Shown one piece after another: positions 1 through 54,192 of a stretch of DNA of 54,192 bases. The DNA lies in contig JAWSUE010000001.1 of assembly GCA_033549065.1 (NCBI GenBank), forward strand, positions 124,944-179,135. The letters are read 5' to 3'. The DNA is from Bacillota bacterium. Lineage in GTDB: Bacteria; Bacillota; Dethiobacteria; DTU022. The notes under the pieces are model-generated. The model had not been told where the DNA came from. It worked only from the letters and a program-made list of their open reading frames with translations, and did no database searches. Position 1 is the first letter of the stretch. Each line of letters begins with the position of its first letter. The translations under genes were made by a program, and so were the position numbers.

Positions 1-629
1 TCCGGCGCATGCCCATCAAGAGGTTTTCCTGCTGATGATGAAATCAAGAGCTTCTCCAGAACTTCAAACTCGCGGTTAATCACACCTGGATAATTCATCA
101 TTTCTCCCAAGGCAATAACATTCGCGAAATTCAGTAATTTTTCCACTTCCTTAATTCTTATTTCTCCGCCGCTGGTTTCCATATCTGTAGCTGGAACACA
201 AGATGGAATAGTAGCAAAAAAGTCACACGGTAAACCCTTAGCTGCTTCAAGCATCAGGTTTACTCCCTTTATTCCCAGAACATTGGCGATTTCATGAGGG
301 TCATGGACTATTGCAGTAGTTCCCTGGGTAACAATCACCCTGGCTAGCTCTGGCGGCAGCAAAAGCGTACTCTCGATATGGAGGTGAGAGTCGATCAAAC
401 CCGGAGTGACATAACTCCCCTTTAACTCAATTATTTCCTGACCACTCGTGTAAAATTCTCCAATCGCTGCAATATGACCACCAACAATTGCTATATTCGA
501 TTCATAAAATGAAAGGTTACATAAATCAACAATTTTTCCCCCTTTCAGCAAAAGTTCGGCAGGCTGCTCTTCCATTGATACTGCAATCCTTTTTTTTAAT
601 AATTTTTTTCCGATTAATTTATTATTCAC
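1..629 (-). CDS. ade: Adenine deaminase, N-terminal part (runs off the window edge)
   Basis: Metal-dependent amidohydrolase that converts adenine to hypoxanthine and ammonia in purine salvage. About 209 N-terminal residues are visible; the C-terminal part lies outside the window. Translating the minus strand gives the family signature GLIDSHLHIEST (metal-binding HxH strand) followed by TTAIVHDPHEIANVLG, PSCVPATDMETSGGE and, near the edge, ALGEMMNYPGV and DGHAP, all typical of bacterial adenine deaminases. The start is GTG at 629, with a GGAGG ribosome binding site a few bases upstream. It is divergent from the tryptophanase gene across about 170 bp, so both nitrogen-releasing catabolic genes may share a control region. 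No frameshift is seen in the visible part. Confidence 0.93.
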   Translation of the reverse strand, partial: MNNKLIGKKLLKKRIAVSMEEQPAELLLKGGKIVDLCNLSFYESNIAIVGGHIAAIGEFYTSGQEIIELKGSYVTPGLIDSHLHIESTLLLPPELARVIVTQGTTAIVHDPHEIANVLGIKGVNLMLEAAKGLPCDFFATIPSCVPATDMETSGGEIRIKEVEKLLNFANVIALGEMMNYPGVINREFEVLEKLLISSSAGKPLDGHAP

Positions 630-800
630 CTTATATCCTCCCGGCCGTTTCAGACATCATCTGATTAATAATTCTTTCCGGCTGCATTTCTTCCTTTTTG
701 CTAAAGGAGTATTTAATATCAAATTGAATTAAAAATATCAAAAGCAGAAAATATGTTTGCAGTTTAATTTAATTATTATCTGATTAAGGAGGCTGTTGTT

Positions 801-2189
801 TTGAGAGATCGTAATACCTATGCAGAACCATATCGAATTAAAATGGTTGAGCCGATAAAACTTAAAGATCGGCAGACCAGAGAAATGCTCATTGAAAAAG
901 CTTACTATAATATTTTCAATCTAAAAGCCGAGGATGTATATATTGATCTGCTTACGGACAGCGGAACATCTGCAATGAGCGCTAACCAGTGGGCGGGAAT
1001 GATGCTGGGTGATGAATCCTATGCAGGCTGTGCTAATTTCTATAACCTTCAGGATGCAGTTGAAGATATTTTCGGTTATAAATTTATAGTCCCTGCCCAC
1101 CAGGGAAGGGCAGCGGAAAATATCCTGATGTCCATGTTTGTTGGTCAAAATCAGCGAATATTGGGCAATATGCACTTTGATACCACAGAAGGACATATCC
1201 GGTTAAGAAAATCATCGCCGGTTAACTTAGTCATCGATGAAGGACTTGAACCGACTTCTGAATATCCCTTTAAAGGCAATATTAACCTTGATAAACTGGA
1301 AAGCGAGTTAAATGACAGCAACCCTTCACAGGTACCCATAATCATCATGACCACTACCTGTAACAGCAATGGCGGCCAACCGGTATCAATGGAAAATATT
1401 AAGGCTGCAGGCATGCTGGCAAAAAAATATAATCGGCCACTATTTATTGATGCTGCCAGGTATGCAGAAAATTGTTATTTTATTAAGAAAAGGGAGCCAG
1501 GTTACAAAGATAAATCCATTAAAGAGATAGCCCGTGAAATGTTCTCCCATGCAGATGGCTGTACAATGAGTTCGAAAAAAGATGCCCTGGTCAATATCGG
1601 AGGGTTCCTGGCATTCAAGGATAATAAGGAATGGTATGAAAAAGCGGTCCAGATCCAGATTATCTACGAAGGTTTTCGAACCTACGGTGGTCTGGCCGGT
1701 CGAGATCTGGAAGCCATAGCCAGAGGACTATACGAAGGTATTGATGATAGTTACCTTGAAAACAGAATTGGACAGGTTAATTACCTGGGACATAAACTTA
1801 CAGAAGCCGGGGTGCCAATTGTCCTTCCAGTTGGCGGTCATGGAGTCTTTATTGATGCAGGACAATTTTTACCCCATATTCCACAGGAACATTTAACCGG
1901 ACAAGCCCTGGTTGTAGAATTATATAAAGAAGCAGGTGTTCGCTCTGTAGATTTAGGAACAAGTACTTTCGGTTATGTTGACCCGGAGACAGGCAAGCAG
2001 GTCTTTCCGAAACAGGAGTTAGTACGACTTGCTGTCCCGAGAAGAGTTTATACAGATCGTCATATGGATCTTGTAGCTAAAGCATTCGAGAATATTGCTA
2101 CACGGAGAGATCAGGTAAGAGGTCTTGAAATAACGTTTCAGTCAGAACTAATGAGACATTTTACTGCCAGGTACCAGCTGTTGCCATGA
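801..2189 (+). CDS. tnaA: Tryptophanase (L-tryptophan indole-lyase)
   Basis: PLP-dependent beta-eliminating lyase that cleaves tryptophan to indole, pyruvate and ammonia. The 462 residues align end to end with the tryptophanase/tyrosine phenol-lyase family: YIDLLTDSGT near residue 47, PAHQGR near 98, and the Schiff-base lysine in MSSKKDA (K260). Three specificity positions agree with tryptophanase rather than tyrosine phenol-lyase. FDTT has the Asp (D127) where the phenol-lyase has FTTT. The phenol-binding Arg is replaced by Leu in RSVDLG. The C-terminal motif is RHFTAR with His, where the phenol-lyase has RFFTAR. The start is TTG at 801, eight bases after AAGGAGG. I saw no tnaC-like leader peptide. 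A strong terminator follows, so it is probably monocistronic. Activity on other aromatic amino acids cannot be excluded from sequence. Confidence 0.92.
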   Translation: MRDRNTYAEPYRIKMVEPIKLKDRQTREMLIEKAYYNIFNLKAEDVYIDLLTDSGTSAMSANQWAGMMLGDESYAGCANFYNLQDAVEDIFGYKFIVPAHQGRAAENILMSMFVGQNQRILGNMHFDTTEGHIRLRKSSPVNLVIDEGLEPTSEYPFKGNINLDKLESELNDSNPSQVPIIIMTTTCNSNGGQPVSMENIKAAGMLAKKYNRPLFIDAARYAENCYFIKKREPGYKDKSIKEIAREMFSHADGCTMSSKKDALVNIGGFLAFKDNKEWYEKAVQIQIIYEGFRTYGGLAGRDLEAIARGLYEGIDDSYLENRIGQVNYLGHKLTEAGVPIVLPVGGHGVFIDAGQFLPHIPQEHLTGQALVVELYKEAGVRSVDLGTSTFGYVDPETGKQVFPKQELVRLAVPRRVYTDRHMDLVAKAFENIATRRDQVRGLEITFQSELMRHFTARYQLLP

Positions 2190-2201
2190 AATATCTATGA
2201 T

Positions 2202-2244
2202 AAAAAAGGGGTTGTCCTGTGAAGAATCCGACAACCCCTTTTTT
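2202..2244 (+). terminator. Rho-independent terminator after tnaA
   Basis: A perfect inverted repeat with arms AAAAAAGGGGTTGTC (2202-2216) and its complement (2230-2244), a 13-base loop, and the right arm ending in six T residues. The A/T flanks make it work in both directions, so it may also end the minus-strand nitroreductase gene. Confidence 0.93.
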
Positions 2245-2325
2245 ACTTTACTTTGATTAAAAACACTTTGATTATTCAGAATTGAAATCATCACAGTGGT
2301 GCAAATAAACAATCCCGCTCAAAGG

Positions 2326-3180
2326 TTAACTCACCCAGGTAGCAATATACTGTAGCCCATCATATTTTGATCCCGGATTGGCAACTTCCCAACCGCCTGA
2401 TAACCCCTGTTCACGTGCAACCATTTCAAAATGACACATAGCGATCCCCATATCAATGTGCTGTATCCTGATCTTCCCTAATAATCTATTGTAAAGTTTG
2501 TTTTCCTTCAGATACAGATGATATTGTTGGCTGTTCTCACCTTTTACTATACGCCATGGCTGCTTATTCGATGCAGAAGGAGCGATTCGGATGGCTTCCA
2601 GGGCATCAACAAAATCCGCAGCGCTAGCTTTTTCCAATGGCTGTTGATCATTACCTTCATAAAAAAGATTTCTCCAGGGAAGTCGCTTGACAGAACCGAT
2701 AGTGTAACGCAGCACACGATCTGAAGTAAATGATTCATTATGAGTGTAACCTATAGGACTTATGGCCGGGAGCATTTCATCAGCAGAAAGTTCCATTTTA
2801 GCCGCGAAGGCACTTCTCCTAAATGTTCCACCAAGCCAGCAGGTGCCCAGGCCAAGCTCAGTTGCTTTTAAAATAACTTTTTCCATGCAATATCCGATAT
2901 CTTCAAATGCCCACCTGTTTTCCTTCACCGCAGCCAGGACAAAAAGTTTAGCTCCTTTAATGAAACCGTAAGTTCCTAAAGATCGCATTTCTTCCCGGGA
3001 CATTGGCCCTAAATCCAGCAGTTTAAAACGGACCAAATTGCCAAACAAACCCTTACCAGCTTCTTCAAAATATGTTCCCAGATCTTCTCGGACGGAGGTT
3101 TCAATACTCTTATCTGAATACCTTCGGACGGATAAACGTCTTTGAATAGTTTCTAATGCAGTCATAAGAATATTATACAT
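2326..3180 (-). CDS. Nitroreductase-family flavoprotein, fused-half (TM1586-like) type
   Basis: Probable FMN-binding NAD(P)H-dependent reductase; the substrate is unknown. The 284 residues carry nitroreductase motifs split over two halves. RRLSVRRY (about residues 14-21, phosphate binding) and DIGYCMEKVILKATELGLG (about 95-113) are in the first half. IAPSASNKQPWRIV (about 197-210) and DMGIAMCHFEMVAREQGL (about 243-260) are in the second. Ordinary family members are near 200 residues and have the APSxxNxQPW motif close to the N-terminus. This order therefore fits the putative TM-nitroreductase subgroup, in which one chain mimics a dimer. No clear ribosome binding site supports the ATG at 3180; the ATG at 3165 is an alternative. 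It is a single gene, convergent with tnaA. Confidence 0.8.
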   Translation of the reverse strand: MYNILMTALETIQRRLSVRRYSDKSIETSVREDLGTYFEEAGKGLFGNLVRFKLLDLGPMSREEMRSLGTYGFIKGAKLFVLAAVKENRWAFEDIGYCMEKVILKATELGLGTCWLGGTFRRSAFAAKMELSADEMLPAISPIGYTHNESFTSDRVLRYTIGSVKRLPWRNLFYEGNDQQPLEKASAADFVDALEAIRIAPSASNKQPWRIVKGENSQQYHLYLKENKLYNRLLGKIRIQHIDMGIAMCHFEMVAREQGLSGGWEVANPGSKYDGLQYIATWVS

Positions 3181-3298
3181 GATTTAAATCATCTTTACAT
3201 CATGTGAAGTGATTTCAAATTACCTGGGTTATATATTTCGGATTAGAAAATATTATCGATGCCGATTCCGGGTAGGAAACTATTTGATCTATACCTTT

Positions 3299-3430
3299 TT
3301 ACTTATGTAAAAAACTTACGATCAAGGCAATCACTAAACCGATAAAAAAACCGCCGATCAACCCGTTAGTTTGAAAGTAAATTACTCCCAGTAAAGGGAA
3401 AACAGTAAACCCAATAATCACAACAATCAA
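3299..3430 (-). CDS. Possible small two-segment membrane protein
   Basis: A short minus-strand frame encodes about 43 residues from a TTG start, with two hydrophobic stretches separated by QTNGLIGG and a C-terminal HK. The open frame extends upstream with VIFRIKTLHLIVV. A good ribosome binding site (GAAAGGGTGATC at 3459-3470) precedes that extension, but it has no ATG, GTG or TTG; an ATA at 3454 has the best spacing. The composition looks coding and membrane-like, but I recognise no family. It is either a small gene with an unusual start or a chance frame. Confidence 0.3.
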   Translation of the reverse strand: MIVVIIGFTVFPLLGVIYFQTNGLIGGFFIGLVIALIVSFLHK

Positions 3431-3778
3431 GTGGAGTGTTTTAATTCTAAATATAACAGATCACCCTTTCAGCAAATGTTTTCTATGTTTAATATTTAAC
3501 CTGGTAAATTATATATTATCTGATAAGATTAAATTTGACAAAGCTTCCTCCGCTTGTGAAAATATGCTACAAGCTCATAAGATTAGATTAGAACCCTAAT
3601 CTTAACAAATACGCTGTAAAACACAGTTATTCGATGTAATATGGCTTAAAAAGACTGTAGAAGACAAAAAATACGTTTTATTGCCAATAATTAACCGCAT
3701 TCGCTCTTATTATATATTCTAAATCTCAAATGCCTATTATCAGAAAGAGAGATTGATGTTGATTTCGCATATGAATAA
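3431..3778. other. AT-rich gene-free stretch with one inverted repeat
   Basis: No coding frame of convincing composition is seen on either strand. The only structure noticed is an 8-bp inverted repeat, AAGATTAG at 3579-3586 and CTAATCTT at 3596-3603, with a 9-base loop and no T-run on either side, so it is not a convincing terminator. The stretch lies downstream of apbE and upstream of the possible small membrane ORF and the nitroreductase on the same strand, so it may hold their promoters. Confidence 0.4.
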
Positions 3779-4858
3779 TTATCTTGCAGTAGCGCCGTTG
3801 CTTCTCAACAAGGATTTCATACCTTCGGTGGTTCTCACTTCCCCATCGGGCATAACCCATATCGCTTCAAAATTATCCAGGCTTTCTGCCAGGGTCTTGC
3901 TCTCTTCAAAGGGAATCAGGAATAGTGCGGTTGACATGAAATCAGCTAAACCCGAATCTTCAGCAACAACTGTAACTGCCCTATAGTGAGTTGCCGGCAT
4001 TAATGTTGCTGGATCAATCAAGTGATGGATTAATTCTCCTTCAACGATATAGTATCTCTGGTAGTCTCCACTCGTATCAACACTTCCGCGATCCAGGTAA
4101 ATTACATCCAGAAGTGTTTCCTGACCGCCGACAATTGAAGCTTGTGGATCCTGTATACCCACACCCCAGCGATCACGTTCTCCATCGCGAGGACTTCCAA
4201 CAATATGAATATTCCCACCCGCACTGACTATTGCAGAATTTAATCCTGCTTCTTCCAGCTCCTTGATTGCTATCTGCAGGGCATATCCTTTTGCCACGGC
4301 TCCAACATCAAGGCTCATTTGAGGATAGGGAAGATAGACTGTCATCTGTATGGTATCAACGATTACCTGATCAAGATCGGTGTATTCCATGGCTTCCCGC
4401 AATTTTTCCATAGGGGGCAATTCCGCATTTGCCGGATCAAAAAGCGCTTCTTCGCGATAGCTGTGCCAGATTGATAAAACAGGCCCTAGAGCAATATTGA
4501 CTGCCCCTCCAGTTTTTTCTGACCACTCTCGTGAAAAAAGAATAAGATCAATAATTTCTTGATCAACTTTTACCGGCTCTATCCCTGCACGATCATTGAT
4601 CGTCTTCAGGTTATTAACCCCTTCGTAAGTAATGTAGATATCGTATAGCCTGTGTAATTCTTTCAGGCGCTCATGAAATTTTTCAGCATACCCGTTGAAC
4701 TCTTCTTCACTTTCTGTATATGCCACAAACTGAACCAAAGTGTCGAATGTGTCAAAATAACTTTCCTGGTACCTGGTGTAACCAGTTTGACTGCGATCAG
4801 AGCAACCTGTAATAAAAATTAATACCACGACAAACAATACTATTATTAATTTTCTCAT
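3779..4858 (-). CDS. apbE: FAD:protein FMN transferase (ApbE family), lipoprotein
   Basis: Transfers FMN from FAD to a Thr/Ser of target proteins on the outer face of the membrane, making covalent flavoproteins. The 359 residues begin with a lipoprotein signal (hydrophobic stretch, then FITGC, lipid-bearing Cys near residue 19). They continue with ApbE motifs: FDTFDTLVQF, GAVNIALGPVLSIW, LDVGAVAKGYALQ, SAIVSAGGNIHIVG and a HHLIDPATLMPA segment with DSGLADFMSTALFL. The gene is 150 bp downstream of a two-domain FMN-binding lipoprotein on the same strand, which is its most likely substrate; the pair is probably one operon. Length and motif order are normal for the family and nothing appears broken. 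Confidence 0.92.
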   Translation of the reverse strand: MRKLIIVLFVVVLIFITGCSDRSQTGYTRYQESYFDTFDTLVQFVAYTESEEEFNGYAEKFHERLKELHRLYDIYITYEGVNNLKTINDRAGIEPVKVDQEIIDLILFSREWSEKTGGAVNIALGPVLSIWHSYREEALFDPANAELPPMEKLREAMEYTDLDQVIVDTIQMTVYLPYPQMSLDVGAVAKGYALQIAIKELEEAGLNSAIVSAGGNIHIVGSPRDGERDRWGVGIQDPQASIVGGQETLLDVIYLDRGSVDTSGDYQRYYIVEGELIHHLIDPATLMPATHYRAVTVVAEDSGLADFMSTALFLIPFEESKTLAESLDNFEAIWVMPDGEVRTTEGMKSLLRSNGATAR

Positions 4859-5008
4859 TAAATCTTCCTTCGCTACTTATTCGGATTCTAATAAATTCAA
4901 GCTGACAGAGAAAAGCTCCCGACACTTTATTATATCACTGTGCCGGAAGCAATTCTGTGATTAACTTTCCCAAATTAATATATTACATAATTTGTTCTGC
5001 TGTTTTTA

Positions 5009-6079
5009 TTACCTGGCAGTATCGTATGCTTCCTGCAGAGCTGTAAAGTAATAGGAAACCGTCATGGTTACCGATGTAACCAGATCTGCGTCAGCAGGTG
5101 AACCGTCTTCCTGAAGTTCCATTGCCAGGACTTCACTTAAAGTCTTCCCAACAATCCATTCTTCGAGGGAAGCAATTTGCTCATACCATTCTCTGCCGAT
5201 TTCAGATGCCCGGATCATCCCGTAATCAGCACCGAGTTCCTTCTTTGTTTTAACTTCCGCAGCCCGATCAGAGGTAACCGCTCCTTCAGCATCAAAATTA
5301 ACCCTGGTCTGTGCAGTATCGATCAGAACACCGACAACCCTACCTTCGCTATCAAAAGCAGCAGCCGCAAGGATAACATCAACCTGGGCTCTTGGCAGAA
5401 TATCGTTTTCTTCACTGTACCCATATGAGCTGGCAATTGAAACATCATGACCCAATCCAAAAGATACTGTTTCGGCTGTTACATCAAACGCATTGGCATA
5501 AGCTTTTTCCAGAGCAGCAATATAATCGGTTACCGTTATGGTAACACTGGTAGCCAGATCTGCTTCTTCAGGCGATCCGTCATCCTGTAATCCCATTGCC
5601 TTAACTTCATCAACAGTTTTTCCGATCATCCACTCTTCAAGAGCGTAGATCTGATCATCCCACTCAACGCCTATTTCGGATGCACGTATCATCCCGTAAT
5701 CAGCACCGAGTTCCTTCTTAGTCTTGATTTCTGCCGCGGTATCGGAAACAACCTGCAGCTCTTCATCATAATTAACACGCGTCTGTGCAGTATCAATGAT
5801 CACTTCTACTATTCTACCTTCAGCATCAAATGCTCCTGCGACTATAACGTTATCTACCTGGGCTATGGCGTTTACTTCTTCCCCTGCATCAACAGATCGT
5901 CCGATTGAGCTAACAACACCCATTCCGATGCTTGTTATCCCGCCTGCTGATGGGGTTTCATCAGGTGTTTCTTCTTCCGGTGTCTCTTCCGGAACTTCTC
6001 CTGAAGGTGTTTCACCACAGCCGGTAAGCATTATCAATGCCAAGATAATCACCAAGACAAACCAAAATGTTTTTTTCAT
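5009..6079 (-). CDS. Twin-domain FMN-binding lipoprotein, probable ApbE substrate
   Basis: A 356-residue secreted lipoprotein: signal peptide with lipobox LTGC (Cys 21), an acidic Pro/Thr linker (about 22-45), then two tandem homologous domains (about 55-200 and 205-356). Each repeat contains IDTAQTRVN, TKKELGADYGMIRASEIG, EW and GKT-EV blocks, and each ends in D-L-[AV]-T-S-V-T (residues 174-180 and 332-338, exactly 158 apart). This last block lies where FMN_bind domains carry the flavinylation motif Dxx[ST]GA[ST], with Ser for Gly and Val for Ala. I infer covalent FMN on T180 and T338. The architecture recalls the two-FMN lipoprotein PplA of Listeria flavin-based extracellular electron transfer; that comparison is from memory. 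The start ATG follows a GGGGAGG ribosome binding site. The adjacent apbE supports the flavoprotein reading. Confidence 0.8.
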   Translation of the reverse strand: MKKTFWFVLVIILALIMLTGCGETPSGEVPEETPEEETPDETPSAGGITSIGMGVVSSIGRSVDAGEEVNAIAQVDNVIVAGAFDAEGRIVEVIIDTAQTRVNYDEELQVVSDTAAEIKTKKELGADYGMIRASEIGVEWDDQIYALEEWMIGKTVDEVKAMGLQDDGSPEEADLATSVTITVTDYIAALEKAYANAFDVTAETVSFGLGHDVSIASSYGYSEENDILPRAQVDVILAAAAFDSEGRVVGVLIDTAQTRVNFDAEGAVTSDRAAEVKTKKELGADYGMIRASEIGREWYEQIASLEEWIVGKTLSEVLAMELQEDGSPADADLVTSVTMTVSYYFTALQEAYDTAR

Positions 6080-6363
6080 TACATAACCTCCCCTTTTTTG
6101 TAAAGATCGATTTGAAATAAAAAAATTAATCTTGTGAATACTATCACTTTAATGTCTATTATAATGCTATACTTTATATTTTAGTATAACTTTTTAAAAA
6201 ATCAACCCTAATTAATAATTTATAGATAAAAAATTTTAGATGCCTGATTTAATTAAGTTAAATAATGATGGTAAGCTTGATTTTTCATATATATTATATT
6301 ATCATAATGTTATAATATATGCAAGTTAAAATATAATACTCTGTAATCAATGGGTGAGGTATA

Positions 6364-6570
6364 ATGCCAAATACACTAGTTTCACTGGATTACTCAAAAT
6401 GCAGGCCTGATTTATGCAACAACGGCATATGCATTGCTGTTGCAGAATGCCAGTTAAAGGTAATTGGTCAGGAAGAAAAATACGATTTCCCAATGGCCAA
6501 TCCTTCTTTATGCAAGGGATGCGCAAAATGCACCGCAGCTTGTCCATACGGTGCGATCAGTTTAACCTGA
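6364..6570 (+). CDS. Small 8-Cys ferredoxin-like protein, 2x[4Fe-4S]
   Basis: A 68-residue electron carrier or Fe-S module. The C-terminal half has the classical set C50-x2-C53-x2-C56-x3-C60-P. The N-terminal half has a wider set, C13-x4-C18-x4-C23-x5-C29 (SKCRPDLCNNGICIAVAEC), reminiscent of the Fe-S domain of ABCE1/RLI proteins and unlike the usual CxxCxxCxxxC. All eight cysteines are present. The start ATG follows GGTGAGGT. The upstream 280 bp is very AT-rich; TATAAT at 6311-6316 could be a -10 box, but I could not find a matching -35. It stands alone between divergent or convergent genes, so the redox partner is not indicated by context. Confidence 0.8.
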   Translation: MPNTLVSLDYSKCRPDLCNNGICIAVAECQLKVIGQEEKYDFPMANPSLCKGCAKCTAACPYGAISLT

Positions 6571-6649
6571 GAAAACAATAATTATTAGTTAAATCTTTAA
6601 GTAGGTTAAACGCGGAAAAAATAGCGAGCAGAACACATATGTTCATATA

Positions 6650-7465
6650 TTAACAGTCCTTCAGTCCTTTAGTTGCAAGAATTTCTCTGGCTGGAATACG
6701 GCTTCCATTACAGTTTATTCTTCGGGGAGCCTTCATAAACTTAATTCTAAAACCCAGGGAATCATAAAGTTCAATAATCCTCGTTGTTGCCTGATTTGAA
6801 AGGACAACCGGACCATTATACATGGATACCCAGTTAGCAAAACGAACCTGATCAGCCCAGCTAAACCCACCTGCTGAATAAGAAGTAAAGTCTACATCGT
6901 AGGGCGGGTCAGCATATATAAAGTCATCATCTTTTAAACTTAAATGTTCAAAATCAACGCAACTAAATTCCCAGCGAGTAAAAAGCTTTTGGTAATGGTT
7001 AAAGTCATACCGGTAGTTTATCTTGTTATAGCGACCAAAAGGTACATTGTAGTAACCCTTTTTATTAAAGCGGCATAAACCATTATAGCCGGTCCGGTTA
7101 AGATAATAGAATATTTCTGCAGCCTCCTTGCTGTCTGTCCGTGCCGCCTCGATGAGGTTGTTAAAACGTTTTCTATATTTATAATAAATTTCTTTATCGT
7201 GAATCATGGGAAGTTCAATCTTTAAACCCATTTTAACCCACAAGTAGAAGTTAATCAGGTGGGGATTAATATCATTCAGAAGCGCTTTGTCCGGAAGCAG
7301 ACCCAGTGCAACAGCAAGACCGCCGCATAAAGGCTCAACTAACCTTAAATTACTGTGCTTTTCCCAGTAGCGCCTCAAATGTGGAACAAGCCAGCGTTTG
7401 CCTCCCGCCCATTTAAGAGGTGGGGAGTACCCGGCAATAATATCTTTATCAATTGATGTATCCAT
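6650..7465 (-). CDS. dam: Dam-type (D12 class) DNA adenine-N6 methyltransferase, orphan
   Basis: Transfers methyl from S-adenosylmethionine to adenine in DNA, probably at GATC by family resemblance. The 271 residues carry the N-terminal SAM-binding motif PLKWAGGKRW (K18-R24), the LVEPLCGG strand (about 43-50), LLNDINP (about 63-69) and the catalytic DPPYD (186-190), in alpha-class (D12) order. No restriction endonuclease or specificity subunit is near, so it looks like an orphan methylase for regulation, repair or phage defence rather than a restriction system. It lies 27 bp downstream of the threonine dehydratase gene on the same strand and is probably cotranscribed. The recognition site is inferred only from the family. 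Confidence 0.88.
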   Translation of the reverse strand: MDTSIDKDIIAGYSPPLKWAGGKRWLVPHLRRYWEKHSNLRLVEPLCGGLAVALGLLPDKALLNDINPHLINFYLWVKMGLKIELPMIHDKEIYYKYRKRFNNLIEAARTDSKEAAEIFYYLNRTGYNGLCRFNKKGYYNVPFGRYNKINYRYDFNHYQKLFTRWEFSCVDFEHLSLKDDDFIYADPPYDVDFTSYSAGGFSWADQVRFANWVSMYNGPVVLSNQATTRIIELYDSLGFRIKFMKAPRRINCNGSRIPAREILATKGLKDC

Positions 7466-7492
7466 TATTTCTAATTCGCCCTTTTAACAAAT

Positions 7493-8446
7493 CTATGACT
7501 TAAAAGCAAGATTATCAAGATCTGCATTGCCACCGGAAAGTATGATGCCTATTTTTGAGCCCGGCACCTGCTCTCTTCTATAAAGCAATGCCGCTACTGG
7601 GACAGCAGCAGAGGGTTCTATAATTATTTTCATCCTTTCCCAGATCAATCTCATTGCATTAATAATCTCTATTTCCTGAACCGTAAAGATATCGGTAACA
7701 TGATCACGGATTATCGGAAATGTAAGATCCCCCAGTGAAGTACGTAATCCATCGGCAATAGTAACCGGGTTATCCTGTGGAATTATATATCCTGCCTTGA
7801 GTGAACGGAAAGCATCGTCGGCCCTCTTCGGTTCCGTACCGAAGATTAAAGTATGGGTGCTAAGCGCTCTTATAATCAGTGCAGAACCGCTGAGCAGACC
7901 TCCTCCTCCTACAGGAACCAAAAGAGAATCAAGTGTGGGTACTTCCTTTAACAGCTCCATTGCTGCTGTCGCCTGACCGGTTATGACCCGGTAATCATTG
8001 TATGGATGGATAAAAAAAGCGCCGGTATCAACTATTATTTGATTTAACATTTCTTCGCGGGCCTTTTGTGTTGATTCACTGTAGATAATTCTGGCACCAT
8101 AACCCGCTACTGCAGCTTTCTTATTTTCCGGTGCATTCTCAGGCATAACTACATATGCTTTTATCCCCCTGCACTTGGCCGCATAAGCCAGGGCGGCTGC
8201 ATGATTTCCGGAAGAGTGAGTGGCAACACCTTTTGAAATTTGTTCTTCTTCAAGGCTAAAAACAGCATTTACTGCACCCCTTGCCTTGAACGCTCCAACC
8301 TTCTGAAAATTTTCTGCTTTAAAAAAGACTTCTGCAGAACATATTTTATTTATTGTCCTGTTTGTCAGAACCGGAGTGCGGTGAATATAAGGCCTGATCC
8401 TCAGCTCCGAAGTCTTTATGTCATCTATGGTGGGCAGCCTATTCAT
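7493..8446 (-). CDS. Threonine/serine dehydratase, short catabolic-type
   Basis: PLP enzyme deaminating L-threonine to 2-oxobutyrate (and serine to pyruvate). The 317 residues are a fold-type II catalytic domain only: AENFQKVGAFKARGA with the PLP lysine at K54, SSGNHAAALAYAA near residue 78 (substrate loop), the phosphate-binding PVGGGGLLSG loop, and the C-terminal ILSGGN. There is no C-terminal ACT domain. It is therefore not the isoleucine-feedback-regulated biosynthetic form and fits a catabolic role. Serine racemase-like activity cannot be excluded in this family. The dam gene follows in the same transcript. The start ATG at 8446 follows an AAAGGAGC ribosome binding site. Confidence 0.87.
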   Translation of the reverse strand: MNRLPTIDDIKTSELRIRPYIHRTPVLTNRTINKICSAEVFFKAENFQKVGAFKARGAVNAVFSLEEEQISKGVATHSSGNHAAALAYAAKCRGIKAYVVMPENAPENKKAAVAGYGARIIYSESTQKAREEMLNQIIVDTGAFFIHPYNDYRVITGQATAAMELLKEVPTLDSLLVPVGGGGLLSGSALIIRALSTHTLIFGTEPKRADDAFRSLKAGYIIPQDNPVTIADGLRTSLGDLTFPIIRDHVTDIFTVQEIEIINAMRLIWERMKIIIEPSAAVPVAALLYRREQVPGSKIGIILSGGNADLDNLAFKS

Positions 8447-8570
8447 TTTTAGCTCCTTTCCATTCAGCTAGTAAATTTCCATCTTGATCATTGATATCCT
8501 CTAAATACTTTTTATAAAGGGAATCACGCCATTCTGGCGAATTGATAATAAACAGAAAGGAGAGAGCCAG

Positions 8571-9023
8571 ATGAAAATATTGGTATGCACAGATGGTTCA
8601 GAAAATAGCCAGAAATGTATAGAAGTCGCTGCCCGAATGGTTGGTGATTGCGAAATTAATGAAATTGTCCTCATACATGTTCATGAAAGTGCGCCTTTTT
8701 TCCCTGATTACTGGCATGGGAAATACCCTTTTACACCTGAAGAAGAAAAGCAGTTAAAGAAAATTGACAAGAGACTGCTTGAAGAAAGAAAAAAATATTT
8801 TCATGATGCTGAAAAAGTCTTTGAAAGCCATCCAATTCAGGTCCAGACAGTCTTTAAGGTTGGGCATCCGGCTGAAGTGATAACCCACTTTGCTGATGAA
8901 GGAAATTTTGATCTTATCATCATTGGCAGGCGGGGAACAGGGGGGGTTAAGAAACTATTTCTCGGCAGTGTCAGTAATGCTGTTTTGCAGGCAGCAAAAA
9001 CCAATGTTTTAATCGTAAAGTAG
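8571..9023 (+). CDS. Universal stress protein, UspA family
   Basis: A 150-residue single Usp domain of the nucleotide-binding type. The N-terminal strand MKILVCTDGSENSQK is followed by the C-terminal ATP-binding signature IGRRGTGGVKKLFLGSVSNAVLQ-type sequence (G-x2-G-x9-G-S), so ATP binding is expected. Its exact role is unknown; Usp proteins accumulate under energy or oxidative stress. The ribosome binding site GAAAGGAGAG precedes the ATG. It is a single gene divergent from threonine dehydratase and convergent with glpX. Confidence 0.9.
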   Translation: MKILVCTDGSENSQKCIEVAARMVGDCEINEIVLIHVHESAPFFPDYWHGKYPFTPEEEKQLKKIDKRLLEERKKYFHDAEKVFESHPIQVQTVFKVGHPAEVITHFADEGNFDLIIIGRRGTGGVKKLFLGSVSNAVLQAAKTNVLIVK

Positions 9024-9050
9024 CAGATATTTTAAAGACATCATAAGAAG

Positions 9051-9087
9051 AGTGAGGCTGCAGGTAAATCTGAATCCTCACTTCTTT
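9051..9087 (+). terminator. Probable terminator after the Usp gene
   Basis: AGTGAGG (9051-9057) pairs with CCTCACT (9076-9082) across an 18-base loop and is followed by TTCTTTAATT. The loop is long and the T-run interrupted, so this is a moderate candidate; it may also serve the converging glpX transcript. Confidence 0.45.
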
Positions 9088-9120
9088 AATTCATATTATA
9101 AAAACCGAAAGCCACCAACC

Positions 9121-10101
9121 TTACCTGCAACCGGCTTCCCTTGATACAAAATGCGGTTTTCTTGATAGAGAATGTACAGCATGAACATTTCTGATCGTAC
9201 CCGTAATTCCTCTCATCACAAGCGAATGAGTTTCTGCAGTCTGACCGCGATAACGGACACCTTCAAGCATATCGCCATCAGTTATTCCGGTGGCGGCAAA
9301 AAAAAGATCATCTCCTCTGGCCAGATCATCCAGGTACAATAATTTGTTTGGATCATCCAGGCCCATTCCTTTAATTCGAGCAAGATCCTCATCATCTTCA
9401 GGCTTAAGGCGGGCCTGCATATCGCCACCAAGGATCTTCAATGCCACAGCTGCAATTACCCCTTCGGGAGCGCCTCCAATACCGAAGAGAATATCAACCC
9501 CCGTATTATCTATTGCTGTAGCAATGGCAGCAGATACATCTCCATCGCTGATCAACTTAACCCGGGCACCCGCTTTCCTTATTTCAGATATAATCTTTTT
9601 ATGCCGGGAGCGATCAAGAATAATTGCCGTGAGATCACTGATTTCACGATCTGTTGCTTTGGCTAGAGCTTTTAAATTATCTATCACAGGTGCATCAAGA
9701 TCGATACATCCCCTGGCTTTCGGCCCAACAGCAATTTTATCCATATACATATCCGGCGCATGCAGCAGACAGCCCCTTCGGGCAATTGCCACCACAGACA
9801 GAGCATTAGGCAGCCCTTTGGCAACCAGGTTGGTTCCCTCAAGCGGATCAACGGCAACATCTACGACCGGTTCACTTCCTGTTCCGACCTTTTCACCGAT
9901 ATAGAGCATCGGAGCTTCATCCATTTCGCCCTCACCGATAACTACTGTCCCGTCAATTTGTACAGTATCAAATACGGATCGCATTGCATCTACCGCAGCC
10001 TGGTCAGCTGCTTCTTTATCTCCGCGACCCATCAGACGTCCTGAAGCTAATGCTGCTGCTTCGGTTACCCTGACAAATTCAAGCGATAATTCCCTTTCCA
10101 C
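9121..10101 (-). CDS. glpX: Fructose-1,6-bisphosphatase class II
   Basis: Hydrolyses fructose-1,6-bisphosphate to fructose-6-phosphate in gluconeogenesis. The 326 residues match Glp[17 protein letters not shown] at the N-terminus, the metal-binding stretches [14 protein letters not shown] and [13 protein letters not shown], then [22 protein letters not shown] and [16 protein letters not shown]. Length is normal. The order of metal-binding acidic residues is intact, so it should be active. It is read from ATG at 10101 and lies downstream of arcA on the same strand with a 199-bp gap, so it is probably transcribed separately. It would operate when the cell grows on amino acids or C2/C3 substrates, consistent with the surrounding catabolic genes. 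Confidence 0.94.
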
Positions 10102-10300
10102 AATTTATCCTCCAATCTTTTAATCATAGAACAACAATCTAAAGCCTGAAGCTAAAAATAATATAATCTCAAAATCAGCAAAATATAAATTATCACAGCA
10201 ACAGAAGCCGTAATAGCCAACCGCTTGTGTGTTTTCAGCCTCTTTTTGCAGGTATGATCTTAGTAGCCATAACGATTAAGGTTAGCATGAAAAAAGGCAA

Positions 10301-11521
10301 TTAGCTTATTTCATCCCGATGGAGAGGCATACTCATGCAGCGAGGACCACCCCTCCCTCTGACCAGTTCCGAGCCATCAATCTCGATCACTTCTACTCCG
10401 TACTGTCTGAGGGTTTCATTTGTCGCTTCATTTCGATCATAACAGACAACCAGGCCTGGTTTTACCGCCAGCGTGTTGGTGCTGTCACCCCATTGTTCAC
10501 GAGCAGCTGTAATCTCTTCATCAGCACCTGAATAAATTATTTCAACATTCTTCAGGTTTAAAGCTTTACGCAGTGCACCCTGAAGATTGTAACCATTACT
10601 TGCTTCAACCCGGTTATCAGACCCCTTTTCCAACCAGTAAACATTTATCACATCCCGCACCCCGGGGTACATGAGAAATTTATCTAAATCAACCATAGTT
10701 AATACGGTGTCAAGATGCATATATGCTCGCCTGGTTGGGACCTGCACCACAATAATCTGTTTAACCAAACCCTTTTCAATCAGATATTTATGAGCTACCC
10801 ATTCAATCGCTTCTTCAGTAGTCCTTTCACTCAAACCGATCATAAGGGTATCCCTGTTGAGAACAAACACATCACCACCTTCGATGCCATAGGGTATTTC
10901 TTCATGAAAGGCCAGATCTATATCCCGGAAGAGGGGATGATACTTCTGGATCATTCTTAAAAATATTGTTTCTAGTCTACGGGCGGGTAGGAACATGCTG
11001 CTAATCTGAAGCTTGGAACCGATCATTGAACCATGATCCCTGGTAAAGTACATATTTGGAAGGGGGGCCAGATAGAATGGATAACTATCCAGGGTAAGAT
11101 CACTCAGTGTCCTGTAAGTTTTCAAATGCTGAACTTCCTGTTTTGATAAGCCGGCAATAATCATTGAAACAAGCTTATCAGAAGGTTGCTCAAATAGGTA
11201 GTTGTATATTGTATCGAGTACATCAGGTTCGATCAGGGGACTTGCTTTTAAGTGCCTTTTAATCAACTCGCTTTTAACATCAGAGTCATTGACAATATCT
11301 ATCAGCATCTGATCTACATAAAAAACTTCAACCCCATTCTCCTGCAAAGCATGGGCAAAACCATCATGTTCCAACTGGGCCTTTGCCAACCATGGTATTT
11401 CATCAAAAAGAAGCTCTTCCAGATACCGGGGAGTCAGATTTTTTAGTTCCAAACCGGGTCGGTGGAGCAACACTTTTTTTAGCTGGCCAACCTCGGACCA
11501 AATTTGTATCGGTTTATTCAA
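10301..11521 (-). CDS. arcA: Arginine deiminase
   Basis: Hydrolyses L-arginine to citrulline and ammonia, the first step of the ATP-yielding arginine deiminase pathway. The 406 residues contain the guanidino-modifying enzyme motifs: [24 protein letters not shown], the histidine of [10 protein letters not shown], and the C-terminal nucleophile Cys in [12 protein letters not shown] chose the TTG at 11521 as start because GGGAGGGAG lies directly upstream; an ATG 45 bases further upstream would place this ribosome binding site inside the gene. The resulting length is normal for ArcA. Ornithine carbamoyltransferase (arcB), carbamate kinase (arcC) and the antiporter (arcD) are not adjacent, so the rest of the pathway must be elsewhere or absent. 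Confidence 0.94.
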
Positions 11522-11609
11522 CTTGCTCCCTCCCAAAAATATTGATAGATTACTATTCGCTACCAAAATTCCAATCCCCTGTATTTGCAGGCCATTATTA
11601 ATATTTTTC

Positions 11610-11638
11610 TTGCATAATATACAAAAGTGTGATATCCT
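11610..11638 (+). promoter_or_regulatory. Candidate promoter of the cold-shock gene
   Basis: TTGCAT (11610-11615) and TATCCT (11633-11638) are separated by 17 bases, a plausible vegetative-sigma pair. Transcription would start near 11645, giving a leader of about 115 bases before the cold-shock start codon, as is common for csp genes. Confidence 0.4.
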
Positions 11639-11701
11639 TTATCACAGTGTTAAAAAGATGTGAATAACGCAAACTGTCTTTAACCCTTTGCTTGGGAAAG
11701 G

Positions 11702-11731
11702 AAAAGAGGTTTGACGGCAATTCCTCTTTTT
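11702..11731 (+). promoter_or_regulatory. Terminator-like hairpin in the cold-shock leader
   Basis: AAAAGAGG (11702-11709) can pair with CCTCTTTT (11723-11730), followed by another T, only about 30 bases before the csp start codon and just ahead of its GAAGGAG ribosome binding site. It resembles a weak intrinsic terminator or a temperature-sensitive leader fold. Function is inferred from position only. Confidence 0.4.
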
Positions 11732-11760
11732 GATTCATTCTAAGTGAAGGAGATTCAAAC

Positions 11761-11958
11761 ATGCAGGGAAAAGTAAAATGGTTTAACCCGGACAAAGGCT
11801 ATGGTTTTATCGAAACTGAGGAAGGCAAAGATGTTTTTGTTCACTTCTCAGCAATCCAGAGTGAAGGATTTAAAACCCTCGAAGAAGGTCAGGCTGTTGA
11901 GTTTGAAGTAGTAGAGGGCGAGCGCGGTTCACAGGCTGCAAACGTTATAGCATTATAA
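11761..11958 (+). CDS. csp: Cold-shock protein, CspA family
   Basis: A 65-residue single cold-shock domain that binds single-stranded RNA and DNA as a chaperone and antiterminator. RNP-1 (KGYGFIE, residues 13-19) and RNP-2 (VFVHFSA, about 26-32) are intact, with GKVKWFN at the N-terminus and the usual GxxAANV near the C-terminus. The start ATG follows GAAGGAG. It is flanked by a long leader and a strong terminator, and is followed by a DEAD-box RNA helicase gene, a combination that suggests a joint role in unfolding RNA at low temperature. Confidence 0.96.
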
Positions 11959-11986
11959 AATAGGATAAACCGAAAAAGCGCAACAT

Positions 11987-12026
11987 TAAGGGCATTTCCG
12001 GTAATCAGGAAATGCCCTTATTTTTT
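11987..12026 (+). terminator. Rho-independent terminator after csp
   Basis: TAAGGGCATTTCC (11987-11999) pairs perfectly with its complement at 12008-12020 across an 8-base loop, followed by TTTTTT. It separates the abundant csp transcript from the helicase gene. Confidence 0.94.
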
Positions 12027-12102
12027 CAGTTATAGCTTTATTCTTAAATAATTTTAAGCAAATTTAAGTATTTGGAAACATTGAAAGGAAACAAAATATC
12101 TA

Positions 12103-13536
12103 ATGCCTACTTTTAAAGAATTCTGCCTCAGTGAGGCAACAATCAGATCAACGAACGCAATGGGATTTGAAGAAGCAACCTCAATTCAAGCGATAGCGAT
12201 ACCGATTGCCCTGACCGGCAAAGATTTGATCGGTCAGGCGCAGACCGGCACCGGCAAAACAGCAGCCTTTGCCATCCCAATGATCGAGCAATGTCTAGTC
12301 GACAGTGGAGTTATCCAGGGCTTAGTATTAGCACCCACAAGGGAACTGGCTGTCCAGGTAGCTGAAGAGATTAATTCCCTGGGGAAACACAAAAAGATCA
12401 AAGCCTTACCGATTTATGGCGGACAGGACATAGACAGGCAAATTAAAGCCTTAAAAAGTAAACCACACATAATTGTCGCAACTCCGGGACGATTAATGGA
12501 TCATATGCGCAGAAAACTGATTCGATTATCTAACATAGCAATCGTAGTGCTGGATGAAGCTGACGAAATGCTTAACATGGGATTCAGAGAAGATATCGAG
12601 CTAATCCTGTCAGCTGTTCCTGTAATCCACCAGACCATGCTGTTTTCTGCAACAATGCCACAAGCGATTTTAAATCTGGCCCGTGAGTTCATGAATGAAC
12701 CGGAATTTATAAAGATTACGTCAAAAGAGGTCACAGTTCCAAATACTGAACAGTACTTTGTTCAGGTAAAAGAATCAGAAAAATTTGATACATTGTGCCG
12801 TCTGCTGGACCTTAATTCCCCCGAATCAGCAATTGTTTTTGGCCGAACTAAAAGGCGTGTTGATGAGCTTTATGAAGCACTTGGGAAAAGGGGTTATGCC
12901 GCTGAAGCCATACACGGAGATCTTACCCAATCCAGACGTGATGCAGTTATGCGCAAATTTAAGAACGGAATTACAGAAATACTGGTTGCAACTGACGTTG
13001 CTGCCAGAGGCCTGGATATCGGATCAGTAACTCATATCTACAACTTCGACATACCCCAGGATGCTGAAAGTTATGTCCATCGGGTTGGAAGAACCGGTAG
13101 ATTGGGTAAACCCGGTATTGCCATCACTTTTGCATCTCAACGGGAACTCGATCATCTTAATATGATTGAAAGATCAATCAAGCGTAAAATAATTCGTAAA
13201 CCTATTCCCACCTTCGATGAAGCTCTCGAAGAACAACAAAAAATCACTGCGAAAAAACTCATTAAGATTATAAACAGTGGTGAACATATGCAATACAAAA
13301 ATATTGCCGCAGAGATGCTCGATAGCGAAGAGGCGGTAACCCTTCTGGCTGCAGCGCTTAAAATGTTAACGAAAGAACCTGACTTAACTCCGGTTACAAT
13401 CACAGCAGAAAAAGCCTGGGCAACAAAAAAGAAAAGCCAGTTAACAAACCGGGTCAGCTACGGACCAAGAAACAAAACAGGCAGCAGAAAAAACAGAAGT
13501 AACCATAAGGGAAAATTCAAGAGCTACAAACATTAA
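12103..13536 (+). CDS. DEAD-box ATP-dependent RNA helicase (CshA/DeaD type)
   Basis: Unwinds RNA duplexes using ATP; family members act in ribosome assembly and RNA decay, especially in the cold. The 477 residues show all helicase motifs in order: the Q motif (FEEATSIQ), AQTGTGKT (motif I), PTRELA (Ia), TPGR (Ib), LDEADEML (II), SATMP (III), [11 protein letters not shown] (IV), [11 protein letters not shown] (V) and HRVGRTGR (VI). The C-terminal region resembles the DbpA/CshA RNA-binding extension, and the last 25 residues are rich in Lys, Arg, Asn and Gly, likely an RNA-binding tail. It sits just after the cold-shock gene but beyond its terminator, so it probably has its own promoter. Confidence 0.93.
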
Positions 13537-13596
13537 TATCTGGTGATTGATCTTTAAATGAATCAATATATTGGAGAACTATTTCCGCCTCCAAAC

Positions 13597-15300
13597 TTAT
13601 AGTTCTGTGATCTGCCTCATTTTGTCTGATGGTACATCGAAAACACTCTTAAGTGCCGGAAGGGGTTCTTCCAGCATAAATTCAGGCAACCGGTCTGCAG
13701 CCGGGCCAAATCCGGCACGTCTGTTAAATTCGCGTTCAACAGACAATGATCTGGAGGCATCCTCAAGCAGTTTTTCTCCGCTGGTTTCTATGCCAACATA
13801 ATAATCAAGCAGCTCGGCTATTTTATCAAGTTCCGAGCCGAGTGCCGGCATCAGAAAGAGACATAACCCCAGGCTATCAGCCATCATAGACATTTTCTGC
13901 GCTTTCAAGGAAAGTTCTACCTGGGGTTCCGGATCTGTATGCTCCACCTGGTTACGTATTGTATTGCCTGCTGTATGATCTGCTCCCATAGGCGATGTTG
14001 CATAAGTTACTCCCAATCCTTTTATCGCTCTAGGATCATAAGCAGCAAGCGATTGCCCCTTTACAACCGGTATGCGTTTAGATCCAAGAATCCGGCCTGT
14101 AATCAATGCACCCTGGCCGAGAACTCTTCCCATGATGGTAAAGTCAGCTATTTCCGAAAGCAGTTCCTCTGCCGCAGCGGCATCACCGAAAGGAATCAAT
14201 CCCTGATCCATGGCAACGCCTATTGCAGCCCCCACTTCAATCGTATCTATTCCCAGGTCATTACAGATATAATTGAGACTGGCGATATCATCAAGGTTTC
14301 CTATCCCGCAATTGGAACCAATCAGTCCTATGGTCTCATATTCAAGCGGAGAAACAATTTCGCTGCCTGAAGAATCCGCATAAACATTGGAACACTTGAT
14401 TACGCAGCCCGGCATGCAGGCATGCGTCGGATTACCTGCTCCGCCCCGCTTCATGATTGTATTAAACAAGTAGTCCCCGTCTATTCGGTTAGCAAACTCA
14501 AATGTACCTTCGGAAAAATTTCTTGTTGGCAGCGCATACAGTGCATTAGTCCTGGTTACCATGGCTGCTGTTCCGTATTTTGGATATGCTTCTCCTGTTG
14601 CCGGGTTTTCACGGAGTATTTTTACCAGCTCTTTATTCAATTCCTGGAAAGCTTTACGATCATGATATTTAATACCTTCCTTTCCAGCAGGATCTAGAAC
14701 AATAGCTTTTAACCCCTTTGTGCCCATGACTGCACCGAGGCCGCCACGGCCGGAAAAACGACCCGGACGCCCCTGTGGATCTGTATTGGTAATACCGGCA
14801 ACGGGGAGGCCTTTCTCACCGGCAGGACCAATCAGGATAAGTGAAACCTTATCACCGTAGCGTTCAAAGAGTAATTTAGAAGACTGGTAAACGCCCATAC
14901 CGGCAAATTCAGCAGGCTTTAAAGCAGATTCTTGATTCCCGAGGAAAAGATATTGGCAGTAATCAAGATTACTTTCTCCCTCAAGGATAACAGCTTTAAT
15001 ACCAAGTTTACTCAAAGCCTGAGCGGCAGTTCCGCCTGCATTAGATTCTTTGATGCCCCCGGTAAGCGGGCTTTTCCCCCCGATCGATAACCTCGAAGAG
15101 CTGGACAAAAAGCTCCCTCCAAGTAAACCGGGAGCGATAACCAGCTTGTTATGGCGCCCCAATGGCTCACAGGCAGGATCAATCTCATCAAGTAAGATCT
15201 GTGCAGTCAGTGCTCTTCCACCAAGCTGTTTATATTTATCAGGAACCTCTTCGCTAGTTATACTCCCACTTGTAAGGTTGACGCGTATAATTTTCGACAT
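13597..15300 (-). CDS. aor: Tungsten-containing aldehyde:ferredoxin oxidoreductase
   Basis: Interconverts aldehydes and carboxylates with ferredoxin, using a tungsto-bispterin cofactor and one [4Fe-4S] cluster. From the ATG at 15300 (GGAGG eight bases upstream; the TTG 15 bases earlier overlaps that site) the protein is 567 residues, slightly shorter than characterised enzymes of about 600. The pterin-binding N-terminal domain shows GGRALTAQIL and LSIGGKSPLTGGIKESNAGG. The cluster cysteines are C295-x3-C299-x3-C303 plus C480 in the DSLGLC motif. In the Pyrococcus enzyme the first spacing is CxxC, so C-x3-C here is a small variation. It is the last gene of a larA-like/moaD-like/aor operon, 24 bp after the MoaD-like gene. 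The substrate is not determinable from sequence. Confidence 0.9.
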   Translation of the reverse strand: MSKIIRVNLTSGSITSEEVPDKYKQLGGRALTAQILLDEIDPACEPLGRHNKLVIAPGLLGGSFLSSSSRLSIGGKSPLTGGIKESNAGGTAAQALSKLGIKAVILEGESNLDYCQYLFLGNQESALKPAEFAGMGVYQSSKLLFERYGDKVSLILIGPAGEKGLPVAGITNTDPQGRPGRFSGRGGLGAVMGTKGLKAIVLDPAGKEGIKYHDRKAFQELNKELVKILRENPATGEAYPKYGTAAMVTRTNALYALPTRNFSEGTFEFANRIDGDYLFNTIMKRGGAGNPTHACMPGCVIKCSNVYADSSGSEIVSPLEYETIGLIGSNCGIGNLDDIASLNYICNDLGIDTIEVGAAIGVAMDQGLIPFGDAAAAEELLSEIADFTIMGRVLGQGALITGRILGSKRIPVVKGQSLAAYDPRAIKGLGVTYATSPMGADHTAGNTIRNQVEHTDPEPQVELSLKAQKMSMMADSLGLCLFLMPALGSELDKIAELLDYYVGIETSGEKLLEDASRSLSVEREFNRRAGFGPAADRLPEFMLEEPLPALKSVFDVPSDKMRQITEL

Positions 15301-15324
15301 TATTGTTGCCTCCAATTCAATGAA

Positions 15325-15570
15325 TTAACCGCCAGACATGGGCGAAAATATCCTTACCTGATCCTGATCTGAAATCAGGTGTTTGTAATTTACCTGTTTA
15401 CCATTCAAAGTCACCAAACCTACCTGTGATACGGAAAGGCCCAGTTCATCAAAAAGATCATATAGCGTCGATCCATGATTAAGTTCAATATTCAATTGAC
15501 CGGATCCGGTTTGAGATTTATTTCTTAGTTTATCTTTCAACACATCTGATAGTTGAACCTTAATAATCAA
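15325..15570 (-). CDS. MoaD/ThiS-family ubiquitin-like sulfur carrier
   Basis: An 81-residue beta-grasp protein ending in the diagnostic Gly-Gly tail (FSPMSGG), which in MoaD and ThiS is adenylated and converted to a thiocarboxylate. The internal pattern TLYDLFDELGLS and VTLNGKQV is typical of the family. Small MoaD-like genes often accompany aldehyde:ferredoxin oxidoreductases, where they probably help make or load the tungstopterin; that fits its place 24 bp upstream of aor. Partner enzymes (MoaE, MoeB) are not in the window, so whether it is a dedicated tungsten-cofactor sulfur carrier or a general one is open. Confidence 0.83.
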   Translation of the reverse strand: MIIKVQLSDVLKDKLRNKSQTGSGQLNIELNHGSTLYDLFDELGLSVSQVGLVTLNGKQVNYKHLISDQDQVRIFSPMSGG

Positions 15571-15613
15571 CAGGCAACACTTCCTGACTGGTAAAACTAT
15601 TTCAAATAAGAGT

Positions 15614-16861
15614 TCATTTTAGAATGGGTCTGTAAATAGCCCCCTGTGGAATAACATAAGTCAGCAACTCTCTCGTCTTTTTATAAACTGCTGCAAGAGC
15701 TTCATCAAGATCTTCCACAGGAATAAAACCCAACGCCCGGGATAAATCTTTATCTAACCTTGATACCAGATAAACAGTACCCTTTCGCAAAAGGTTGCTA
15801 ATCGTATATGCTTTATGTCCTCCAAGTACGAAATTATTTGTAATAGCCCTTCTAAGTTCCTGAAGTGAGCAATATTTTAATGTCCATTCTTTAAAGGTTG
15901 TTGAACCCATTCCTTCTTCACATTCTGCAAGCAGGATCAAATTACCCCCTGGCCGCATCGCATTTAAAGCATTATCAAGCGTTTTATGAGCCTGGTAGAG
16001 GTTAATATCTTTCGGATACCCGCCACAAGATGCTATTACAACCTCAGCAAGTTGGTTTATTTCAACATTATAGACCTTATCAGCTGCTTTACAGGCGGCA
16101 AGATGTGCATCAATCATATCTCCGGCATATATGCCCAGGATAGCTTTCTCTTCGTCAAGGACAGTATTAATTAAAAAGTTTCCACCGACCATCAGCGCAG
16201 CTTCAAGTAAGTCTTCATGAACCGGGTTTCCATTCAAAATTCCACCCGCAGCCTTTTCATCGAGCATAAGACTATGATTTTTCTCTATTGTCTTCCAGCC
16301 GGCAGCGCCCGGGACTAAAGCTTTACGCCCTCCCCCATATCCGGCGAAATAGTGCTGAACTACACTACCGGTCAATATTCGCTTATCTGCTTTTGCAACA
16401 CGGCTATTAATATAAACCGGGGTATCAAACGATGTGGTTCCGTAATAAACCAGTTCATCATCATTTCTGCTATCATGATTATACAATGCAATTTTTGAGG
16501 CTACATAATTTCCCACCAAGTCTTTCATTTCCGTCTTTGAAAGAGCACGGTGAGTTCCATTGGTAAAAACAATAAACATATCTTTATCTTTTATTCCAAT
16601 TCCGTCCAGCTCATCAATCAGAACCGGTAAAAATATTTCACTGCGGGCAACCCTGGTCGAATCATTAACCAGGATACAGACTTTATCGCCAGGATCAATT
16701 ATTTCCGAAAGCGGGGGGCAGCCAATCGGTGATCGTATAGCATAGATGATTTCCTGCTCGGGATTGTTAAGCGGTGGTTGAAAAGTACCACTGACCATTT
16801 GGAATTTAACGCCCTCCGGAATTTTTAGTTTAATCTGATCTTTACCGTAATCTAGCAGCAT
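15614..16861 (-). CDS. larA: LarA-family nickel-pincer racemase/epimerase
   Basis: The family prototype racemises L- and D-lactate using a nickel-pincer nucleotide bound to lysine. The 415 residues keep all four key positions: H104 in NGTHR, H170 and K180 in QHYFAGYGGGRKALVPG, and H196 in KNHSL. These sit at a constant offset of four from H108, H174, K184 and H200 of Lactiplantibacillus LarA, as I remember that numbering. It should therefore bind the cofactor. LarA homologues act on various 2-hydroxyacids, so lactate is only the default guess. The cofactor makers LarB, LarC and LarE are not in the window. It heads the minus-strand operon with the MoaD-like and aor genes (43 bp to the next gene), an uncommon association that may point to a hydroxyacid-to-aldehyde/acid route. 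Confidence 0.87.
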   Translation of the reverse strand: MLLDYGKDQIKLKIPEGVKFQMVSGTFQPPLNNPEQEIIYAIRSPIGCPPLSEIIDPGDKVCILVNDSTRVARSEIFLPVLIDELDGIGIKDKDMFIVFTNGTHRALSKTEMKDLVGNYVASKIALYNHDSRNDDELVYYGTTSFDTPVYINSRVAKADKRILTGSVVQHYFAGYGGGRKALVPGAAGWKTIEKNHSLMLDEKAAGGILNGNPVHEDLLEAALMVGGNFLINTVLDEEKAILGIYAGDMIDAHLAACKAADKVYNVEINQLAEVVIASCGGYPKDINLYQAHKTLDNALNAMRPGGNLILLAECEEGMGSTTFKEWTLKYCSLQELRRAITNNFVLGGHKAYTISNLLRKGTVYLVSRLDKDLSRALGFIPVEDLDEALAAVYKKTRELLTYVIPQGAIYRPILK

Positions 16862-17049
16862 CTTTAATCGTCCTTACTTCAAATTTTTATCGAGAGTAAA
16901 CATTTCGGTTCCGTGATTGAAATTCCCTGCAATGCAGGTTTGATTTGCAAATATAAACCATGATATTATTGAACTAACCGGGAATTTATTTTATGATATT
17001 TCAGAATACAGGGCAGGGACAGTCCGAATAATTTTTGGTGGTGTAAAAA

Positions 17050-18042
17050 ATGAAAGTTGCAATTGTTTATAACTACCAGAGCCGGGCTGTTATAAACCTT
17101 TTTGGAACGCCAAGCAAAGAAGTTTATGGCATACAAACAATTAAATTGATTCAAAGTGCCCTGGAATCCGGCGGGCATCAGGTTATAGCTTTTGAGGGCG
17201 ATAAGAATATCATTAATATCCTCGAAAAATTTATGCCCCCGGATTCACTAAATAATAACCCCGGCATAGTTTTTAACCTGAGCTATGGAATCCAGGGGAA
17301 AGCTCGCTATACTCATATTCCGGCAATATTGGAGATGCTGGGAATCCCTTATGTAGGTTCAAGCCCTTACGCTCATGCTATTGCATTGGACAAGGTGTTA
17401 ACAAAAATTCTTCTTCTTCAGAAAGGATTACCAACACCTCGTTTTATGGTCATTGATGAGCCTGAACTTACCCCTATCGAAGAATTAAATTTCCCCATCA
17501 TACTTAAACCTAAAGATGAGGCACGTTCGATGGGGCTAACGATTGTTTATAATATAGAGCAATTCAGATCTGGGGTATCAGAGATTATTGAGAAGTTCGA
17601 AACACAGGTTCTGGCAGAGGAGTTTATTGATGGGAGAGAAATATGTATAGGGCTTCTGGGAAATAAACCGGCGATTACACTTCCTCCAGTTGAGTTACTA
17701 TTCTGCGAAGGATTGAATATATACACCTATGAAGATAAAACCAAACAAAGTAAGCGGAAGATTGAAAAAATTTGTCCGGCAAAGCTTCAACCAGAACAGT
17801 TAACCTTGCTTCAAAAGTTGGCTGTGAAAGCTTTTAATGCTCTTGAATGTTACGATTGCGCGAGAATAGATTTTCGTTATGATCGGGAAGATCAGCCATA
17901 TATTTTAGAGGTTAATTCTATGGCCAGTCTCGAACCGGATAGTTCATTCATTCTTGCTGCCAAAGAAGCTGGCCTATCCTACGAACAACTGTTGAATAAA
18001 TTGATAGATATAGCAGCAGAACGCTATTCATTTGCTCTATAG
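17050..18042 (+). CDS. D-alanine-D-alanine ligase-like ATP-grasp protein
   Basis: A 330-residue ATP-grasp ligase related to Ddl: N-terminal Rossmann-like domain, YVGSSPYAHAIALDKVLTK (substrate domain and ATP-grasp entry), FPIILKPKDEARSMGL (ATP lysine and glycine-rich loop), ARIDFRYD and LEVNSMASL (metal-binding Asp and Glu-Val-Asn). True Ddl enzymes have HGxxGEDG in the N-domain; here the equivalent is NLSYGIQGKARYTHIP, and the loop PKDEARSMG differs from the Ddl GSSVG loop. It is therefore more likely a paralogue joining other amino or carboxylic acids than the peptidoglycan enzyme. It may be cotranscribed with the YgiQ gene 67 bp downstream. The start ATG follows a GGTGGTG site. Confidence 0.75.
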   Translation: MKVAIVYNYQSRAVINLFGTPSKEVYGIQTIKLIQSALESGGHQVIAFEGDKNIINILEKFMPPDSLNNNPGIVFNLSYGIQGKARYTHIPAILEMLGIPYVGSSPYAHAIALDKVLTKILLLQKGLPTPRFMVIDEPELTPIEELNFPIILKPKDEARSMGLTIVYNIEQFRSGVSEIIEKFETQVLAEEFIDGREICIGLLGNKPAITLPPVELLFCEGLNIYTYEDKTKQSKRKIEKICPAKLQPEQLTLLQKLAVKAFNALECYDCARIDFRYDREDQPYILEVNSMASLEPDSSFILAAKEAGLSYEQLLNKLIDIAAERYSFAL

Positions 18043-18109
18043 GGAATAGCAAATATAAAAGATTTGATCAGCTCAGATAGATTTATATTGACCATAACAG
18101 GCGGACTAA

Positions 18110-19927
18110 ATGACAAATTACTTTTTGCCCATTTCAGTTGAAGATATGAAAAGCAGGGGTTGGGACACCCTCGATTTTATTTTGATCAGCGGGGATGCAT
18201 ATGTAGATCACCCTTCATTTGGTACTGCCATCGTAAGCAGACTGCTTGAGGCAAAAGGATTTAGAGTTGGCATAATTGCTCAACCGGATTGGAAAAATAT
18301 AAACGAATTCAAAAAACTTGGAAAACCAAAATTTGCATTCTTAGTTACATCAGGAAACATAGATTCAATGGTCAGTCACTATACAGTAGCAAAAAAAAGA
18401 AGAAAATCTGATCTATACAGCCCCGGAGGCAAAACCGGTCATCGGCCGGATCGGGCTCTTACCATTTATTCAAAAATGGCCAGAATCGCATACCCGGATA
18501 CCCCTATAATTATCGGCGGAATTGAAGCGAGCCTGCGCAGGTTGGCTCATTATGACTATTGGGATGACAAGGTGCATCGTTCAGTTTTACTCGATGCCGG
18601 AGCTGATCTTTTAGTTTACGGCATGGGCGAAAATGCCCTGATCGAAATTGCAGAAGCGATGGAAAGCGGACTTAATATAGAAGATATTACCTATGTCAAA
18701 GGTACTGTTTATTCTGCAAAAAATATAGATTTTCCTGAGGATTTTTTGGTCCTTCCATCATTTTCCAAGATCACCTCATCAAGGGATGCTTATGCCAAAA
18801 GCTTTATAAACCAGTACAATAATACCGATCACATAACAGCCAAAAGTCTGGCTGAACCTTATGGCGGTATTTATGTTATCCAAAATCCACCGGCTGAACC
18901 TCTCTCCACAGATGAACTTGATATGGTCTATCGTCTTCCCTATCAAAAAACATTCCACCCGGTATATGGAAAAACCGGTGGAGTACCGGCTTTAAAAGAA
19001 GTTAGATTTAGTATTGTCAGCAGCAGGGGCTGTTTCGGTGGTTGCAGTTTCTGTTCCCTTCACTTCCACCAGGGAAGAATCATTCAGAACAGAAGCACTG
19101 AAGCTGTAATTGAAGAAACGAAAACATTGATTAAAGAGCCCGATTTTAAAGGATATATTCATGATGTTGGCGGCCCGACGGCAAATTTCTATCAAAAAGC
19201 CTGTACCAAACAGGTTAAATACGGTTCATGCATGGAACGTCAGTGTCTTTCTCCCGATCCATGTAATAATTTGATTGTCGACCACAGCAAATATTTAAAA
19301 CTGCTCAGACAGCTGCGCAGCCTGGAAGGAGTAAAAAAAGTATTTGTTCGATCCGGAATCCGTTATGATTATCTTCTACTTGAAAAAAATAACGCTTTTT
19401 TCGAAGAGCTGTGCGAATATCACATCAGCGGCCAATTGAAAGTAGCGCCTGAGCATGCATCAAAAAAAGTACTCAGCAAAATGGGTAAACCTGAAATAAA
19501 AGTCTATCTTGATTTTAAAAAAAGATATAAAAAAATTAATGGTAAGTTAGGAAAAGACCAGTACCTGGTGCCCTATTTCATGTCTAGCCACCCGGGAGCA
19601 GATCTTGAAGCTGCTGTTGAGCTTGCCACATTTATAAAAAATCACGAACACTACCCTGAACAGGTTCAGGATTTTTATCCAACTCCCGGCACATTATCAA
19701 CCTGCATGTATTATACTGAAAAAGATCCACGCACTATGGAAAAAATATATATTCCCAAATCACCACATGAAAAAGCAATACAACGTGCATTGATCCAATT
19801 TAAAAACCCAAAAAATTACCAGCTTGTTTGTGAAGCACTTAAAAAAACCGGCCGTAAAGACTTGATCGGATACGGAAGAAAATGCCTGGTTAAACCACGA
19901 AAGCAAAAGTTAAAAAAACGGAGTTAA
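18110..19927 (+). CDS. YgiQ-family radical SAM protein
   Basis: A 605-residue radical S-adenosylmethionine enzyme of the UPF0313/YgiQ family, whose reaction is not established. The N-terminal region (ISVEDMKSRGWDTLDFILIS, then DHPSFGTAIVSRLLEAKGF and IIIGGIEASLRRLAHYDYW) is diagnostic for YgiQ and has a cobalamin-binding-like fold pattern. The [4Fe-4S] motif is SRGCFGGCSFCSLHFHQGR (CxxxCxxC, about residues 307-314). Additional cysteines occur in CMERQCLSPDPC (about 375-386). The tail is Lys/Arg rich. The gene start has an AGGCGG site, and the next gene begins within a few bases of its stop, suggesting translational coupling. Length is within the family range. Confidence 0.9.
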   Translation: MTNYFLPISVEDMKSRGWDTLDFILISGDAYVDHPSFGTAIVSRLLEAKGFRVGIIAQPDWKNINEFKKLGKPKFAFLVTSGNIDSMVSHYTVAKKRRKSDLYSPGGKTGHRPDRALTIYSKMARIAYPDTPIIIGGIEASLRRLAHYDYWDDKVHRSVLLDAGADLLVYGMGENALIEIAEAMESGLNIEDITYVKGTVYSAKNIDFPEDFLVLPSFSKITSSRDAYAKSFINQYNNTDHITAKSLAEPYGGIYVIQNPPAEPLSTDELDMVYRLPYQKTFHPVYGKTGGVPALKEVRFSIVSSRGCFGGCSFCSLHFHQGRIIQNRSTEAVIEETKTLIKEPDFKGYIHDVGGPTANFYQKACTKQVKYGSCMERQCLSPDPCNNLIVDHSKYLKLLRQLRSLEGVKKVFVRSGIRYDYLLLEKNNAFFEELCEYHISGQLKVAPEHASKKVLSKMGKPEIKVYLDFKKRYKKINGKLGKDQYLVPYFMSSHPGADLEAAVELATFIKNHEHYPEQVQDFYPTPGTLSTCMYYTEKDPRTMEKIYIPKSPHEKAIQRALIQFKNPKNYQLVCEALKKTGRKDLIGYGRKCLVKPRKQKLKKRS

Positions 19928-19930
19928 GCG

Positions 19931-20611
19931 ATGAACTTACATTCAGGAACAGCTGATCGAATCAAATTTCGCAGAAGCGTGCTAAGATATACAGCTCTTT
20001 TTTCAGGGCTTTTTATAATTGCCAATGGTATAGTTTTTACCATAAATGCAAATCTGGGTGTAAATCCCTGGGATGTGCTGCATATCGGGATCGCCAACCA
20101 GACCGGGATCACTATAGGCCGGGTAATGCAGGGCATAGGATTATTACTGATCTTTGTCAGTTATCTGCTCAGGGTAAAACTTTTTCTCGGAACTATCCTG
20201 AACATGATCTTTCTCGGTCTATTTGTAGATTTAATAATTGGCTGGGACTATATTCCTCATCCTGATTACCTTTGGCTGAGAATTATATTTTATCTATTCG
20301 GAGTAATATTGTTTGGTTTCGGCGTTGCTTTTTACATCAGTCCGAATCTCGGTGCCGGCCCTAGAGATAGTCTCATGTTAGCCCTGACCAGGGCTTCAAA
20401 ACTTAAAGCTGGAACAGTAAGAACTTTTATGGAAGTTACAGTTGCTATAATCGGTTATTTACTTGGAGGCCCGCTTGGAATAGGAACCTTTATTTTTGCC
20501 CTATCCATCGGCCTTTTTATGGAATTGGGTTTTTCTTCTGTCCGATGGATTAAAAGAACCGCTATTTACATGCGAGTATGGTCTTTCAATGAAAAGGATT
20601 ATTCAGATTAG
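19931..20611 (+). CDS. YczE/YitT-type integral membrane protein
   Basis: A 226-residue membrane protein with about five to six hydrophobic segments. The motifs NANLGVNPWDVLHIGIAN and SPNLGAGPRDSLMLALT are typical of the COG2364 (YczE/YyaS) family. In Bacillus, YczE influences production of some secondary metabolites; the general function is unknown, although a transport role is often proposed. Its ribosome binding site overlaps the end of the YgiQ gene and the ATG lies four bases after that stop, so the two are likely coupled. Confidence 0.82.
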   Translation: MNLHSGTADRIKFRRSVLRYTALFSGLFIIANGIVFTINANLGVNPWDVLHIGIANQTGITIGRVMQGIGLLLIFVSYLLRVKLFLGTILNMIFLGLFVDLIIGWDYIPHPDYLWLRIIFYLFGVILFGFGVAFYISPNLGAGPRDSLMLALTRASKLKAGTVRTFMEVTVAIIGYLLGGPLGIGTFIFALSIGLFMELGFSSVRWIKRTAIYMRVWSFNEKDYSD

Positions 20612-20640
20612 TGCTTAATAATATATATCATTCAAAGTGA

Positions 20641-20907
20641 TTGCAGGTGACCAAGCATCATGAATACTGGAATGGCAGTGGTTATCCTCTTGGTCTGAAA
20701 GAAGACGAAATTCCGATCGAATGTCGTATCCTGGCTATAGCCGATGCCTTTGACGCCATGACCAGTGATCGGCCTTACCGAAAAGCCATGAGTGCAGCAG
20801 CCGCTATTCAAGAACTGAAAAAAAATGCCGGATCACAATTTGATCCCAACCTGGTTAAAACATTCCTCACTATCATCAATGAGTATAAACAGGATAAGCA
20901 GGATTAA
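20641..20907 (+). pseudogene. C-terminal remnant of an HD-GYP phosphodiesterase
   Basis: An 88-residue open frame equivalent to only the second half of an HD-GYP domain. It begins with HHEYWNGSGYPLGL and continues through RILAIADAFDAMTSDRPYRKAMS and QFDPNLVKTFL. HD-GYP enzymes hydrolyse cyclic di-GMP, but the N-terminal half with the HD metal ligands is absent. A TGA stop lies directly before the frame, and the 29 bases between it and the upstream gene hold no remnant. The possible starts (TTG at 20641, GTG at 20647) lack a good ribosome binding site. It is best read as the decayed 3' end of a deleted sensor gene, although a short expressed domain is conceivable. Confidence 0.75.
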
Positions 20908-20920
20908 TAATATTAATTGG

Positions 20921-21598
20921 TTATTCATTCAGGTTTAGCTTTTTACCGGTAACAAGGAAAATAACCTCTTCTGCAATATTGGTGGCATGATCTGATATAC
21001 GCTCCAACCAGCGGCCGACAAAAAGCAACTGCGTTGCCTGAGTTATGGTTTTCGGATTTTCCATCATAATTGTGAGCAGTTCCCTGAAGATCTGACCAAA
21101 CAGGTTATCCACCTCATCATCATCCTGCCCGACAGCTTCTGCCAACGTAATATCTTCCCGCACGTAGGCATCAAGTGACTGTTTAACCATCTTTTGGCTT
21201 AATATAGCCATCCTGGGAATGTCAACCAAAGGTTTAATCAAAGGCTGGTGTCCGATTCTTATGGTTATTTTCGCTATACTGGTTGCGTAGTCAGCCATCC
21301 TTTCCAGATCGCTGATCATTTTAAACAGTGTGGCAACCCGGCGTAAATCCCTGGCCATCGGCTGTTGGGTTGCAATTACCTCAAGACATTTCCCTTCAAT
21401 TTCCCGCTCGAGATCATCGATAATATCGTCTCCATCTATTACTTTCTGAGCCAGCCCGAGATCCTGTTTTTTTAGGGATTCGATCGAACGCGCAATGGAT
21501 TCTTCAACAAGACTGCCCATTTCCTGAAGTTTTTCCAGTAATAAATGCATCTTTTCCTCAAAAACTATTTTACGTTCAGTATGTTCCATTCTATCCAC
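20921..21598 (-). CDS. phoU: Phosphate transport regulator PhoU
   Basis: Cytoplasmic helical protein that restrains PhoR signalling and Pst transport when phosphate is plentiful. The 225 residues are two PhoU repeats (about 15-105 and 120-210) with the metal-binding motifs EREIEGKCLEVIATQQP-type and DLERMADYATSIAK in repeat 1, and ERISDHATNIAEEVIF in repeat 2. It is the last gene of the pst operon, 23 bp after pstB. Its stop is 14 bp from the HD-GYP fragment that converges on it. Start ATG at 21598 with an AAAGGAGAG site. Confidence 0.95.
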   Translation of the reverse strand: MDRMEHTERKIVFEEKMHLLLEKLQEMGSLVEESIARSIESLKKQDLGLAQKVIDGDDIIDDLEREIEGKCLEVIATQQPMARDLRRVATLFKMISDLERMADYATSIAKITIRIGHQPLIKPLVDIPRMAILSQKMVKQSLDAYVREDITLAEAVGQDDDEVDNLFGQIFRELLTIMMENPKTITQATQLLFVGRWLERISDHATNIAEEVIFLVTGKKLNLNE

Positions 21599-21621
21599 AA
21601 ATATCTCTCCTTTAAGCGGGC

Positions 21622-22431
21622 TTAACCAAATCGCCCGGTGATATAATCTTCAGTCCTCTGATCCCCGGGATTGGTGAATATTTCTGAGGTTTTCCCCCAC
21701 TCCACCATCTCTCCCTGCAGGAAGAAACCCGTGTTATCTGAAATCCTTGCTGCCTGCTGCATGTTATGGGTAACTATTATTATTGTATAGTTTTCACAGA
21801 GTTCCCGGATTAAATCTTCTATCCTCTGGGTTGCAATCGGATCAATTGCCGATGTCGGTTCATCCATTAAAAGTATTCTCGGCTGAACAGCTAACGCACG
21901 GGCAATGCACAGCCTCTGCTGCTGCCCTCCCGAAAGTGAAAGTGCCGGCTCATGGAGACGATCTTTTACTTCATCCCAGAGAGCTCCCCCCTTTAAGCTT
22001 TCCTCCACGATCCGGCTTAATTGTTCTTTATTGCGCAAGCCATGAATTCGAGGGCCATAGGCAACATTTTCAAAGATACTTTTCGGGAAAGGGTTGGGCT
22101 GTTGAAATACCATGCCTACGTTCTTTCTTAGCTCCACTACATCGAAGGACTGATCATAAATATTTTCTCCATGAATAGTGACAGTGCCTTCAAGACGGGT
22201 TCCGGGGATTAGATCATTCATCCGGTTTAAAACCCGGAGAAATGTTGATTTCCCGCATCCCGAAGGGCCGATCAGGGCGGCAACGCCTTTTTCCCTTACT
22301 TCAAGGTTAATATCAAAAAGGGCCTGTTTCGAATCATAGTAGAAATTTAGATTTTGAACTTTAACTTCGCAATAACCGTTGTTGTTTATTCGATTGTTTA
22401 TATAAGAATTACTATTTTTTATCTGAATCAT
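21622..22431 (-). CDS. pstB: Phosphate ABC transporter ATP-binding protein
   Basis: ATPase that powers high-affinity phosphate uptake by PstCA. The 269 residues contain the Walker [10 protein letters not shown], the Q-loop [17 protein letters not shown] (the NPFP signature of PstB), the ABC signature LSGGQQQR, the Walker [14 protein letters not shown] and the switch His in IIIVTHNM. The N-terminus has an unusual Asn/Ile/Tyr-rich extension of about 20 residues before [11 protein letters not shown]. The AAGGAA ribosome binding site lies in one arm of a small GGTTC/GAACC inverted repeat (22439-22459), which could temper translation. The gap to pstA is 97 bp. Confidence 0.97.
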
Positions 22432-22528
22432 CTTAATCGGTTCCTTGTCAAAAAGAACCTGCGCACACTCCCCTCATAAAAAAATATTTTAAAATACAAG
22501 TTATTATGAAACATCCACTGGCTAAGCA

Positions 22529-23410
22529 TTAAAGACCTTTAGCCATTCTGCTTCGATAATGTTTGCGAAGCAGTATTGCCACCAGGTTAAGGAGGCAAAC
22601 AAGTACTACAAGAACCAGCGCTGTACCGTATGCAATGGGACGAACTATAGCCAGGGCGTGATGCTGGGTAGACATAATAAATAGATGATATGGCAGCGCC
22701 ATAAACTGGCTCTTAATTGAGTCAGGTAGAAAGGGTAAAAAGAAGGCCGCTCCGGTTGCCAGTATGGGAGCTGTTTCACCAGCGGCCCGGGCCAATCCGA
22801 GAATTGTACCGGTCAATATCCCGGGAATCGCCCGGGGTAGAACTACTGTCCGAATCACCTGCCAGCGAGTTGCGCCCAGGGCGAATGAACCTGCCCGGTA
22901 AGCACGGGGAACTGTAATCAGAGCTTCCTCAGCTGCAGTTACAATAACCGGCAGCGTTAAAAGACCGAGTGTAAAACCGGCAGCAATCAGAGAAGGGCTG
23001 AAACCGAATAATTTAACAAATACAGCCATCCCGAACAGACCGAAAACTATTGAAGGAACACCGGCCAGGTTGCGCAGGGACATCCGGACCAGTCTTGTGA
23101 ATCGATCCTGAGCCGCATATTCATTGAGATAAATTGCAGCAGCAACTCCAATCGGAACAGCAAATGCTATAGTAATTAGCGTCACATAAACCGTACCTAC
23201 GATAGCCGGGAAAATACCTCCCTCGGTCATTCCTTTTCTGGGGGCTGCAGTGATAAATTCCCAATTGATCACCCCGATACCCTTGGAGAAAATATCATAA
23301 ATGATAAAGAGAAGGACAAGTATAACTATCGCCAGGGCAAAGCGTAAAAACCAGTAACCGATCATTTCGGCTCCGCGCCATTCCGCTTTTTGTTGGTTTT
23401 TATTGATCAT
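22529..23410 (-). CDS. pstA: Phosphate ABC transporter permease PstA
   Basis: Inner-membrane permease subunit that pairs with PstC. The 293 residues have six predicted membrane segments, the first at about residues 20-43. The ABC-permease EAA loop is EALITVPRAYRAGSFALGATRWQVI (about residues 168-192), where the ATPase docks. Length and loop position are typical of PstA. It begins four bases after the pstC stop, indicating translational coupling. Confidence 0.96.
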   Translation of the reverse strand: MINKNQQKAEWRGAEMIGYWFLRFALAIVILVLLFIIYDIFSKGIGVINWEFITAAPRKGMTEGGIFPAIVGTVYVTLITIAFAVPIGVAAAIYLNEYAAQDRFTRLVRMSLRNLAGVPSIVFGLFGMAVFVKLFGFSPSLIAAGFTLGLLTLPVIVTAAEEALITVPRAYRAGSFALGATRWQVIRTVVLPRAIPGILTGTILGLARAAGETAPILATGAAFFLPFLPDSIKSQFMALPYHLFIMSTQHHALAIVRPIAYGTALVLVVLVCLLNLVAILLRKHYRSRMAKGL

Positions 23411-23413
23411 TTT

Positions 23414-24292
23414 TTATTTATTCACCTCCGGCTTACGGCGGATAAGGATATCAGCGATAAGGTTAACAATGAAAGTAATTGTAAATAAAACCAAACCAAC
23501 AACAAACAAGGCATGAAAATGAACCGAGCCAAAGACAACATCACCGATATCTATAGCAATATTTGCGCTCAGGGTTCTAACCGAATCGAGAAATGAAGAA
23601 GGCCGGGCAATCATATTTCCGGTTACCATCAATACGGTCATTGTTTCACCAATCGCTCTACCCATTCCGAGCATAGCGGCAGCTGTTATCCCGGAAAAAG
23701 CAGCTGGAACTGTAACTTTCCAGATCGTCTGCCAGCGGGTACCCCCAAGGGCCAGGGAAGCATGGCGATATTCTTTTGGTACCGCTGTAATAGCATCTTC
23801 AGCCAGGGTTATGATCGTCGGCAATGCCATAATACCCACCAAAATTGCTCCGTTTAAGGCATTGATTCCATTAGGCAATCCAAAAATATTTGCTATGATC
23901 GGCGAAAGAACAACTAAACCGATAAAACCGAGCACAACTGAAGGTATCCCTGCAAGGACTTCTACAACCGGTTTAATGAGTTCTCTTTCCCAGGGAGCTG
24001 CTATTTCAGATAGGTAAGCTGCTGCTGCAATTCCAAGAGGAACAGCAAAAACCAGGGCCCCGGCAGTAACCATGAAAGTTCCTAAAATAAAATTATTGAT
24101 GCTGTAGGTAGGTTCTCCATAAGCTCCCGGTCGCCATACTCCGGAGGTAAAAAAAGCGCGTAAACCGACTTCGCCAAACGCGGGAATACTATTGGAAAGC
24201 AGGGTAAAAAGAATCCCTGCCAAAAAAAGAATAATGGCAATTCCGCTCGCCCAAAAAATGAATTTCATAATTTTTTCTGTCCAGAAGTGCAA
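23414..24292 (-). CDS. pstC: Phosphate ABC transporter permease PstC
   Basis: Permease subunit partnering PstA. The 292 residues have six predicted membrane segments and an EAA loop EDAITAVPKEYRHASLALGGTRWQTI. The stretch GVWRPGAYGEPTYSINNFILGTFMVT is typical of PstC. It follows pstS after 138 bp that contain a folded RNA element, then runs straight into pstA. The start ATG follows an AAAGGAGG site. Confidence 0.96.
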   Translation of the reverse strand: MHFWTEKIMKFIFWASGIAIILFLAGILFTLLSNSIPAFGEVGLRAFFTSGVWRPGAYGEPTYSINNFILGTFMVTAGALVFAVPLGIAAAAYLSEIAAPWERELIKPVVEVLAGIPSVVLGFIGLVVLSPIIANIFGLPNGINALNGAILVGIMALPTIITLAEDAITAVPKEYRHASLALGGTRWQTIWKVTVPAAFSGITAAAMLGMGRAIGETMTVLMVTGNMIARPSSFLDSVRTLSANIAIDIGDVVFGSVHFHALFVVGLVLFTITFIVNLIADILIRRKPEVNK

Positions 24293-24335
24293 GTTAATCC
24301 TCCTTTCAGTAAACCCGGCTGTGAGAAGTTAAGCT

Positions 24336-24381
24336 GCCCCGCAACCCATCACCGTTTATGAACAGCAGTGAATCGCAGGGC
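24336..24381 (-). promoter_or_regulatory. Predicted stem-loop between pstS and pstC
   Basis: On the transcribed strand GCCCTGC (24381-24375) pairs with GCGGGGC (24342-24336), with one G-U, enclosing TCACTG/CGGTGA (24371-24366 with 24354-24349). An intergenic fold here commonly protects the upstream message or partly terminates, so that the binding protein outnumbers the permeases. The function is inferred. Confidence 0.45.
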
Positions 24382-24430
24382 TAAATAGATAGGGTTCATC
24401 ATTACCATTACTATGTATAAAAATATATTG

Positions 24431-25378
24431 TTACTCTAGTGCTTTCTTGTTAAACTCTATATCCGCTGCAGTAATCGGATAAAAGCCCTCATCCAGCACT
24501 ATGCTCTGTCCCGCATCACCTGTTTCAAAGAGTAGAAATTCGAGAATCGCACCACTTGGTTTACCGGTTACACACTGGTACAGGGGCCTTGTGAGAGGAT
24601 AGTTACCGCTGGTGACATTCTCCAGTACAGTTGGATCGTAAGCTGTAGAGCCTGCATCTTTCGCAATATTAACAGCTTTTACACCTTCACGGTCGGCATA
24701 TCCAATAGCTGCATATCCAATCCCTCCAACATCACCTGCTACTGCTTCTACAATATCTGAAGTGCCCGGCAGGTTACGCATCTCCGGTGAGTAATCGGCC
24801 TGGACTACCAGTTCCATGAAGAACACATAGGTACCGGAGGTGCTTTGCCGGCCGTAGAGGGTTATCTCCTGATCTGCTCCCCCAACTTCCGACCAGTTTG
24901 TAATATCTCCACGGTAAATTGCGCCAACCTGATCGACTGTAAGTTCAACAACCGGATTGTTTTCATTAACAACCACAGCAACGCCGTCAGTGGCAAACCG
25001 GACTGCAAATGCTTCATCGCCCTGGTTAGCCAGGTGATTTTCCAGTTCAGCATCTTTCATCGGTCTGGACGAGTTGGCGATATCTATACCACCATCGATC
25101 AGAGAAGATATGCCCACACCGGAACCACCACCGGTTACAGCTATAGGAATATGAGCATTTTCATTCATAAATTCTTCTGCAAGCCTGGTTACCAGGTTAA
25201 CTTCCGAATCTGAACCCCCGATCATGATCGAAGCTGATTCAACGGATTCCACTATCTCGTTACCGGCATCATCATCAGATAAAGAATCAGGTGCTGGCTG
25301 CTGTCCACAACCGGCAACCAAGATGACCAATAATATAAAAATCAAACCTGCCAAAGCTAGCCACCGTTTCTGTTTCAT
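24431..25378 (-). CDS. pstS: Phosphate-binding lipoprotein PstS
   Basis: Extracellular phosphate receptor feeding PstCA. From the ATG at 25378 (GGAGG seven bases upstream) the protein is 315 residues with a signal peptide ending in the lipobox VAGC, an acidic linker, and the PBP-like domain: SIMIGGSDSEV, TGGGSGVGISSLIDG and DIANSSRP (phosphate loops), GDITNWSEVGG, and YGRQSTSGTYVFF. All are hallmarks of PstS. An upstream in-frame start at 25441 would place 21 extra residues before the signal peptide and is unlikely. A PHO-box array lies directly upstream, inside the phoR-pstS gap. Confidence 0.95.
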   Translation of the reverse strand: MKQKRWLALAGLIFILLVILVAGCGQQPAPDSLSDDDAGNEIVESVESASIMIGGSDSEVNLVTRLAEEFMNENAHIPIAVTGGGSGVGISSLIDGGIDIANSSRPMKDAELENHLANQGDEAFAVRFATDGVAVVVNENNPVVELTVDQVGAIYRGDITNWSEVGGADQEITLYGRQSTSGTYVFFMELVVQADYSPEMRNLPGTSDIVEAVAGDVGGIGYAAIGYADREGVKAVNIAKDAGSTAYDPTVLENVTSGNYPLTRPLYQCVTGKPSGAILEFLLFETGDAGQSIVLDEGFYPITAADIEFNKKALE

Positions 25379-25399
25379 CGTATACCTCCTGATAAAATA

Positions 25400-25436
25400 A
25401 TTTAACCTTGTCCAGAATAGCTGATCAAGGTTAAAT
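25400..25436. repeat. 11-bp inverted repeat in the pstS leader
   Basis: ATTTAACCTTG (25400-25410) and its exact complement (25426-25436) are separated by 15 bases, just ahead of the pstS ribosome binding site. In RNA it would form an AU-rich hairpin; as DNA its outer arm contains one copy of the PHO-box-like hexamer. It lacks the T-run expected of a phoR terminator. Confidence 0.5.
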
Positions 25437-25478
25437 AACAAGGTAAAGAAAGTAAAATAAATGTTAAATTCAGGTTAA
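25429..25478 (-). promoter_or_regulatory. PHO-box array upstream of pstS
   Basis: Reading the minus strand, hexamers TTAACC (25478-25473), TTAACA (25467-25462) and TTTACT (25456-25451) recur with 11-bp spacing. They are followed by TTTACC (25447-25442, two bases out of register) and TTAACC (25434-25429, 22 bp after the third). PhoP/PhoB-type regulators bind TTNACA-like repeats at 11-bp period, so I read this as the binding site of the response regulator encoded two genes upstream, activating pstSCAB-phoU at low phosphate. Confidence 0.65.
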
Positions 25479-25483
25479 ATACT

Positions 25484-27277
25484 CTAGCTGTTATTTATAA
25501 TCGGCAGGCTGAAGCGAAAAAAGGTCCCCAATCCTTCAGTACTGTTAAGAGAATAATAGGCTTTATGCGCTTCCATAATGTGTTTGACAATTGAAAGTCC
25601 CAGGCCGGTGCCACCACTTTTCCTGGAACGGGCTTTGTCAACCCTGTAGAAACGTTCAAAAATATAAGGTAAATCCTCTTTTGGAATACCGGGTCCATCA
25701 TCAGAAATCTCAACCACGGCTTGATCCGACTCCCTAAATATTTTGATGGTGATCCTGCCTCGTTCTTTCCCATGTCGTATACTGTTTTCCAATATATTTA
25801 TAACCGCCTGGCATAACCACTCAAAATTTCCTGATACCACTAAATGGGATTCAGAGATATCCAGATCTATTGAAACCTCTCTTTGGCTCTGCAGGTCTTG
25901 AATTCTTTTTTTCGCTTCGAGAAGCAGTGCTTCCAGATCAATCTTTTCTTTCATGAAAAGCTCTTTTTCATTCTCAATCTGGGCCAGATCGAGTAAACTG
26001 TCAATCAGGTTGGTCAGCCTGTTTGTCTCTTTATCAATAATTCTTAAAAAATCAATTAGTTCTTCATTGCTTAGTTTTTCGGTCATAATAGTTTCTGTGT
26101 AACCCCTGATTGTTGTTAAGGGAGTGCGCAATTCGTGAGAAACATTCGCCACAAAATCACTACGCATCTTCTCCATTGTCCTCTTTTCAGTTACCTCATG
26201 GAAGATAAATAGGCCCCCACTGACTCCTTTGCCATCGGTTGTTAAAGGCAGTAAATAGGCTTCGACAAGCACCGTTCTAGGGTAATAAAGATTAAGCTCA
26301 AAATACTGAGATTTACCTTCCCCGTAAACTGTCTTTAACTTTTCAGTAAGAGCATAGTAACGTACTGTTTGTTGGATCGGTTTGCCAGTTACCGCATCCT
26401 TATTAACATCAAAGAGTTTTTCGGCTGCCGGGTTGATCAGTTCAATCTTTTGTTCTTGATCGACCATAATTATCCCACTGTTAATCGATGAAACAACAGT
26501 ATCCAATTTGTTCTTTTCCCAGGTTACCTGATCGATTTTTTTATTCAATGCCCCACCCATTTCTTTGATACTTCTCCCCAGAGCAGTCAACTCATCATTG
26601 CCTCCTATTTCCAGTGCCGGGGCGAAATTACCGGCAGAAATTGCCCGGGCTGCCTTGCTGATCTCTCTTATCTGCCCTGTCAGGCGGTGCGATAGTATAA
26701 CTGAAGCAACAAGTGCTATGATTGATGAGCCCAGTAATGCAGCAAGTATAATATATTTTAATCGGGAGGTTGTATCGTTAATCATAACTAAGGGAAGTGA
26801 GATCCTGATTGTTAACGTCCCATCTTCTGTAAACTCCATTAGAGAGGGAATTTCCACGGGAACAGCCAAATAATACATTTCTTCGCCAATTGTAGTGCTG
26901 TATCGGATAGAACTACCTTCACCAACAGCGTATGCTTCTATAATTTCGGGTCGTTGGGCGTGATTATCCATAAAGGCAGGAATTTCTGCAGAGTCTGCCA
27001 ATACTGTACCATCCCTGTTAACCAGTGTGATCCTGAGTCCGAGCTCATGCCCCAACTGCTTACATAAATTATCAATATCTTGGGAACTGGCTCCGCGATC
27101 GCTCATTTCGGCGACCAGAGCTTCAACCAATTTAAGTTGTGTGTAGAGGTTTTCATGAAGATTTTTCATGTAAAAATTATTTAGAAACCAGATAAATGAC
27201 AGCCCCATAATCAGAACAATAAGGGATATAACCAGGATATAGTAAAAAATTAAACGCCACCGAATGCTCGAAAACAA
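25484..27277 (-). CDS. phoR: Phosphate-sensing histidine kinase PhoR
   Basis: Membrane sensor kinase of the phosphate two-component system. The 597 residues comprise a first membrane segment (about 8-31), an extracytoplasmic sensor region (about 32-172), a second membrane segment (about 175-196), a HAMP domain (about 197-250), a PAS domain (about 258-365, IIMVDQEQKIELINPAAEKL), the HisKA box FVANVSHELRTPLTT with the phosphoacceptor His, and an HATPase domain with NILENS, DDGPGIPKEDLPYIFERFYR and GGTGLGLSIVK. The start is TTG at 27277, seven bases after GGAGG. It follows the regulator gene by 37 bp and is followed by pstS. Confidence 0.93.
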   Translation of the reverse strand: MFSSIRWRLIFYYILVISLIVLIMGLSFIWFLNNFYMKNLHENLYTQLKLVEALVAEMSDRGASSQDIDNLCKQLGHELGLRITLVNRDGTVLADSAEIPAFMDNHAQRPEIIEAYAVGEGSSIRYSTTIGEEMYYLAVPVEIPSLMEFTEDGTLTIRISLPLVMINDTTSRLKYIILAALLGSSIIALVASVILSHRLTGQIREISKAARAISAGNFAPALEIGGNDELTALGRSIKEMGGALNKKIDQVTWEKNKLDTVVSSINSGIIMVDQEQKIELINPAAEKLFDVNKDAVTGKPIQQTVRYYALTEKLKTVYGEGKSQYFELNLYYPRTVLVEAYLLPLTTDGKGVSGGLFIFHEVTEKRTMEKMRSDFVANVSHELRTPLTTIRGYTETIMTEKLSNEELIDFLRIIDKETNRLTNLIDSLLDLAQIENEKELFMKEKIDLEALLLEAKKRIQDLQSQREVSIDLDISESHLVVSGNFEWLCQAVINILENSIRHGKERGRITIKIFRESDQAVVEISDDGPGIPKEDLPYIFERFYRVDKARSRKSGGTGLGLSIVKHIMEAHKAYYSLNSTEGLGTFFRFSLPIINNS

Positions 27278-27314
27278 AGGAAGCCCTCCATCTATCCCTA
27301 CCTACCCCTGCAGA

Positions 27315-28058
27315 TTAATGAAAAGCAAACCTGTAGCCAACACCACGAACAGTTTCAATATAATACGGGTTAGCGGGATCATCTTCAATTTTTTGTCTCA
27401 GGTAACGAATGTGGACATCTACGGTTCGGGTGTCAACTTCTACTTCATAACCCCAAACCTTGTCCAATAATAATTCCCTGGTTAAAACTCTACCGGCATT
27501 GGACATCAGTAATTCCAGTAATATAAACTCTTTATGGGTCAGAGTTTGTTTTTTCCCTTCGACCGTTACTTCATGCCTTTCTGGATAGAGAACGATATTC
27601 CCATGCCTAAGAATCTTTTCAATTATCTCCGGGGAATCCTTTTCAACAGGCATTTTTATGTTTTCTATTCTCCTCAGCATTGCCCTTACCCTGGCCACCA
27701 ACTCTCTTACACTGAATGGTTTTACCATATAATCATCGGCACCGAGTTCCAATCCTAAAACCTTATCAAGTTCTTCTTTACGGGCGGAGAGGATTAATAT
27801 TGGGATTGAGACTGTCCTATCATTTCGACGGAGTGCACGGCATACTTCCAGACCGTCCATTTCCGGAAGCATGATATCGAGAATAATCAGATCGGGGGGT
27901 TCCTCGATGGCATGATCGAGTGCTTCTCTGCCATTGCCATAACTGCTCACCCGGTACCCCTCTTTACCCAGGTGAAATGATATCAGTCGGACGATATCTT
28001 CCTCATCTTCCACAACCATAATATGGCGCTGCTTGCGTTCAGATTTATAATTTTCCAT
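27315..28058 (-). CDS. phoP: PhoP/PhoB-type response regulator
   Basis: DNA-binding regulator phosphorylated by PhoR. It has a receiver domain with the acidic pair EDEED, the phosphoacceptor Asp in DLIILDIMLPEMDG and the Lys in DDYMVKPFS. This is followed by an OmpR-type winged helix (HGNIVLYPERHEVTVEGK, LTHKEFILLELLMSNAGRVLTRELLLDKVWG, VDVHIRYLRQKIE, TVRGVGYRF). I chose ATG 28058 (247 residues) because conserved sequence begins soon after it. A TTG at 28115 would add 19 residues, and neither has an ideally spaced ribosome binding site. It probably binds the PHO boxes in front of pstS. The symbol phoP versus phoB is a naming choice. Confidence 0.93.
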   Translation of the reverse strand: MENYKSERKQRHIMVVEDEEDIVRLISFHLGKEGYRVSSYGNGREALDHAIEEPPDLIILDIMLPEMDGLEVCRALRRNDRTVSIPILILSARKEELDKVLGLELGADDYMVKPFSVRELVARVRAMLRRIENIKMPVEKDSPEIIEKILRHGNIVLYPERHEVTVEGKKQTLTHKEFILLELLMSNAGRVLTRELLLDKVWGYEVEVDTRTVDVHIRYLRQKIEDDPANPYYIETVRGVGYRFAFH

Positions 28059-28234
28059 ATTTTTATTGTAGCATATCTCCCTTACTCTTAATAATTTATC
28101 TTTTACCTTAAACAACTCCGTGAGGAATATTTCACATGCTGGAATAAATATTTCTTTAATTTTCTTCCCTGAAAGAGTAAAATTGAGACAGGGAAATAAT
28201 ATTTTTACAATCTGGCAGGAAAGCCGGCTTAGCG

Positions 28235-28531
28235 ATGAGGTACTTAATTGCCTTCATAATATTGTTGCTTTTTCCCCTGGCCCTTTTCTCAGTTACCATT
28301 ACTGAAAAAACTGCGGCAACGATCAATGAATATGCCGAGATTAACGAAGAATTATGCCGTGATGAACAGGTAGAACGCTGCGACTCCTTAATAAGGCCCA
28401 ATGTTTTTTCAGATGTTAAAACCCCCAATAAAAAAAGCTTATTTAACTGTATCGGTTCATTAAACAAAGAGGCATTAAATGTCCGTACCTGCAGCAAACT
28501 TCATATCAGACTGAAGATCCTCCGCATTTAG
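28235..28531 (+). CDS. Short secreted or membrane-anchored protein of unknown function
   Basis: A 98-residue open frame starting MRYLIAFIILLLFPLALF, which looks like a signal peptide or signal anchor. It is followed by an acidic, hydrophilic segment with two cysteines (EELCRDEQVERC) and a basic C-terminal part with two more cysteines. A weak AGGAAAG site lies about 14 bases before the ATG. I recognise no family. The region 28116-28646 around it, between the phosphate regulator and the symporter, has no other convincing gene. Coding status is uncertain. Confidence 0.4.
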   Translation: MRYLIAFIILLLFPLALFSVTITEKTAATINEYAEINEELCRDEQVERCDSLIRPNVFSDVKTPNKKSLFNCIGSLNKEALNVRTCSKLHIRLKILRI

Positions 28532-28658
28532 AAAAAGACCCACCCCGTTATCTGTTTTCAGCTATTGATAAGATCAAAAAGAATTGCTTATCAGTGACCC
28601 CTGGCAGTTATAAGTTGCATAAAATGATTAATAAAACAGGTTATAGGTGGTGAATCTA

Positions 28659-30188
28659 ATGGGTGAGATGGAATTAAGTATTAATATGACCTGGCTGGAC
28701 TGGATAATTGTTCTAGTCTACCTGGCCGGGATGATTTATGTCGGACTTTTCTTCCAAAAGAAAAATAAGAACTTTGAAGACTACTTTCTCGCTTCAAAGG
28801 GCATCACAATGCCTCTGTTGATCGGCACGCTGGTGTCAACTTTCTTTGGCCTTGATACACTTTTTGGCACCTCTGAAATAGGCTTCTATGAAGGTGTAAC
28901 AGCTTTCTTCGCTTATGCGCTTCCTTATACCGGCATGTATATACTGATGGGTTTCCTCGCGCCAAAATTCCGAGAACTTAACAGCAATACGTTTGTAGAT
29001 ATTATGGCAGAACATTACGGGAAATTAACCCGGGTCATATCAGCACTCTGTTCATTCTTCTATTCAATCAATACGATGGAAATGATGGGTATGGGGTTTA
29101 TTTTCGCTTTGATTTTTAAAATACCCTTTTCGGTCGGTGTCCTGATCGCAGCTGTGATCGTCGTTGTTTACACTTACACAGGAGGCTTATGGGCGGTTGC
29201 GACCACCGATATGGTCCAGTTTCTTGTTATGGCCGTTACCCTCGGAGTTGCGCTGATAATCTGCTGGGTTGATGTAGGAGGCTATAGCGGAGTTTATACC
29301 GGGCTTACGGCCTACCTTGGAGAGGATCCATGGTACTACTTCTCCCCATCCGGCGGATATCTGACAGCCGGGGTAATCATTGCTTATGCGTTAACTTCAC
29401 TTGCAGTATTATGTGAACCTGCATTTCTGCAACGTATTTTTGCAGCCAGAAGCCCTAAAGAAGCGCGAAATGCCCTGCTGATTGGGACTCCAATCTGGAC
29501 TGCCTACGAATTTGCCTGCTGCATGCTTGGAATTACAGCTGTTGCGGTTGTGGGACTTGGTTTGATGGGAGAACCTCATGCCAACCAGGCTTTAATCGCT
29601 GTGGTTGCCAAGTATATCCCGGCCGGATTTATGGGACTATTTCTTGCCGGTGTTCTTGCGGCTGCCATGTCTACCGCCGACTCCTATTTTTTGGTTTCTT
29701 CCGGTAACCTTGTATATGATATATACCGCCCCATTTTCAGGCCAGATCTTGAAGAGGATAAGTTGGTTGCATATACCAAGAGAGCAGTCCTGATTTCTGC
29801 AATTGTTTCTGTAAGCCTGGCCTTTTACTTCGAACGGATCATGGGAGTTTGGGTTTTCCAGGCCAGTATAATCATTAATACAGTGCTAATCCCACTTTAT
29901 ATTGCTGTTTTTCTAAAAAAATTCAAATTTACCAAACTGAGTGGAACACTGGCTTCAACTGTAGGGTTTTTTGGTACTATCGGCTATTATCTTGTGATCA
30001 CTTTTGCCGGATATTTCTCTGAGGATTGGGAGACAATGGTCATAGAGCTCAATATTTTCGGACGTAGCTATGAGCTTTGGCAGGAATACGGTATCTTCCT
30101 GATTCCGCCATTTGTCATTCTGGCTTTTATAGTTGGGCAAATTTTCGGAAAAGACCGAGGCGATAGTTCCCTGAAGGGGGTAAATTAA
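28659..30188 (+). CDS. Sodium:solute symporter family protein
   Basis: Secondary transporter of the SSS family (LeuT fold) that couples sodium entry to solute uptake; the solute is unknown. About 509 residues with roughly 13 hydrophobic segments. Recognisable blocks are FEDYFLASKGITMPLLIGTL, the YTYTGGLWAVATTDMVQFL stretch typical of SSS transmembrane segment 5, and FLAGVLAAAMSTADSYFL, the sodium-site region near segment 8. I start at ATG 28659 because AGGTGG lies eight bases upstream; the GTG codons at 28647-28652 overlap that ribosome binding site. A 50-residue membrane protein begins directly after the stop codon and is probably a partner. Confidence 0.9.
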   Translation: MGEMELSINMTWLDWIIVLVYLAGMIYVGLFFQKKNKNFEDYFLASKGITMPLLIGTLVSTFFGLDTLFGTSEIGFYEGVTAFFAYALPYTGMYILMGFLAPKFRELNSNTFVDIMAEHYGKLTRVISALCSFFYSINTMEMMGMGFIFALIFKIPFSVGVLIAAVIVVVYTYTGGLWAVATTDMVQFLVMAVTLGVALIICWVDVGGYSGVYTGLTAYLGEDPWYYFSPSGGYLTAGVIIAYALTSLAVLCEPAFLQRIFAARSPKEARNALLIGTPIWTAYEFACCMLGITAVAVVGLGLMGEPHANQALIAVVAKYIPAGFMGLFLAGVLAAAMSTADSYFLVSSGNLVYDIYRPIFRPDLEEDKLVAYTKRAVLISAIVSVSLAFYFERIMGVWVFQASIIINTVLIPLYIAVFLKKFKFTKLSGTLASTVGFFGTIGYYLVITFAGYFSEDWETMVIELNIFGRSYELWQEYGIFLIPPFVILAFIVGQIFGKDRGDSSLKGVN

Positions 30189-30341
30189 ATGACTGGTTGG
30201 GATATTGGAGTATATATTACAGGAGCTGTGCTAGTGATAGGCCCAATAGTTGTTTTCATATTTTATCTGAAAGAAATACTTCGTCACATACGCGAAGATG
30301 ATTTTGGCCGCAAGAAATTCCCTTCAGAAGGTGAACAGTAG
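30189..30341 (+). CDS. 50-residue single-span membrane protein, probable symporter partner
   Basis: The ATG directly abuts the stop codon of the symporter gene, and AAGGGGG lies within the symporter's last codons, so translation is coupled. The protein has one membrane span (about residues 6-27, ending IVVFIFYLKEI) and a charged C-terminal tail REDDFGRKKFPSEGEQ. Small membrane proteins accompany several SSS transporters, and this is likely a subunit or stability factor. No known family is recognised. Confidence 0.7.
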   Translation: MTGWDIGVYITGAVLVIGPIVVFIFYLKEILRHIREDDFGRKKFPSEGEQ

Positions 30342-30382
30342 TTTAAAAACTGCATAATATGTTGAAGAATTACTTTTTATCC

Positions 30383-30419
30383 AGGTTAAAGCCGACTGTA
30401 AGATTGTCGGCTTTAACCT
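30383..30419 (+). terminator. Hairpin after the symporter operon, probable terminator
   Basis: AGGTTAAAGCCGAC (30383-30396) pairs perfectly with its complement (30406-30419) across a 9-base loop. The downstream sequence TTGTCATGCTTTCT is only partly T-rich. Its position 42 bases after the small membrane gene favours termination over regulation of nifJ. Confidence 0.6.
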
Positions 30420-30479
30420 TGTCATGCTTTCTATAAAATGATAATATTAAGCGGGATTTGCAAACGGTAATATTTGTAA

Positions 30480-34055
<3,576 letters not shown>

Positions 34056-34087
34056 AGATAGCTTTTATAAAATCGAATAAAACCAAG

Positions 34088-34121
34088 AAGGGAGGTGCAT
34101 TTCGTAGAGCACCTCCTTTTT
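34088..34121 (+). terminator. Rho-independent terminator after nifJ
   Basis: GGGAGGTGC (34090-34098) pairs with GCACCTCC plus a wobble T (34109-34117) across a 10-base loop, extended by A-T pairs and followed by T-rich sequence. It lies four bases from the stop of the converging nitroreductase gene. Confidence 0.9.
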
Positions 34122-34124
34122 CTT

Positions 34125-34748
34125 TCAGTCAGCTTTTATTTTTATCAGTAGCTCATCGCGCTTAAGGCGGGGGCGGGGTGGTGGAGTTTCTGCAGGATAA
34201 CCGACAGGCAGTAATACGACCGGTTCTATCCTGGTGGGAAGGGAAAGCGCTTCACGAACCTGCTGGGCGTCGAAGAGGCGTACCCAGCAGCTCCCCAGAC
34301 CCAGGGAGGCAGCCATTAAAACCATGTTTTCCACGGCAATGCCCAGATCTAAATATGCCGAAGGCGGAAGGATAACATCATCAACTGACAGTGGCATCTT
34401 CCTTTGTTTAATATAATATCCAGCTTCTTTGCTGACCACCTGGGCTTCAATAAGTTCCTGCATTCTTTTTTCAACCAAATCACGGGTAAATGAGCTTCGA
34501 TCCAGGCAGCAGAGAAAGAGTGCCGGGGCTTCCAGAACAAAAGGCTGTATTACAGCATTCTTAATAATATTCTTTTCTTTTTCACTGGTCATCAGGATAA
34601 ACCTCCAGGGCTGACGGTTTGTCCCTGAAGGTGCCAGGCGGGCAGCTTCGATAATCATTTCCAGGTGTTCATCGTCTACCGGACAGGATTTAAATTTTCT
34701 GATGCTTCGCCGGTTTTTAATTATATCCTGGCAATATTGCTTATTCAT
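34125..34748 (-). CDS. Nitroreductase-family protein
   Basis: Probable FMN-dependent NAD(P)H oxidoreductase of unknown substrate. The 207 residues have classical motif order: NRRSIRKF (about 12-19), AARLAPSGTNRQPWRFI (about 35-51), and DLGIAVENMVLMAASLGLGSCWV (about 133-155), ending in a proline/arginine-rich segment. Length is typical. It overlaps the end of the patatin-like gene by eight bases and is the last gene of a coaX-patatin-nitroreductase run on the minus strand. It is a shorter, standard paralogue of the fused-half family member at 2326-3180. Confidence 0.87.
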   Translation of the reverse strand: MNKQYCQDIIKNRRSIRKFKSCPVDDEHLEMIIEAARLAPSGTNRQPWRFILMTSEKEKNIIKNAVIQPFVLEAPALFLCCLDRSSFTRDLVEKRMQELIEAQVVSKEAGYYIKQRKMPLSVDDVILPPSAYLDLGIAVENMVLMAASLGLGSCWVRLFDAQQVREALSLPTRIEPVVLLPVGYPAETPPPRPRLKRDELLIKIKAD

Positions 34749-35562
34749 CAGCCCACCTCGTTTTATCCTTTCGCTTTTTCAACCATCTAGCTATACGCCC
34801 GGGTCTCTTTGCCAGATCTATCTCATCCAGGGCTTTCCTGGCAGCTTCATAACCACGATCGATAAGAATTTTTGCTTTGCCGGTATCCCATATTGAAATA
34901 TCTCCCAGATCCGGTTCGATTAGAACATCAGTATTTTTATATCCGGGAATATCCCTGTGACGTCTTATTATGTCATATGATTGAATCAATACCTCAAAAA
35001 TATTTCCTGGTTCTTTCTGTAACGGTTTCTGTGCTGAAACATTAACGGCTATTATAAAGTCGATATCCCGGTTTTTCATGTGCGCTGCCGGAACATTATC
35101 CAGAAGCCCTCCATCAACCAATATATACTTGTTCCATTTAACGGGAGTAAAAATTCCGGGTATTGCGCAACTGGCTTCCACCGCTTCCGCTACCGGTCCC
35201 TTTTCAATTATTACTTCTTTGCCGTGAAGAAGATCAACTGCATTTACAATCAGTGGTATCTTCAATTGTTCGAAAGTAATTTTACCAATGTGTTCTTCAA
35301 TTTCACTCAACAACAATGAAGATTTTATTAAACCCATACGTGGTATCGATATTTTTATTAAATCTTTCCAGGACATCGATAAAGCAATGTCTATCAAACC
35401 TTCCACAGAAATTCCCGAGCAGTAAAAGGCACCAACCAGGCTGCCGGCGCTCGTCCCGGCAATGCAACATGGTTTTACACCGCGTTCTTCTAAATATTTT
35501 AAAACGCCAACATGAGCAATACCTCTTGCCGCACCTCCACTCAGGGCAAGACCGATTTTCAT
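34741..35562 (-). CDS. Patatin-like phospholipase/esterase, RssA type
   Basis: Predicted serine hydrolase acting on lipids. The 273 residues show the oxyanion loop LALSGGAARGIAHVGVL (about residues 5-21), the nucleophile elbow GTSAGS (about 39-44) and the second catalytic residue in VDGGLLDN (about 149-156), so the Ser-Asp dyad is complete. No signal peptide is seen, which suggests a cytoplasmic or membrane-associated enzyme. It lies 33 bp after coaX and overlaps the nitroreductase gene downstream. Confidence 0.9.
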   Translation of the reverse strand: MKIGLALSGGAARGIAHVGVLKYLEERGVKPCCIAGTSAGSLVGAFYCSGISVEGLIDIALSMSWKDLIKISIPRMGLIKSSLLLSEIEEHIGKITFEQLKIPLIVNAVDLLHGKEVIIEKGPVAEAVEASCAIPGIFTPVKWNKYILVDGGLLDNVPAAHMKNRDIDFIIAVNVSAQKPLQKEPGNIFEVLIQSYDIIRRHRDIPGYKNTDVLIEPDLGDISIWDTGKAKILIDRGYEAARKALDEIDLAKRPGRIARWLKKRKDKTRWADE

Positions 35563-35595
35563 CTACTCATCCCCCTCAACTGTTTTGGATTGGTC

Positions 35596-36369
35596 CTAAG
35601 AGTTTCTGCTGCTTATGATGCGGAGTCCTTCGAGAGTCAATAATGGATTAACCTTAACAATGGTTTCTGATTCACGCGCAATTAATAAAGCAAAACCTCC
35701 GGTAGCCACTACCAGTGGATTTCCCTCAATTTCTTCGACCATTCTGCGGACTATACCATCTACCTGACCAACAAAGCCATACACAATACCTGACTGCATA
35801 CTGGTAATTGTATCTCTGCCGATTACTCTACCGGGTCTGATCACCTCAACACGGGGAAGCTTTGCAGCTCTATCGAAGAGAGCTTCCATCGAAATGCCAA
35901 TCCCGGGAGCAATTGCACCGCCCAGGTAATCCCCTTTTCCGGATATCGCGCAAAATGTAGTAGCTGTTCCAAAATCAACAATTACAAGTGGGCCACCATA
36001 AAGATCTAAAGCGGCTACTGCATTTACAATCCGGTCAGCTCCAACTTCACGCGGATTATCCGTTACAATATTCAAACCGGTTTTTACGCCAGGACCGATG
36101 ATTAGTGGATCAACTTCAAAATATTTAATAGACATTCTTTCCAGTGAATACATAAGTTGAGGAACAACAGATGAAATTGCAACAGCTTTGATATCTTTTA
36201 AACTTAAACGGCTGTTGTGCAAAAGGTTTTTTACGATCATTCCCAATTCATCTTCCGTACTTTCGCGCCTGGTTGCCAACCGCCAATATATAAGGATCTT
36301 CTCTTCCTGATAAACTCCAAGCATTATATGGGTATTTCCCACATCAATAGCGAGTAGCAAAAAAGTCAC
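35596..36369 (-). CDS. coaX: Type III pantothenate kinase
   Basis: Phosphorylates pantothenate, the first step of coenzyme A synthesis; needs ATP and a monovalent cation. The 257 residues contain the N-terminal phosphate loop AIDVGNTHIMLG, the pantothenate and potassium-site motif GADRIVNAVAA, the IVDFGTATTF motif with its acidic residue, and APGIGISMEALFDRAAKLP. This is the CoaX type, insensitive to CoA feedback, as is common next to ftsH and folate genes in Firmicutes. Start ATG at 36369. Confidence 0.94.
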   Translation of the reverse strand: MTFLLLAIDVGNTHIMLGVYQEEKILIYWRLATRRESTEDELGMIVKNLLHNSRLSLKDIKAVAISSVVPQLMYSLERMSIKYFEVDPLIIGPGVKTGLNIVTDNPREVGADRIVNAVAALDLYGGPLVIVDFGTATTFCAISGKGDYLGGAIAPGIGISMEALFDRAAKLPRVEVIRPGRVIGRDTITSMQSGIVYGFVGQVDGIVRRMVEEIEGNPLVVATGGFALLIARESETIVKVNPLLTLEGLRIISSRNS

Positions 36370-36555
36370 CCCATTGCTATGATTTAGATCTATAATTAAT
36401 CATTGGACATTAACACTATAGCAGATCGGAACTCTTTTGAAAAGAAGACAACTTTATGGTAATATACCAGATGTCTTGTTTGATAAGAAATTCCAGACTA
36501 TGTCGGAATTGGTTGAAAGCACTCAGACAACATGAGTTATTGAGGAGGAAATTCT

Positions 36556-37875
36556 GTGCTGCTAAACAAATTAGCCCGAAAAAACTATTTTGTAGCGTTA
36601 TTAATACTGCTTGGCATTACTACTCTGGCAGTAGTAACAGCTTTTACACTGACAGCTTTAATTCCGGATGCCCTTGGTCGTAACCCTTACCATTATGAGA
36701 TCACCTCAGTAAGTGAATTTGAACCATGGAAAATCGAAGTTGATGGATTAAATATAAACCTCCCGTCTGGAGGGATAATTGCCACAGTAAATCAAACCGA
36801 TCGCAAAAGGGGCGTAATAATCCTGGGAGAGGGAATATATCAACAGGATGGTGAGGATCTTGCCGACAAACAGGTAGGCGGTATATTTTTAACTCTGGAG
36901 AACTCGCTTTTTGAAGAAATCAGGGGTGGCAATATCTTTATTCCTGTAGAGAATAATGTCCTGCTGGGGGAGATTTCCGCTATAGCCGAAAAACAGGTTG
37001 GCATACCACCAATATGGGATGATACAATTCCCTTGTCTTTTCATTCAAGACAAAATGGTCTTGTTTACTACTATTTTCTAACACCTGACGGAAAACCGAT
37101 TCTGCCGCCGGAAGCCATAACAACAGATACAGGGTTAGGCGGAACATTTATAGTCTATTCGCTCTTTATTATTATTATGATCCTGGTCATCACTATTTTT
37201 TCACTCGAACATCGTTATTCTAATCACTGGATACACCTGAGAAAAACCCCTGTAAGCTCGATCAGTATAATCCTGGTTCCTGTAACTGCTGCAACAATAT
37301 TTATAGCAGAGTATGTAGACTTAAAACTACCATGGGGTGATGACTATTCACAAGGTATAGGATATATTGTTATTATAGTTTTTTTAATTTTGATGCACCG
37401 GATTGGTATCATTGATCGTCTGGATTTCGGCTTAAGAAGAGAAAGAATACTTCATGGTTATTTTTTAGCCCTGATTTCAGCAATTTTGATAATCGGCGCC
37501 ATCAGGAGCCTTCCAGAAGGATTAAGCTTTAACGGGTTGTCTGCAGCAATTCGTTTCCCTTTGATGTTTTTATTCATAGGGCTTCCCAGGGAGATGATCT
37601 GGAGAGGTTACATACAAACTATTCTCAGCAGAAAAACCGGAGCAAACAAAGGTTTGATACTAACAATGGTTATTGCTGCTGTAATCCGTCTTGCGGCAGT
37701 TTTTATCAATACACCATGGATGCTATATTATCCTTATATCTACCTGGATATTTTAATACTGGCTCCAGGTATCGCAGCCATTCTAGGCTATGTTTACCTG
37801 AGAACGGAAAACATTATGGCTCCAGCCCTTATTTACAGCCTTATTGTTTTTTTACCAGACTATATCCTTTACTAG
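36556..37875 (+). CDS. CPBP-like multi-span membrane protein lacking catalytic residues
   Basis: A 439-residue protein with an N-terminal membrane span (about 12-36), an extracytoplasmic region (about 38-190), and roughly seven further spans. The segment FIGLPREMIWRGYIQTIL followed by GYVYLRTENIMAPALIYSLI aligns with the CPBP (CAAX protease/bacteriocin-processing, ABI) core. There, however, the canonical EExxxR is REMIWR (R345 replaces the first Glu) and the terminal HxxxN motif has Y427 in place of His. The intermediate FxxxH histidine is also not evident. I infer a non-catalytic CPBP relative whose role may be binding or chaperoning. A GAGGAGG site precedes the start (TTG or GTG close to 36556). 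It sits 18 bp upstream of folE and may be cotranscribed with the folate genes. Confidence 0.65.
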   Translation: MLLNKLARKNYFVALLILLGITTLAVVTAFTLTALIPDALGRNPYHYEITSVSEFEPWKIEVDGLNINLPSGGIIATVNQTDRKRGVIILGEGIYQQDGEDLADKQVGGIFLTLENSLFEEIRGGNIFIPVENNVLLGEISAIAEKQVGIPPIWDDTIPLSFHSRQNGLVYYYFLTPDGKPILPPEAITTDTGLGGTFIVYSLFIIIMILVITIFSLEHRYSNHWIHLRKTPVSSISIILVPVTAATIFIAEYVDLKLPWGDDYSQGIGYIVIIVFLILMHRIGIIDRLDFGLRRERILHGYFLALISAILIIGAIRSLPEGLSFNGLSAAIRFPLMFLFIGLPREMIWRGYIQTILSRKTGANKGLILTMVIAAVIRLAAVFINTPWMLYYPYIYLDILILAPGIAAILGYVYLRTENIMAPALIYSLIVFLPDYILY

Positions 37876-37893
37876 GGAAAGGCGGTTACATGA

Positions 37894-38460
37894 ATGGATA
37901 AAGAAAAGATTATTAAAGGTGTGGAAATGATCCTGGAAGCTGTTGGAGAAGACCTAAACCGTGAAGGTTTACGGGGCACACCTTTAAGGGTAGCAAATAT
38001 GTATTCTGAACTTTTCGGGGGTCTGCTCCAGGATCCCCGGAAACATTTGCAAACATGTTTTGTTGAAGACGGCCACGACGAAATCGTATTGGTCAAAGAT
38101 ATATCATTTTATTCAATGTGTGAACATCATCTTTTGCCTTTCTATGGGAAAGCTCATGTGGCTTACCTGCCGGCAGGGGGCAGGATAGTCGGACTGAGTA
38201 AACTTGTGAGAGTCATTGACACTCTGTCTCGCAGGCCGCAGTTACAGGAACGGCTGACCAGCAATGTAGCTGATATTATAACTGACGAATTAAAACCTAA
38301 AGGCGTTGTAGTAGTTGTTGAAGCTGAACATCTTTGTATGAGCATCCGAGGAGTCGGAAAACCGGGGTCCGTCACTGTAACCTCTGCTGTAAGAGGCCTG
38401 TTTAGAAGAAACCCAAGTTCAAGGATTGAAGTTTTCAGCTTAATTAAGGGAGATCGTTAG
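37894..38460 (+). CDS. folE: GTP cyclohydrolase I
   Basis: Makes 7,8-dihydroneopterin triphosphate from GTP, entry to folate synthesis. The 188 residues carry the zinc ligands C76 and H79 in [12 protein letters not shown] and C148 in [10 protein letters not shown], plus [15 protein letters not shown] and the substrate-binding [25 protein letters not shown]. It is the homodecameric type, usual length. It opens the folE-HD-folP-folB-folK run. Confidence 0.96.
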
Positions 38461-38481
38461 TCAGAATCAGGGGATGATCTT

Positions 38482-38976
38482 ATGGAAAGAGTTAATCATA
38501 TTTTATCTAATCCCTGTTACCATCAGTACCTTCAAAAAATTGCTGATGCAGAAAGCGGAAGGTACTATTGCAAACACCCACTTGAACACTTGTTAACGGT
38601 TGCCAGGTTGACTTACCTATTACTGATAGAAAAGGGCAACCCTTTTATTTCCCGGGAAATAGCATATGCTGCGGGCTTACTGCATGATATTGGTCGGTGG
38701 CAGGAATATGAAAACGGCACTGATCATGCTGAATATAGCGCCGAATTGGCTGGTCAGATTTTAGTACAGGCAGGTTTTACTACATCTGAGTCAAATATAA
38801 TAAAACATGCAATTGCCCGGCACCGTAGTAATTATTATACCTCTCCGGAAAACTCACTGCTGGGTAAATTACTTAATAAAGCAGATAAACTGTCACGCCT
38901 CTGCTTTAATTGTTCGACCAAAATTGGATGTAACAAAATAGATGTTCAACCACATAAAGAGGAGCTGTTATATTGA
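38482..38976 (+). CDS. HD-domain phosphohydrolase in the folate operon
   Basis: A 164-residue HD-superfamily protein: His in HPLEHLLTV (about residues 33-41), the HD pair in AAGLLHDIGRW (about 68-78), further His residues in GTDHAEYSA and HAIARHRS, and the distal Asp in LLNKADKLSRLC. The metal site therefore looks complete. It lies 21 bp after folE and its last four bases overlap folP, strongly implying a folate role. Folate synthesis needs removal of the triphosphate from dihydroneopterin triphosphate, and no Nudix (FolQ) gene is present here, so this protein is a candidate; that is an inference. General nucleotide or second-messenger phosphohydrolase activity is the alternative. Confidence 0.82.
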   Translation: MERVNHILSNPCYHQYLQKIADAESGRYYCKHPLEHLLTVARLTYLLLIEKGNPFISREIAYAAGLLHDIGRWQEYENGTDHAEYSAELAGQILVQAGFTTSESNIIKHAIARHRSNYYTSPENSLLGKLLNKADKLSRLCFNCSTKIGCNKIDVQPHKEELLY

Positions 38977-40160
38977 CCCGGAGTCAAAATCCAATTAAGA
39001 TTGTCAGTTTAGATCCCCACAGATATTTGTCGGCGAACAAATTAAACTATTCAAACTCCAACATCATAGGAAATATCATCGAACGCACAAACTTCGTTCT
39101 GATAAAAATTCAGGGCATTCCCCCAAGCCATTATACTAACTTTGAGAAAAAAGCAGCTCAACATAATATAGAGTTACTCCTTGGATCAGGCCATACATCT
39201 CCTGAACAAGAAATTGTTATGATCGGCACTAAAGGAGCCCTTTGTAATCTGAGCTCGTCGATTAAACTCCAGGGTGGTTTTTATAAAATAGTCGGAAATA
39301 ATATTGATAAAATTTTAAAAATGCTAAAGAACAAAAAAGCGGAACAGATAAAACTGGGGAAACAACTATTACCTATTGGAAAACGAACCCTGGTCATGGG
39401 CATTTTAAACGTCACTCCGGATTCTTTTTCCGATGGCGGACAATTCAGCGCTATAGATGAAGCAATAAAACAGGCCTACAAGATGGCCCTGGAGGGTGCG
39501 GATCTGATCGATATCGGTGGCGAATCAACGCGTCCGGGGTCAGAACAGGTTAGTGCCGAAGAAGAACTTAGAAGAATCATGCCTGTTATAATCGCTTTAA
39601 AAAGGGATAAGGATTTTATACTCCCTATTTCAGTTGACACTTACAAAGCTGCCGTAGCTGAAAAGGCATTGTCTGCCGGCGTCGATATGATTAATGACGT
39701 TTGGGGACTAAAAGCAGATAGTGAACTCGGCAAGGTAACTGCGCATTATGATGTTCCAATTTGTCTCATGCACAACCGTAATGATACAAATTACAACGAT
39801 TTGATTTTTGACATACTGACAGAACTTACTGACTCGATTGAAATAGCTTTGGAGGCAGGCGTTAGAGATGAAAATATTATTATTGATCCGGGCATCGGGT
39901 TTGGTAAAGATCTGCAGCAAAATCTTGAAGTGATGCACAATTTGGGTGATTTCTGCAAGCTTGGTTATCCATTATTACTCGGGACATCCCGTAAGTCGAT
40001 GATCGGCAAAACTCTTAATCTTCCTGTTGATGATCGGCTTGAAGGGACAGCAGCAACAGTCGCTCTGGGGATTAGCGCCGGAGCAGATATCGTCAGAGTT
40101 CATGATGTAAAGCAAATGCGGAGAGTTGCAGTGATGGCAGATGCGATAATACGGAGGTGA
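38973..40160 (+). CDS. folP: Dihydropteroate synthase with N-terminal extension
   Basis: Condenses 6-hydroxymethyl-dihydropterin pyrophosphate with p-aminobenzoate; target of sulfonamides. The catalytic TIM barrel occupies about residues 130-395: VMGILNVTPDSFSDGG, DLIDIGGESTRPGS, ISVDTYKAAVAEKA, INDVWG, DPGIGFGKDLQQNLE, LLGTSRKSMIG and IVRVHDV. About 130 N-terminal residues precede it that ordinary FolP (about 270-280 residues) lacks. Related clostridial proteins have a similar extension, whose job is unknown. It overlaps the HD gene (TTG or similar start at 38973 inside the ribosome-binding region GAGGAG) and is followed by folB after eight bases. Confidence 0.95.
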   Translation: MTRSQNPIKIVSLDPHRYLSANKLNYSNSNIIGNIIERTNFVLIKIQGIPPSHYTNFEKKAAQHNIELLLGSGHTSPEQEIVMIGTKGALCNLSSSIKLQGGFYKIVGNNIDKILKMLKNKKAEQIKLGKQLLPIGKRTLVMGILNVTPDSFSDGGQFSAIDEAIKQAYKMALEGADLIDIGGESTRPGSEQVSAEEELRRIMPVIIALKRDKDFILPISVDTYKAAVAEKALSAGVDMINDVWGLKADSELGKVTAHYDVPICLMHNRNDTNYNDLIFDILTELTDSIEIALEAGVRDENIIIDPGIGFGKDLQQNLEVMHNLGDFCKLGYPLLLGTSRKSMIGKTLNLPVDDRLEGTAATVALGISAGADIVRVHDVKQMRRVAVMADAIIRR

Positions 40161-40167
40161 TCCAGAA

Positions 40168-40521
40168 TTGGACCGCATCGTTATTGAAGGTTTTGTATGT
40201 TATGCTTACCATGGCGTTCTGCCGGAAGAAACTTCCCTCGGCCAGGAATTTCAGGTAAGCATTGAATTAGGAACAGACCTATCAAAACATTCGAGCGATC
40301 GAATTGATCAGGTGCCTGATTATCGTAAAGCAGTGGTTATCATCGAAGAGGTAATGTACGGGGAAACATGCCAACTTCTTGAAACGCTAGCCTGCCGGAT
40401 AGCCGACAGGCTATTAAAGCTGGAAGGGATTTCAGAAGCAACTGTAGAGGTAAGAAAACCAAACCCACCAATTCCCGGAATTCAGGGTGGTATCGGGGTA
40501 ATTATTACCCGTAGGAAGTGA
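40168..40521 (+). CDS. folB: Dihydroneopterin aldolase
   Basis: Cleaves dihydroneopterin to 6-hydroxymethyl-dihydropterin and glycolaldehyde. The 117 residues show GFVCYAYHGVLPEETSLGQEF at the N-terminus with the substrate Tyr and Glu, YRKAVVIIEE in the centre, and the C-terminal VRKPNPPIPGIQGGIGV with the catalytic Lys. The start is TTG at 40168, directly after a perfect GGAGGTGATCC ribosome binding site. Its stop overlaps the folK leader. Length is standard. Confidence 0.95.
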   Translation: MDRIVIEGFVCYAYHGVLPEETSLGQEFQVSIELGTDLSKHSSDRIDQVPDYRKAVVIIEEVMYGETCQLLETLACRIADRLLKLEGISEATVEVRKPNPPIPGIQGGIGVIITRRK

Positions 40522-40526
40522 ATTTG

Positions 40527-41036
40527 ATGACAAAATATGCATATATAGGCCTCGGATCAAACTTGGGAGATCGTCTTAATAACATTAGGGGAGCTCTTGA
40601 TAAAATTTCAAAAAGATCTGATGTCTATATTAGCTCAGTTTCCTCAATTTATGAAACAATCCCGGTCGGCGGTCCAAAACAGGGACTTTTTTTAAATGGG
40701 TGCGCTATGCTGATTACAACTTTATCGCCTACAATTCTTCTGAAAGTACTTCTTCAGATAGAAGATAAGATGGGGCGCGTAAGAAAGGAAAGATGGGGGC
40801 CGCGTATCATAGATATAGATCTGCTGGTTTATGAAGGCATAGAAATGAATACACCGTTAGTTTCCCTGCCTCATCCCCGGATTGCAGAACGGGCTTTTGT
40901 TGTTATCCCCCTGAATGATATTGCACCGGAACTCAAAATCCCCGGACTTGAAAAAAGTGTAAGCTCTATAGCCAAAGGTTTTAATCAGGAGAAGGGGATC
41001 AAACTCTTAATACCAAAAGGCTGGTATACTATTTAA
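40527..41036 (+). CDS. folK: 2-amino-4-hydroxy-6-hydroxymethyldihydropteridine diphosphokinase
   Basis: Pyrophosphorylates 6-hydroxymethyl-dihydropterin, supplying FolP. The 169 residues contain YIGLGSNLGDR at the N-terminus, VSSIYETIPVGGPKQGLFLNG, and the ATP and Mg site GRVRKERWGPRIIDIDLLVYE, followed by LPHPRIAERAFVVIPL. I start at ATG 40527 because the GTG at 40518 overlaps the folB stop and lies within the ribosome-binding region. It is the last gene of the folate run. Confidence 0.96.
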   Translation: MTKYAYIGLGSNLGDRLNNIRGALDKISKRSDVYISSVSSIYETIPVGGPKQGLFLNGCAMLITTLSPTILLKVLLQIEDKMGRVRKERWGPRIIDIDLLVYEGIEMNTPLVSLPHPRIAERAFVVIPLNDIAPELKIPGLEKSVSSIAKGFNQEKGIKLLIPKGWYTI

Positions 41037-41081
41037 TATACTATTCAACGATCCTGACTTATCTTTATATTTAGGATTAAA

Positions 41082-41111
41082 TAGGAGGGACATCTCCTGA
41101 TGCCCCTCCTA
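41082..41111. terminator. Bidirectional hairpin between folK and fhs
   Basis: TAGGAGGG (41082-41089) pairs with CCCTCCTA (41104-41111), and the loop adds CATC/GATG pairs across one mismatch, giving a 12-bp stem capped by TCCT. The flanks are AT-rich but not a pure T-run. Its place between two converging genes suggests termination of both. Confidence 0.7.
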
Positions 41112-41154
41112 ATGTATTATAAATATGATTTACCAAATGATTACCGGAATTATT

Positions 41155-42918
41155 CTAAAAGAGACCCTGGACTTTTCCGGTATCAACATCAACATCAACC
41201 CTGCGATAAGCAGGATTTGCAGCAGTTCCCGGCATAAGTGAAATTGCACCGGCAACGGGAACTACAAATCCTGCTCCACCGTAGGTAAGGATGTCGCGGA
41301 CAAACAATTTCCATCCCTTGGGAACACCCTTAAGCAGGGGATTATCTGTCAAACTGAGATGGGTTTTCACCATACAGGTACCCATTTTCTGAATCTCTGG
41401 ATCTGCTTCCATACGCTTCGCTTTCTCCAGCGCTTCAGCAGAATACTCAACACCATCTGCTCCGTAAACCTCTTTCGCTATCAACTCAATACGCTGACGA
41501 AGAGGAGTTTCAAGTTCATAAAGGAATTTAAATTCATTTGGTTCATTGCAGGCATCAATTACTGCATCTGCAAATTCAAGAGCACCTTCGCCACCATACT
41601 GCCAGTGTTTGGAGACAGCTACTCTGGCTCCAGCTTCTTCGGCCAGGCGGCGGACAGCTTTTACTTCGTTATCTGTATCGGTGTAGAAATGGTTCAGGCA
41701 CACAACCGGGTTGATACCGGCTTTTTTAACAGTTTTGATATGGTGAATCAGGTTTTCACAACCTTTTTCTACCCATTCAACATTCTCCTGACTGTATGCA
41801 GGATCCAAAGGCTGCCCCGGCATCGGTATCGGAGCACCACCATGGCATTTAAGAGCACGAATGGTAGCTACAATCACAGCGCAGTAGGGAGTCAAACCAG
41901 ACATACGGCACTTAAGATTCCAGAATTTCTCAAAACCTATATCTGCTGCAAAACCTGATTCAGTAATTACATAATCACCGAGTTTTAATGCTACACGGTC
42001 GGCAATAATTGAAGATTGTCCAATCGCTATATTGGCAAATGGGCCGGCATGAACAAATACCGGCTGACCTTCGACAGTTTGCAATAGGTTCGGGTTGATT
42101 GCTTCAACCATCCAGGCAGTCATTGCACCGGCTACATCGAGATCACCTGTAGTAACCGGGTTCCCTTTTTTGTCATAAGCAACTACAATTTTTGCCATGC
42201 GTTCCCGCATATCCTTAAGGTCTTTTGCTACAGCTAAAATCGCCATAACTTCAGACGAAACAGCGATTGCAAAATTCGAATTCATCATGAAACCATCTTT
42301 TCTTCCACCCAGGCCGATAATGATATTGCGAAGAGCCTGTGCGCAGAAGTCAATAATCCACTTCATTTCAACATTCCGGGGATCAATGTTTAGCCTCTTT
42401 AGTCCGCTGCGTTCCAGAAAAGCATCGGTTGAATTAAATTCGTGCTGGATACGTGAAGTTAAGGCAACCATGGCCAGGTTATGCGCATTCATGATTGCAT
42501 TAATATCTCCGGTTAGTCCGAGAGAAAAAGGAGTTAGAGGAATACACTGGGATAATCCGCCACCTGCCGCAGAACCCTTAACATTCATTGTCGGTCCGCC
42601 GGATGGTTGGCGAATAGTAGCTATAACATTTTTACCCCGCTTACCCATTCCCTGGGTTAAACCCATTGTAGAGGTTGATTTTCCTTCACCAAGGGGAGTA
42701 GGAGTGATGGCTGTAACATCTATATATTTGCCATCTGGTTTGTCTTTTAATCTTTCCAATACTTTCTTATAATCTACTTTGGCCACATAGTGACCATGAG
42801 GAAGGAGTTCTTCTTTTTCAAGTTTTAACTCCTCTGCCAACTGGTATACCTGTTTCATGTGCGCCTCAGCAGCTTCAGCTATTTCCCAGTCAGCATGTTT
42901 GGTTGGATCTAGCGGCAT
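41155..42918 (-). CDS. fhs: Formate-tetrahydrofolate ligase
   Basis: Joins formate and tetrahydrofolate with ATP to give 10-formyl-tetrahydrofolate. It is used in the methyl branch of the Wood-Ljungdahl pathway or in purine and formyl-Met synthesis. The 587 residues show the P-loop [15 protein letters not shown] (about 73-87), [38 protein letters not shown] and a C-terminal [15 protein letters not shown] and [20 protein letters not shown]. It is about 30 residues longer than the common 555-560-residue enzymes, mostly at the N-terminus. It is a single gene facing the folate operon, whose product makes its cofactor. Confidence 0.96.
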
Positions 42919-43032
42919 TAATAAAACCTCCTTGATATTTTTAAATTTTACTTAAAGCAACTTTTTTTACGCAGACAAATGGATTATTTCAACAAAACGA
43001 TTTCGAATCCTGCTATCTTGTTAAATATTTCA

Positions 43033-43992
43033 CTATTCTTTACCTTTAGAAAGTTCTTCTACTGAAGGTATACCTCCAAGCGGATTGGCAAGAAAAACGG
43101 CCCTCTCAACAGCCTTAGTAACTGCTTCTGCCGCCATCAACCCAACCAGGTTAATATCTGCCCTGACATTGCCCTTGGAAATCGCGAATATTGTATCTCC
43201 ATCCCACATGGTATGAACAGGCCATATACAACGAGCCAACCCGTCATGGGCAAGTTCGCAGATTTTCAGTAAACCTGGTTTGTCAAATTCGGCGTTTGTT
43301 GCAACGACCCCGAGAGTCGTGTTTCCGGGATAAATCTCGTTAATATTTGACAAAAGGTAATCGGTAGTTTTGCTTATTTCACCCGATAAAATATTCCTAG
43401 GCCCGGCCAGGAGTTTGCCTCCGGCACCGTAAACATCACCGAATGCATTGACTACAACCAAAGCAGCAACAACAAGCTCTCCAGATTTTAGTGCCGTAGA
43501 ACCCTGGCCACCTTTTACTGATTGACCAATGCCTAAAATTTTCCCGATAGTTGAGCCAGTTCCTGCTCCTACAGATCCTTCAGGCACTCTTCCGGTTGAA
43601 GCCTTTAAACATGCCTCGAAGCCCATTTGCGCATCCGGCCTGATCTTTGAAGAACCGATACTTAAATCATACAAAACCGCTGCCGGCACAATGGGAACTC
43701 TAATTTCACCTACCGGAAATCCGCATCCCTTCTCTTCAAGGTATTTAACAACACCTGAAACAGCATCGAGACCAAAAGCACTACCACCGGTTAATACAAT
43801 AGCCTGAACTTCATCAACCAATTGACCGGGGCGCAGTAAATCAGTTTCCCTGGTACCCGGCGCAGAACCACGTACTTCAACAGCAGTTCTTGCTCCGTCT
43901 TCCGCTAAAATAACCGTTAAACCGGTAATTGCTTCAAGATCAGTGGCAACACCTACTTTTAGACCATTTATATCTGTGATGCCGGTGACCAT
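43033..43992 (-). CDS. P1-family (DmpA/NylC-like) self-processing peptidase
   Basis: N-terminal-nucleophile hydrolase related to L-aminopeptidase D-Ala-esterase DmpA and 6-aminohexanoate oligomer hydrolase. The 319 residues include VRGSAPGTRETDLLRPGQLV, LTGGSAFGLDAVSGVV and the processing site YPGNTTLGVVATNAEF. By family analogy the chain cuts itself between N224 and T225, exposing T225 as nucleophile. The natural substrate is not predictable. It is transcribed alone or at the end of the ftsH operon (72 bp after ftsH). No signal peptide is seen. Confidence 0.88.
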   Translation of the reverse strand: MVTGITDINGLKVGVATDLEAITGLTVILAEDGARTAVEVRGSAPGTRETDLLRPGQLVDEVQAIVLTGGSAFGLDAVSGVVKYLEEKGCGFPVGEIRVPIVPAAVLYDLSIGSSKIRPDAQMGFEACLKASTGRVPEGSVGAGTGSTIGKILGIGQSVKGGQGSTALKSGELVVAALVVVNAFGDVYGAGGKLLAGPRNILSGEISKTTDYLLSNINEIYPGNTTLGVVATNAEFDKPGLLKICELAHDGLARCIWPVHTMWDGDTIFAISKGNVRADINLVGLMAAEAVTKAVERAVFLANPLGGIPSVEELSKGKE

Positions 43993-44064
43993 ACAGGCTC
44001 ACTCCCCGAATGGTTGTATTATATATTTTAGAATGGAATAAGTTAAAGGAGCCCTCAGGCTCCT

Positions 44065-46077
44065 TTAACTCTCCTCTTTTGGTTTTTCTTTTTTCCCTGA
44101 ACGCTGCTGGATAGAAGCACGCCCGCTGGTCTTCTTTTTAACAACTTCTATTGTTTCTGTCTCGATTGCCAGTTTTTTGGCATCTGCCAGTGTTTCATCT
44201 TTCCTGCTGTTATCTTCACCTGTTTCCGAATCTACATCGGCAGTTATGGTCTCTGCGTCGGAAGGGACTTCTTCAGCCGCTTTTTCAGGTAAAGGCCTGC
44301 CTTCAACAAGCGCTTTGATTTCTACAGCATCCAAGGTTTCTTTTTCCAATAAAGCCTGGGCGATAAGCTCGAGTTTATCCCTTTCCTGTTCAAGAATATC
44401 CTGAGCTTTTTGATAACAGTTATCAATGGTTTTACGGATTTCCTGATCGATAGCCTTCGCTATCTCTTCACTGTAATCTCTGTCCCTGGCAAGATCTCTT
44501 CCCAGAAAAACCTGATCATGTTTTTTACCCAGTGTTATTGGGCCCAGTGTATCACTCATGCCATACTCCATGATCATCTGGCGGACAATGGAGGTTGCTC
44601 TTTCAAGATCATTTTGAGCTCCCGTGCTGATATCATTTAAGACAAGTTTTTCTGCCACTCTTCCACCAAGCAAAGTACTGACCCGATCAAGTAATTCCGA
44701 ACGGGTCATGTAGTACCGATCTTCTTCCGGAAACATCAGTGTATAGCCTCCAGCACGGCCTCTTGGAATTATCGATACTTTATGAACCGGATCAGTATGC
44801 GGCAAAAGATAGCCAACTAAAGCATGTCCTGCTTCATGGTAAGCAACAATCTTTTTTTCAAAAGCGCTGATAACCCGACTTTTTTTCTGAGTTCCGGCTA
44901 CAACTCTTTCTATAGCCTCTTCAAGCTCATGCATACCGATACTCTTTCTGGAAATGCGAGCCGTCAGAAGCGCCGCTTCATTAACAACGTTTTCCAGATC
45001 CGCTCCTGTAAATCCCGGAGTTCCCCTGGCCAGGATTTTTAAATCGACTTCTTCAGACAACCGTTTATTTCTGGTGTGAACCTTTAAAATCTCTTCTCTG
45101 CCGTTGACATCAGGAAAACCAACTGTTATTTCACGGTCAAAACGTCCAGGTCTGAGCAATGCCGGGTCTAGTATATCCGGCCGGTTTGTGGCTGCAATTA
45201 TAATGATCCCTTCATTTACATCAAATCCATCCATTTCAACCAGGAGTTGATTAAGGGTTTGCTCTCTTTCATCATGACCACCGCCAAGTCCTGCGCCCCT
45301 GTGGCGCCCGACAGCGTCAATCTCGTCTATAAACACGATACAAGGTGAGTTCTTCTTTGCATTTTCAAACATGTCTCTAACCCGTGAAGCTCCCACTCCA
45401 ACAAACATTTCGACAAAATCAGAACCGCTGATGCTAAAGAAAGGGACACCCGCTTCCCCGGCAACAGCTCTTGCCAATAGAGTCTTTCCGGTTCCAGGAG
45501 GGCCTACTAACAGGATACCTTTAGGTATTCTCGCCCCGATTTCAATGTATTTCCGCGGATCCTTAAGGAAATCAACAACTTCGGACAATTCAGCCCTTTC
45601 CTCATCTGCGCCTGCAACATCTTTGAATGTAACTCTTTTTTTATCACTTTCCTGAAGGCGGGCTCTACTTTTCCCAAAATTCATCACCCTATTGCCTCCA
45701 CCCTGGGATTGCTGCATAAAAAAGAAAAAGATCCCGATAAGGAGAAGGAAAGGAATAAGATATGTCAGAGCACTCTGCCACCAGGCCGGACTGCGAGCGG
45801 GATTTGAATTGATCGAGACATTGTTTTCCAGTAAAACTTCTGTCAATTGATGATCAGACATGCGAAAAGTTGTAACCACAGTTCCGTCAACCAGAACGGC
45901 TTCAATTTCATCACCGTGGATTTCAACTTCTGCAACCTCTCCCTGTCCAACCTTTCTGATGAACAAATCATAGTCTATTTTTTCCGGCGGGCTGCCGGTA
46001 TTAAATGTCGCAAGCAGTATGACTACTATCAGCGCAATAACAAGATAGAATGTAATTTGTCTTAAAAATGGACTCAA
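44065..46077 (-). CDS. ftsH: ATP-dependent zinc metalloprotease FtsH
   Basis: Membrane-anchored AAA+ protease for quality control and regulated proteolysis. The 670 residues have membrane spans at about 6-25 and 105-122 with an outside domain between, the AAA domain with GPPGTGKT (192-199), the pore motif FVGVGA, FIDEID (249-254) and the second region of homology [20 protein letters not shown], then the zinc protease site HEAGH (414-418). The last 70 residues are an acidic and then Lys-rich disordered tail, longer than many homologues. It sits in the tilS-hpt-ftsH arrangement conserved in Firmicutes. Confidence 0.97.
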
Positions 46078-46163
46078 GAAACTACCCCCTTTCTATAAAA
46101 GCCCTGAAAGCCTAAATTAAATTTTAACATACCGGTCATGTCCACGCAATAAAGATGCACTAT

Positions 46164-46688
46164 CTACTCATCCAAAACACAAAGATCTGCAAGGTAACGG
46201 TAATTTTCATTGAAATCAAGACCGAAACCGATAACAAATCTATCAGGGATGGTAAAACCACAATAGTCCGGTACGAACTGTACTTTGCGGCGATCAGGTT
46301 TATCGAGCAGGGTAACTACTTTTAAAGATCGTGGTTTACGACTACTCAGGTTTTCATAAAGATAATTAAGCGTAAGCCCTGTGTCGACAATATCTTCAAC
46401 AATAAGCACATCTTTATCCTTGATGCTCTGTTCAAGATCCATTTGTATTCTAACAACTCCAGAGGAAGCTGTATCGGCTCCGTAACTTGAAACCGCCATA
46501 AAATCAATTTCCAGAGGAATTGATAGGTGACGGATTAAATCACTTAAAAATATAACCGCTCCTTTGAGCACACCAATCAAAAGAGGCTTTTTCCCTTCAT
46601 AATCTTTTGAGATTTGCTCAGCCATCTCCTTAATCCGTTCATCGATTTCTTTTGCAGATAACATTACTTCAGGCTTTTCTGCGCCCAT
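46164..46688 (-). CDS. hpt: Hypoxanthine-guanine phosphoribosyltransferase
   Basis: Salvages hypoxanthine and guanine to IMP and GMP. The 174 residues contain IGVLKGAVIFLSDLIRHL, the PRPP loop VLIVEDIVDTGLTL, and VPDYCGFTIPDRFVIGFGLDFNE. The PRPP-binding acidic pair is intact. It would use the hypoxanthine made by the adenine deaminase at the other end of the window. It lies between tilS and ftsH, the usual Firmicutes order. Confidence 0.96.
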   Translation of the reverse strand: MGAEKPEVMLSAKEIDERIKEMAEQISKDYEGKKPLLIGVLKGAVIFLSDLIRHLSIPLEIDFMAVSSYGADTASSGVVRIQMDLEQSIKDKDVLIVEDIVDTGLTLNYLYENLSSRKPRSLKVVTLLDKPDRRKVQFVPDYCGFTIPDRFVIGFGLDFNENYRYLADLCVLDE

Positions 46689-46744
46689 TTAATCAACCGC
46701 CTTTCGAAAACCATCTATTTTATTTATTTATTATGAATATGCTT

Positions 46745-48154
46745 CTAAGATTTTCTTAATCTGCATACCTTGTAATCAAGCTGCAGAATACGCCTTGTTT
46801 GATCGGTAACCCGGTATGGATGGGCAATTCTGATGCCAACAACCCATATTATCTCACAGTTGATGGCAAGGAGAGGGATAAAATCACGTTTATAATACGG
46901 GATTTTCTGATCAATTAGAAACTTTTTCAGTTTTTTGCTGCCTCCGGCACCCTGGGGATGAAATCTGGCACCGTTCCAACGATTAGTAATCATAATTTCA
47001 CCCGGTGGAAGAGTGTCATAATCCAGGTAAGCTCTGTTCTTAGGGGGAGGCCATTTCATGTTCCCTCTATCGATAATTCTGGTTTCTATAAGCGTATCAC
47101 CATTTATGACCGTTTTGCCCGGTACCTTCAAAGCTTTTCTCTCAATTTTTTTCATATACTCTTCATTAACCTGCCGGATAACCAGGTTCTTGTGGGCTAC
47201 TGAAACCAGAATACTGCCCGGTAAAGTCATCTGTTTTCCGGAATTTCCTTCTTTCGCAAAACCAGACAATAGCCTGATATGTTTCCGGGTTATTTGTCCT
47301 GAAGAACCTATTTTCTGTAGGCATAGTCTCAATACTCTCCCTCTTATAGAGGGTGCGAGATTAAATAAATCTTTAATCAACAGTATGCTTTCCCGGGGCC
47401 CTGCACAAACAATTTTTTTATATGCCTTTAAAGCCTGGGTGTTAAGATACCTTCGATCATCCCTGGCCAGTATAGCCAACCCGTAAAGGGCTTCCCGAAA
47501 CCTGGGATTATATTCTTTCTCCAACTGCGGTATCAGCTGCAGTCTCAGTTTATTGCGAGTATATTCCGTTTCTAAATTACTGCTGTCGGTTAAGGGAGTT
47601 AGCATATTAATTTGACAGTATACTTCTATCTCTCTCCTGGTTAAACAGAGCAGTGGTCTTACTACCAGGATATTACCTGTTCTACGTTTCGGCATTATTG
47701 CCGAGAGACCATCAATTCCTGTTCCTCGGATTATATTCATCAGCGTCGTCTCCGCAAGATCATCCATATGGTGTCCCAGCGCAACCAGATTTGCATTATA
47801 TTTATTCGCAGTTTCATAGAAAAAATCGTACCTGGCTTTTCGACCGGCAACCTCTTCCGAGACTCCCAATTCTTTTTTCAATTTCCTGATATCGACAGTT
47901 TTGACCTCACAGGGCATGGACCAACAGGCTGATATTCTTCTAACCTCGTCAGCTTCAGAATCAGCTTCGGGGCGCAGATAATGGTTGAGGTGGGCAACAA
48001 CAATTCTCAAGTCGAACCTATCCTTTAATTCATGCAGCATATGTAAAAGGCATAAAGAATCCGGTCCTCCTGAAACAGCAGCTACTATGGTATCACCTTT
48101 TTTAAGAAGACGGTATTGCCGGATGAAGTTATAAACTTTTTCCAACTGCATCAA
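46745..48154 (-). CDS. tilS: tRNA(Ile)-lysidine synthase
   Basis: Attaches lysine to C34 of the AUA-decoding tRNA(Ile), changing its codon reading; essential. The 469 residues have the PP-loop SGGPDS (28-33), LGHHMDDLAETTLMNIIRGTGIDGLSAI (tRNA and ATP region), RPLLCLTRREIEVYC and TDSSNLETEYTRNKLR, and the C-terminal TilS domains ending with GARFHPQGAGGSKKLKKFLID. It starts the tilS-hpt-ftsH set and lies just downstream of a terminator, so it should have its own promoter. Confidence 0.95.
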   Translation of the reverse strand: MMQLEKVYNFIRQYRLLKKGDTIVAAVSGGPDSLCLLHMLHELKDRFDLRIVVAHLNHYLRPEADSEADEVRRISACWSMPCEVKTVDIRKLKKELGVSEEVAGRKARYDFFYETANKYNANLVALGHHMDDLAETTLMNIIRGTGIDGLSAIMPKRRTGNILVVRPLLCLTRREIEVYCQINMLTPLTDSSNLETEYTRNKLRLQLIPQLEKEYNPRFREALYGLAILARDDRRYLNTQALKAYKKIVCAGPRESILLIKDLFNLAPSIRGRVLRLCLQKIGSSGQITRKHIRLLSGFAKEGNSGKQMTLPGSILVSVAHKNLVIRQVNEEYMKKIERKALKVPGKTVINGDTLIETRIIDRGNMKWPPPKNRAYLDYDTLPPGEIMITNRWNGARFHPQGAGGSKKLKKFLIDQKIPYYKRDFIPLLAINCEIIWVVGIRIAHPYRVTDQTRRILQLDYKVCRLRKS

Positions 48155-48198
48155 AAAAGATCACAACCAATCTTGAAGAGTTCGACTAGTGTTATAGA

Positions 48199-48223
48199 TA
48201 AAAAAACACTCTGAAACAGAGTG
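48199..48223 (-). terminator. Rho-independent terminator after the S1-domain gene
   Basis: On the minus strand CACTCTG (48223-48217) pairs with CAGAGTG (48213-48207) across a TTT loop and is followed by seven T residues. It separates the divIC/S1 genes from tilS. Confidence 0.93.
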
Positions 48224-48255
48224 CCTTAAGGATAAACTAATCAGCTTGAAAACAA

Positions 48256-48669
48256 TCAAAAAGCTTCCCGGAAGGAACCGCGGCCACCCCTTTTGGCTTC
48301 TGTATTTCGTTTTAAATCGAGCAATCTTTCATCACTCTCTTTGAGAAAGCGATTCATCTTGTCTTCAAAAGAAGCCTTCGCGGCAGGATCATGTTTCGGT
48401 CTGTTACCTTTTTTCTCAACAATTGGGCCTTCAACAGCTTGTCTAATCGAGAGCCCGATTTTACCACTATTTTCGACTGAAAGTATTTTTACTTTTACCT
48501 GGTCTGACTTTTTATAAAAGTCATTTATATCCTTAACATATTCATCAGCAATTTCTGATATATGTACAAGACCGGTTGTTCCCCCAGGCAGCTCAACAAA
48601 TGCTCCAAATTTTGTGATGCCGGTAATCACTCCCTCCAAAATGCTACCAACGACTATGTCTTTCTTGAT
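48256..48669 (-). CDS. S1 RNA-binding domain protein (YabR-like), apparent AUC start
   Basis: Small RNA-binding protein with one S1 domain (GSILEGVITGITKFGAFVEL, then GLVHISEIADEYV and VKVKIL), followed by a basic tail of about 50 residues. In Bacillus the equivalent yabR sits after divIC. The usual start codons give only a TTG at 48639, which would remove the first S1 beta strand (VVGSI) and has no ribosome binding site. The frame stays open to a TAG just upstream, and an excellent AGGAGG ends eight bases before ATC at 48669. I therefore place the start at ATC, giving 137 residues. AUA at 48657 is a less well spaced alternative. Confidence 0.8.
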   Translation of the reverse strand: MKKDIVVGSILEGVITGITKFGAFVELPGGTTGLVHISEIADEYVKDINDFYKKSDQVKVKILSVENSGKIGLSIRQAVEGPIVEKKGNRPKHDPAAKASFEDKMNRFLKESDERLLDLKRNTEAKRGGRGSFREAF

Positions 48670-48733
48670 AAAAAACTCCTCCTAACAAAAATGCTTATAA
48701 ACTAAGGTTATTATAACTTTTATGCTGCTATTG

Positions 48734-49075
48734 TCAATCCTCAAACTGAAAGATTATTTCTCCCGGCTTAACCAATCCTAATCTTTTACGTGCTAAAATT
48801 TCTATATAATCAATTTCCTGCAAACGTTCAACTTCTGTAGAAAGCTCGTTCATGCGAACTTCATATTCTCTTATTCTCGTTTCAAATTCAGCCAGATCCT
48901 TTTTAACCCTATAATACTTCACATACTGGGTGCCTAAAACAACCAGCATCCCTATTATGATCAATATTCCTACCATGCTAATAAATCTGTACACACTGTA
49001 CTGGTTCTCCCGACGTCGCACGGGAAAATATGAGATTTCCTCTTTTTTTTTATTCTTACCCTTCATAACCATCAC
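48734..49075 (-). CDS. divIC: Septum formation initiator, DivIC/FtsB family
   Basis: Bitopic division protein that joins FtsL and FtsQ/DivIB at the septum. The 113 residues have a basic cytoplasmic N-terminus, one membrane span (about 33-52), a coiled coil with heptad pattern (about 58-90, rich in Glu, Arg and Leu) and the conserved C-terminal motif DYIEILARKRLGLVKPGEIIF. The start may be the GTG at 49075 or the ATG at 49066; neither has a strong ribosome binding site. Its place between hup and the S1-domain gene is the Firmicutes order, minus the usual hslR, yabP and yabQ. Confidence 0.92.
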   Translation of the reverse strand: MMVMKGKNKKKEEISYFPVRRRENQYSVYRFISMVGILIIIGMLVVLGTQYVKYYRVKKDLAEFETRIREYEVRMNELSTEVERLQEIDYIEILARKRLGLVKPGEIIFQFED

Positions 49076-49180
49076 GTTACAGTTTTCATTTTAACAATTA
49101 TATTCTTGTCAAGCTTCAAAAACCCTTTATTCCTGTAACACTTGTTACTATATTTACCATATACAATATATATCTAAGAA

Positions 49181-49210
49181 GAAAATTCCCCCGTTCTTTA
49201 GACGGAGGAA
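49181..49210 (-). terminator. Rho-independent terminator after hup
   Basis: On the minus strand TTCCTCCGT (49210-49202) pairs with ACGGGGGAA (49194-49186) with one G-U, across seven bases, followed by TTTTCTTCTT. It ends the abundant HU transcript before divIC. Confidence 0.85.
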
Positions 49211-49246
49211 TAATAACCATTTAAATCTATGATGCCTTATTGGTTT

Positions 49247-49519
49247 TTATTTTACTTTGTCTTTTAAAGCTTTCCCTGGCTTAAATGCCGGAACCTTAAG
49301 TGCTTTAATTTTGATTTTTTCTCCTGTTGCCGGGTTACGACCCTCTCGTGCTTTACGGCTGCGAACTTCAAAAGTTCCAAAGCCGACCAGCTGAACTTTT
49401 TCACCTTTTGATAAACCATCTGCGATGCTTTCCAATACTGCTTTTACTGCTTTTTCACTGTCCTTCTTGGACATTCCAGCTTTCTCTGCAACCAGATCAA
49501 CCAGTTCAGATTTATTCAC
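49247..49519 (-). CDS. hup: DNA-binding protein HU
   Basis: Nucleoid protein that bends DNA as a dimer. The 90 residues match HU throughout: [37 protein letters not shown] with the DNA-intercalating arm proline, and the Lys-rich C-terminus. A GGAGGG site precedes the ATG. It follows mazG by 74 bp and has its own terminator, so it is likely highly expressed from a local promoter. Confidence 0.97.
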
Positions 49520-49593
49520 TGTTTAAAACCCTCCTCACATAGTTAGATACCCTTAAGGAAATTTTATTCGCGCTTCATTCTTCGATTCCTTCT

Positions 49594-51045
49594 TTATTTA
49601 CGCATTTTCCTTATTTTTTTGGCTTCTTCCCACCATCGATCCAATTCATCCAGCGAATATTCACCTATCGAACGACCATGTTTTTCAGCCTGTTCCAAAA
49701 CATAATAAAATCTATCAATAAACTTATTAATGGTTTTACCCAGGGCCATTTCCGGATTTACTTTTAAAAACCGGGAGATGTTCACTATCGTAAAGAGATA
49801 GTCTCCGACTTCCTCTTCAATCGCATATTGATTTTCACTGGCACAGGCTTCCTCCAGTTCATTAAGTTCTTCTCGTGCCTTCTGAAGAGGCCCTTCAAAT
49901 GAAGGCCAGTCAAAACCGACATCAGCAGCACGTTTTTGCAGCTTATAGGCTTTCAGTAATGCCGGAAGCGCTTGGTCAACAACCATCAGCGATTTTGAAC
50001 CGGTATTTTTTTCGTCAGCTTTTATCTCCTCCCATAGCACCTTTACCTGTGAAGAATCTTCAACCTGTTTATTGCCAAATACATGAGGATGCCTCCTGAG
50101 AAGTTTGGCTACGATCGAGCTTACGACCTGGTAAAAGTCAAACCTGTTTTCCTCCTCGGCAATTTGGCTGTGGAATATCACCTGTAAAAGCAAATCACCA
50201 AGTTCTTCTTTAAGCGATTCATCATCTTCACGTTCTATTGCTGCTACAACTTCATAAGCTTCTTCTACAACATACTGTCTCAGGGTTTTATGAGTTTGTT
50301 GTTTATCCCATGGGCATCCATCATCTGCCCTGAGCCTTTTCATAACCGCAATCAGGTTTCCTGTGATATATGAAGCATATGGGGGCAGATAGATTGTTGT
50401 CAGATGATTAAAAAAGGGCTTGCGGTCCAACGCATATAAAGGTAATCTCCAAATTTGCCCAGAAGGCATTCCAGCATTTCTTACAATCGTGACTTGCTGT
50501 TCATCAGGATACAGATCAAGTAATTTTAATTTAACTTTTGAAGCAATAGTCCGGTTATATACCTGGGCTATGATAAGATTATTTTTCAAAGGTTCGTTTA
50601 ACTTACCTATAGATAGTGCATCTATGATGGTAAAACCATCAAGAAGATCAATTTCAAGTGAATCTAGCAGTGGCTCAATGAAACTAATCCCTGGAACGAT
50701 TTCTAATTTGATTTTCAGAGGTGGGCAGATTCTCCTTAAATAACTAACCGTTGCCTCACCGATTTCAGGATGGCCGGGAACTGCATAACAAACCGTCTTA
50801 TGTTTGTTCACTGCCGAGATAAGGTAAAAAGCAATCTTTTTATACACTTGCTCAAATTTCTCTTCGTTTTCATAGAACTGATCAAAAGAGTGGGCTTTCA
50901 TTCCTTTATTAACAAGGTAACGGGCTGATGGATGCCCAATAGTCCTTAAATAAATCGGGTGCTTCCCTAAAAGGTTGCCAACGGCTTCTTCAGTCAGGTG
51001 TTTTGGATTTCCCGGTCCGAGGCCAATTATTATTATCTTATTCAT
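49594..51045 (-). CDS. mazG: Tetrapyrrole methylase-like/MazG nucleotide pyrophosphohydrolase fusion (YabN type)
   Basis: House-cleaning enzyme that hydrolyses abnormal NTPs. The 483 residues from ATG 51045 have an N-terminal SAM-methyltransferase-like domain (IIIGLGPGNPKHLTEEA, then YAVPGHPEIGEATV; about 1-220) and a C-terminal MazG region with two MazG modules (LRADDGCPWDKQQTHKTLR, VVEEAYEVVAAIE, LKEELGDLLLQVIFH; then EEVGDYLFTIVNISRFL). Metal-binding EExxE/ExxD motifs are present. Gene order spoVB-mazG-hup is conserved in Firmicutes. The ATG is five bases after the flippase stop; an in-frame TTG at 51054 would overlap that stop. Confidence 0.93.
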   Translation of the reverse strand: MNKIIIIGLGPGNPKHLTEEAVGNLLGKHPIYLRTIGHPSARYLVNKGMKAHSFDQFYENEEKFEQVYKKIAFYLISAVNKHKTVCYAVPGHPEIGEATVSYLRRICPPLKIKLEIVPGISFIEPLLDSLEIDLLDGFTIIDALSIGKLNEPLKNNLIIAQVYNRTIASKVKLKLLDLYPDEQQVTIVRNAGMPSGQIWRLPLYALDRKPFFNHLTTIYLPPYASYITGNLIAVMKRLRADDGCPWDKQQTHKTLRQYVVEEAYEVVAAIEREDDESLKEELGDLLLQVIFHSQIAEEENRFDFYQVVSSIVAKLLRRHPHVFGNKQVEDSSQVKVLWEEIKADEKNTGSKSLMVVDQALPALLKAYKLQKRAADVGFDWPSFEGPLQKAREELNELEEACASENQYAIEEEVGDYLFTIVNISRFLKVNPEMALGKTINKFIDRFYYVLEQAEKHGRSIGEYSLDELDRWWEEAKKIRKMRK

Positions 51046-51050
51046 TAATA

Positions 51051-52685
51051 TCAATCCTGTCTTCTATCTATTTTAAATCGGGCTCTTAATTTCGATATTC
51101 TTGAGCCGATATATGGAATCAGCCTTAATTCATCCTCATTTAGAACGCCCATTAATAATAGAGTGACACCATAAACTATTATTCCTACAGCTATAGCAAA
51201 AAGTGTTGAAATAGCATTCAACCATCCACCTGTCATTAAAGCAGCACCATATGTATTAATTAATCTAAATGGGAAGTATACAAAAACAGACATAATAATC
51301 ATTGAGATACCCGGTAAAAGAATAAATTCACGAATATTAATACGCCAGCCGGTATGCTTCATAACATAATTAATATTTAAAATTGCCGCAACCGCTATCC
51401 CGATTACTGAAGCAAGTGCCGCTCCCCCAACATTTAAAGCAGGGATTACAGTCAGGTGCCAGGCCAGAATAGTTTTAACAATTCCTCCATAAAGCATATT
51501 CAGGGCTGGAACAATCGGCCTGCCCAATCCCTGAATTAACCCTGTAGTTGTAACATAAAAACATAGAGGAATTACCGACCAGGACATATAAGATAGAGAG
51601 TAGCCGGCTTCAGCATTATTAAAAAGAAGTATTGTGATCGGTTCAGCAAGAAGGAAGAGGCCGGCAGCCGACGGAAGCGCAAACAGCAGGGTCATTTTCA
51701 TTGCTATTTCGGTTCTGTTCAAGACCATCAGTTTGTTTTTCAGAGCAAATGCTTCCGATATAGCAGGAACAAGGCTCATACTAAGGGCAAGGGCAATGAC
51801 ATTTGGAAAATAGACTACTGAGCTGGCCATCCCTGTTAGCTGGCCATAAAGAGCTCTTGCTCTTTCAATTTCAAAACCGGCCTCCAAAAGCTGCCGGGGA
51901 ACCACGGCAAGATCTATCAGCGAAATCAGTGGTATAACCAATCCACCTATTGTAATAGGAATAGCCAGTCCGAAAATACGCCTGATAATATGTCCAACCC
52001 TCTCCGGCGAATGTTCGGATTGTTTAGCGGCAAGATCGAATAGACCGAAACGCCTGCGCCGGTATAAGAAGAATAAAAGCAGTAAGCCGGCAAGTCCTCC
52101 TGCCGTTGCTCCCGATGTCGCTCCGGCAGATGCATATTCCAAACCAACCGGAAGCATAATTACCACCATTATAATCGCAAATAAAACTCTAACCAGCTGC
52201 TCTAAAAGTTGTGAAACTGCCGTCGGAAACATGTTCTGCTGCCCCTGGAAGAATCCTCTTAAAGAAGCCATGATCGTTACAAAAAAAATTGCCGGAGAAA
52301 TAGCCAGGATGGGGTAGTATGCTTTTAGATCTTTTACAATTACAACAGATATGAATTGTGCACCGAGCATCATCGTGAGCGAAATAATCAGACCGCTCAC
52401 CGATAGAATGATAAAAGCCACACGAAAAACACGCAGTGCTTCATGGTAATCATTAAGGGCTATTTTTTCGGCTATTATTTTTGATAGAGCTACCGGTATT
52501 CCTGCGGTGGAAATAACCAGCAAGGTAGAATATATCGGGTATGCATACTGGTAGAGACCAATTCCTTCGTCTCCTAGAACAGCGGCCAGGACTACCCTAA
52601 AAATTGCCCCGATTCCCCGGGCAGCTATACCGGTAATTGCAAGGGTAGCTGCTCCCTTTACAAAAGAAGAATTAACATTAACCAA
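51051..52685 (-). CDS. SpoVB/MurJ-type polysaccharide or lipid flippase
   Basis: Multidrug/oligosaccharidyl-lipid/polysaccharide (MOP) superfamily membrane protein with about 14 spans over 544 residues. The N-terminus GAATLAITGIAARGIGAIFRVVLAAVLGDEGIGLYQYAYPIYS is characteristic of the SpoVB/YabM group. In spore formers SpoVB makes the spore cortex; close relatives flip the peptidoglycan precursor lipid II in ordinary growth. Since the neighbouring spore genes are missing here, a vegetative cell-wall role seems likelier. It lies 43 bp after mfd, exactly where spoVT would normally intervene. Confidence 0.9.
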   Translation of the reverse strand: MVNVNSSFVKGAATLAITGIAARGIGAIFRVVLAAVLGDEGIGLYQYAYPIYSTLLVISTAGIPVALSKIIAEKIALNDYHEALRVFRVAFIILSVSGLIISLTMMLGAQFISVVIVKDLKAYYPILAISPAIFFVTIMASLRGFFQGQQNMFPTAVSQLLEQLVRVLFAIIMVVIMLPVGLEYASAGATSGATAGGLAGLLLLFFLYRRRRFGLFDLAAKQSEHSPERVGHIIRRIFGLAIPITIGGLVIPLISLIDLAVVPRQLLEAGFEIERARALYGQLTGMASSVVYFPNVIALALSMSLVPAISEAFALKNKLMVLNRTEIAMKMTLLFALPSAAGLFLLAEPITILLFNNAEAGYSLSYMSWSVIPLCFYVTTTGLIQGLGRPIVPALNMLYGGIVKTILAWHLTVIPALNVGGAALASVIGIAVAAILNINYVMKHTGWRINIREFILLPGISMIIMSVFVYFPFRLINTYGAALMTGGWLNAISTLFAIAVGIIVYGVTLLLMGVLNEDELRLIPYIGSRISKLRARFKIDRRQD

Positions 52686-52728
52686 TACACATAACCTTCT
52701 TTATACTTATTAAGATGTATTATAACAG

Positions 52729-54192
52729 TTATCCTTTCCGGTAACCACCTTGATCAGCCTTACCAACTGTTAACATTTCACGGAATAAAATGATCAATTT
52801 GTTTAACAGCTCATCGATCATTTCAATATTTTCTATTCGTAAAATCAGTGGGTTGGTGGAACGCACATCCAGCCAGGCTTTGTTTCTTTTAATTGCCTTA
52901 GCTATTAAAGAATCGTTTGGATTCACCTGACGGTTAAAGTGCACTTCAATATATTTTCTTTGCCTGATTAATTCAACAGACAGATCCATCGCCAATATTC
53001 TTAACTCAGTAACTTTAAGCAGTTCTTTAACAGGCTCAGGAGGCAGGCCATAACGGTCAGCAAGTTCTTCTTGAATATCATGTAGGGTATCGATCGATCC
53101 AATCCTGTATAAGCGTTGGTATAAATCTACTTTTTGGTCCTGCGCAGTTATGTAAGAAGTCGGAATGTAAGCACTAACCGGGATATCAATCCTGGTGTCA
53201 ACCCGATCTACCTGTTTAATATTTTTCAGCTCTGCTACAGCCTGTTCCAGCAGCTTTACATAAAGATCAAAACCGACCGCCGCAATAAATCCATGTTGTT
53301 CTGCACCAAGTATATTTCCCGCCCCCCTGATTTCAAGATCACGCAGAGCGATCTTAAAACCTGAGCCAAGCTCGGTAAATTCCTTTATAGCCCTTAATCT
53401 CTTCCTGGCCGCTTCAGAAATAATTTTATCTTTACGAAATGTAAGGTATGCATAAGCAAGCCGGTTAGAACGTCCGACACGCCCCCTGATTTGGTATAGT
53501 TGTGCCAATCCAAACTTATCAGCTTCATATACAATAAGCGTGTTCACATTAGGAATATCGAGACCGGATTCAATAATCGTGGTGCTGACTAAAATCTCAA
53601 ATAGCCCTTCCTGAAAATCAGCCATAACTTTCTCAAGCATAGCTTCGGGCATCTGTCCATGTCCAACCGCAACGGCAGCGTCAGGAAATAGTTTTATAAC
53701 CCTTTCAGCATATGCATTAATACGATCAACCCGATTGAATACAATGAATACCTGACCAGCACGATTTAATTCACGTTGAACCGCTTCCCGTACAAGGTTC
53801 TCGGAATATTCAAGGACATACGTCTGAATCGGGTACCTATCTTCCGGGGGAGTATCAATTATACTCAAATCTCTTGCACCTGCCAGTGACAGGTGTAATG
53901 TTCTCGGAATCGGAGTAGCTGTCAAAGACAGGGTATCCACTTCCAGTCTCATCTGTTTCAACTTCTCTTTCTGCTTTACCCCAAAACGCTGTTCTTCATC
54001 AATTACAAGTAAACCCAGATCACGAAAAACTACATCCTTAGAAAGCAATCGATGAGTTCCAATAACCAAATCAATTTTCCCGGTTGCTAATTCACTAATA
54101 ACTTCTTTTTGTTTACCTGTTCGTACAAAACGGCTTAATTGGGCAATTTTTACAGGAAAACCGTTAAACCTTTCGCGAAAAGTGCGATAATG
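52729..54192 (-). CDS. mfd: Transcription-repair coupling factor Mfd, C-terminal part (runs off the window edge)
   Basis: DNA translocase that removes stalled RNA polymerase and recruits UvrA. The last 487 residues or so are visible, from HYRTFRERFNGFPVKIAQLSR at the edge through LVIGTHRLLSKDV, IDEEQRFGVKQKEKLK, LTATPIPRTLHLSL, STTIIESGLDIPNVNT, and QIRGRVGRSNRLAYAYLT (helicase motifs III-VI), GAGNILGAEQHGFIAAVGFDLY, and the C-terminal Mfd domain. The frame is open to the window edge, so the UvrB-like and polymerase-binding N-terminal part lies outside. It is followed by spoVB-like and mazG genes as in other Firmicutes. Confidence 0.96.
   Translation of the reverse strand, partial: HYRTFRERFNGFPVKIAQLSRFVRTGKQKEVISELATGKIDLVIGTHRLLSKDVVFRDLGLLVIDEEQRFGVKQKEKLKQMRLEVDTLSLTATPIPRTLHLSLAGARDLSIIDTPPEDRYPIQTYVLEYSENLVREAVQRELNRAGQVFIVFNRVDRINAYAERVIKLFPDAAVAVGHGQMPEAMLEKVMADFQEGLFEILVSTTIIESGLDIPNVNTLIVYEADKFGLAQLYQIRGRVGRSNRLAYAYLTFRKDKIISEAARKRLRAIKEFTELGSGFKIALRDLEIRGAGNILGAEQHGFIAAVGFDLYVKLLEQAVAELKNIKQVDRVDTRIDIPVSAYIPTSYITAQDQKVDLYQRLYRIGSIDTLHDIQEELADRYGLPPEPVKELLKVTELRILAMDLSVELIRQRKYIEVHFNRQVNPNDSLIAKAIKRNKAWLDVRSTNPLILRIENIEMIDELLNKLIILFREMLTVGKADQGGYRKG

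Follow-up and report, generated by a model that had tools for sequence, protein, structure and literature searches.

A PplA-like lipoprotein family of Bacillota, probably doubly flavinylated, with a re-spelled ApbE site and a divergent partner ApbE

The lipoprotein gene and its neighbour

The window analysed here, a stretch of 54,192 nucleotides from a Bacillota genome, encodes on its minus strand a lipoprotein of 356 amino acids (5009-6079), which is a predicted substrate of ApbE. The ORF is preceded by a Shine-Dalgarno-like sequence (AAGGGGAGG) and begins with a lipoprotein signal peptide (6017-6079) that ends in the lipobox ...LIMLTGC21 and is followed by an acidic linker. Two domains of about 150 residues were delimited: domain A (residues 51-197, 5489-5929; family HMM 9.7e-63, also seen in the full-length model) and domain B (residues 207-356, 5012-5461; family HMM 3.2e-63). 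A pairwise alignment of the two copies (51-198 and 207-356) shows 62% identity. Each copy carries a predicted variant flavinylation motif that is conserved among relatives, D-L-A-T-S-V-T180 (5540-5560), beginning at D174, and D-L-V-T-S-V-T338 (5066-5086), beginning at D332, so that the motifs are 158 residues apart. An earlier note on this DNA, based on the letters and ORFs only, had described an internal duplication with a period of 158 residues, the sequence D-L-[AV]-T-S-V-T in each copy and apbE as the next gene on the strand, and this description was borne out: an apbE gene (3779-4858, minus strand) lies 150 bp downstream and matches PF02424 with E=9.9e-66. The combination of two-domain layout, motif and apbE neighbour is more than chance, because it recurs across dozens of genomes.

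Family and distribution

The lipoprotein is beyond the reach of the database models for flavin-binding proteins, as no match to PF04205 (FMN_bind) was obtained at E<=10 in a Pfam search, nor to NF041941 (PplA) at E<=1 in an NCBIfam search. Its weak Pfam and NCBIfam matches (Allantoicase, YD repeat and others) were rejected as chance or signal-peptide matches. The best PF04205 value for the single-domain relative L016 was E=0.25, and PDB sequence searches with the family returned nothing of note. No description of the family or of an S-x-V-T site was found in the literature, as covered by titles and the beginnings of abstracts, with few subscription journals among the sources.

Ten relatives turned up in one scan of named genomes. 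Profile searches extended the family to 27 of 97 genomes in the class and, among 398 genomes sampled from the phylum, to 42, two of which are represented by the remote LysM fusions described below. The source genome itself has two paralogues, the second being located on contig C17 and 52% identical. Most members have two domains; L016-L021 have one, and these genes adjoin Ndh2.

Several remote members have a different architecture. In L127 and L131 (genomes G431 and G469), LysM-domain proteins carry a remote copy of the family domain with a canonical site, and an apbE match was absent from the stretches read. In two secreted proteins (L125:4027-5076 and L126:16324-17373), a remote family domain comes after a canonical FMN_bind domain, and the contigs of both also encode a lipoprotein-apbE pair.

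Predicted fold

The earlier note had proposed comparing predicted structures of the repeats with FMN_bind and PplA, and the outcome is mixed. The model of domain B, built from 15 sequences, has a pLDDT of 86 and a pTM of 0.76. Foldseek found no match at E<=0.001 for either the full-length or the domain model. When the top 1000 Foldseek chains were realigned, the best PDB match of the domain model was 3o6u_A (Z 8.9, 2.8 A, 104 of 122 residues), with IscU-like folds and CO-dehydrogenase C-terminal domains following at Z about 7. The scores for RnfG (7zc6_G) and NqrC (4xhf_C) were Z 5.3 and 4.5, respectively. For the full-length model, derived from five sequences, IscU-like folds stood on top and no FMN_bind chain was among the best 50 matches listed.

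The structure 3o6u is CPE2226 of C. perfringens, which is PplA-type by sequence: it was found by the PplA-like protein L170 at 2.5e-21 and carries ITGATSSS, the GATSSS of which aligned with L170. The same protein also served as a template in a paper on the cAD1 lipoprotein (PMC7074142). A divergent FMN_bind-like fold is likely for the modelled domain, likely and not proven because a Z near 8 can reflect a common arrangement.

The putative flavinylation site

The family was compared by profile-profile alignment (hhalign) with FMN_bind2, PplA-like, mixed FMN_bind and FMN_bind1 sets, and its similarity to FMN_bind is weak and dependent on the template set. Against FMN_bind2, values of 76.8% (8 domains), 28% (20 domains) and 48% (20 domains, remote homologues added to the query) were obtained, the alignments covering most of the domain. 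Four PplA-like domains alone gave 1.5%, with an alignment ending ahead of the motif. Only the motif and the last helix were aligned with a mixed set of 41 FMN_bind domains (6.4%) and with FMN_bind1 (2.7%, or 5.9% when remote homologues were added). Column shuffles did not exceed 0.3% in 10 of 10 cases and five unrelated families did not exceed 0.6%. In all six profile alignments that reached the motif, the conserved Thr fell on the flavinylated Thr. At the corresponding site, L127 and L131 have DVTTGATMS, i.e. the canonical motif, and the two remote homologues situated behind a canonical FMN_bind domain have DVVAKATMS and DVVATATMS.

Motif positions were counted in 129 domains from 69 unique proteins, after removal of L105 (identical to L013), L008 (the same gene as L081), the remote members L125 and L126 (second ORF of each), L127 and L131, and the domain L090_2, which has no motif. 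The acceptor position is Thr in 126 domains and Ser, Met and Asn in one each. Position -6 is acidic throughout (Glu 83, Asp 46), position -3 is Ser or Thr in 116 of 129 (Ser 97, Thr 19, Ala 13) and position -1 is Val in 129 of 129. The substrate motif of ApbE, D-x-x-[ST]-G-A-[ST], was found in neither copy of the lipoprotein, both having S-V for G-A. According to a review (PMC12052999), Ala-to-Val and Gly-to-Ala changes in the canonical motif each lower flavinylation to about 50%; a re-spelled site is plausible since each change keeps about half of the modification, although these figures refer to single changes and both residues are altered in the family. The site has probably been re-spelled from Dxx[ST]GAT to [DE]Lx[STA]xVT, a step that forms part of the joint reading given below.

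The partner ApbE

The product of the adjoining gene is a FAD:protein FMN transferase with a lipoprotein-type signal. It is similar to FmnB (7esa, E=7.5e-37), and its S263, H279 and D306, which are common to the family clade and other ApbEs, match the triad of FmnB (Ser-His-Asp; PMC8906456) in alignment, so that both the PF02424 domain and the catalytic residues are present. It differs from other ApbEs in the loop T285-L-M-P288 (3995-4006, minus strand), which stands in place of T-G-x-P: position 286 is Leu in 55 of 57 ApbEs of the family clade and Gly in 20 of 20 others (O_L214 excluded). The complete TLMP loop occurs in 45 of the 57, and 4 of the 57 lie outside the pattern match.

Four of the 69 loci have under 700 bp of sequence downstream; in 57 of the other 65, apbE immediately follows the lipoprotein gene in the same orientation. 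Among the eight loci where apbE is not next, L099 has an upstream apbE and L104 is the first gene of a tandem pair. This pair (L104:7738-10146, genome G131) consists of two family lipoproteins ahead of a single apbE. In a tree of 56 partner ApbEs of at least 300 amino acids, 21 other ApbEs and one further ApbE of the family clade, all 56 partners grouped in a single clade (support 100/100) on a long stem of 1.78, apart from the 21 others; the 57th member is encoded in a genome where no apbE adjoins the family gene. Distances among lipoproteins and among ApbEs are correlated (Mantel r 0.88, 49 pairs, none of 2000 permutations as high), which would also be expected from co-inheritance of the operon alone.

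The single ApbE detected in genome G105 is a member of the family clade, and canonical FMN_bind domains are also encoded there. The clade may accept both sites, or be promiscuous, and this genome leaves strict dedication of the ApbE unproven. We would give even odds that the TLMP-loop ApbEs and the site [DE]Lx[ST]xVT form a dedicated, co-evolved pair, with a site poor for canonical ApbEs, and that in many Clostridia-like bacteria this pair has taken over from PplA in the electron-export loci.

Electron-export genes in relatives and in the source genome

In 15 of 69 cases the lipoprotein-apbE pair stands where PplA would be in a Listeria-type electron-export locus, complete or partial, and Ndh2 is encoded upstream on the same strand. 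Other companions are a DmkB-like polyprenyl synthase (12 of 69), UbiA (10), NusG_II (9) and Hpre_diP_synt_I (5) proteins, the last two being EetA-like and EetB-like, respectively. Family assignments were confirmed on representatives for four of the companions, UbiA being named from sequence and position only. A heptaprenyl diphosphate synthase component I is placed in the same cluster in the cAD1 paper (PMC7074142). In the canonical form of the locus (L170, genome G132), genes for UbiA, a PplA-like lipoprotein, a polyprenyl synthase and Ndh2 occur together, as named from their sequences. A search of 19 genomes found no clear PplA in those having the variant in electron-export loci. The positive control G132 scored 1.3e-58, G452 gave a partial match (1.4e-6, positions 176-281) and three others gave 1e-4 to 8e-4, with matches confined to the first 80 positions of the model.

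The situation in the source genome is different from that in these relatives. No ndh2, eetA, eetB or dmkA/B gene is found within the window, in agreement with the earlier note, which had seen no NADH dehydrogenase or quinone genes nearby. In a genome-wide search of the kind that it proposed, Ndh2 was not found in the genome, which is 97.8% complete (one 26% match); NusG_II and Hpre_diP_synt_I are present once each, both outside the window, and UbiA twice. Rnf-type clusters are located on contigs C10 and C9. The cluster on C10 includes an RnfG-like protein (L001 / L184:4823-5992; TIGR01947, 1.8e-31) whose single chain contains three FMN_bind domains.

Proposed function and alternative explanations

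The likely fold, the register and conservation of the motif, the gene pairing, the ApbE clade and the locus context of relatives were computed here. Their best explanation, to which we assign a probability of roughly 0.7, is that the lipoprotein is the substrate of the neighbouring ApbE. Once exported, this ApbE, itself a lipoprotein, would take FMN from FAD and attach it to both T180 and T338 of its neighbour through a phosphoester linkage, producing a membrane-tethered carrier with two flavins. In the manner of PplA, this carrier might accept electrons from a donor in the membrane and deliver them to acceptors beyond it, and the partner ApbEs would have changed as one divergent clade along with the re-spelled site. 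We infer the covalent FMN and the electron transfer, with its direction and acceptor, from these comparisons. In relatives with the full locus the donor would be the Ndh2/demethylmenaquinone/EetAB system. In the source genome, where Ndh2 was not found, Rnf/Nqr-type complexes are candidates for the donor. By parts, the gene pairing and the conservation of the motif are strongly supported, the fold is likely and the flavin chemistry is predicted.

The most serious alternative, though we put it at somewhat less than an even chance, is that the lipoprotein is flavinylated without exporting electrons here, passing them instead from Rnf/Nqr to a local extracytoplasmic reductase, the Ndh2-linked loci being a derived use in other lineages. 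The missing Ndh2 and the Rnf-type clusters of the source genome are consistent with this, as are the 54 of 69 loci that have no Ndh2 in the stretch read, with no other gene widely recurrent beside the pair. However, no reductase recurs, and the conserved redox partners, where there are any, are the Ndh2/DmkB/UbiA/EetA/EetB set. The suggestion of the earlier note that the protein serves a different electron sink stands only as a possibility for the source organism, and the computations support a divergent FMN_bind-like fold, the motif register, the ApbE pairing and the likeness to PplA, the likeness being stronger than could be seen from the sequence alone in view of the relatives that hold the PplA position.

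The family might also simply be orthologous to PplA and have drifted in sequence, which we regard as unlikely. Like PplA of the Listeria-type flavin-based extracellular electron transfer, it consists of surface lipoproteins, usually with two FMN_bind2-like domains and with an apbE partner (a likeness of layout and gene pairing, flavin binding being predicted), it has the same operon position in the 15 relatives and its top fold match is PplA-type. Yet NF041941 misses the lipoprotein while matching the canonical PplA-like L170 and L171 at 2e-58 and 5.7e-54, the domains have about 150 residues versus about 110 in those two proteins, single-domain forms exist, the site is S-x-V-T rather than [ST]-G-A-T and the partner ApbEs are a separate clade. 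FMN_bind2 domains as described in PMC10979944 likewise occur in pairs, and 3o6u is such a domain by sequence, but the family is below PF04205 detection and has an altered motif. The FMN_bind1 domains of RnfG and NqrC resemble the domain model at the fold scores given above, and differ in the motif and in the low profile match.

Still less probable is that the fold was kept while T180 and T338 carry no flavin, with ApbE modifying another residue or protein. The motif deviates at both Gly and Ala and the fold scores are middling; moreover, S218 and S292 are about as conserved as T338, which, like the three of the 129 domains that have no Thr, counts against the main reading. Against this stand the register of the Thr in every alignment reaching the motif, its near-invariance, the frequent pairing with apbE and, with the reservation about co-inheritance, the correlated distances. 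An IscU/NifU-like iron-sulfur scaffold, suggested by several IscU chains at Z 6-7, is hardly credible for a secreted lipoprotein in which the only Cys seen is C21 of the lipobox and for which 3o6u outscores IscU.

Implications

Taken together, the members look like counterparts of PplA. As judged by computation, they make up an undescribed, PplA-like family of FMN_bind2 type that is probably doubly flavinylated, its ApbE site being re-spelled and its partner ApbE co-evolved. Surveys of flavinylation that rely on the [ST]GA[ST] motif and the FMN_bind Pfam model would overlook it, and its recognition adds candidate electron-exporting bacteria without a recognisable PplA. The variant site would also be a second, naturally occurring spelling of the ApbE tag; together with its matching enzyme it would make the specificity of ApbE testable and could yield an orthogonal flavin tag.
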